Virus record (IMG/VR): IMGVR_UViG_3300020472_000100
Span: 1-32,053 of that record
Length of the DNA stretch: 32,053 nucleotides
Source: a virus
Direction: 5' to 3' (one strand)
Program-made: the position numbers and the translations under genes
Part shown: positions 1-32,053 of the stretch, in pieces
How positions within the stretch are numbered: position 1 is the stretch's first letter
How the letters are laid out: every line of letters begins with the position of its first letter
The notes under the pieces: generated by a model
Databases searched by the model: none
What the model saw: only the letters and a program-made list of their open reading frames with translations
Told to the model about the DNA's origin: nothing

Positions 1-56
1 CCTTAAGTTTCTTGTGCATTAGTTTTAAGGTTGTTTTGAGTTTTGTTTTTTTTACT

Positions 57-76
57 GAACTGGTTTGAACTGGTTT
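57..76. repeat. tandem 10-bp direct repeat upstream of terS
   Basis: Two perfect head-to-tail copies of GAACTGGTTT lie just before the terS ribosome binding site. They sit between the presumed genome end and the terminase genes, where packaging or operator repeats are often found. The function is unknown. Confidence 0.5.
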
Positions 77-94
77 GATTGCTGGAGGATTTTT

Positions 95-616
95 GTGGGT
101 AAACGTGGACCGATTGCGAAACCGCCATCACAGTTGCATGGGCGCTCAAAGCCCAATTTGACGTTGCTTGAGGGTGAGGACTTCGATCCAGGTGATCCGC
201 CTTTTGCTCATCAGCGTGAAGAATGGGATATTTATTGGGGATCACCAGCTGGTGCTGTGGCTCGCCCTGAAGATAAACCTGCTGTTGTTCGCTTGTTTAA
301 GTTACGAGCTAACTTTGAGGCTTCGTTGGCGATTGCTTCTGAAGAACCTCAAGTTAGTGGGTCAACAGGACAGGTGCGACCAAATCCTTTTTTTGATACG
401 GCTTTGAAGTTAGAGACAGCGATTACGAGGTTGGAGAATGAACTTGGTTTGACTCCGAAAGCGCGGATCACTCTTGGGCTTTCAACAGCTCAGACAGCTT
501 TAACGGTTGCACAGATAAATGAAAGATTGACTCCAGCTCCAGCGCCGACAGCTGTGGAGGCGTGGAGTATTGGAGGGATAGAAAATGGAAAACAAGGTTT
601 GGCTGAAGAAGCCTGA
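95..616 (+). CDS. terS: terminase small subunit (P27-like)
   Basis: This is a 173-residue DNA-recognition subunit of the packaging terminase, which should bind the cos/pac site and hand DNA to the large subunit. The N-terminus, GKRGPIAKPPSQLH followed by LTLLEG, is the usual opening of P27-family small terminases in actinophages, and the C-terminal half is helical and Ala-rich. I chose GTG at 95 because GGAGG at 84-88 is spaced 6 nt from it; an upstream in-frame start at 65 has no such site. It is followed after 60 nt by the large subunit, the canonical order. The family assignment rests on the N-terminal motif and context, not on a full-length match. Confidence 0.75.
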   Translation: MGKRGPIAKPPSQLHGRSKPNLTLLEGEDFDPGDPPFAHQREEWDIYWGSPAGAVARPEDKPAVVRLFKLRANFEASLAIASEEPQVSGSTGQVRPNPFFDTALKLETAITRLENELGLTPKARITLGLSTAQTALTVAQINERLTPAPAPTAVEAWSIGGIENGKQGLAEEA

Positions 617-676
617 TAGGTGCTGTGGTTTGATTATTACCCACCGACATGAGTTTCACAGCCTATTTGTGAAGCA

Positions 677-2194
677 ATGAGTTGGATTCGGACAAGTTCT
701 GAAGCCCGAAGTGACTGGTTGCAGGAGTTGGATCATCGTGAAGAACGGTCAGATGGCTGGTTTGCTTCGTCTTGGATACAGGCAAACTGTGTTCACACTT
801 CATCGAAGTGGGTTGGTAAACCGTTCGAGCTGTTGTCGTGGCAAGTCCGGTTGTTAGTTGAACTCTTAGAACTGGACCCGGAGGGAAAAAGAAAACACCG
901 CTGGTCTTATATTTCACTCGCTAAGAAGCAGGGAAAAACAGAATTGTGTGCTTCGTTGGCTCTTTGGTTAGCTATGGGAGCTGGTGATGCTGTTACTACT
1001 TCGCCGTTGATAGTTGTTGCGGCTGGAAATGACGACCAAGCGGATTTGTTGTTCTCTGCGGCGAGAAGAATGGTGGAACGCTCACCGACTCTTTCGCAGG
1101 TGGTTCAAATTTATGAAGGCGAGCTGGTTATTCCAGAGATTGACTCAAAGATCATCAGGGTTTCCGCTTCAGCTCGAAAGCATGGCTCCAACCTAGATGG
1201 AAAGAACGTGTCGGGTTTGTTTTGCGATGAGTTGCATGTTTGGGAAGGTTCTAGGGGTGAGCTGGTGCATGGGACATTGGCTAGATCAACTGGAGCGCGT
1301 GAACAGCCGTTGATTGTTCAGCTGACAACAGCTGGATTTGATAGAACTTCTATCTGCTGGAACCAATACCAAAGAGCGAAAGAAGCAATCAGCAATCCTG
1401 AAGCTGACCCAGCTTTTTATTCTTTTATAGCTGAAGCTCCTGAAGGATGTGAACTGACAGACGACTCTTTTGAGAAAGCTAATCCTTCCTACGGCACGAT
1501 AGTCAGTCCTGATTTTTACCGCGACCAAACCGGCTCAATGCCTGAGACAGAAGTTCGCAGGTTTTTCCTGAATCAATGGGTGACTATGGAGGAGCAGAAC
1601 TGGTTGGGCGACCATCCTGGCGCTTGGTCAGCTTGTGAAGGTACGCCGGACATACAAGAAGGCGATCAGATAATTGTCGGTGTTGACGTTGCGTTGAAAA
1701 GAGACACCACAGCTGTTGTTCTCGCTACTCAAAAAGACGACAAGTTTCATGTGAAATCGAAAGTGTGGGAACCCAAAGATGGTCGCATTGACCACTTGGA
1801 AGTCATCAACTACATCAGGTCGCTTGATGAGAAATATCAGCTCCTTGAAGTTGTCTATGACCCTCGTTTCTTTGAAGTTCCAGCTTTAATGCTTCAGGAT
1901 GAGAACATTCCAACAGTAGAGCTTCCGCAATCCCCTTCAAGGATGAGTGGAGTTGTTGCGAGTGGATATGACCTGATTGTCTCCGGGTCCATAGTGCATG
2001 ACGGTGATCCGACTCTTGAAGATCATGTCACCTCAGCTGTTCGCCGTGAATACACGGACTATTGGACTCTTTCAAAAGGTCGCTCGAAGCGACACATTGA
2101 TGCTTGCATCGCAATGTTGCTGGCTATTCACCGATTGCAGGTCGGCGGTACCGACTGGACACCTAAAGAACCTCCAAGATTGATAACGCTATGA
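677..2194 (+). CDS. terL: terminase large subunit
   Basis: A 505-residue packaging motor with nuclease. The ATPase domain has a Walker A-like AKKQGKTE (about residues 82-89) and a Walker B-like LFCDELH (about 181-187). The C-terminal RNase H-like nuclease starts with IIVGVDVALKRD (Asp near 337), has an acidic position in VVYDP, and a last acidic residue in RHIDACIAM. This is the normal length for HK97/P27-associated TerL. The upstream Shine-Dalgarno is weak. The stop codon overlaps the start of a 24-codon ORF (ATGA), so downstream translation is probably coupled. Confidence 0.93.
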   Translation: MSWIRTSSEARSDWLQELDHREERSDGWFASSWIQANCVHTSSKWVGKPFELLSWQVRLLVELLELDPEGKRKHRWSYISLAKKQGKTELCASLALWLAMGAGDAVTTSPLIVVAAGNDDQADLLFSAARRMVERSPTLSQVVQIYEGELVIPEIDSKIIRVSASARKHGSNLDGKNVSGLFCDELHVWEGSRGELVHGTLARSTGAREQPLIVQLTTAGFDRTSICWNQYQRAKEAISNPEADPAFYSFIAEAPEGCELTDDSFEKANPSYGTIVSPDFYRDQTGSMPETEVRRFFLNQWVTMEEQNWLGDHPGAWSACEGTPDIQEGDQIIVGVDVALKRDTTAVVLATQKDDKFHVKSKVWEPKDGRIDHLEVINYIRSLDEKYQLLEVVYDPRFFEVPALMLQDENIPTVELPQSPSRMSGVVASGYDLIVSGSIVHDGDPTLEDHVTSAVRREYTDYWTLSKGRSKRHIDACIAMLLAIHRLQVGGTDWTPKEPPRLITL

Positions 2195-2265
2195 AAACAC
2201 CAGCTGTCATAACGGCAATAATTGTTGTCAGCTCCGTGATCTACAACTACTGGATCAAGAAATGA
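2191..2265 (+). CDS. 24-residue membrane micro-peptide (putative)
   Basis: This ORF overlaps the terL stop by ATGA and itself ends in ATGA overlapping the next gene. The peptide is Lys at position 2, then a hydrophobic stretch (VITAIIVVSSVIYNYW), then Lys-Lys at the end, which is the profile of a single short membrane helix. Coupling at both ends argues that it is translated, though it may only serve as a ribosome bridge between terL and the next gene. I recognise no family. Confidence 0.45.
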   Translation: MKTPAVITAIIVVSSVIYNYWIKK

Positions 2266-2486
2266 CCAATCCTGGCAAACCTTGGGAAGCTATGTATCGC
2301 TCGCTTCTCTCTGCTTTATATAAATCAATTATTGACTTGAAATCAGACAAAAAAATTGCTTTGAATCTTGCTGTTGTTGTTAAAGCTCATGTTGAGAACA
2401 TGGCGGATTTTGATGGAGTTCCTGTGGAGGAATGGGTTGATTATCGGGGTTGGAGGGATGAAAACGAGACAGGATACGAAGGCTAG
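2262..2486 (+). CDS. hypothetical protein
   Basis: A 74-residue protein of no recognised family. The N-terminal half looks amphipathic-helical (residues about 8-48, ending in VVKAHVENMADF), and the C-terminus is acidic and aromatic (EEWVDYRGWRDENE). It starts by ATGA overlap with the preceding micro-ORF, so it depends on read-through from terL. Position between terL and portal is a common place for small accessory genes in actinophages. No catalytic or metal-binding motif is visible. Confidence 0.6.
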   Translation: MTNPGKPWEAMYRSLLSALYKSIIDLKSDKKIALNLAVVVKAHVENMADFDGVPVEEWVDYRGWRDENETGYEG

Positions 2487-2581
2487 TCATATTTATTGAC
2501 AGTCATTAGTTGAAAACCGCTAAAAATCAGGTGTAAAACTGTCAAAATGGCGAATTTGAGCCAAAAACGGTGAAAAAAGGG

Positions 2582-2652
2582 AAAAAACTCCCTCATACAG
2601 CCCTTCTACGGCGTTTCCAGCGGTGCAGATGGGTCATAGGTCATGGAAAAAT
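2582..2652 (+). repeat. dispersed intergenic element, copy 1
   Basis: First of four copies of a roughly 72-bp sequence (others at 19430, 22616 and 27489). Order: A6 run, CTCCCTC, ACAGCCCTTCTACGGCG, TTTCCAGC, a variable 5-6 nt, GATGGGTCATAGGTCAT, then an A-rich tail. The 3' part contains the direct repeat GGTCAT-A-GGTCAT. It lies between the 74-residue gene and the small membrane gene before portal. TCCCTC (2589-2594) is complementary to GAGGGA in the downstream ribosome binding site (2665-2670). Confidence 0.9.
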
Positions 2653-2677
2653 ACGGTCTTTTAGGAGGGAAACAGAA

Positions 2678-2803
2678 GTGAACACATTTTTAGAGCTGAC
2701 AGGAATTGGTCTTGTCATAGCTGGGTTGGTTCTCATTAGTTTGCCTGTCGGGTTAATTGGTGGAGGACTAGCTCTCGTACTAATTGGATTAGGAACTCAA
2801 TGA
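2678..2803 (+). CDS. small membrane protein upstream of portal
   Basis: A 41-residue protein, almost entirely one or two hydrophobic segments (GIGLVIAGLVLISLPVGLIGG and on) with many glycines. I chose GTG at 2678 because AGGAGGG lies at 2663-2669; the frame is open upstream through the dispersed repeat, but that part looks non-coding. It overlaps the portal start by ATGA. It could be a membrane peptide expressed with the head genes. No family is recognised. Confidence 0.55.
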   Translation: MNTFLELTGIGLVIAGLVLISLPVGLIGGGLALVLIGLGTQ

Positions 2804-4233
2804 GCATCATTCGCAGGGCATTCAGCCCTTCACAAGAACAAAAAAGGTCGATCTCTTTCCAAACTATTTTTGGGACAGGGCGTGACGTTTATGGACCCCA
2901 AACAGCTTCGGGAATGCCGATGTCTGAAGATGGGGCGATGAAGGTCACGACAGCTTGGGCGTGTATACGACTTTTAGCTGACACAATCTCCACGCTTCCA
3001 TTGGATCAGATGATTCGACTTGATGGACAGCGCCGACCATTCAGACCAAAAGCGGCTTGGATAGATGTGCCTGATCCAGCTGATCCTTCTTTCACTATGC
3101 ACTCTCTTGTGTCGCAAACGATGGTGAGTTTGTTGCTTGACGGCAACGCTTTCCTTCATGTGACTAGAGATGAAGATGGTGAAGTCTTAGCTTTAACAGT
3201 TCTAGATCCTCAAAGGGTGAGAATTGAAAGCGTAGGTCGAACCCCTATCTACAAAGTTTCGACATCAGGCAAAGAATACAGTTTGTCAATCGAAGAATGC
3301 CTTCATATTCCTCTTGTCCAACTCCCAGGAACACTTCGTGGAATGTCTCCGATAGATCAATGCCGTGAAGCTCTTGGATTAACTGCGGCTGGTGAAGATT
3401 TTCAAAGCCGTTACTTCGGACAGGGAACCAGCTCAACTGGTTTGATCGAATATCCAGGTGACTTGACAGCTGACCAAGTTCAAGCCTTGTCGGATCATTG
3501 GAAGGCAACTCATACTGGTCGCGCTAACGCTCACGCTCCAGCTGTATTGACAGGCGGTGCGAAATTCACGCCTTTAAGTTTTACAGCTGACCAAATGCAA
3601 CTCTTAGAGCTTAGACAATTTCAAAGAGCTGAGATTTGTGCCATTTACCGTGTGCCAAGCGCTCTTGTTCAGGACAACCAACCAGGAGCCGTGTCATACG
3701 CTTCGGTTGAACAGCAGGCGTTGGCTTTCGAGAAGCACACTATTCGACCTTATGTTCAACTGATCGAGCGTCACCTTTCAAGACTGACAACTGGTAGCAG
3801 TTTCGTGAAGTTGAATATGGAAGGTTTGCTTAGAGGAGATCAAAAAAGTCGATATGAGGCTTTTGCGACTGGACTCAATAACGGTTGGCTCTCAGTTAAT
3901 GAAATAAGACGCTGGGAAGATATGCGACCAGTTGACAATGATGCTGCCAACAAGTTCAGGATGCCTTTGAATATGGGCGAACAGGAGAATGCTTCTTTAG
4001 CTGTTTTGAAATCGCGTGTTGATATAGCAACCCAGCTGGTAAGTGCAGGATACGAACCTGAACAAGCGTCAGCGATAGCTGGTTTGGATATAGACCACAC
4101 TGGGATTCCCCCATCAGCATTGCAACCATTAGCAATGTTGGACCCGGAGGAACCTTTGGATGCTTACATTCGAGAAATGCAGGAGGGAACTGAAATCACG
4201 GAGGAAAAAGATGCCTTGGTCAGTAGTGACTGA
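2800..4233 (+). CDS. phage portal protein (HK97 family)
   Basis: A 477-residue portal: a dodecameric ring at the head vertex through which DNA enters and to which the neck attaches. Family-typical segments are TTAWACIRLLADTISTLPL (residues about 49-67), HSLVSQTMVSLLLDGNAFL, ECLHIPLVQLPGTLRGMSPI and EICAIYRVPSALVQD, followed by the QQALAFEKHTIRPYVQLIE helix. Length is normal for HK97-type portals. The end overlaps the protease start by 23 nt, as expected for co-translated head genes. Confidence 0.92.
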   Translation: MSIIRRAFSPSQEQKRSISFQTIFGTGRDVYGPQTASGMPMSEDGAMKVTTAWACIRLLADTISTLPLDQMIRLDGQRRPFRPKAAWIDVPDPADPSFTMHSLVSQTMVSLLLDGNAFLHVTRDEDGEVLALTVLDPQRVRIESVGRTPIYKVSTSGKEYSLSIEECLHIPLVQLPGTLRGMSPIDQCREALGLTAAGEDFQSRYFGQGTSSTGLIEYPGDLTADQVQALSDHWKATHTGRANAHAPAVLTGGAKFTPLSFTADQMQLLELRQFQRAEICAIYRVPSALVQDNQPGAVSYASVEQQALAFEKHTIRPYVQLIERHLSRLTTGSSFVKLNMEGLLRGDQKSRYEAFATGLNNGWLSVNEIRRWEDMRPVDNDAANKFRMPLNMGEQENASLAVLKSRVDIATQLVSAGYEPEQASAIAGLDIDHTGIPPSALQPLAMLDPEEPLDAYIREMQEGTEITEEKDALVSSD

Positions 4234-5050
4234 ACATGCAGATTGTGACGGTTACGCAGTAATAAAAGATGGAGAGCCGGAGAATGTTGTGGGTTGCCAT
4301 GACTCACAGTTTGAAGCTGAAGCTCAAGTCTCAGCTCTTTATGCGTCAGAATCGGAGGAAGAAATGGGAAGATCAGAACCAACAAAAGTTGAAATCAGGA
4401 CAGCTCCAATAGAAGCTGATGAAGATGGGAGAAGTTTCTCAGGGTACGCCGCAGTTTGGAACTCTCCGAGTCTCCAGTTGCCGTTCACTGAAACGATTAA
4501 ACGTGGAGCTTTCACCAAAACATTGGCATCAAGGAACAACGTGATGCTGTTACACGCTCACAACCCTGAGCTGATTCTCGCTACAACTAGAGCAAAAACC
4601 CTCACGCTCACTGAAGATGAACGAGGTTTGCAAGTAAAAGCTGACCTTCCTGACACCACTTGGGGCAATGATGTCGCAGAGTTGGTGAAACGAGGCGACC
4701 TAGGACACATGAGTTTCGGGTTTTCCGTTCCTGCTGGTGGCGACAGCTGGAGTGAAGATGGTAATGAACGTCAGCTGACCGAAGTACGCCTTCACGAAGT
4801 ATCAACAGTCGGAAATCCTGCATATCCAGCTACTACCGCTGATGTCAGGTCACTTGCTTGTCCTGAGTGTATAGAAGATCGCAACAGCTGGACTTCCATC
4901 ATGGAGAGATTCGCTAACAATGAACCTCTCAGCGTTGAAGAAGTCGATCAGCTAATCAAAGTAGCTAAAGAGCTACGAACTGGCGAGCCTGAAGTTGCTT
5001 ACCCAGCGTCAATCGCTCGGATGCAACTCGAATTGAAAGCTCGTCTGTAA
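4211..5050 (+). CDS. prohead maturation protease (S78, HK97-like) with N-terminal extra domain
   Basis: A 279-residue serine protease that cleaves the capsid scaffold domain during head maturation. The catalytic core contains the His motif LLHAHNPELILA and the Ser motif GHMSFGFSVP. Residues about 1-47 (SVVTEHADCDGYAVIKDGE, then VVGCHDSQFEAEAQVSALYA) form a separate small domain that I know from actinophage proteases as a fused unit. ATG at 4211 was chosen for GGAGG at 4200-4204; the longer frame from 4160 would lie inside portal. The C-terminal tail (NEPLSVEEVDQLIKVAKEL) is helical and may contact scaffold. Confidence 0.88.
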   Translation: MPWSVVTEHADCDGYAVIKDGEPENVVGCHDSQFEAEAQVSALYASESEEEMGRSEPTKVEIRTAPIEADEDGRSFSGYAAVWNSPSLQLPFTETIKRGAFTKTLASRNNVMLLHAHNPELILATTRAKTLTLTEDERGLQVKADLPDTTWGNDVAELVKRGDLGHMSFGFSVPAGGDSWSEDGNERQLTEVRLHEVSTVGNPAYPATTADVRSLACPECIEDRNSWTSIMERFANNEPLSVEEVDQLIKVAKELRTGEPEVAYPASIARMQLELKARL

Positions 5051-5056
5051 ACAAGT

Positions 5057-5117
5057 CTGTCCGCGAGGAGCCTTGCGGAACAGGAGGGACAGAAGCAGGC
5101 GCGGAGCCGTGTCTGCT
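5057..5117 (+). promoter_or_regulatory. structured leader upstream of the capsid gene
   Basis: The 99-nt gap before the capsid gene can form two hairpins. CTGTCC (5057-5062) pairs with GGACAG (5087-5092), with an inner CCGC/GCGG pair. AGCAG (5094-5098) pairs with CTGCT (5113-5117) and can be extended by wobble pairs. This may stabilise the capsid mRNA end or stop read-through. The capsid ribosome binding site (AGGAG near 5138) lies just downstream and is not paired. Confidence 0.4.
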
Positions 5118-5149
5118 GTAAACCAACCAACAACATTAGGAGAAATTCA

Positions 5150-6409
5150 ATGACTGAAAAGTCAACTTCTTATCTTGAAGGTCTTAATGAGAAAAGGCTC
5201 AAGGCGTATCATGCCATGTGCGAAGTTCTCGACAAGGCTGGAGAGGAAAAGAGAGAATTAACTGGTGAAGAAGAACAACTCTTTCAGCGGACTAACGCTG
5301 AGATGGATTCTTTGGATGAGGAAATTCGCTCGAAACTAGACGCGATGGATCGTGTCAAAAAGATTGAGGAAGAACGCTCAGAATATGAGGCTCTTATCAC
5401 CCCAGTTGAAGCTCGTCATGCTGAAGAAATCGGAGTCGCTGACACCGAAGAAGCTCAATTCAGAGCTTTCCTTCGTGGAGAGACACGCGATTTCACAGCA
5501 AAAAGAGATTATGTAGCGTCTGAACATCGTGACCTATCTACAGGTTCAACTGGCGCTCCAGTACCAACCAACTTCTTCAACAGAGTAATTGAAGCGATGG
5601 TTGCTGTTGGACCGATGATGGAGACATCGACAATTCTGTTCAGCAACTCACAGGCAAACTTGCAAATCCCTCGTATGACGGCGGATTCAACTGCGGCGCT
5701 AGTCGCTGAAGCAGGAACAATCGGTGAAAGCGATCCGACTTTCGGAGCGTTCATCACATTAGACAGCTACAAGTTGGCTTATATCACTCAGGTGACCCAT
5801 GAGCTACTTGCTGATTCTTCGATTGACCTTATTGGATTGCTTGCTGATAACTCAGGTCGTGCTTTGGGTCGCAAACTCAATTCACTTGCAACCGTAGGAA
5901 CAAACTCATCACAGCACAATGGAATCGTCACAGCTTCAACAGCTGGAGTGACTGGCGGTAACGGTGTTAGTGGTGCCTTTACAGCCGCAAATCTTATTGA
6001 TCTGTTTTACAGTGTTGATTATGCCTACCGAGGACAATCAGCTGGATGGATGATGAGAGATGCTTCTATCGGAGCTGTCAGGAAACTACGTGCCGATGCG
6101 GTTTCAGCCGCAGACAGCGCTGGTGGTTTCTTATTCCAACCAGGAATGACTGCTCGCACTTCGGATCAGTTGCTTGGCTACCCAATATGGAGCAATCCTG
6201 ATGTGGTGGCAACAGCTACTTCAGCCAAGTCAGTGATTTTCGGTGACTTGTCACGGTATTACATCCGTCACGGAGATTTCCGTTTCGACAGAAGTGACGA
6301 CTTCGCTTTCAACACCGATCTGATTACTTTCAGGTCAATGGTGAGAACTGACGGCGATCTTGTCGATCAGTCAGGTGCAGTTAAGCACTTTGTCGGAGGC
6401 TCAAGCTAA
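5150..6409 (+). CDS. major capsid protein (HK97 fold)
   Basis: A 419-residue shell protein. Residues about 1-105 are charged and coiled-coil-like (EEKRELTGEEEQLFQRTNAEMDSLDEE), matching the delta/scaffold domain removed by the upstream protease. The mature part starts around the STGSTGAPVPTNF stretch and includes the family-typical SNSQANLQIPRMTADSTAALVAE segment, the GRALGRKLNSLATVG helix, WMMRDASIGAVRKLRD-like spine and GYPIWSNPDV. It is preceded by a strong AGGAG site and followed by a strong terminator, as expected for the most abundant product. Confidence 0.94.
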   Translation: MTEKSTSYLEGLNEKRLKAYHAMCEVLDKAGEEKRELTGEEEQLFQRTNAEMDSLDEEIRSKLDAMDRVKKIEEERSEYEALITPVEARHAEEIGVADTEEAQFRAFLRGETRDFTAKRDYVASEHRDLSTGSTGAPVPTNFFNRVIEAMVAVGPMMETSTILFSNSQANLQIPRMTADSTAALVAEAGTIGESDPTFGAFITLDSYKLAYITQVTHELLADSSIDLIGLLADNSGRALGRKLNSLATVGTNSSQHNGIVTASTAGVTGGNGVSGAFTAANLIDLFYSVDYAYRGQSAGWMMRDASIGAVRKLRADAVSAADSAGGFLFQPGMTARTSDQLLGYPIWSNPDVVATATSAKSVIFGDLSRYYIRHGDFRFDRSDDFAFNTDLITFRSMVRTDGDLVDQSGAVKHFVGGSS

Positions 6410-6425
6410 AGGCAATACAAATTGT

Positions 6426-6462
6426 GAGGAGGGGAGGGTTTTTCATGTTCCCTCCCCTTCTC
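6426..6462 (+). terminator. intrinsic terminator after the capsid gene
   Basis: A 13-bp stem (left arm GAGGAGGGGAGGG, right arm CCCTCCCCTTCTC, one G-T wobble) with an 11-nt loop, followed by an AU-rich stretch with AAATTTTT. It should lower transcription of connector genes relative to capsid. Confidence 0.8.
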
Positions 6463-6496
6463 ATATATAAAAATTTTTGAAAATTGGAAGGAAAAA

Positions 6497-6664
6497 ATGC
6501 CAAAAGTTAAAATGTTAATCAAATTAAGCGGTACAAGGAACGGCGAGGATTGGCCGATTCCAGGTGAAACGCTAGACGTTCCTAAACAGGAAGCTGAAAG
6601 TCTCATCGCGAATGGGTTTGCTGAAAAAGTTGCAACGCCTAAGAAAGCTCCAGCGAAAAAGTAG
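6497..6664 (+). CDS. small head-tail region protein
   Basis: A 55-residue protein starting at ATG 6497 with GGAAGGA upstream. The pattern VKMLIKLSGTRNGEDWPIPGETLDVPKQEAESLIANGFAEKV is a family I recognise as a recurrent small protein between capsid and first connector in siphoviruses of actinobacteria. The C-terminus is a basic Ala/Pro/Lys tail. The exact function is unknown; a decoration or connector-assisting role is inference. Its TAG stop is directly followed by the next ATG. Confidence 0.7.
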   Translation: MPKVKMLIKLSGTRNGEDWPIPGETLDVPKQEAESLIANGFAEKVATPKKAPAKK

Positions 6665-7279
6665 ATGGCAATAACGAATGGCTACTGCACTCTTGCAGAA
6701 GCTAGAGATCAACTAGGACTTGTAGCAACGGACACAGGTGAAGATACGCCGATTGAAAAGGTCGTTGATGCGGTTTCGAGAGAAATCGACAAATACACCG
6801 GACAATTTTTCTATGATGCAGGCGCTCAGACGAGATATTTCACTTCTCTTGACGGTGTGCATGTTTACACTGACCCAATTCAGTCTGTTACGAGCGTTTA
6901 CTCTGACCCCAATGATGATGGGACTTACAGTGACACTTGGGCGACCACCGGGTCCTCCCACCGTTACAGATTAAGACCAGTGAACAACAACAAAGAAAGC
7001 GGAACGCCACCTTATTGGCAACTATTCGCTGTCAATGACGCTTTCCCTGTATCTGATGCAGGTGTGAAGGTGTCAGCAACTTTCGGTTGGTCAGCTGTCC
7101 CCGATGCAGTCAACCAAGCTTGTCTGATTCAGACAGCTCGATTGTTTGTCAGAAGAAACGCGCCTTTTGGAATCGTTGAAGGACAAGATGCAGGCTTGAT
7201 GAGCCTCCGAAAGGGTCTTGATGTTGATGTGCGCCTCTTATTAGATGCTTTTCGCCGACCAATGATATTAGTCGCCTAA
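6665..7279 (+). CDS. head-tail connector (gp6-like adaptor)
   Basis: A 204-residue protein. The N-terminus YCTLAEARDQLGLVATDTGEDTPIEKVVDAVSREIDKYTGQFF is the typical helical opening of gp6/SPP1 gp15-like adaptors that dock under the portal. The middle is beta-rich, with VYTDPIQSVTSVYSDPNDDGTY. Length and position after capsid fit. The stop overlaps the following small ORF by TAATG. Confidence 0.8.
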   Translation: MAITNGYCTLAEARDQLGLVATDTGEDTPIEKVVDAVSREIDKYTGQFFYDAGAQTRYFTSLDGVHVYTDPIQSVTSVYSDPNDDGTYSDTWATTGSSHRYRLRPVNNNKESGTPPYWQLFAVNDAFPVSDAGVKVSATFGWSAVPDAVNQACLIQTARLFVRRNAPFGIVEGQDAGLMSLRKGLDVDVRLLLDAFRRPMILVA

Positions 7280-7425
7280 TGTATTGCGAATGTAAGAGCT
7301 TGTGTAGCTGTGAAAGCTCAAACACCGGATCACCAGCTGGTGAAACGAACAGGAAGCCTTCAGCGCCGTCTGAGAAGCCAACCTTAGCTTCGCGCAGGAG
7401 AGAGATTCTGAAATGGCGACAGTAA
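7279..7425 (+). CDS. 48-residue Cys-rich connector-region ORF
   Basis: The ORF starts within a TAATG overlap with the adaptor gene and runs into the next gene by 13 nt. The N-terminus has four cysteines in a CEC...CSC arrangement (residues 3, 5, 9 and 11) that could bind a metal; the rest is Ser/Pro-rich and basic. Tight overlap on both sides supports translation. The region also carries the palindrome TCACCAGCTGGTGA (7330-7343). It could be a head-closure component or a chance frame. Confidence 0.45.
   Translation: MYCECKSLCSCESSNTGSPAGETNRKPSAPSEKPTLASRRREILKWRQ
7330..7343. promoter_or_regulatory. perfect 14-bp palindrome TCACCAGCTGGTGA
   Basis: An identical palindrome recurs at 28267-28280, and a 13-of-14 copy lies at 242-254. 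The symmetric form suggests a dimeric protein-binding site. Here it lies inside the Cys-rich small ORF before the tail terminator gene. Confidence 0.5.
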
Positions 7426-7823
7426 CCCAATTACGAAGTGGTTTGAATACAAGATTAAAGACCATATCAGGCACCCATTGCTATCCGTATGAGCCTGACA
7501 ACCCTATGACTCCAGCTTTAATAGTGGCTTCATATACAGCTGATTATGACTTGGTTATGGGAGATGGAACGAATTACGAATTTGAGATTCTTGTGATCCT
7601 GGGTCGGCAAGTAGACAGATCATTTCAAGAACAAATTGATTCCTATTTGCAACCCTCCGGGTCCACTTCAATCAAACAAGCAGTTGAAGGTGATCCCACG
7701 CTTGGAGGAGTTGCCAGTTATGCCGCAGTTCGGAATGTCAGCTCGTCATTGACGAGCATGGATTTCGCAGGGGTAACTTATGCAGTCGCAACAGTACGAG
7801 TGGAGGTAGTGGCACAGCCATGA
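7413..7823 (+). CDS. tail terminator / head-tail joining protein
   Basis: A 136-residue protein. MATVTQLRSGLNTRLKTI with YPYEPDNPMTPALIVA matches the usual form of tail-terminator (gpU-like) proteins in actinophages, with conserved LRxxLxxxL at the N-terminus and a beta-rich core. It would cap the tail and join it to the head-closure ring. The ribosome binding site AGGAGAG is near 7397. The stop overlaps the next ATG (ATGA). The exact role is assigned mainly from gene order. Confidence 0.65.
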   Translation: MATVTQLRSGLNTRLKTISGTHCYPYEPDNPMTPALIVASYTADYDLVMGDGTNYEFEILVILGRQVDRSFQEQIDSYLQPSGSTSIKQAVEGDPTLGGVASYAAVRNVSSSLTSMDFAGVTYAVATVRVEVVAQP

Positions 7824-7987
7824 CGAAATATAAAATCCTTGTTGATTCAGAGATAGTTGACAAGAACCAAAAAGCAATCAAAAAACTTAAAGCAGGGGAA
7901 ACCGTTAGTGATTTAACGCCTGCACAAATTAAAGGTCTAACAGCCAACGAAGCTATTGAAGCTGTTGGCGCTAAAACGAAGGAATAA
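7820..7987 (+). CDS. 55-residue hypothetical protein
   Basis: This ORF starts by ATGA overlap with the tail terminator gene and ends 2 nt before the tail-tube-like gene. The sequence is lysine-rich (KYKILVDSEIVDKNQKAIKK), followed by a helical part (TPAQIKGLTANEAIEAVGA). The small, charged form resembles other tiny proteins in this cluster (for example the 55-residue protein at 6497), but I see no definite homology. No catalytic motif is visible. Confidence 0.6.
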   Translation: MTKYKILVDSEIVDKNQKAIKKLKAGETVSDLTPAQIKGLTANEAIEAVGAKTKE

Positions 7988-7989
7988 GC

Positions 7990-8727
7990 ATGGCATTTGT
8001 CGCAACACATACCAGCCGAATAACTATCGGCGACAGAGAATGGTCGGGTGATCTCACCAGTGTGGATTCATCCAGCAATGTTGATGTTATTGAAACATCA
8101 ACGCTTGCCGATACCAGTAAAACCTATATCGCAGGGCTTAATTCTGGCACTCTGCTCTGTAACGGTCTTACTGACAGCGCGAGTGCAAGCTCCGCGAACA
8201 GTCAATGGCAAGATCTTTATGCTATTCGAGGCGATTCAGATGGAGTTCCAGCAATAGTCGCTTTGGAAGGATTCACAGCTGATAAGAAAGTGTGGGTCGC
8301 TCAAGTCACGGAAACATCGTGGACAAATACTTCATCAGTTGCCGGAGCTGTCAGTTTCACATTGAACATGGAAACAACCGGCGATCACGGTCAAGGCGTA
8401 AGTTTGTTCGATCCTGGTACAGCTAAAACAGCAACAGCAACCGGAACGGTGGTGGACAATTCAGCTTCTACGAATACTGGAGCGGTTGCGAATCTTTGTG
8501 TCGTTACAGCATCGGGGACTTCCCCCACTTTGGATGCCGTCATTCAACACTCAGCTGACAATGTGAGCTATTCAACTCTTATCACTTACACTCAAGCGAC
8601 TGGCACAACTTCAGAACGTAAAACAGTCGCATCAGGCACAACAATCAACAGATATTTGAAAGTTGTCGCCACTATCGGAGGCACATCGCCTTCATTCAAT
8701 TTCGCAGTCGGGCTATCCCGACTCTAA
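7990..8727 (+). CDS. tail-tube-like protein with C-terminal extension
   Basis: A 245-residue protein opening MAFVATHTSRITIGD, then IETSTLADTSKTYIAGL, the usual pattern of siphovirus tail-tube subunits (a Thr/Ser-rich beta sandwich with a residue run like '...D.V..TSTLADT.K.YI.GL...'). Residues about 150-245 form an extra Thr/Ala/Ser-rich domain (TATGTVVDNSASTNTG to the end) that may be surface-exposed on the tail. A second, shorter tube-like protein follows at 8794, so one of the two may be a minor tube component or a decorated variant. Confidence 0.7.
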   Translation: MAFVATHTSRITIGDREWSGDLTSVDSSSNVDVIETSTLADTSKTYIAGLNSGTLLCNGLTDSASASSANSQWQDLYAIRGDSDGVPAIVALEGFTADKKVWVAQVTETSWTNTSSVAGAVSFTLNMETTGDHGQGVSLFDPGTAKTATATGTVVDNSASTNTGAVANLCVVTASGTSPTLDAVIQHSADNVSYSTLITYTQATGTTSERKTVASGTTINRYLKVVATIGGTSPSFNFAVGLSRL

Positions 8728-8793
8728 TTCGATCAGGCAACCGTCTGAAGCGAGGGACATTCAATAGCCCCCTAACATTTAGGAGAAATAATT

Positions 8794-9204
8794 ATGGCTT
8801 TCGTAGCTGGTAAAAACAGCGTATTCAAGTTGGATAACAGCGGTGGCTCGATAACCGACTTGAGCGCGTACATCACAGACGTATCAGTGGATTTCGGTGA
8901 CGATTCTGCTGAAACAACAGCGTATGGAAACAGTTCCAAGGATTACATTTTGACCTTGGCTGATGGTTCCATCAGTGTCACAGCGCTATTCGATGCGACT
9001 CTGCTCGCACATTTAGGAGCTGTCAGAGGCTCAAGCTCTACATTGAGCTATGAGTTTTATCCCGCAGGCACAACTGGAGGACTTCCGAAGATAAATGGGG
9101 AGTGTATGCTCACTTCAATGTCTCCTGGTTCTGCTGTTGGAGGCACAGCAACTCTGAACTTCGCTCTGCAATGCACAGGAGATCAAACAATCGGAACCGC
9201 CTGA
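8794..9204 (+). CDS. second tail-tube-like protein (major tail protein candidate)
   Basis: A 136-residue protein opening MAFVAGKNSVFKLDNSGG, with VDFGDDSAETTAYGNSSKDYI, again a tail-tube pattern. It shares the first five residues and general fold signature with the 7990 gene but is shorter. A strong AGGAG lies near 8781 and a 66-nt gap precedes it, unlike the overlapping neighbours, so it may be translated strongly. Length suits a phage tail-tube core, so this is my favoured major tail protein. Confidence 0.7.
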   Translation: MAFVAGKNSVFKLDNSGGSITDLSAYITDVSVDFGDDSAETTAYGNSSKDYILTLADGSISVTALFDATLLAHLGAVRGSSSTLSYEFYPAGTTGGLPKINGECMLTSMSPGSAVGGTATLNFALQCTGDQTIGTA

Positions 9205-9207
9205 TAC

Positions 9208-9651
9208 ATGGCGACTCCCCCACCAATAAAAATTGATAATCTTCGATATTTGCTGAATCAGCTGAACAGATCAGCTGAGGGTCCCGAAATCAATCGGGCA
9301 TTCAAGGAATTGAACTTCAAAGCTGGTTCGATCATCGCGGATTCTGCGGCTCCTAAAGCCCCAAGGGGTGAAGGACCCGGAGCTGGAGCGTTGCAGAAGC
9401 GTTCAGTTTACAAGGTGAAACGTGATCGGCTGGAAGCCAAAGTTACGGTGGGAACGAAAAACTATTCTCAACGTAAAGGCACAGCTGGAAACGTTGGAGC
9501 GTATTCGGGAATTGTTCACTATGGAACCGGAAAAGGCTTACTCGGAAGAAAACGGAAGTGGCTATTCAATACTTTCGTCAATAAATACGAGCAAGTAACA
9601 AAGTTCTATGAAGAAGAAATACCCAAAATGATTCAAAAACTAATCTCATAA
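9208..9651 (+). CDS. HK97 gp10-like tail completion / neck protein
   Basis: A 147-residue protein. The helix LRYLLNQLNRSAEGPEINRAF, then IIADSAAPKAPRGEGPGAGALQKRSVY, a V-x-VGTKNY strand and YSGIVHYGTGKG resemble the HK97 gp10/neck family, where 'aP..tG.L..s......' and 'Y...vhyGt' are hallmarks. In most phages this gene lies before the tail-tube gene; here it follows. The Shine-Dalgarno is weak, and translation may be coupled to the tube gene 3 nt upstream. Confidence 0.65.
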   Translation: MATPPPIKIDNLRYLLNQLNRSAEGPEINRAFKELNFKAGSIIADSAAPKAPRGEGPGAGALQKRSVYKVKRDRLEAKVTVGTKNYSQRKGTAGNVGAYSGIVHYGTGKGLLGRKRKWLFNTFVNKYEQVTKFYEEEIPKMIQKLIS

Positions 9652-9660
9652 GGAGGGACT

Positions 9661-9933
9661 ATGGAAGAAGAATCAGGAGTGTTCGATATTGCTGAAATTG
9701 ATATTGACACTCTAAAAATTAGAGAAATTGAGGAGCTGGAGGAGATTGCAGGCGTGTCAGTTGACAGCTTGGATGATCCTGAAGCTCCAAAAGGCAAAGT
9801 GATGAGGGCTTTGGCTTACATAGTTAAGAAACGAGAGAATCCTGATTTCACTTTGGAGGATGCAGGGGAACTCGTCATCAAACCTGTAAGTGAATCTGAC
9901 CCAAAAGAGCTGAACGAGCAAACATCTTCCTAG
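9661..9933 (+). CDS. tail assembly chaperone G
   Basis: A 90-residue acidic protein (EEESGVFDIAEIDIDTLKIREIEELEE) that should coat the tape measure protein during tail assembly. It sits directly before the tape measure gene, with a strong GGAGGG. Near the 3' end the codons CCA AAA are preceded by C, giving a slippery CCCAAAA; the reading frame at -1 is open from there to 10055. About one tail chaperone in several would be made as the longer form. Confidence 0.85.
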   Translation: MEEESGVFDIAEIDIDTLKIREIEELEEIAGVSVDSLDDPEAPKGKVMRALAYIVKKRENPDFTLEDAGELVIKPVSESDPKELNEQTSS

Positions 9934-10055
9934 CGAGAGTTTTAATCGCTTCGAGGTACGGCTTGACGCTTGATGAAGTAATGAATCTCCAAGTGTGGCA
10001 ATGGGCGACACTTGTGACCCATCTTGAGGAGGAGGCGAAAGCGCAACGTGGCTAG
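9661..10055 (+). CDS. tail assembly chaperone G-T by -1 frameshift
   Basis: The extended product (about 131 residues) joins 82 codons of G to 49 codons in the -1 frame. After the slip at 9900-9906 the new frame reads RAERANIFLARVLIASRYG and continues to VMNLQVWQWATLVTHLEEEA before TAG at 10053. The Leu/Trp-rich segment followed by an acidic tail is typical of the T part in siphoviruses. The -1 frame has no independent start with a good ribosome binding site, so frameshifting is the likely way to express it. The segment is translated together with the tape measure start at 10048. Confidence 0.8.
9900..9906 (+). promoter_or_regulatory. programmed -1 frameshift slippery heptamer CCCAAAA
   Basis: The heptamer has the X XXY YYZ form (C CCA AAA in the G frame), so both tRNAs can re-pair after a one-base back-slip. 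The G-frame stop lies at 9931-9933. I have not established a downstream stimulatory structure. Confidence 0.8.
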
Positions 10056-12156
10056 TGGAAATAGACCAGTTCTCGTAAGGATTGCTGGTGACACAACTCT
10101 TTTCAAGAAATCAATCAAAGGCGTTAAAGGTTCCCTTACTGGTTTAGGCAAAACAGCCAAACTTGCGGGAGCTGGAATAGTCGCTGGACTTGCAGGCGCT
10201 ACAGCTGGAATCGTCAAAATGGGAGGAACTTTCGAGTCAGTCGAAAGAACCCTTCGAGTGGGTACTGGTGCAACCGGATCCGCTCTTGAGGATTTGAAAG
10301 ACATCACCAAGTCTTTGGCGAAAACAGTACCTTCAGATTTCAAAGAAATCGGAACAGCTGTTGCTGATATAAACACTCGTCTTGGATTAGGTGGGAAAGA
10401 GCTTGAGAGTTTCTCTGAGCAAATGTTGAATCTTTCCAGAATCACTGGGACTGATTTACAGGGGAACATCAAATCCGCCACAAGGGTTTTGGGCGACTGG
10501 GGTGATATGGCTGGAACCGCTGAATCTGCGGCTGACACGCTTTTCACTGTGGCTCAAATGACAGGAATTGAATTTTCAAAACTGTCGAATGACCTTGTGA
10601 CCTATGGTGCGCCTTTGAGACAAGTCGGGTTTGAGTTTGAAGAAGCCGCATTGCTTATCGGTAAGTTTGAAAAAGAAGGTGTGAACGCCGAGCTGGTTCT
10701 TGGTTCTTTACGTCAGGCATTGGGCAAAATGGCGCGTGAAGGCGAGCCAGCGATTGAAACATTCAGACGAACAACAGACGCGATCAAAAATGCTGGTGAT
10801 GCTTCTACAGCTAACCGCCTCGCCCTAGAATTGTTCGGGGCTAGGGCTGGACCCGACATGGCGGCGGCAATTCGAGAAGGTCGATTTGAGCTGGATGATT
10901 ACTTCAAGAGTTTGGATTCAGGTGGCGACACCATAAATGCGGCTACTAAAGAAACAGAAACACTCTCCGAGAGAATGACCCTGTTGAAAAACCGTGTGAT
11001 GATGACCTTGGCTCCTGTTGTTGAACGTGCTTTCGATGCAATCAGTCGGGCTTTCAGAAAATTAGAACCAATCGTGATGGATTTGGTTCAAAGAGTAAAA
11101 GATTTCACAGAGACAGAACGCTTTCAGCAGATTAAAAGAATCGCGACTGAAGCGATTGAAACAATCAAAAATGCGATCTCTAAAATCACAGAAAAATTCA
11201 GAGAGTTCATCAAAGAAAATCCAAAAGCGGCTTTTGCGGCTTTAGCTGTAGTAATCGGAACGGTACTTCTTGGAGCTATCATCGCGGTTGTTGGTGCTTT
11301 AGGCGCTCTGTTGTCTCCAGTGGTTCTAGTCGTTGGCGCTTTAGCTGGCTTGGCAGCCGGAGCAGTTTATTTATACGAGCGATTTGACATAGTGAAGGAC
11401 ACCGTTGATGGCTTCGCTTCGTTTTTCAAAGATGTCGTTTATCCGATAGTTAAAACCACAGCTGGACTGATCGTTGATGCCTTTGAATTGATTTTTAACA
11501 CAGTTAAAACAGTTGTATCAGGGATTAAAGCTCTGTTTGAGCTGGACTTGAAAGAAGCTCTCACCGATATGGTCACCGCCATACCTGGATTGTTGAACAG
11601 TTTGTTTTCCACGATCATGGATGTCATCAAGGGCATAGGTAAAAGAATCGCTGGTTGGATCATTGACGGTATAAAAGCGACTATCAGTGACATTGATCTT
11701 GGAGATATTTTCGGAGGGATACTCGATGGGGTTGGGGGTCTACTCGGCAAGATTCCAACGCCTTGGAGTGGTTCGCGTAGAAGCAAATATGACAGCAGGG
11801 GGGACAATTTCGATATTGGTTCCAACAGAGGCGGTATAGCTTCTCAGCTTGACCTGTCTCCTAACTCAATGGGTTGGTTCCAAAATCCTGAGACAATCAT
11901 GCACTTTCAAAAACACGGCATGATGGATGTGTTCAGAAAACTCCAGTCTGCTGGAAACGTAGGCGGACTCAGCGATGTCATACACATGCAACAAGGAACT
12001 GGTGGATACGGAAAACTTACGAATGACCAAATCAGGGTTGCTGTAAACATTGAAGGAAGTCTCATCGGTTCAATGCCCGCAGATGTTATTGAAGAAGTCA
12101 GAGTTGGGCTTATTGAAGCTCAGAACTCAGGCAAACAACTTGTCGTTGCTCAGTAA
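10048..12156 (+). CDS. tape measure protein
   Basis: A 702-residue protein that sets tail length and is ejected with DNA. The N-terminal part has FKKSIKGVKGSLTGLGKTAKLAG and the tape-measure domain with TVAQMTGIEFSKLSNDLVTYGAPLRQVGF. Residues about 385-440 hold long hydrophobic segments (AALAVVIGTVLLGAIIAVVG and beyond), as usual. At about 0.15 nm per residue the tail would be about 105 nm long. I chose GTG at 10048 (AGGAGGAGG at 10027-10035); an in-frame TTG at 10024 would place the start inside the ribosome binding site. Its stop overlaps the next ATG (TAATG). Confidence 0.9.
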   Translation: MASGNRPVLVRIAGDTTLFKKSIKGVKGSLTGLGKTAKLAGAGIVAGLAGATAGIVKMGGTFESVERTLRVGTGATGSALEDLKDITKSLAKTVPSDFKEIGTAVADINTRLGLGGKELESFSEQMLNLSRITGTDLQGNIKSATRVLGDWGDMAGTAESAADTLFTVAQMTGIEFSKLSNDLVTYGAPLRQVGFEFEEAALLIGKFEKEGVNAELVLGSLRQALGKMAREGEPAIETFRRTTDAIKNAGDASTANRLALELFGARAGPDMAAAIREGRFELDDYFKSLDSGGDTINAATKETETLSERMTLLKNRVMMTLAPVVERAFDAISRAFRKLEPIVMDLVQRVKDFTETERFQQIKRIATEAIETIKNAISKITEKFREFIKENPKAAFAALAVVIGTVLLGAIIAVVGALGALLSPVVLVVGALAGLAAGAVYLYERFDIVKDTVDGFASFFKDVVYPIVKTTAGLIVDAFELIFNTVKTVVSGIKALFELDLKEALTDMVTAIPGLLNSLFSTIMDVIKGIGKRIAGWIIDGIKATISDIDLGDIFGGILDGVGGLLGKIPTPWSGSRRSKYDSRGDNFDIGSNRGGIASQLDLSPNSMGWFQNPETIMHFQKHGMMDVFRKLQSAGNVGGLSDVIHMQQGTGGYGKLTNDQIRVAVNIEGSLIGSMPADVIEEVRVGLIEAQNSGKQLVVAQ

Positions 12157-13382
12157 TGCCAGCTCCAAGCGTTGAAGTCACAATCAGGTTCTCAGGCGGT
12201 CCATCTTTCGGAACGACACTTGTTCTTGGTGATGCTTTAGGAAAACTCGGTGAATCCGTTCTCGGAACATCATCAAATCTTCCAATAGATTTTTCAAACA
12301 AGACTCGAAAAGTGGTAATCAGACGAGGAAGAACAAGAGTTCTCGACAAATTTGAATCCGGGTCCTGTTCTTTGGAGCTAGTCGACACAGATGGAGCTTT
12401 CGATCCGACAGGTGGTAGCTATGACATCAAACCGCTCCATCAGGTACGTGTATCAGCAACACATGGAGGGACAGAACGGTTCCTGTTTTCGGGATACATA
12501 GTTTCATGGACATACAATTTCCGAAAAGGCGCAAAAGCGGCTTGGCTGAATTTGGAGTGCATGGATGGATTCAGGCTTTTGAATCTTGCGAAGTTCACTT
12601 CACTCGCTAGTGGTACAGCTGGTCAAACAACTGGAACCAGGATGGGCGAAGTTTTAGATGCAATCAACTTCCCTTCCACTCAACGAGACATTGATACTGG
12701 CGACACAACAGTTCAAGCTGATGATGGAACAGAAAGAACAGCTCTTGATGCTGTCCAACTGCTTTCAGAGACAGAACTTGGTGGCGTTTACATGACCGGC
12801 GAAGGTGATGTGAAGTTCGTTTCGAGATCAGAAGCGATTAAAGCTCTTGACGGATCGCCAACAGTTTTTGATGATGATGGAACTGACATCGCTTACGAAG
12901 GGGTAGCTCTCCAAATTGATGAGAGACTCCTGAGAAACAAAATCAGCGTCACCAGGAGTGGTGGTTCTGTTCAAACAGTTTCCGATGCGACCAGCATCAC
13001 GAATTATTTTGAACGAAACATGACACGGACAGGGCTTCTGATGCAGACCAACGCTGACGCTCTTTCTCAAGCGAATGCAATTTTGTCCGCTAGAAAAGAT
13101 CCTGATTTGAGAGTTCAACAGCTGACGATTGATGCAACAGCTGACAACTCCGCGAGAATTTCTGCGGCTTTAGATTTAGATTTTTATTCCCCTATTACCG
13201 TCAATCGTTCTTACCCGAATGGGACCCGGACAACAAAAACTTTGACCGTTCAAGGGGTGCAACACACGATCACGCCGTCTATTTTTAAGACGACATTCAC
13301 AACAACAGAGCCTTTGGTTGCAGGATTCATTCTTGGTTCCTCACTCAATGGCGTTTTGGGAACTTCGGTTCTCGCTTATTAG
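12156..13382 (+). CDS. minor tail protein (distal tail / baseplate component)
   Basis: A 408-residue protein directly after the tape measure, where distal-tail and hub proteins are encoded. The segment TRKVVIRRGRTRVLDKFESGSCSLELVDTDGAFDPTGG is a pattern I recognise from actinophage minor tail proteins (rgr...l..f.aGt..v.l.n.dr.fdP). The rest is beta-rich, with VYMTGEGDVKFVSRSEA and a C-terminal region ending in VLGTSVLAY. It starts by TAATG overlap. It probably combines tail-tip and hub roles, since no separate large hub gene is present. Confidence 0.75.
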   Translation: MPAPSVEVTIRFSGGPSFGTTLVLGDALGKLGESVLGTSSNLPIDFSNKTRKVVIRRGRTRVLDKFESGSCSLELVDTDGAFDPTGGSYDIKPLHQVRVSATHGGTERFLFSGYIVSWTYNFRKGAKAAWLNLECMDGFRLLNLAKFTSLASGTAGQTTGTRMGEVLDAINFPSTQRDIDTGDTTVQADDGTERTALDAVQLLSETELGGVYMTGEGDVKFVSRSEAIKALDGSPTVFDDDGTDIAYEGVALQIDERLLRNKISVTRSGGSVQTVSDATSITNYFERNMTRTGLLMQTNADALSQANAILSARKDPDLRVQQLTIDATADNSARISAALDLDFYSPITVNRSYPNGTRTTKTLTVQGVQHTITPSIFKTTFTTTEPLVAGFILGSSLNGVLGTSVLAY

Positions 13383-13390
13383 GAGGAAAC

Positions 13391-14113
13391 ATGGCTGGAG
13401 CCGGTTTTAAGACATTCACAGATGGCTCGGTGCTTACCGCCGCAGAAGTCAACACATATCTGATGCAACAAACCATCATGGCTTTCGCAGATGCGACAGC
13501 TAGAGATGCGGCTATCTCAAGTCCGTCAGAAGGTATGTTTGTTTATCTGACAGGAAGCAACGCTCTCCAGTTTTATGACGGAAGCTCTTGGACAGCTACT
13601 TCACTAACCGCCGATATTACCGCTGTGACGACATCAGCCACATCAGGCTTGGCGGGTGGAGGAAATTCAGGAGACATAGCGTTGACGGTTGATACGGATG
13701 CAAAAGGCGACCTGATAGTTGGTACTGGAGCTGATGCGGCGACAAAGCTGACAGTCGGTTCTAATACTCAGGTTCTTACAGCAGACAGCTCGACAGCATC
13801 AGGGTTGGCTTGGGCGGCGGCGGCGACTGGTGATGTGACTGGAGTAACGGCTGGAACGAACATTGATGTAACAAATCCAACTGGACCCACTCCAACAGTC
13901 GATCTTGCGATTGATGCGGCTGTTGATGTCGGTTCTGACGGTTCAGGAGTAGACGTAAGTTTTCACAGCACCACAAGCGGAGATTTAGCGCTTTGGGATG
14001 CAAGTGAAAAATCAATGGTGTTTACAGATTCAACAATAAGTCTTAATGGAGCGCCAGCAAGCTCTTGGACAGACGCAAACATTGTCCTTGCTGGGCAAAT
14101 ATTCGGAAGCTAG
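13391..14113 (+). CDS. minor tail / fibre protein
   Basis: A 240-residue protein. MAGAGFKTFTDGSVLTAAEVNTYLMQQTIMAFADATARDAAI is a widespread N-terminal tail module in phage fibre proteins, in which 'F..G..LtA.dvN.yl..Q.v..F' attaches to the baseplate. The remainder is Thr/Ala/Gly-rich, with DGSSWTATS and repeats of TAGTNIDVTNPTG-like strands, suggesting a beta-structured fibre shaft. AGGAGG precedes the start. A host-binding role is inferred. Confidence 0.7.
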   Translation: MAGAGFKTFTDGSVLTAAEVNTYLMQQTIMAFADATARDAAISSPSEGMFVYLTGSNALQFYDGSSWTATSLTADITAVTTSATSGLAGGGNSGDIALTVDTDAKGDLIVGTGADAATKLTVGSNTQVLTADSSTASGLAWAAAATGDVTGVTAGTNIDVTNPTGPTPTVDLAIDAAVDVGSDGSGVDVSFHSTTSGDLALWDASEKSMVFTDSTISLNGAPASSWTDANIVLAGQIFGS

Positions 14114-14122
14114 GAGGCTTCA

Positions 14123-14479
14123 ATGGCAACATTTTCCAAACAAAAACTATCAGGAAGCACTAACGGCAAAAATGTCAAAGTGGTTGCTACTGCAACAGCA
14201 GGAACAACAATTCATACGGCTCCGGCTACTACAGGAGACAACTGGGATGAGGTTTGGCTTTACGCTTGCAACACAGACGCAAGTGATGTGAAGCTAACCA
14301 TCGAATACGGTGGCACAACTTCCCCTGATGACCTTACCGAAGTCACTATTTCCGCTGAATCAGGATGGACACTTGTGATACCAGGATTGCTTTTGCAGAA
14401 CAGCTTGGTGATAAAAGCCTTCGCCGCAACAGCGAACGTCATCGAAGTCAACGGTTACGTCAATCGAATAACCGCCTAG
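14123..14479 (+). CDS. small virion structural protein (putative)
   Basis: A 118-residue, Thr/Ala/Val-rich protein lying between two fibre genes, with an AGGAGG ribosome binding site. KVVATATAGTTIHTAPATTGD and DVKLTIEYGGTTSPDDLTEVTI resemble a single beta-sandwich domain as found in phage fibre-tip or decoration proteins. No signal peptide or catalytic residues are evident. The structural role is inferred from composition and neighbours. Confidence 0.6.
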   Translation: MATFSKQKLSGSTNGKNVKVVATATAGTTIHTAPATTGDNWDEVWLYACNTDASDVKLTIEYGGTTSPDDLTEVTISAESGWTLVIPGLLLQNSLVIKAFAATANVIEVNGYVNRITA

Positions 14480-14491
14480 GAGGGATAGTAA

Positions 14492-15595
14492 ATGCCTGAC
14501 ATAAAAAAGTATTTCCCAAATTCTAAAGTAACCGACTGGACTGGTGGCTCTTTCGGAGCTGGTGGTGGCGGTATCGAATTTTATGGCGAAGGAGGGAATG
14601 TCAACATATACGAGGATCCTTCGGGACAGATGTGGTTCTCGCATGAGATAACTGCAACTGGCAATTTTGAAATCAAAAAAGGCTCAGGAAATATCGACTA
14701 CATGGTTGTAGGCGGTGGCGGTGGTGGTGGCTGGTCAGCCCCAGCACCTACCCCTTACGGAACTTCTGGCGGTGGGGGCGCTGGTGGTGGCGGTTACGGC
14801 GTATGGACAGATGAGCCGGTTTCAGTAACAGGAGGACCCGGTGGGAACGGTATTTATCCGATAGTTATTGGAGCTGGAGGAACTTCAACACCCCCGACTT
14901 ATTCACTCAAGGGAAATGACACGACTGCTTTCGGTAACACAAGAAACGGTGGAGGTGTCGGAGCTACAGCCCCAACAGCTAATTCAGGGACTCCGTACTA
15001 TTCGATAGGTGGACCCGGTGCGAGTGGCGGTGGAGGCGTGGGTAATCAATGGGGTTGGTCGCCTTCTCCTGTTTACTCTGCGGCTGGAACTGGGAACGAC
15101 CCACCAACGACTCCATCTCAAGGAAATCCAGGAGGCTTAGGAGCTTTGGCATACGGCACGTATGGTCGCGGAGTTGCTGGCGGTGGTGGCGGTGGCGCTG
15201 GTGGCGCTGGTTCAGTTGGAACAGCGTCAACTTCTTGGCCGACACAACCTACGTATAACGGAAATTATGGTTGGTCGCATGGAGGAACTGGTGGCGCTGG
15301 AGCGGCGAATGATTACAAAACTGGTTCTAATCTTTATTACGCAGGCGGCGGTGGTGGAGGAGCTGGGCAACAGTTAAACGCCTATCCAGCCCCTTATTCA
15401 GGGCAAGGACTTGGACAAGGCGGTGGCGGTTACGGCATGAGTAGTGGTTCTAACCCTGCCGATCCTTACAGTCCACCTCCACAATTACCTGTCGCTCATG
15501 GAACTGCAAATACTGGAGGCGGTGGCGGTGGCGGTCTAGGCTCGACAACTGGAAACGGCGGTTCGGGTGTGGTCATCATCAGGTACAAGGTTTAA
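14492..15595 (+). CDS. glycine-rich tail fibre / adhesin
   Basis: A 367-residue protein. Residues about 1-75 form the entry domain (WFSHEITATGNFEIKKGSGNIDYMVVGGG), then a very Gly-rich region with blocks such as GGGGAGGGGYGVW, many GGPG and GGTGGAG units, and the common C-terminal GSGVVIIRYKV strand. This is the glycine-rich domain of fibre tips, which can pack as polyglycine helices. The region is also Pro/Tyr-rich. Two genes downstream are 2OG/Fe(II) oxygenases, so hydroxylation of this protein is possible. Repeated GGT-like codons make this gene GC-richer than its neighbours. Confidence 0.8.
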   Translation: MPDIKKYFPNSKVTDWTGGSFGAGGGGIEFYGEGGNVNIYEDPSGQMWFSHEITATGNFEIKKGSGNIDYMVVGGGGGGGWSAPAPTPYGTSGGGGAGGGGYGVWTDEPVSVTGGPGGNGIYPIVIGAGGTSTPPTYSLKGNDTTAFGNTRNGGGVGATAPTANSGTPYYSIGGPGASGGGGVGNQWGWSPSPVYSAAGTGNDPPTTPSQGNPGGLGALAYGTYGRGVAGGGGGGAGGAGSVGTASTSWPTQPTYNGNYGWSHGGTGGAGAANDYKTGSNLYYAGGGGGGAGQQLNAYPAPYSGQGLGQGGGGYGMSSGSNPADPYSPPPQLPVAHGTANTGGGGGGGLGSTTGNGGSGVVIIRYKV

Positions 15596-15603
15596 GGAGA
15601 AGA

Positions 15604-16137
15604 ATGGCACATTTCGCTGAAATAGGAAAAGACAACATTGTCATTCGAGTGGTCGTAGTCGATGACCAACAACTTCGTGATGAAGAAAACAGAGAAGATG
15701 AAGCTCTCGGCAAAGCCTACTTGGAGGCACAACTCGGAGGGACTTGGGTTCAGACTTCATACAACAACAAGTTCCGTGTCAGATTCGCTGGCATGGGAAT
15801 GGTTTGGGATGAAGCTAGGAACGCTTTTTATTTACCCTCGCCGTTCAAGTCTTGGGTTTTCAATGAGGAGACTTGCGATTTTGAAGCCCCAACAGCTCTC
15901 CCCGAAGATGCCACACTCGGTAGAAGTTACGAGTGGAACGAAAAGAAGAAGCAATGGGAAGAAGATGTGCAACCACCTTCGTGGAGCTGGGATGCAGATT
16001 TCTCTTTCACCGACCCTGAAACTGGAGAAACGGTGAACGATCCTCGTTATCGGCCACCTGTTGAGCGACCTGTTGACGACAACGATTATGACTGGGATGA
16101 AGAAACAACGAGCTGGGTTGTAAGACCGAGCGAATAA
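15604..16137 (+). CDS. aquatic-phage tail-region protein (MAHFAEI family)
   Basis: A 177-residue acidic protein. MAHFAEIGKDNIVIRVVVVDDQQL, LGGTWVQTSYNNKFRVRFAGMGMVWD and PFKSWVFNEETCDFEAP match a protein I know from cyanophages and other aquatic phages, usually encoded near tail fibres or oxygenases. The C-terminus has W-rich repeats (YEWNEKKKQWEED, YDWDEETTSWVV). Function is unknown; a structural or tail-associated role is usual. The ribosome binding site AAGGAG is present. Confidence 0.7.
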   Translation: MAHFAEIGKDNIVIRVVVVDDQQLRDEENREDEALGKAYLEAQLGGTWVQTSYNNKFRVRFAGMGMVWDEARNAFYLPSPFKSWVFNEETCDFEAPTALPEDATLGRSYEWNEKKKQWEEDVQPPSWSWDADFSFTDPETGETVNDPRYRPPVERPVDDNDYDWDEETTSWVVRPSE

Positions 16138-16156
16138 ACAAAACAAGGAGGGACAA

Positions 16157-16750
16157 ATGCTGGAACCGAAATGGTTAGATCAAGCTATTTGCCAATATGA
16201 AATGCCCGACTCTCAAGAGTTGTGTGCCGAAATAATAGAAAGGCTTAAACCATCAACTAGATGGATTAAATCTGAAACAACAGGCGGGATGCAACCCTAT
16301 TCGAGGGAATCTGATCAGATGCCTTTTCAAGAATACAGCCCAGCTGTAGAGCATGAGCCTGTTCTTGCTTTCGCGCAACAAAGCCTTCATCATTATTTGG
16401 AGCAACTCCCTGATGCAAAAAATCAGCCTCCTTTTGGTTTAGTGGAGGGATACAACATTCTCCGATACCAAGGGGATGGCAAACACGGTTATCACGCTGT
16501 TCATTCTGATTTCGGGTATCCGAGTCTTGTTCACAGGCATTTGACTTTCACGATGTATTTGTCAGACATTGACGAAGGTGGAGAGATTGAATTTCCGACT
16601 CAAGGCGTGATGGTTAAACCGAGAGCTGGGAGAGCTTTAATCTTCCCAGCCTTTTGGCTTTACTCTCATCGTTCATTGCCTCATCGGACTGGTGAGGAGC
16701 GATACGTTTTCAACATTTTTTATGGTTTCCAAAACCAGGAGGTCGCTTAA
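16157..16750 (+). CDS. 2-oxoglutarate/Fe(II) oxygenase, prolyl 4-hydroxylase-like
   Basis: A 197-residue dioxygenase coupling 2-oxoglutarate decarboxylation to hydroxylation of a protein or other substrate. The Fe(II) triad is His116 and Asp118 (YHAVHSDFG) and His171 (YSHRSLPHRTG). Arg182 (EERYVFNIF) is placed to bind 2OG. The strand LTFTMYLSDIDEGGEIEFP is a family hallmark. The start has GGAGGG and overlaps the next oxygenase by TAATG, implying joint expression. The substrate is unknown; the neighbouring Gly/Pro-rich fibre is a candidate. Confidence 0.85.
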   Translation: MLEPKWLDQAICQYEMPDSQELCAEIIERLKPSTRWIKSETTGGMQPYSRESDQMPFQEYSPAVEHEPVLAFAQQSLHHYLEQLPDAKNQPPFGLVEGYNILRYQGDGKHGYHAVHSDFGYPSLVHRHLTFTMYLSDIDEGGEIEFPTQGVMVKPRAGRALIFPAFWLYSHRSLPHRTGEERYVFNIFYGFQNQEVA

Positions 16751-17394
16751 TGACTTTCAGCAAGTGGGAAATCCAAAAAGGGCAAGACTACATCGCCAAA
16801 AAGAAACCCGACTTTCTATCTGTCGAGGAGTTGGCTTTCATAGAAAAATACGTTCTTTGGCTGGAAGAAACATCAGACTGGCAATCTGATGAACAAACTC
16901 CGGGTATGTTCAAATTCTACAAACACCCGATAATGATGTACCTTCAGTTTTTACTTCAAAAAGAGATAGAGAAGGCAACAGGGCTGAATCTCTTGCCTAC
17001 ATATAACTATTTTAGGATTTACAGGAACGGCTCTGTTCTTGAACCGCACAAAGACAGACCAGCTTGCGAAGTTTCAGCAACAATGCTTATCGGTAAGAAC
17101 TACTCACCGAGTTGGGCGTTGCATGTGGGAGACTCTCAAGGGGAGGTCGGTTCAGCTTCTTCTCCATATAGTCCTATTCCTAAGACCGCTGGTGAAACAC
17201 ATCAGGCGATAGTTCAAGAAGTCGGAGATTTCACGATCTATCGTGGCTGTGAGTTGAATCATTGGAGAGAAACGTGGGAAACAGATGCCGACAATTATCA
17301 CATTCAGCTCTTTGTTCATTATGTTGACGCTGATGGACCCTATTGGGTATTTGAAAATGATGACTACAAGCTGGGGACTGGTTTCAGTTTGTAA
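16750..17394 (+). CDS. second 2-oxoglutarate/Fe(II) oxygenase
   Basis: A 214-residue protein unlike the preceding oxygenase in sequence but with the same chemistry. His100 and Asp102 (LEPHKDRPACEVSAT) with His171 (CELNHWRETW) form a plausible metal site. FTIYRGCELNHWRE is followed by HIQLFVHYVDADGPYW, a form known from aquatic phages. It overlaps the first oxygenase gene by TAATG. Two non-homologous oxygenases in a row suggest two hydroxylation steps or two targets. The 2OG-binding basic residue is uncertain. Confidence 0.75.
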   Translation: MTFSKWEIQKGQDYIAKKKPDFLSVEELAFIEKYVLWLEETSDWQSDEQTPGMFKFYKHPIMMYLQFLLQKEIEKATGLNLLPTYNYFRIYRNGSVLEPHKDRPACEVSATMLIGKNYSPSWALHVGDSQGEVGSASSPYSPIPKTAGETHQAIVQEVGDFTIYRGCELNHWRETWETDADNYHIQLFVHYVDADGPYWVFENDDYKLGTGFSL

Positions 17395-17468
17395 ATGTAA
17401 GAGAGTGACCCATTGATGAGAAGGCTCGCTTATGTTCAGGAGCTTTCACTTTTCAACAAGGAGATGAA

Positions 17469-18269
17469 ATGACAGAGATTGACGACAAGGAGCTGTTGAT
17501 GCAGTTCCGCGAAGATGGCGATGAAAATGTGCTGTTGCTTGACCCTTTGACCGCTTTCAGATTGGCTGAAGCGTTCAGAACAGATGAACACATGAGAGAA
17601 GTGCTTGTCATAACGAGCGCTGTTCGACCTAGAGAAGAACAAGCCGAGCTATACAAGGCTTACAAAGAAGGTCGCGGAGTGTTGGCAGCCAACCCTGATC
17701 GGGAATTGGCTGGCGGTTGGCGCGGTAGCTATCACATGCAACAAGCGAATTTGGATGGAACAGCTGGTTACGGTTACGCCGTTGATGTGAGTCACAAATG
17801 GCGTTCCACTTGGTCGCGTATCCATCGAACTCTCAGAGGAGTTGGTTTATATGCGAACATTGCTGAGGAGCCTTGGCATCACGTAGCTCAAAGCCCTTCT
17901 GTGAATGGAGCCAAGCCCCTTCCTGGAATTTACCCCGACTGGTGGAAAGGCTCTAGGGAAGAACCTGAAGATTTCAATGACCCTGTTGATGATGTAGCAA
18001 TCGACTGGGGAGCTGTTCTGAAACGAATTGAAGAACAGGGAAAACTTGTCTCGGAGAAACCAATCAAAAAAGGTATTCGAGGTGATGCAGTTACAACTTT
18101 ACAAACCCGATTGAAAGCTCTTGGGCTTGATCCGGGTCCAATAGACGGCATAGCTGGCTCCAAAACGGAAACAGCTGTTGCACGTTTTCAAGACAAAAGG
18201 GGACTTCTAGTTGACGGCGTATGTGGTCGGATGACTTGGGATGAACTTTGGAAAGCAGATGAGAAATGA
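17469..18269 (+). CDS. endolysin: M15 peptidase plus peptidoglycan-binding domain
   Basis: A 266-residue lysin. The N-terminal VanY-like M15 domain has SAVRP (residues 50-54), Zn ligands His89 (GSYHMQQ), Asp106 (GYAVDVSH) and His137 or 138 (EPWHHVAQS), and should cut peptide cross-links. A PG_binding_1 domain follows (about 195-262: GIRGDAVTTLQTRLKALGLDPGPIDG, then VARFQDKRGLLVDGVCG). There is no signal peptide, so release through the holin encoded next is expected. AAGGAG lies before the ATG. An 18-codon ORF (ATG 17416) ends by ATGA overlap with this start and could couple translation. Confidence 0.9.
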   Translation: MTEIDDKELLMQFREDGDENVLLLDPLTAFRLAEAFRTDEHMREVLVITSAVRPREEQAELYKAYKEGRGVLAANPDRELAGGWRGSYHMQQANLDGTAGYGYAVDVSHKWRSTWSRIHRTLRGVGLYANIAEEPWHHVAQSPSVNGAKPLPGIYPDWWKGSREEPEDFNDPVDDVAIDWGAVLKRIEEQGKLVSEKPIKKGIRGDAVTTLQTRLKALGLDPGPIDGIAGSKTETAVARFQDKRGLLVDGVCGRMTWDELWKADEK

Positions 18270-18475
18270 GTTACAAAGATTTAGCAGAACGAACAATCGC
18301 TTCAGGCATTCAAGGATGTCTTGCGGCTCTCGGCACTAACAGCGTTCTCGATATGGGCGTTGACCAATGGAAACTGATCGCAATGGGCGGTGTCACAGCT
18401 GGTCTTGCAGTAATTAAAGGTTGGGTCGCTAGTGTCCTTCCTATCGGAGACAAGTCTCCTAGTTTTGTGAAGTGA
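18266..18475 (+). CDS. holin (r1t-like)
   Basis: A 69-residue protein with two likely membrane segments: RTIASGIQGCLAALG (residues about 9-23) and LIAMGGVTAGLAVIKGWVASVLPI (about 37-60). The opening DLAERTIASGIQGCLAAL resembles r1t-type holins, which form pores to free the endolysin. It overlaps the endolysin by ATGA and the next gene by GTGA, confirming a lysis cassette. Confidence 0.75.
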   Translation: MSYKDLAERTIASGIQGCLAALGTNSVLDMGVDQWKLIAMGGVTAGLAVIKGWVASVLPIGDKSPSFVK

Positions 18476-19209
18476 CAGACCCAAAAGAAGAATCAACCAG
18501 CTGGAAGCAATGGAAACTTCCGCGCATGAATCTCGGAACGGCAACTTCGATTGTTGTCGCTCTTGGTTTCATATTTTGGCAAGGCATGATGATTCGCTCA
18601 CAAATTAACGAGAACAGCAACTCTGTTGAAGCTCTAACAACAGCTATAGATGAGCTGTCACATGCGACAGACTTGGCAAACCAGGTGAGCATGAGAACAG
18701 ATCAACTGTTTAATCAGATGCAGGACATTCAACGAAACGCTGAGAATGACGCTTTCGCTTGGGCTGATATACAAACCAACATGCAACAAATATCAGATTT
18801 GACTATTGATATGTCAGATTTGGAATGGAAAGTTGATGATTTGGTTCTTCGAGAAGCTGAAAGTGAATCTTTGGAACCTTGGGAGCTGGATGACATCAAA
18901 GCTCGCTTGGTTGCTGTTGAAACTCTAGGTTGGTCAAATCCTGACGACACATGGGAGATGGATGACCTTGTGAGGAGGATGACAGTTCTCGAAACAACTG
19001 TTTTTAATGAAGAAGATGTCTCATGGAAAATTGATGACTTAACAAGACAAGTTCTTGAACTTCAATGGAGTTCCGGGTCCGATAATCAATGGCAAATTGA
19101 TGAGCTAGACAACCAAATTTATGATCTCGGAGGTCGTGTTGAAGTGTTGTGGTCTGTTTTAGAAAGTAGAAGTTGGGCAAATGAACTTCTCGAATCTCTT
19201 GGAGGGTAA
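18472..19209 (+). CDS. membrane-anchored coiled-coil protein in the lysis cassette
   Basis: A 245-residue protein with one transmembrane helix (residues about 21-40, LGTATSIVVALGFIFWQGMM), then a long coiled coil. Five units of the form W-x-x-D-(D/E)-(L/I) occur with Trp at about 119, 137, 161, 185 and 207: WKVDDL, WELDDI, WEMDDL, WKIDDL, WQIDEL. Spacing of 18-24 residues fits coiled-coil heptads. A role in lysis (second holin or spanin-like) or in superinfection control is inference from position. GTG start by GTGA overlap, weak ribosome binding site. Confidence 0.65.
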   Translation: MTDPKEESTSWKQWKLPRMNLGTATSIVVALGFIFWQGMMIRSQINENSNSVEALTTAIDELSHATDLANQVSMRTDQLFNQMQDIQRNAENDAFAWADIQTNMQQISDLTIDMSDLEWKVDDLVLREAESESLEPWELDDIKARLVAVETLGWSNPDDTWEMDDLVRRMTVLETTVFNEEDVSWKIDDLTRQVLELQWSSGSDNQWQIDELDNQIYDLGGRVEVLWSVLESRSWANELLESLGG

Positions 19210-19431
19210 ATGGCTGAAGAAGAAAAAGACAAACTCTCACGAACAACCAAACTCATTGTTGCTGTGACAGGACTGTTGGTCGCTGTCGGCACATTGGTCG
19301 GAGCGATTTCAGTGACACTTGGAGGCGGTGGAAGTGATGCTCCTCCTTATAGTTACACAGTGATTCACCTTGGTGATGGTGAAGGAATGACTTCTTATGA
19401 TGATTTTCTGCTGAATCACCCTTCAGGTTAA
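19210..19431 (+). CDS. small membrane protein of the lysis region
   Basis: A 73-residue protein with a charged N-terminus, one membrane helix (residues about 14-36: LIVAVTGLLVAVGTLVGAIS), a Gly-rich hinge, then a short polar tail with VIHLGDGEGMTSYDD. GGAGGG precedes ATG. Its stop codon lies inside the A-run of dispersed element copy 2. No named family is recognised; an anti-holin or holin-accessory role is possible. Confidence 0.6.
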   Translation: MAEEEKDKLSRTTKLIVAVTGLLVAVGTLVGAISVTLGGGGSDAPPYSYTVIHLGDGEGMTSYDDFLLNHPSG

Positions 19432-19502
19432 AAAAGCTCCTCCATACAGCCCTTCTAAGACGTTTCCAGCATTAGAGATGGGTCATAGGTCATTGAAAAA
19501 AT
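19430..19502 (+). repeat. dispersed intergenic element, copy 2
   Basis: Same order as copy 1: A6, GCTCCTCC, ATACAGCCCTTCTAAGACG, TTTCCAGC, a variable stretch, GATGGGTCATAGGTCAT, A-run. The first A residues are part of the stop codon of the preceding gene. AAAAGCT (19432-19438) is complementary to AGCTTTT (19503-19509) just past the end, so the element can be closed as a hairpin. Unlike the other copies it is followed by a terminator, not a start codon. Confidence 0.9.
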
Positions 19503-19550
19503 AGCTTTTATACCTCAAATTTATAGTTCGCCCCCTTCCAGCTTGTCGGT

Positions 19551-19577
19551 CCCTCCGCTAGTTGGGAGGGGGTTTTT
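19551..19577 (+). terminator. intrinsic terminator after the lysis cassette
   Basis: CCCTCC (19551-19556) pairs with GGAGGG (19565-19570), followed by GG and five T. An alternative stem uses the upstream CCCCCTTCC (19531-19539) with GGGAGGGGG (19564-19572). Either would stop late rightward transcription. Confidence 0.7.
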
Positions 19578-19640
19578 CTCGTTATGGGGTAGCACTATTC
19601 ACAGGCTTGTGGATAGATGCTTGGGGATAAAAAGGGGTAT

Positions 19641-19879
19641 CCCCCCAAAACCCCCCCAAAACTTGCCCAGTATATGAAAGACTGTTTGATGTGGAAGCGA
19701 GCAAAAACTCTGATCTACTGCGGAAAAGCCTATGTTTAAGGTGTATCCACAGGGGTGTGTATAGGGGTTACTTATACATACTTAATCGGAGGCGCTCCCA
19801 ATTCTGTGGGACAAAACCGCAGGTCAGAGCGCTGTTGGGACACCTGGATGGGTCATACCCCCCCAAAACCCCCCCAAAA
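19641..19879. repeat. duplicated C-tract repeat (C6-7 A4 C7 A4)
   Basis: Two copies at 19641-19661 and 19858-19879, 217 nt apart, differing by one C. The opposite strand reads TTTTGGGGGGG, so G-rich strand structures are possible. Both copies follow small palindromes (GGGGTATCCCC and GGGTCATACCC). Confidence 0.75.
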
Positions 19880-19965
19880 TTTTTGCTTGTTGCGGAAATT
19901 TATCCACAAAACTCCTTGCATCGCGGTGACGGTGTAGGGAATTATCAACAATGGAGGGACAAGCA

Positions 19966-21144
19966 ATGCACAAACCGTCAGGCACTTTCAAACTTGACAT
20001 AAATGGAAAATACGGAAAAAAGGGTTCTTATTACGTTCGTTTTAAGTTCCCTGATCCGATTACTGGAGAGCGTAAAGAAAAAACTAAAGGTGGACTAGCT
20101 ACTCAGGCTGAAGCCAAGTCTGTTCTTTCTGATCTGATGGCTGAAAATACATCAGGCGAGCTTGTAATTGATAGGGGTTTCACTGTTGCTCAAGCATGGG
20201 AATTGTATGTTGAGGAGCTGGAGATGCGAGTGAAGCTCGGAACAATTAAGAAAAAGACGCTCGACAGTTATGCCACTATCTATGAATTACACATTCGCCC
20301 TCGATGGGGTAAACGTGTCATGGCTGAAGTGCGCCCTTTGGACATAGTGAGATTCTTCAAGGATCACGAAAGGCTAAGACGCGATTCAAATGTTTGGCAT
20401 ATAGTCAGGACTTGCTTCGCCATTGCTCACAAAAACGGATTTTTAGGTGCGAACCCTTTTCTAAGAGTTAAGCGATCAGATGTTGTTTCAGAGAAAAAAA
20501 TCAAGAAGGCTGAAAAATTTTGGGATGTTAAACAGCTGAAAACTTTCAGGGATGCAATAGCGAAAGACGATCACCCTGAGCGGTGGTTTTACGAGATCAT
20601 TATTTTCAGTGGTTTAAGAAGGGGCGAAGCGATAGGAATTTGTGATGATTCTCTTGATTTTACCAATCCTGGTATGCCAACTCTGACCATTGACCGACAA
20701 CTCACTTTGGATATTAGCGGAAATCCTGAATGGGATACTCCCAAAACGGAAACGAGCAAACGAACGGTGGTTTTAATTGATGAAGCTGTAACAGCTATCA
20801 GAGAGCAACAATTCAAGCGAGCAACCTATGAACTTGAATACAAGGATGAGTGGACTAATGAGCGCGGAGCTTTATTCGTGAACGCTGATGGCTCAATTCT
20901 CAATCCTGACACTTTCTCAAAAAGGTTTAGCAGATATGTCAAAGAGTTGGGTTTGCCAAATATCGGACTTCACGGTTTGAGACATACTTTCGCGACTGTT
21001 GCTCTTGAAGCAGGGGTTCCATTAAAAGCTCTTTCAGAAATGTTGGGACACTCTGAAGTGAATATCACGGCTGATATTTACCAGCACGTAACTGTTGAAA
21101 CTAAAGCAACAGCTTTTGAGCAAGTTGCAGGTTTAATTCGTTAA
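19966..21144 (+). CDS. int: tyrosine-family integrase
   Basis: A 392-residue site-specific recombinase for prophage integration. The N-terminal arm-binding domain (GKYGKKGSYYVRFKFPDPITGERKEK) is followed by a core-binding domain (TVAQAWELYVEELEMR to GFLGANPF). The catalytic domain has Arg in FSGLRRGEAIGI, His-x-x-Arg in GLHGLRHTFATVA, His in LGHSEVNITADIYQH and the Tyr nucleophile in that same motif (YQHV). ATG at 19966 with GGAGGG was chosen over an upstream ATG at 19951, which overlaps the ribosome binding site. Confidence 0.93.
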   Translation: MHKPSGTFKLDINGKYGKKGSYYVRFKFPDPITGERKEKTKGGLATQAEAKSVLSDLMAENTSGELVIDRGFTVAQAWELYVEELEMRVKLGTIKKKTLDSYATIYELHIRPRWGKRVMAEVRPLDIVRFFKDHERLRRDSNVWHIVRTCFAIAHKNGFLGANPFLRVKRSDVVSEKKIKKAEKFWDVKQLKTFRDAIAKDDHPERWFYEIIIFSGLRRGEAIGICDDSLDFTNPGMPTLTIDRQLTLDISGNPEWDTPKTETSKRTVVLIDEAVTAIREQQFKRATYELEYKDEWTNERGALFVNADGSILNPDTFSKRFSRYVKELGLPNIGLHGLRHTFATVALEAGVPLKALSEMLGHSEVNITADIYQHVTVETKATAFEQVAGLIR

Positions 21145-21171
21145 AAAACAAGATTTTTTTCTGTGGAAATT

Positions 21172-21246
21172 GTCAGCAGAAATCTGAGAGATCACTGAAG
21201 TAACAGACACAAATTCTTCGGGTTTGTGGATAAGACTTGTGGAAAC
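21172..21246 (-). promoter_or_regulatory. cluster of three TGTGGAWA sites downstream of integrase
   Basis: TGTGGAAAT (21172-21180), TGTGGATAA (21225-21233, exact DnaA box on the minus strand) and TGTGGAAAC (21238-21246) share one orientation. A TTGACA follows at 21252-21257 and could be the -35 of a promoter for the 21304 gene, although I see no good -10. The sites may bind DnaA or act as integrase arm sites. Confidence 0.4.
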
Positions 21247-21303
21247 AGGAATTGACAGTTTTCAGGCATTGAACTCCTTGTTAATCGGTGTCAAGATTGC
21301 GCC

Positions 21304-21903
21304 ATGAACGGATTAAAAAACTACGAAGAAGTAAAAGATCGAATCCCACTTTTTTGGGAGAAGCATCCCAGTGGAAGAATAGCGACAACAATCATTTCGG
21401 ATTTAACTGACATCAATACGATAGTTTTTCGAGCTGATTTATATTCAGACAAGGATGATCCAACTCCATTCAGCACAGGTTACGCTTCGGAAACTGTCGG
21501 CGTTGGAGGAATGGCGAACAAGTTCTCTCATGTAGAAAATTGTGAGACAAGTGCTATTGGGCGAGCTTTGAGCAACGCGAATCTTTACAACAGAAACATG
21601 CCACGCCCTTCAGCTGAAGAAATGGCAAAAGTCAAAAGAGGAGAAAACGAAAAAAAAGGTGAGCCATTTTTAACGGTGGACCCGGAGGAAAAGAAAGAAC
21701 CTATCCAAGCTGACACTTTGAAAAGATGCACTTCAATGGCTTTGAAGCTGGATGAAGTTCGGGGAGAAGAATGGTCGATCTATCGGGAGAAACATCCGAA
21801 ATATAAAGAAACACAAAAGAACGCTGAATCAGCTGAGAGGTTTCTGAAAGCTCTTATCCATGAACAAGAGCTGGAGCTGAAATCTTCAGCAGGGGTTGAA
21901 TAA
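21304..21903 (+). CDS. ssDNA-annealing-protein-like (recombination)
   Basis: A 199-residue protein. The N-terminal domain (YEEVKDRIPLFWEKHPSGRIATTIISD) and the motif SHVENCETSAIGRALSNANL resemble phage proteins encoded in replication/recombination clusters that I associate with single-strand annealing or ssDNA binding. The C-terminal third is charged and helical. No catalytic motif is seen. Position at the head of the replication block supports a recombination role. It could also be a generic DNA-binding accessory protein. Confidence 0.5.
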   Translation: MNGLKNYEEVKDRIPLFWEKHPSGRIATTIISDLTDINTIVFRADLYSDKDDPTPFSTGYASETVGVGGMANKFSHVENCETSAIGRALSNANLYNRNMPRPSAEEMAKVKRGENEKKGEPFLTVDPEEKKEPIQADTLKRCTSMALKLDEVRGEEWSIYREKHPKYKETQKNAESAERFLKALIHEQELELKSSAGVE

Positions 21904-22349
21904 TGGTTATTCAGATTAGAGAAAAGAATCGCCGACCTTGCAAGTGTGGTTGTGGAATTGAGGGAGTACCCGCTTCGACTGGTAAAGGTCACGCGAGAGC
22001 CTGCAAATGCAGAGCGTGTATCGCAGGGCGAAATTCGAGAAGGGGTAAACGCCTTCACCGTGATGTTGCGAACAAAATTGGAGCATCAACTGGTTACGGC
22101 ACCAGCTCCCATGAAGAATCTTGGGTGCATGAATGGAGATGTGAAGTCAAGACAGGAAAACAAATCTCTCCGGTACTCACGCGCTACCTAGACGCGAGAA
22201 GCCAATCCAATTCTTCAAGAGCCATTGGTGATGTTCGCCCTTTTGTGTTTATAGCTGATCCTGGGGTCAAGGGTCAGCCAACTTTGGCGATCATTGACCT
22301 TGATGATCTGATGAAAATGACAGGAGTTGGTGATGATTCCTACTCCTGA
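21903..22349 (+). CDS. zinc-finger nuclease-like protein (putative Holliday junction resolvase)
   Basis: A 148-residue protein. The N-terminus carries a Cys cluster (CKCGCGIEG then CKCRACIAG), a likely Zn site. A PD-(D/E)XK-like core follows: HEESWVHEWRCEVKTGKQ with Glu-x-Lys, then RYLDARSQSNSSRAIGDVRPFVFIADP. This arrangement is seen in actinophage proteins annotated as resolvase-like endonucleases. It starts by TAATG overlap with the annealing-protein gene, so it is co-expressed. Enzymatic activity is inferred, not proven by the motif alone. Confidence 0.5.
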   Translation: MVIQIREKNRRPCKCGCGIEGVPASTGKGHARACKCRACIAGRNSRRGKRLHRDVANKIGASTGYGTSSHEESWVHEWRCEVKTGKQISPVLTRYLDARSQSNSSRAIGDVRPFVFIADPGVKGQPTLAIIDLDDLMKMTGVGDDSYS

Positions 22350-22617
22350 TGAGATCACTGAACTGTTCAGATCAGCTGGTTGTCCATTAACTCATGTGGA
22401 ACTCTTGAATCTTTACTCACAAGTATTCAAACCAGTGTCCGGGTCCGTATTGCAAGGCGCTCGAAGGGCTTTGATACAAGATGGGGTGATCTGCAAGTTC
22501 GGAAAAGTTAAAACCGCCACAGGAAGATCTTTAGAAACCTACGGATTGTCTGAATGGTTTGGAGTTGCTCCAGCTCTGGAAAATGGTGAATTGGAGGAAA
22601 TTGACGCTGATGATTAA
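22333..22617 (+). CDS. hypothetical protein of the replication block
   Basis: A 94-residue protein with a helical N-terminal domain (PDEITELFRSAGCPLTHVELLNLY), then QGARRALIQDGVICKFGKVK, which looks like a winged-helix fold with a beta hairpin. The C-terminus is acidic. ATG 22333 was chosen because AGGAG lies 6 nt upstream; TTG and GTG 3-6 nt further upstream are alternatives. It overlaps the nuclease-like gene by 17 nt. Its stop codon opens dispersed element copy 3. Confidence 0.55.
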   Translation: MIPTPDEITELFRSAGCPLTHVELLNLYSQVFKPVSGSVLQGARRALIQDGVICKFGKVKTATGRSLETYGLSEWFGVAPALENGELEEIDADD

Positions 22618-22687
22618 AAAAACTCCTCCACAGATCGCTTCTAAGGCGTTTCGAGAGAGTCCAATGGGTCATTGGTCATCTGAAAAG
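22616..22687 (+). repeat. dispersed intergenic element, copy 3 (most diverged)
   Basis: A7, CTCCTCC, ACAGATCGCTTCTAAGGCG, TTTCGAGA, AATGGGTCATTGGTCAT, A-rich end. It fills the whole gap between two genes: it begins in the stop codon of one and ends in the ribosome binding site of the next. CTCCTC (22623-22628) is exactly complementary to GAGGAG (22687-22692), the ribosome binding site of the next gene. Confidence 0.85.
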
Positions 22688-22695
22688 AGGAGCTT

Positions 22696-23226
22696 TTGAG
22701 TGAATACTTCAAGTTCAACTGGCAAAAAAAGTTGGGCGAAACAGAAATCTCAGCTCCTGCGAAAGCAATCGGGATGTGGTTATCCACTTGGATGAAAATG
22801 GATGGTTCCAATGCTTACCCTTCGTTTCAGACTTTGGCAGCACAGTCCGGTTATTCGGTGACGACTGTTAAAAAAGGAATTAAAGAGTTGATTGAAAGTG
22901 GATGGATCATTCAGGTGAGAAAAGGCGGATCGCCAACAGGCGGTGAAAGAATCTCCAACAAATACAAAGCTCAAATCCCTACACTAGGGCGCGAGGATAC
23001 TGGGTCGGGAAATGACTCGGTTGCAGAAATAGGGGTACTAGGTCAGGTAAATGACGGCACTAGGTCGTCAGACGACTACAAACAAGTAAGTAACAGAGTA
23101 ATTAACAAGCGAATAATTGAATCAGAATATGGAGAACTGCAATACTGCACTACAACAAAACAATGGCTATTCAAGGAGGAAATAGAAAATGGCGCTACTG
23201 AAAAGAACATTCGGCAAACAGCCTGA
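22696..23226 (+). CDS. winged-helix replication initiator-like protein
   Basis: A 176-residue protein. The N-terminus (FKFNWQKKLGETEISAPAKAIGMWLSTWM) followed by YPSFQTLAAQSGYSVTTVKKGIKELIESGWIIQVRKGG is the HTH/winged-helix pattern of phage replication initiation proteins. The C-terminal half is polar and probably disordered. The start is TTG at 22696 next to GAGGAG at 22687-22692; no in-frame ATG lies nearby. A role in origin binding or as a regulator is inferred. The element upstream may control its translation. Confidence 0.65.
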   Translation: MSEYFKFNWQKKLGETEISAPAKAIGMWLSTWMKMDGSNAYPSFQTLAAQSGYSVTTVKKGIKELIESGWIIQVRKGGSPTGGERISNKYKAQIPTLGREDTGSGNDSVAEIGVLGQVNDGTRSSDDYKQVSNRVINKRIIESEYGELQYCTTTKQWLFKEEIENGATEKNIRQTA

Positions 23227-23413
23227 AGTTGAAAACCAGGAGGAAGAAGAATGGGTCGATCCTGTTGAACGAGGGCGTGGAGGTTTAAGAACTGCAAGAG
23301 TGCCAGTGAAATTCGACTTGGAAACGCTCGATTTGATAGATACTGAAAGAGGTAATTTAACAAGATCACAATTTATTCGGAGAGCTGTCGATTATGAACT
23401 TGGGAAGCTGTAA
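23189..23413 (+). CDS. ribbon-helix-helix DNA-binding protein
   Basis: A 74-residue protein. Residues about 33-74 (LRTARVPVKFDLETLDLIDTE then NLTRSQFIRRAVDYELGKL) form a ribbon-helix-helix unit as in CopG/Arc-type regulators: a short strand, then two helices. The N-terminus is acidic and flexible. GGAGG lies before the ATG, inside the preceding gene (38-nt overlap). It may be a transcription regulator of the early genes or a plasmid-partition-like protein. Confidence 0.65.
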   Translation: MALLKRTFGKQPEVENQEEEEWVDPVERGRGGLRTARVPVKFDLETLDLIDTERGNLTRSQFIRRAVDYELGKL

Positions 23414-23511
23414 TGGACAAATATGAAAGACAAATTCTAAGAATCCAAGAAGCTCGAAAACTCTTGGAGCAAAAAAGAAAACAAGAAACACAAGATAAGG
23501 AGCAAAAATAA
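23413..23511 (+). CDS. 32-residue charged coiled-coil peptide
   Basis: This micro-ORF starts by TAATG overlap with the RHH gene and ends by TAATG overlap with the next membrane protein. It is very rich in Lys, Gln and Glu (DKYERQILRIQEARKLLEQK) and should be one amphipathic helix. No family is recognised. Overlap at both ends supports translation. Confidence 0.5.
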   Translation: MDKYERQILRIQEARKLLEQKRKQETQDKEQK

Positions 23512-23738
23512 TGAGCTGGGCTGATGCAACGCTATTCATTCTCTGCTTGATTCTTTTCGTTGTTGCTTATATGTGCCTTTTGAAATTCATCGCCATGCAC
23601 ATGGAGAAACTCCGTTCAGATATTTTTTCAACGGTTATTTCGATAATGAGTTCAGTCAGCGAAGGAATAAAAGCTGGTTTAACTCAAGACGATATTTTGG
23701 ACCCGGAGAATACCAAAAATAATGGTCACGGTATTTAA
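23511..23738 (+). CDS. small membrane protein
   Basis: A 75-residue protein with a long transmembrane segment (residues about 7-31, LFILCLILFVVAYMCLLKFIAMH), then a helical region and a polar C-terminus. It overlaps the secreted lysozyme-like gene by 17 nt. The arrangement could be an anchor or accessory for that secreted protein. No family is recognised. Confidence 0.6.
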   Translation: MSWADATLFILCLILFVVAYMCLLKFIAMHMEKLRSDIFSTVISIMSSVSEGIKAGLTQDDILDPENTKNNGHGI

Positions 23739-24153
23739 ACGCATCGCTATAACGACCTTTTTTATCGTGGCGCTGTTTATTTTGGCGCTGGGAGAAGATT
23801 GTGAAGCCCAAGCACAGAAGCCTGAATATCCATATCAGGGTTTATGTGAAAAAGGCAACGGCGATCTTTACACAGCGGCTTTAATTATCAGAGAGTTCGG
23901 AGTTGAGAACGCTGTCAAAGCTCTCAGGATCGCTGGTTGCGAATCTTCTTTTGACCCTTACGCGAACAACCGTTCAACTGATGCTTCAGGCATTTACCAA
24001 TTCAAACCACGAACGTGGCTTTGGGTTTGTCAAGAAGCAGGCGTTGATTGTAGTTTGAACGCGCGCTATGACGCAGAATCAAACATCAGAGCTGGAGCAT
24101 ACTTAGCTCTAAGAAAAAAAGGAGGAGGGTGGCAACATTGGGAGTGCAAGTAA
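23722..24153 (+). CDS. secreted lysozyme-like transglycosylase (putative)
   Basis: A 143-residue protein. A signal peptide or anchor (FKRIAITTFFIVALFILALGEDCEA) precedes a lysozyme-like fold: IAGCESSFDPYANN with the probable catalytic Glu in CESSFDP, then DASGIYQFKPRTWLWVCQEAGVD, and NIRAGAYLAL. The pattern matches soluble lytic transglycosylases and Rpf-type enzymes. It lies among early/regulatory genes, far from the endolysin, so a role at entry, in cell-wall remodelling or in lysogen fitness is more likely than final lysis. The C-terminus overlaps the WhiB gene start. Confidence 0.75.
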   Translation: MVTVFKRIAITTFFIVALFILALGEDCEAQAQKPEYPYQGLCEKGNGDLYTAALIIREFGVENAVKALRIAGCESSFDPYANNRSTDASGIYQFKPRTWLWVCQEAGVDCSLNARYDAESNIRAGAYLALRKKGGGWQHWECK

Positions 24154-24458
24154 CTGACACAGGTGGAAACTCGGATTGGCTTCTCTTGGCAGCATGTAAA
24201 GACGCGCCAGCTGAAGTGTTTTTCCCTGAAGGAGGTTGCAGATCGAGGGTAGTTCGTGAAGCTGTCAAACATTATTGCGGAAGATGCCCTGTTTGGAATG
24301 AATGTTTTGAAAACTCTTTCCATGCAAACAAGTATTTCGGAGATTTACCCATCGAAGAAGAAGGGATTTGGGCTGGGTTAATTAAAACTGATCGAAAGAG
24401 ATACAGGAACGATCCTGCGAAAGCTAAAGCTCTTGTTCTAGGGATCGAAACACGATGA
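24138..24458 (+). CDS. WhiB-family iron-sulfur transcription regulator
   Basis: A 106-residue protein. The four cysteines of the Fe-S cluster are in AACKDAP, and CGRCPVWNEC (CxxCx5C). The signature GIWAGL (GVWGG-like) follows, then the basic tail TDRKRYR for DNA binding. WhiB proteins are exclusive to Actinobacteria and their phages, and bind the sigma factor to modify promoter choice. Start choice: TTG 24138 (8 nt after GGAGGG); GTG 24129 is an alternative that lies too close to the site. It overlaps the lysozyme-like gene and the next gene (ATGA). Confidence 0.9.
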   Translation: MGVQVTDTGGNSDWLLLAACKDAPAEVFFPEGGCRSRVVREAVKHYCGRCPVWNECFENSFHANKYFGDLPIEEEGIWAGLIKTDRKRYRNDPAKAKALVLGIETR

Positions 24459-24898
24459 GAAGAAGCGAAATCAACGACCATATTCGGGGGATTGAATCTT
24501 CAATGAAGTATCTCAAAAACTCTGCTTCTCCAGCTCATAAACTTTTGGAAAGCTGGGGAAGGTCAGGATTCCCAGCAGACACACGGTTGGACAAAATCCG
24601 TTCTCCTGGTTCGGGTGGTAGTCCTGTCGAACTTGCTGTTCTTTTCCCTGATGAATGCTCAACGAAAGCTGACCGTCTTGCTCATTGCATAAAACAAGCA
24701 AAACTTTTGTTATATGAAGCTCAATCAATTTCAAAAATGACGCTTACTCCAGCTGAGAAGAAAGAACGAGTGAATCTTGTCGCTGTTTGTTTGAACTGTT
24801 CAGAGCCTTGTGTTCCTAGAGCAAAAAAAGGGCGATGTCCTGCATGTTACGAATACCTGAGAAGAACTGGTGAGGAGCGAACCAAAGATGAAGGATGA
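24455..24898 (+). CDS. zinc-ribbon regulatory-like protein
   Basis: A 147-residue protein. The first 110 residues are helical and polar. The C-terminal Zn ribbon (AVCLNCSEPC, GRCPACYEYLRRTGEERTK) is a pattern I recognise in many actinophage proteins of unknown function encoded next to WhiB. It may bind DNA or RNA polymerase. Starts by ATGA overlap with WhiB, so it is probably translated together. Confidence 0.65.
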   Translation: MRRSEINDHIRGIESSMKYLKNSASPAHKLLESWGRSGFPADTRLDKIRSPGSGGSPVELAVLFPDECSTKADRLAHCIKQAKLLLYEAQSISKMTLTPAEKKERVNLVAVCLNCSEPCVPRAKKGRCPACYEYLRRTGEERTKDEG

Positions 24899-25061
24899 GG
24901 CAAAAAAGTGGATAAGAGAAGGAATCGAGAAGGGCTTTTGTTCTTTCGAGTGGTGCGAAGTCCATGAGCCTGTGCTTCTCACCAACAACAGAGACAAGTG
25001 CTTCGTGGTTGTTCAGATATTCGACTTGAATCACATGGAAGGGGAAACAATCCTTGACTGA
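24888..25061 (+). CDS. 57-residue hypothetical protein
   Basis: This small protein starts at ATG 24888 with GAGGAG nearby, 11 nt inside the preceding gene. It contains two Cys (FCSFEWCEVHEPV) and a third later, so a metal site is possible but not clear. The C-terminus is LNHMEGETILD. It overlaps the next ORF by 8 nt. No family is recognised. Confidence 0.55.
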   Translation: MKDEAKKWIREGIEKGFCSFEWCEVHEPVLLTNNRDKCFVVVQIFDLNHMEGETILD

Positions 25062-25221
25062 TAATGACAAGAACAAGGTCGCTATTCATTCCGACATTGA
25101 CACTATTTGGGGAAGGCAACACTTCGACCCTAAGAAGGGAACCTCCTGGCACACCTTCACAGACGGAGTGGATACTCGCCGTCTTATTCCATTGAGAAAG
25201 AAATACAGGAGGCAATCTTGA
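25054..25221 (+). CDS. 55-residue hypothetical protein
   Basis: The TTG start at 25054 follows AAGGGG and overlaps the previous stop; the TGA stop overlaps the TTG start of the methyltransferase. The protein has WGRQHFDPKKGTSWHTF and a very basic C-terminus (RRLIPLRKKYRRQS), compatible with nucleic acid binding. The last codons encode the AGGAGG of the next gene. Coupling at both ends supports translation. Confidence 0.5.
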   Translation: MTDNDKNKVAIHSDIDTIWGRQHFDPKKGTSWHTFTDGVDTRRLIPLRKKYRRQS

Positions 25222-26009
25222 GCAAGTATTACTCAGATGATTTTGTGACTTTATATCACGAAAACTGTTTAGAAAGTTTGAAAAGGTTTAACGATGACGC
25301 TTTTCAGCTTGTAATCACATCTCCTCCATACAACATGAACTTACGAATACGAAGAAAAGAAGGTGAAGGGGAATATGAGAACGGCGCGTGGGGTGAATAC
25401 CCACACCGAAAAAAAATAGAATCAGCTAGTAAATACGAAAACTTTGACGACAATCTACCTATTGAAGAATACAACGAATTACATACCACCATTCTTAAAG
25501 AACTTTTGAGAGTGTCACCTTTAGTTTTTTATAATGTAGCAATAGTGACAGGTAGCAAACGTTCACTTTTCAAAATGATCGGTGACTTCAACGAACAATT
25601 AAAAGACATAATCATTTGGGATAAAGGTCACGGACTTCCCGCAATGGCTGAAAACGTGCTTAATCGTAGAACAGAACTGATATTAATTTTCGACAAATAT
25701 GACGCTATCAGCCGACAATTTTTGACTAGCGGAACATTCAACAGAGGCACTTTGGATGATCTTTGGCTAATAGAAAGAGAAGGAAGCAAACACAAGGGAC
25801 ACGGTGCAGTTTTTCCTGAAGCGTTAGTGATAAAGATTATTGAAAATTTTTCACAAAAAGGCGACCATATTTACGACCCTTTTATGGGGACAGGTACTAC
25901 AGCTGAGGTGTCAAAAAGAACAGGCAGATTTGCCACAGGTAGTGATATTAGTTCCGATTATCTAGACGTAGCGGTCAAACGTCTAGCACAGGAAGTCTTA
26001 TTCGCATGA
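25218..26009 (+). CDS. DNA methyltransferase, amino (N4-cytosine or N6-adenine) type
   Basis: A 263-residue beta-class enzyme. The catalytic motif TSPPY (residues 34-38) is near the N-terminus and the SAM-binding motif DPFMGTGTTAEVSKR (about 218-232) near the C-terminus. TSPPY is commoner in N4-cytosine enzymes than in N6-adenine enzymes, so N4mC is favoured. The TTG start follows AGGAGG. No restriction enzyme gene is adjacent, so it is a solitary enzyme, likely for protection against host restriction. Target specificity cannot be read from the sequence. Confidence 0.88.
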   Translation: MSKYYSDDFVTLYHENCLESLKRFNDDAFQLVITSPPYNMNLRIRRKEGEGEYENGAWGEYPHRKKIESASKYENFDDNLPIEEYNELHTTILKELLRVSPLVFYNVAIVTGSKRSLFKMIGDFNEQLKDIIIWDKGHGLPAMAENVLNRRTELILIFDKYDAISRQFLTSGTFNRGTLDDLWLIEREGSKHKGHGAVFPEALVIKIIENFSQKGDHIYDPFMGTGTTAEVSKRTGRFATGSDISSDYLDVAVKRLAQEVLFA

Positions 26010-26170
26010 GCGGAAAAGAACTGGAGCTTCACACCTATTGCCGAGATTGTGGCGATGATGGACCGATCAAAAGATTCAAAATCAAAGGTGAAGAACCTAC
26101 GGAAGCTGAACAAGAAAGAATCAGACAAGCGAAGGCTTGGTGGTGCCGTTCTTGTATGTATAACTTCTAA
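26006..26170 (+). CDS. 54-residue zinc-ribbon micro-protein
   Basis: This ORF starts by ATGA overlap with the upstream methyltransferase and ends by TAATG overlap with the C5 enzyme. Two CxxC pairs (YCRDCGDDG and WWCRSCMYNF) flank a charged helix, a clear Zn-ribbon layout. It lies exactly between two methyltransferase genes, so it could be a targeting or accessory subunit; this is inference. Confidence 0.6.
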   Translation: MSGKELELHTYCRDCGDDGPIKRFKIKGEEPTEAEQERIRQAKAWWCRSCMYNF

Positions 26171-27477
26171 TGAAGTATGGAAGTTTTTGCACCGGATATG
26201 GCGGTCTTGATCTCGCTGTTGAAACGTATTTCGAGGATGCTGAAATGCTTTGGTATTCAGAAGTTGACAAAAACTGCAACAAAATTCTTGAACACCGTTT
26301 TCCAGGTGTCACCAACATTGGAGATTTAACACAAATAGAGAACTGGAATGACATCCCGAAAGTGGATTTGATTTGTGCCGGTTTTCCATGCCAGCCGTAT
26401 TCAACAGCTGGACTAGATAGAAAAGGAGATGAAGATGAAAGAGCAATCTTTCAATACATTGCCGACTCCCTCGGCGTTTTGGGATTCCCTGAGCTGTTCT
26501 TGGAGAATGTCTCAGGCATCCTTACTCTCGGAGGAACCAGCGTTATTGGATCGCTTGCCGAAATCGGGTATGACTGTCAATGGCAAATTGTACGAGCGAG
26601 CGATGCTGGAGCTTGCCACCGAAGGGCAAGATGGTTCTGTATTGCTAGTCACTCCGACAGCAAGCGAAAAAGATCAGGGGCGACCCGAACGATACGTGGA
26701 AAGGGGGCTTCTGAACAACAGATCGACAAGATTCGACCTGACGGATCAGATCGCTTACCTGAAAACGCCTCAATCAACTCATCAGATGCAGGGGGACCCG
26801 GAGAGATTCAAGGAGAGAGCGGTGGAAAAGGTTTACTTCAAGAAAGAGGGGGAGGAAGAAACCGAGACAAGGTACGACCTGTCGGATCAAGTGGCGTATT
26901 TGGAGCTTCTACCGACTCCAACAGCTCAGGCTGCCAAACACGGAGCAACCCCCGACATCCATCGGAACTCCAAAATGGGGGCGAATCTTTGGGATTTGCC
27001 TCACGTTCTCCCCGACCAAGAGGAACTGTTGCCGACTCCGACAGCTTGGGAACAGAGAGAATCTCAGGAGCAATGGGAGGAGCGGATTCAGAAGGATGCA
27101 CAGCTGAAGAACTCAACAGGTCGAAGGATAGGGATGCCGTTACCGATAGCGGTGAAATTGTTGCCGACTCCAGTTTCGAGAGATCACAAAGACACAGGGA
27201 ACATGGATTATCAGAGACAAGCGGACAGGAGCATTCTGACTGGGGTAATTATGGTACAGCTGTCAGAAGATGGGAAGAAGTCACAGGAAGATTAGCTCCA
27301 CCTGGATTGAAGGATGGGAAACTTTCGCCTGTCTTTGTGGAATGGATGATGGGACTTCCTCTCGGTTACATCACAGATCTCGGACTTTCGAGAGTTGCTG
27401 AACTGAAAGCTCTTGGGAATGGGGTCGTGTGGCAACAGGCTTATTTGGCTCTTTTTCTCTTAAATGAACAAAATTGA
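26170..27477 (+). CDS. dcm: C5-cytosine DNA methyltransferase with repeat-rich variable region
   Basis: A 435-residue enzyme. Motif I is SFCTGYGGLDLA, motif IV GFPCQPYS (catalytic Cys74), motif VI ENV (residues 112-114), motif VIII QIVRASDAGACHRRARWF, and C-terminal motifs SPVFVEWMMGLPLGY and ALGNGVVWQQAY. Between motif VIII and the C-terminal motifs lie about 205 residues that are Ser/Asp/Gly/Arg-rich with repeated ADSDS/TDSN-like units, unlike a normal target recognition domain. Much of the gene (from codon 89 on) is also open in a second frame (see 26435). It overlaps the 54-residue Zn protein by TAATG. Confidence 0.92.
   Translation: MKYGSFCTGYGGLDLAVETYFEDAEMLWYSEVDKNCNKILEHRFPGVTNIGDLTQIENWNDIPKVDLICAGFPCQPYSTAGLDRKGDEDERAIFQYIADSLGVLGFPELFLENVSGILTLGGTSVIGSLAEIGYDCQWQIVRASDAGACHRRARWFCIASHSDSKRKRSGATRTIRGKGASEQQIDKIRPDGSDRLPENASINSSDAGGPGEIQGESGGKGLLQERGGGRNRDKVRPVGSSGVFGASTDSNSSGCQTRSNPRHPSELQNGGESLGFASRSPRPRGTVADSDSLGTERISGAMGGADSEGCTAEELNRSKDRDAVTDSGEIVADSSFERSQRHREHGLSETSGQEHSDWGNYGTAVRRWEEVTGRLAPPGLKDGKLSPVFVEWMMGLPLGYITDLGLSRVAELKALGNGVVWQQAYLALFLLNEQN
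26435..27295 (+). CDS. overprinted ORF inside the C5-methyltransferase gene (LLPTPTA-repeat protein)
   Basis: A 286-codon frame wholly inside the methyltransferase gene, +1 to it. AAGGAG (26423-26428) lies 6 nt before ATG 26435, ideal spacing. It opens NTLPTPSAFWDSLSCSWRMS, then LPKSGMTVNGKLYER, then five modules of about 40 residues each starting with (LL)PTPTA-like units: VTPTASEKDQG, TPQSTHQM, LLPTPTAQAAK, LLPTPTAWEQ, LLPTPVSRDHK. The first two modules also share RPERYVERG/DPERFKERA and DLTDQIAYL/DLSDQVAYL. I recognise this as a widespread but poorly characterised phage protein type. Same DNA gives ADSDS in the enzyme frame and PTPTA here. Expression is not proven. Confidence 0.6.
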   Translation: MKEQSFNTLPTPSAFWDSLSCSWRMSQASLLSEEPALLDRLPKSGMTVNGKLYERAMLELATEGQDGSVLLVTPTASEKDQGRPERYVERGLLNNRSTRFDLTDQIAYLKTPQSTHQMQGDPERFKERAVEKVYFKKEGEEETETRYDLSDQVAYLELLPTPTAQAAKHGATPDIHRNSKMGANLWDLPHVLPDQEELLPTPTAWEQRESQEQWEERIQKDAQLKNSTGRRIGMPLPIAVKLLPTPVSRDHKDTGNMDYQRQADRSILTGVIMVQLSEDGKKSQED

Positions 27478-27488
27478 CCAATAATGCT

Positions 27489-27560
27489 AAAAAACCTCCT
27501 CCGTACAGCCCTTCTACGGCGTTTCCAGCACTCAAGATGGGTCATAGGTCATCGAAAATT
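27489..27560 (+). repeat. dispersed intergenic element, copy 4
   Basis: A6, CCTCCTCC, GTACAGCCCTTCTACGGCG, TTTCCAGC, variable, GATGGGTCATAGGTCAT, A-rich end. Its core is nearly identical to copy 1. It lies between the C5 enzyme stop (12 nt upstream) and the start of the third methyltransferase (10 nt downstream), filling the gap. Confidence 0.9.
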
Positions 27561-27569
27561 GGAAAGAAT

Positions 27570-28265
27570 ATGAATGAACTGGTTTACCAAGATCAGTACG
27601 TCAAATTATTTCATGGCGATTATCGCGCTGTTTTGCCTTCTTTGAATGTTTCACATTTTGATTGTGTTCTTCTTGATCCCCCTTTTGATATTTGGGAAGA
27701 AGTTGGACCGGGTGAGTTCGAGCAAATCCCGAAGAAGATTATTTTTACGAATTGGCAGCACAGAGCTGTTGTTGAGAACCATTTCGGACAACCAAGAAGC
27801 GAGTTTGTTTGGTATTTCAAAGATGGTCGATGGGTTTCTCACCGTTTACCAATACAAGCCCATGAACTGATCTGCATATACGGCGAAACAGGCGAAGCGT
27901 ATGTTGGCGAAAAGAACGAAGATCGAACTCCGCAAAATAAAGGATCAGGCTCGGTTGGTAGGGACACTTATGATGAAAGAATTTATGTTCCAAGAGAGAG
28001 AAAGATGTTGAGAAGCGTGTTGGAGTATCCAAGAAACCTGAGAAACGGAATGGGAGCGTGGGGCAAACCTGAAGGGCTTATCCGTAACCTTTTGGAGTTT
28101 GTTTCACCAAACCAGGTGTTGGATACTTTCGCTGGTGGAGGCTCCACCCTTGTTGTAGCTAAGGAATTGAAAATCAAAGCTGTCGGAATAGAGCTGGAAG
28201 AAAAGAATTGTGAACTAGCTATCTCAAAACTGGAAAAAGCCCCCACCTTGTTCGATGGGGGCTAA
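27570..28265 (+). CDS. DNA methyltransferase, amino type (DPPF)
   Basis: A 231-residue beta-class enzyme. The catalytic motif DPPF (residues 36-39, VLLDPPFD) and the C-terminal SAM motif DTFAGGGSTLVVAKELKIKAVG are clear. The DPPF motif fits N6-adenine or N4-cytosine methylation. ATG at 27570 follows GGAAAG; the open frame further upstream covers the dispersed element and is not used. No cognate nuclease is visible. It is the third methyltransferase in a row and is followed by the end of the rightward genes. Confidence 0.88.
   Translation: MNELVYQDQYVKLFHGDYRAVLPSLNVSHFDCVLLDPPFDIWEEVGPGEFEQIPKKIIFTNWQHRAVVENHFGQPRSEFVWYFKDGRWVSHRLPIQAHELICIYGETGEAYVGEKNEDRTPQNKGSGSVGRDTYDERIYVPRERKMLRSVLEYPRNLRNGMGAWGKPEGLIRNLLEFVSPNQVLDTFAGGGSTLVVAKELKIKAVGIELEEKNCELAISKLEKAPTLFDGG
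28234..28263 (-). terminator. terminator for the leftward operon
   Basis: AGCCCCCA (28238-28245) pairs perfectly with TGGGGGCT (28256-28263), with a 10-nt loop. Read leftwards the stem is followed by TTTTT (28238-28234), so it ends the leftward operon. It lies inside the last codons of the rightward methyltransferase. A second palindrome (28267-28280) and a T-rich stretch (28288-28295) could serve the opposite direction. Confidence 0.75.
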
Positions 28266-28266
28266 T

Positions 28267-28280
28267 TCACCAGCTGGTGA
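28267..28280. promoter_or_regulatory. perfect 14-bp palindrome TCACCAGCTGGTGA
   Basis: The same palindrome is at 7330-7343. It lies exactly between the convergent rightward and leftward genes, outside any coding sequence, and is the clearest candidate for a protein-binding site. Confidence 0.55.
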
Positions 28281-28289
28281 TCTGACGTT

Positions 28290-28463
28290 TTATTTCCAGT
28301 TATTCTGATCTTCTAAAAAACAGGGGTTGCACTCCTCATGGAGTTCAATGTGTAACCAACAGTCTTTTTTGGTGTCGTAGATCACGTTTTTTCCGCAATC
28401 GACACACTCTGAGCCATCGAACACTCCATCTTGAAGTTCAGTAGAGTTTGGGAGTCTTTCCAT
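28290..28463 (-). CDS. 57-residue zinc-ribbon-like protein
   Basis: The last gene of the leftward operon, ATG at 28463 overlapping the stop of the upstream gene (TAATG). GAGGAGG of the upstream gene's last codons is the ribosome binding site. CVDCGKN (residues 20-26), Cys35, two His (WLHIELH) and CNPC give a plausible Zn site. No family is recognised. The last gene before the leftward terminator, it follows the same pattern as its neighbours. Confidence 0.65.
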   Translation of the reverse strand: MERLPNSTELQDGVFDGSECVDCGKNVIYDTKKDCWLHIELHEECNPCFLEDQNNWK

Positions 28464-28720
28464 TATTGAACCTCCTCAAACCACTCAACTAAACCCTCTT
28501 TCTCAGCTTGCGACATACTTACAAACTTATAACCACCACTAGCAGTTTTCTTATCGCCAAACTGTAATTTGTCAAACATTCTTTCAACACAATCCCTTTC
28601 TCTCTGAGTTGCATGACCATAACTGATCTCATCTGCGATGTGTAGCTCATACAAATTGACAGCATGTATGAGATGTGACCATTGAGCAGAGGTTAAGGTA
28701 CAACTAATTTTCTTAGACAT
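28463..28720 (-). CDS. 85-residue hypothetical protein
   Basis: This helical, polar protein has SAQWSHLIHAVNLYELHIADEI at the N-terminus and AEKEGLVEWFEEVQ at the end. The final codons GAG GAG GTT encode EEV and double as the ribosome binding site of the following gene. No family is recognised. The TAATG junctions on both sides show it belongs to the leftward unit. Confidence 0.65.
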   Translation of the reverse strand: MSKKISCTLTSAQWSHLIHAVNLYELHIADEISYGHATQRERDCVERMFDKLQFGDKKTASGGYKFVSMSQAEKEGLVEWFEEVQ

Positions 28721-28995
28721 TATTCAACCTCCTCAAAAAGAGTGGGAAAGATATCTGATTCAACACAGGCAAAGATTCCCCCTGAGTAGTAATCATCCTG
28801 TTCCATTTGAGCCAAATAAGTGTCTCTTGCATCATCCAAGCCATGAGCTACTGTCCAAAAAGATTCGGTGTCGCTCTTGTCCTCGTTCTCAAACGAGGCA
28901 ACAACTATGAACAAACCATCTTCGTTGTGTCTCAGCTGATTCAGCATGTTGGCGACAGCGATTTTGGCTTCGGGTATTGGTGTTACTTTATTCAT
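28720..28995 (-). CDS. 91-residue hypothetical protein
   Basis: The pattern VANMLNQLRHNEDGLFIVVAS, then SFWTVAHGLDDARDTYLAQMEQ and an acidic C-terminus looks like a small alpha/beta protein. EEVE at the end again carries GAGGAGG for the next gene. The ribosome binding site for this gene is GGAGG in the last codons of the HTH gene upstream. No family is recognised. Confidence 0.65.
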   Translation of the reverse strand: MNKVTPIPEAKIAVANMLNQLRHNEDGLFIVVASFENEDKSDTESFWTVAHGLDDARDTYLAQMEQDDYYSGGIFACVESDIFPTLFEEVE

Positions 28996-29177
28996 TATTT
29001 TTCCTCCAGTATTTTTCTAACTTTTTCGTGGCTGATTCCACATGCTTCTCCGATGTCTCTCAGACTTGCTCCATGCTCTTTTGCGTCTCTTATATGTGCA
29101 TGAAGATGAGCCTCAAGAACGTTCATTTCTTGGCGGATTTCGTTCAAACGAACAAAAGTTGTTTCTTTATCGTTCAT
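28995..29177 (-). CDS. small helix-turn-helix protein
   Basis: A 60-residue protein with a helical N-terminus (TTFVRLNEIRQEMNVLEAHLHAHI) and a C-terminal HTH: GASLRDIGEACGISHEKVRKIL. ATG at 29177 overlaps the upstream stop (TAATG). In-frame codons upstream lie inside the previous gene. This is the only clear HTH regulator in the leftward operon, so it is a candidate phage repressor or operon autoregulator, although repressors are normally larger. Confidence 0.65.
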   Translation of the reverse strand: MNDKETTFVRLNEIRQEMNVLEAHLHAHIRDAKEHGASLRDIGEACGISHEKVRKILEEK

Positions 29178-29983
29178 TACTTTCCCGCCTTTTCTTCCAA
29201 TCGAGTGATGAATCTTGGTCGCGTGTCCATCGACTTTGTTGGATCCCATTTCGCCCACGCTTCGGGGTATAGCTCAAAGAGTCCCCATCCACCTTGAAAT
29301 CTCCATTCAGCTTGTCGATAGTGAATATGGTGAGCTAGTTCCTCCGTGAATAGATGCTCCGTGTAGTCAGCCCTGAACACTTTTTCTTCTTTCCAATGCC
29401 ATTGGTTGACTATCCCTTCGATTTTGTCAGGGTCGTCATCCAAGTGGAAATCAAAGTCAAGGAAGGCAAGAGCGTCTGTCCATGCAACCGCTTCTTCTTC
29501 GCTGGTTATCGGAAGATAGAAGGCTCTTATCATTGCGACAAGACTGCTGGCAAGATTCTCCACGCCTTTGATGTATGAGTGCTGGAAATGAATCCCACCG
29601 TCTTTCTCCATGTCATGCCAGTTGGCGTAGTGACCAATGTGGAACTCATCCCATGAGAGGCGCTCTTGCCCCAATGTGGAGTTTCTCTCATCAATAAAGG
29701 CACTCAGGTCGGTGTCCAATTCCCAAGGTGAGAAAGGTTCACCACCTGACCCTGCGTATCTATCTTCAGGGATAACTGTCTCAGCTCCGGTAATCCAAAT
29801 GAATGGAGTTTCTTCGCTTCCTGAGTAATCCTCTAGCCCTGCTGTCCACGGATATTGTTCACCGAAAGCATTGACTTGAATTATCATGCAGTTCCCTCCG
29901 CTGTTGTACCACTCAGTTTTCCATCCGAGTGGCTCAAGAACTCTGTCAAGTCCTTCCATTATTTCTCTGCAAGTCATACCCAT
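29177..29983 (-). CDS. 268-residue hypothetical protein
   Basis: The largest gene in the leftward operon. It is acidic and aromatic-rich, with WKTEWYNSGGNCMIIQVN, FIWITGAE, WDEFHIGHYANWHDMEKDGGIHFQHSYI and LAHHIHYRQAEWRFQGGWGLFELYPEAW. Several His/Asp/Glu clusters could bind metal but no named motif fits. ATG at 29983 with GGAGG was chosen; the frame is open upstream only inside the previous gene. Conserved Trp density suggests a compact globular fold. No family is recognised. Confidence 0.65.
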   Translation of the reverse strand: MGMTCREIMEGLDRVLEPLGWKTEWYNSGGNCMIIQVNAFGEQYPWTAGLEDYSGSEETPFIWITGAETVIPEDRYAGSGGEPFSPWELDTDLSAFIDERNSTLGQERLSWDEFHIGHYANWHDMEKDGGIHFQHSYIKGVENLASSLVAMIRAFYLPITSEEEAVAWTDALAFLDFDFHLDDDPDKIEGIVNQWHWKEEKVFRADYTEHLFTEELAHHIHYRQAEWRFQGGWGLFELYPEAWAKWDPTKSMDTRPRFITRLEEKAGK

Positions 29984-30177
29984 TAGAGAACCTCCACGTT
30001 TCCGATTTGAACTTTTCTGTGCCAAATCTCGTCAGAATCCCATGCAAATCCATGCCCACGATCCTGTTCAATACCCCATTCAATAAATTCTTTTTTTAGC
30101 GCTTTAACATTTTCCTTCTCGGAATTTCCAACTACACAAAATGTAAATTTGCCGTAGTCCTTTACACTCATTATCAT
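29983..30177 (-). CDS. 64-residue hypothetical protein
   Basis: Sequence VKDYGKFTFCVVGNSEKENVKALKKEF resembles a small alpha/beta unit; the end (WHRKVQIGNVEVL) encodes the GGAGG of the next gene. Two closely spaced ATG codons (30177 and 30171) are possible starts. TAATG overlap with the upstream gene. No family is recognised. Confidence 0.6.
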   Translation of the reverse strand: MIMSVKDYGKFTFCVVGNSEKENVKALKKEFIEWGIEQDRGHGFAWDSDEIWHRKVQIGNVEVL

Positions 30178-30515
30178 TACTTTCCCTCCTTCTCTTGCTT
30201 CACGAATTTCTCTGCTTTAACTCTGTTTGCACGATGAATGATCTTCTGTGTTATTTGTTGTTTCGCCCATTGAGCGTCTGTCAACTCCTGACAGTTTGTT
30301 GATAATCCAATTCGAGCATGAATGTCATCGACTGTGAAGTTATCTTCGTTTAACATCTCAAGTCGGGCGAAAACCTTGCCCCAATTCTTTTCCGTTATGC
30401 TTTGAAAGCCAATCACCATCATCCAATGAATCAATGCTTCGGTCACTGGGTATTCATCATCTTCCATCAAGCGCTCCCAGTTTTCGCACTTGCTTATGTT
30501 CCAATTCAAACTCAT
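30177..30515 (-). CDS. 112-residue phage protein (MSLNWN family, unknown function)
   Basis: The pattern MSLNWNISKCENWERLMEDDEYPVTEALIHWMMVIGFQSITEKNWGKVFARLEMLNEDN with IHARIGLSTNC recalls a small protein found in several T4-like and other aquatic phages (from memory). The C-terminus is basic and Gln-rich. Function is unknown. Ribosome binding site GGAGGG; TAATG junctions on both sides. Confidence 0.65.
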   Translation of the reverse strand: MSLNWNISKCENWERLMEDDEYPVTEALIHWMMVIGFQSITEKNWGKVFARLEMLNEDNFTVDDIHARIGLSTNCQELTDAQWAKQQITQKIIHRANRVKAEKFVKQEKEGK

Positions 30516-30727
30516 TACTTTCCCTCCTTACAGGATCGGTATTCAACCATGTTTATGTTTGAGTATTCTTCAGTAAGCCCTTGTTCATGTGCTGAACTTT
30601 TGATCGCATCAATCGCGAACGAGTGAGCATCAATAGCTTGAGGCAATGCGTCTTTTGGAAGTTGCACATATCCTGTCCAGTTGCCTAACCGGATTTGGAT
30701 GTTCCAAGTTTCTGTTTCTGTTTTCAT
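30515..30727 (-). CDS. 70-residue hypothetical protein
   Basis: A small beta/alpha protein: ETWNIQIRLGNWTGYVQLPKDALPQAIDAHSFAIDAI followed by an acidic stretch. ATG at 30727 was chosen because AAGGAGAG lies 12 nt upstream; the longer frame to 30787 would overlap the upstream gene by 56 nt. No family is recognised. Confidence 0.6.
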   Translation of the reverse strand: MKTETETWNIQIRLGNWTGYVQLPKDALPQAIDAHSFAIDAIKSSAHEQGLTEEYSNINMVEYRSCKEGK

Positions 30728-30731
30728 GTTT

Positions 30732-31301
30732 TTAGTTTCTCTCCTTGTGAGATTCAATGATCTGTTTGACCATTGCTTTTTGTTCACCTATTCCGCAGTT
30801 ACCTTGCATGACTTGATATGGCTCAACGCTTATATCAGTCAAAGCAAGTGCTTCGGTTAGGCGAGCAAAGTATGTCTTGGGTAGCCAAGAGTCGATCTGA
30901 TAGTTGTTGTCTGAAAGAAGGTAAGCATCTTCGACAATTTGAGTGAGTTGTTCAGCAATGCAACCAACTGTGATGTCTCCTTCATCTCCCATCTTTACGT
31001 CATAGGGAGCGACCATTGCGTCAGGGTTAACGAGTCCATGTTTTGCTGAGAGGATGAACACGAAGTCGCAATGTCTCTCAGCACATTCAAGTTGTGCTTG
31101 GAAGTTGGTGCTTGTGTAGAGATTCCTAGCTTCTGTGGGATGATCTGTCTTAGCTGATCCGCATGGGATAATCCCGATTGATACTTCTCTAGCTTGAACA
31201 GCTGGATCACGGAAGAAGCGGTTGGTTCTCATCGTGTGTCGAGCCATGTATTTCCCGACTGCTGTTGCTATTCTTTCTGTGCTTGTTGTTTCTGCTCTCA
31301 T
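30732..31301 (-). CDS. DUF6884-like protein
   Basis: A 189-residue protein, first gene of the leftward operon. REVSIGIIPCGSAKTDHPTEARNLYTSTNFQAQ, then FVFILSAKHGLVNPDAMVAPYDVKMGD is the signature I associate with DUF6884 proteins of phages and plasmids (Pro-Cys-Gly-Ser-x-K and Ser-x-K-His-Gly-Leu). The family's chemistry is not known to me with certainty; the Cys and His conservation suggest an enzyme. ATG at 31301 with AGGAG was chosen over a longer frame to 31361, which would include the promoter region. Confidence 0.6.
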   Translation of the reverse strand: MRAETTSTERIATAVGKYMARHTMRTNRFFRDPAVQAREVSIGIIPCGSAKTDHPTEARNLYTSTNFQAQLECAERHCDFVFILSAKHGLVNPDAMVAPYDVKMGDEGDITVGCIAEQLTQIVEDAYLLSDNNYQIDSWLPKTYFARLTEALALTDISVEPYQVMQGNCGIGEQKAMVKQIIESHKERN

Positions 31302-31332
31302 GCTTTTCTCCTGTTTTTGTTTTTTATTTTTA

Positions 31333-31372
31333 AAATTACTAAAAAAAAGGGTAAATGTCAATAATTATGACA
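31333..31372 (-). promoter_or_regulatory. promoter and operator-like site of the leftward operon
   Basis: On the minus strand TTGACA (31361-31356) is a perfect -35. Seventeen nt further, TAATTT (31338-31333) is a weak -10. The inverted repeat TGTCA-N7-TGACA (31356-31372) covers the -35, a typical repressor position. Expected transcript starts just before the ribosome binding site of the gene at 31301. Confidence 0.55.
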
Positions 31373-31409
31373 ACAGAAAACCCTTATTTATCAACAAAGA
31401 GTTGCTTCT

Positions 31410-31425
31410 AATAAAGCGCCTTATT
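31410..31425. promoter_or_regulatory. 16-bp near-perfect palindrome AATAAAGCGCCTTATT
   Basis: Seven of eight base pairs match across the centre. It lies in the divergent gap between the leftward promoter and the HNH gene, so it may be a second operator. Confidence 0.4.
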
Positions 31426-31480
31426 CTTTTATGTCCAGCGGTACTGGCGAAGCTCTTGATTACATGGCAATATTTTCTTA

Positions 31481-31580
31481 GCTGGTGCAGTATCTACTAC
31501 CTCGCTTCTATATAGACGGACATGAGGACACCTGGATTTCGCTACCGCCCGATCCGGCTGAACACAACTACTGCACCAGC
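31481..31580. repeat. 12-bp perfect inverted repeat, 76-nt loop
   Basis: GCTGGTGCAGTA (31481-31492) and its exact reverse complement (31569-31580) enclose 76 nt. Inside, CCTC (31500-31503) can pair with GAGG (31524-31527), and GGAT (31534-31537) with ATCC (31552-31555), giving a branched fold. It lies just upstream of the HNH start. It may be a structured RNA, a recombinase or packaging site. Confidence 0.65.
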
Positions 31581-31589
31581 AACTCTCTT

Positions 31590-31967
31590 ATGGTTCCATG
31601 CTTAGACTGTCATACGCTCATACCAACCGGGTCCCGATGCTCGAAATGCCGTAAAGCTAAAGAAAGAAACCGACCTCAACGCCCTGCATATCGCAAGGCA
31701 TACAACGACCCTGTGTATCAAATGAATAGAAGGTACCTCCTAGCTTCTGCTTACACTTGCAAAATATGTGGACACCTACTTGGCAGCCAAGCAAAAACTT
31801 TCACAGCTCAAACAAATCACAGTTGCAAACCTGAAGTGGATCACATCATCCCCCTATCCCAAGGAGGGACTAACAACCTTAAAAATCTACAAGTCGTATG
31901 CCGGAGCTGTAATCAAGAAAAACGTCAAGAAGATAGACGTAAAGCTCTAAACAGTAAAAACCCTTAA
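31590..31967 (+). CDS. HNH endonuclease
   Basis: A 125-residue nuclease. N-terminal Zn site CLDCHTLIPTGSRCSKC, a basic linker, CKICGHLL, then the HNH core VDHIIPLSQGGTNNLKNLQVVCRSCNQEKR (His in DHI, Asn in TNNLKN). HNH enzymes at this position next to terminase genes assist cos cleavage in HK97-like phages. ATG at 31590 was chosen; an open frame to 31485 (GTG) would run through the inverted repeat. No clear Shine-Dalgarno is seen. The stop lies in a small hairpin. Confidence 0.85.
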   Translation: MVPCLDCHTLIPTGSRCSKCRKAKERNRPQRPAYRKAYNDPVYQMNRRYLLASAYTCKICGHLLGSQAKTFTAQTNHSCKPEVDHIIPLSQGGTNNLKNLQVVCRSCNQEKRQEDRRKALNSKNP

Positions 31968-31989
31968 ATAAGGGCTTAAATGCTTAAAT
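31961..31989. repeat. hairpin and CTTAAAT repeats downstream of HNH
   Basis: CCCTT-AAAT-AAGGG (31961-31974) forms a 5-bp hairpin over the HNH stop codon. CTTAAAT occurs three times (31963, 31975, 31983), the last two as tandem GCTTAAAT. Such short direct repeats near genome ends can be terminase-binding sites. Confidence 0.45.
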
Positions 31990-32030
31990 ACACCTAGGGG
32001 GGTCAATACCGTAGGGGGGGTGTTTTTTTT
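31990..32030 (+). terminator. putative terminator near the genome end
   Basis: ACACC (31990-31994) pairs with GGTGT (32019-32023), followed by eight T. Two G runs (six and seven G) fill the loop. Weak stem, but the T run supports termination of the HNH transcript before terS. Confidence 0.45.
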
Positions 32031-32053
32031 ATATAAACAGACGCTATATGTAC

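Follow-up and report, generated by a model that had tools for sequence, protein, structure and literature searches.

The leftward operon and its genomic context

The window, that is, the whole stretch of DNA analysed, is a 32,053-base virus record (IMGVR_UViG_3300020472_000100, positions 1 to 32,053). Nine consecutive minus-strand open reading frames, numbered g1 to g9, lie at its right end and span positions 31301 to 28290. They are listed here with the signals on either side.

31302..31440, minus strand: leader with a candidate promoter (TTGACA-17-TAATTT) and an imperfect palindrome, AATAAGGCGCTTTATT, at 31410-31425; conserved in three relatives
30732..31301, minus strand: g1, 189 aa, predicted DUF6884 / YaaA-like fold protein (profile, motifs and model)
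30515..30727, minus strand: g2, 70 aa; homologue in the 81-kb marine phage L011
30177..30515, minus strand: g3, 112 aa; homologues in L011 (81%) and in Brevundimonas phages (32%), among small genes
29983..30177, minus strand: g4, 64 aa; absent from two of three relatives; no described family
29177..29983, minus strand: g5, 268 aa, acidic (pI 4.6); no known family
28995..29177, minus strand: g6, 60 aa, small helix-turn-helix (HTH) protein; phrog_686 at E 2e-8, Pfam sigma-70 region 4-like match below cut-off
28720..28995, minus strand: g7, 91 aa, very acidic (pI 4.1); 96-97% conserved in relatives; no described family
28463..28720, minus strand: g8, 85 aa, flanked by a 20-nt direct repeat, TTTGAGGAGGTTSAATAATG; no described family
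28290..28463, minus strand: g9, 57 aa, zinc-finger-like (CxxC...H...CxxC), with Cys and His kept in relatives
28229..28262, minus strand: intrinsic terminator of the leftward transcript (hairpin and T run), in the 3' end of a rightward methyltransferase gene

The operon was compared with three marine IMG/VR contigs, two of which have nearly the same sequence. The coding signal and the conservation in these contigs confirm the leftward nine-gene operon of the original prediction, although "tiny" describes its genes loosely, with g1 and g5 reaching 189 and 268 codons. The codon bias of the phage is found in frame for all nine, while the five other frames are negative; g8 and g9 give the weakest signal. 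Pairwise dN/dS values against two relatives are mostly 0.1-0.8, with few substitutions, and below 1 where informative (g4 is represented by one pair, and for g8 there was no relative to compare); a single synonymous change lies behind the one value above 1. On this combined evidence g1 to g9 are real genes, g8 on weaker grounds, namely a modest codon signal, its Shine-Dalgarno (SD) sequence and its junction.

Searches of PHROGs, Pfam, defence models and NCBIfam bear out the expectation that the recognisable proteins would be limited to an HTH and a DUF6884-like one. The L011 homologues of g2 and g3 belong to a block of small genes with an SSB-like ORF (named by eye) nearby. For g5, three close relatives were found, all in viral contigs, and none in annotated phages or in the genome_contigs set; its structure model, built from 4 near-identical sequences, had a pLDDT of 41 and was not used. 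The HTH type of g6 is common in phages. A search with g7 found no relative in annotated phages, and one with g6 found none at E 0.01; g8 had no homologue in either viral contigs or phages.

All other genes of the record run in the opposite direction to the operon. They code for terminase, portal, protease, capsid, tape measure and endolysin, followed by an integrase (19951), a replication gene, an RHH-like protein (below the Pfam cut-off), an SLT transglycosylase, a WhiB-like protein and three DNA methyltransferases. The record is that of an uncultured marine HK97-type siphophage, and the integrase and WhiB-like genes indicate that the phage is probably temperate with an actinobacterial host. 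The WhiB-like gene (24129-24458, PF02467) is the sole host evidence; the same argument from WhiB to host was used for a marine Actinomarina phage by Mizuno et al. (PMC3861242). A search for the terminase in GTDB genomes returned one 89% match, on a 20-kb contig in a Planctomycetaceae MAG, which is probably misbinned phage DNA and gives no host. Contig L048 (NHBP01000029.1), binned in a Planctomycetaceae MAG, carries close relatives of the head and tail genes and is probably a misbinned phage contig.

The operon is flanked by the last methyltransferase gene on one side and an HNH gene on the other. It was expected to lie opposite to the late genes, whereas its facing neighbours are the methyltransferase and early genes, i.e. 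an early/DNA-modification block. Several related contigs have their first base no more than about 100 bases ahead of the small terminase gene, or their last base shortly after the HNH gene, which suggests that these are natural genome ends. Other features were seen elsewhere in the record and its relatives. The SLT transglycosylase-like protein (23722-24153) has a hydrophobic N-terminus, and its gene, which is remote from the lysis genes, lies in the early region. A ParB-like/methyltransferase-like gene, named by eye and absent from the window, lies between the small and large terminase genes in two relatives (L051, 695-1570; L055, 1065-2567). In one relative (L004, 5491-6333), the WhiB gene and the gene next to it are separated by an inserted PAPS-reductase-like gene (SFGGGVQS motif, named by eye), joined to them by 4-base overlaps.

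The terminator predicted for the operon is real: downstream of g9, AGCCCCCATCGAACAAGGTGGGGGCTTTTTCC, read leftward, folds into a strong hairpin with a T run and is identical in the relatives (hairpin AGCCCCCATCGAACAAGGTGGGGGCTTTTT, z -4.6 for the 86-nt stretch). The promoter is less clear. A plausible candidate, TTGACA-17-TAATTT, is conserved in the relatives, but its -10 is poor, a consensus scan made no call, and the leader as a whole is equally conserved, so that conservation does not single it out. With this terminator and a plausible promoter, the notion of a separate leftward, non-virion operon is supported. The operator-like repeat that was also proposed amounts to a single imperfect palindrome, with no second copy found. 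A different palindrome, ATCACCAGCTGGTGAA, occurs at 240-256, 7328-7344 and 28266-28282 of the window (three sites with up to 3 mismatches, 0.13 expected). All relatives conserve the site that follows the operon, and L050 and L051 keep the one at 7329; the sequence is a possible protein-binding site.

The integrase, the direction opposite to all other genes, and the presence of a terminator and a promoter candidate could also be read as signs of a lysogeny operon, expressed from the prophage to give superinfection immunity or a benefit to the host, with g6 or another gene as repressor. We consider this distinctly unlikely, as the record holds no CI-like HTH_3 repressor, the operator-like palindrome occurs once, and no copy of g5 is found in genome_contigs. 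The combination of repressor and repeated operators that marks an immunity operon is lacking as far as the HTH_3 type is concerned, other repressor types, including g6, lying outside that search.

Junctions and gene turnover

The claim that nearly all junctions read TAATG holds for seven of the eight, each with a one-base overlap of stop and start codons; g1 and g2 are separated by a 4-base gap. Among the rightward genes such junctions number about 6 of 39 by hand count (Fisher p 2e-4 versus the operon). Pairing energies with the anti-SD sequence at the nine starts range from -7.4 to -13.7 kcal/mol, compared with a random mean of -3.8 and a 1st percentile of -11.7, and the SD of each next gene lies a few bases upstream of the start, inside the last codons of the previous gene. 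These are the sequence features expected of a translationally coupled operon. That proteins end in Glu-Glu-Val where the ribosome-binding site is encoded is correct for g7 and g8, where GAGGAGGTT is read in this way, but for those two junctions only; the other C-termini at junctions read KEGK, KAGK, LEEK or VEVL. One-base overlaps are abundant, and their association with translational coupling in a termination-reinitiation arrangement is established (PMC10666635). TAATG coupling is commonplace, and in this respect the operon is of a common sort.

The junctions fall into two families by sequence. The first comprises g2|g3, g3|g4 and g5|g6 (16-18 of 20 bases identical) and the second g7|g8 and g8|g9 (19 of 20), while all other pairs share 10-14 of 20. 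Gene order and junctions are kept in the three marine contigs, except that g8 is missing from all three and g4 from two. In the window, g8 sits between TTTGAGGAGGTTGAATAATG and TTTGAGGAGGTTCAATAATG, which are identical at 19 of 20 positions, whereas the relatives have a single TACGAGGAGGTTCAATAATG between g7 and g9. The 17-base core of this repeat, with up to 3 mismatches, has 4 copies in the window against 0.14 expected from shuffles. In the relatives lacking g4, the end of g3 (AAGGAGGGAAAGTAATG) joins straight to the start of g5 at the TAATG joint. The homology of g3 to L011 begins exactly at GTAATG, the sequence upstream being unrelated.

Judging from these alignments, whole genes would come and go exactly at short joints between neighbours, made up of the overlapping stop and start and the ribosome site, and this is the distinctive trait of the operon. 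The comparison does not tell gain from loss for g8 and g4. Three such cases in one operon are suggestive but do not suffice to establish a rule; selection against breaks within genes, if it operates, would likewise be expected to leave homology ending close to gene boundaries. A more general reading is that each gene is a portable cassette, composed of a start codon, the ORF and, in its last codons, the ribosome-binding site of the next gene, closed by TAATG. The conserved joint (GAGGAGGTTSAATAATG or AAGGAGGGAAAGTAATG) would serve both as the coupling site and as a short stretch of recombination homology, so that genes could be inserted or lost without harm to the translation of their neighbours. 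This reading, which would be a general rule for phage operons of tiny genes, is tentative, and we regard it as rather unlikely.

Repeated sequence was also observed outside the operon. An element of ~70 nt is dispersed between genes on the plus strand (2582-2650, 19430-19499, 22616-22685 and 27489-27558), its copies being 71-84% identical. One of its frames reads KK[AT]PPYSPSKxFPALxMGHRSxK, a pattern found only in related marine contigs. Relative to L006, the copy at 27489 adds ~90 bp between two genes that otherwise overlap. Whether the element is coding is uncertain, two copies having no canonical in-frame start and one copy in a relative having an internal stop.

Gene 1 and possible functions

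The g1 protein matches PF21818 with 81.4 bits (curated cut-off 30) and is the sole DUF6884 place in the record. Its CxxxK and LSAxxG motifs (C47, K51, L84-S85-A86, G89) are invariant in 18 homologues. An AlphaFold2 model based on 18 phage homologues reached a pLDDT of 78, residues 1-31 being unreliable. Searched by sequence, the PDB gave no match to g1. E. coli YaaA (5caj) is the top match of the model by Foldseek (prob 1.00, E 2.5e-3) and also comes first by VIA-align (Z 9.5, 4.0 A over 135; next row Z 6.0), so the predicted fold is closest to YaaA. According to the Pfam authors, DUF6884 proteins are YaaA-like in fold and have a cleft of positive charge; they propose DNA binding or repair and cite YfjM as interacting with DNA lesions (PMC11701544). 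Annotated phage records with a DUF6884 relative of g1 number 170 and come mostly from mycobacteriophages, and in the two right-end cases that were inspected the g1 relative lies among small unknown genes. The PADLOC models PDC-M57A (3e-17) and DpdC (E 2e-4, weak) match the same core of g1, which shows a shared domain, not a function.

The weak DpdC match touches on DNA hypermodification, in which g1 would act in the 7-deazaguanine pathway. In the Rosebush-type phage Tres, the DUF6884 gene (gene 8) adjoins queC/D/E and folE genes, and Rosebush DNA carries dPreQ0 (PMC6884629). In the present record, however, neither a TGT/DpdA-type transglycosylase (PF01702 profile, with divergent DpdA2-type enzymes outside the search) nor the preQ0 synthesis family QueC (PF06508) was found, although the controls gave signal, and two other DUF6884 phages that were inspected have no such context. 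This role, prompted by the Tres neighbourhood, was therefore dropped for lack of pathway genes in the record and is very improbable.

In another explanation, several of the genes (the acidic g5, g7 and g9, and perhaps g1) would counteract restriction, CRISPR or other host defences as soon as the DNA has entered, g6 serving as an Aca-like autoregulator. Small genes of no known family beside an HTH gene are in keeping with this, as are the strongly acidic g7 and g9 (net -15 and -14 per 100 residues), the match of g1 to PDC-M57A, a candidate model, and the three nearby DNA methyltransferases, which suggest restriction pressure. The proteins of the virion block are equally acidic, however, and for this reason acidic DNA mimicry by g5, g7 and g9 was rejected. 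No operon gene matches an Acr, Aca or other known anti-defence family in PHROGs, Pfam or NCBIfam, which are general libraries and not specific to Acr/Aca. We consider counter-defence unlikely. The anti-defence or lysogeny function envisaged in the original prediction thus finds no positive support, there being no defence or counter-defence family beyond the DUF6884-type models, no HTH_3 repressor and no repeated operator.

Interpretation and comparison with known systems

What lies at the locus is a conserved gene block of nine coding frames, led by a DUF6884-family gene, joined by one-base overlaps with the SD in the upstream gene, and closed by an intrinsic terminator. With a probability of roughly 0.6, we read it as an accessory operon of non-structural genes, transcribed leftward as a polycistronic unit in a marine siphophage that looks temperate and probably has an actinobacterial host, with coupled translation, early action on phage or host DNA and on host processes, and turnover at the joints. 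A single mRNA would start just upstream of g1, and ribosomes would pass from gene to gene by termination-reinitiation. The products may act early in infection, a timing suggested by gene content only, with the YaaA-fold g1 leading as a putative DNA-binding or base-processing factor and g6 as a probable small regulator. The gene set would turn over by recombination at the short ribosome-site/TAATG joints, as with g8 and g4.

Understood as an accessory operon, the locus offers a clean small example of genes being gained or lost while translation stays intact. It also puts a DUF6884/YaaA-fold protein at the head of a marine phage accessory operon, as its first gene. Should recombination at the joint prove to be the rule, the boundaries of mobile small genes, including counter-defence genes, would be predictable from sequence.

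Compared with DUF6884 (PF21818), B. subtilis YfjM and E. coli YaaA, g1 shares the profile match, the CxxxK and LSAxxG motifs and the predicted YaaA-like fold, and differs in its phage origin and in an N-terminal stretch of 36 residues modelled at low confidence. The junctions resemble the one-base overlapping (TAATG) gene pairs described previously (PMC10666635) in their overlapping stop and start and in having the SD inside the upstream gene; here there are seven in a row, which is dense, but the mechanism is not different. The Start Associated Sequences of Cluster K mycobacteriophages (PMC3203893) are likewise short repeated motifs at the starts of non-structural genes that contain a Shine-Dalgarno sequence. 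In contrast to these, the operon has few copies of each of its two junction families and lacks extended inverted repeats, and its starts do not match the 13-bp Cluster K motif GGGATAGGAGCCC with up to 2 mismatches. A literature search on recombination at overlapping start/stop joints found nothing direct. Recombination of the same kind was described for mycobacteriophage Island3 gene 68 / Brujita (Pope et al. 2011, PMC3029335). In that case about 50 bp of C-terminal coding sequence are shared, whereas here the shared 20 bp comprise the ribosome-binding site and the overlapping stop and start. Given the Island3 event and the established coupling at one-base overlaps, the type of event seen here is already known, and the rest is an ordinary tightly packed accessory operon.
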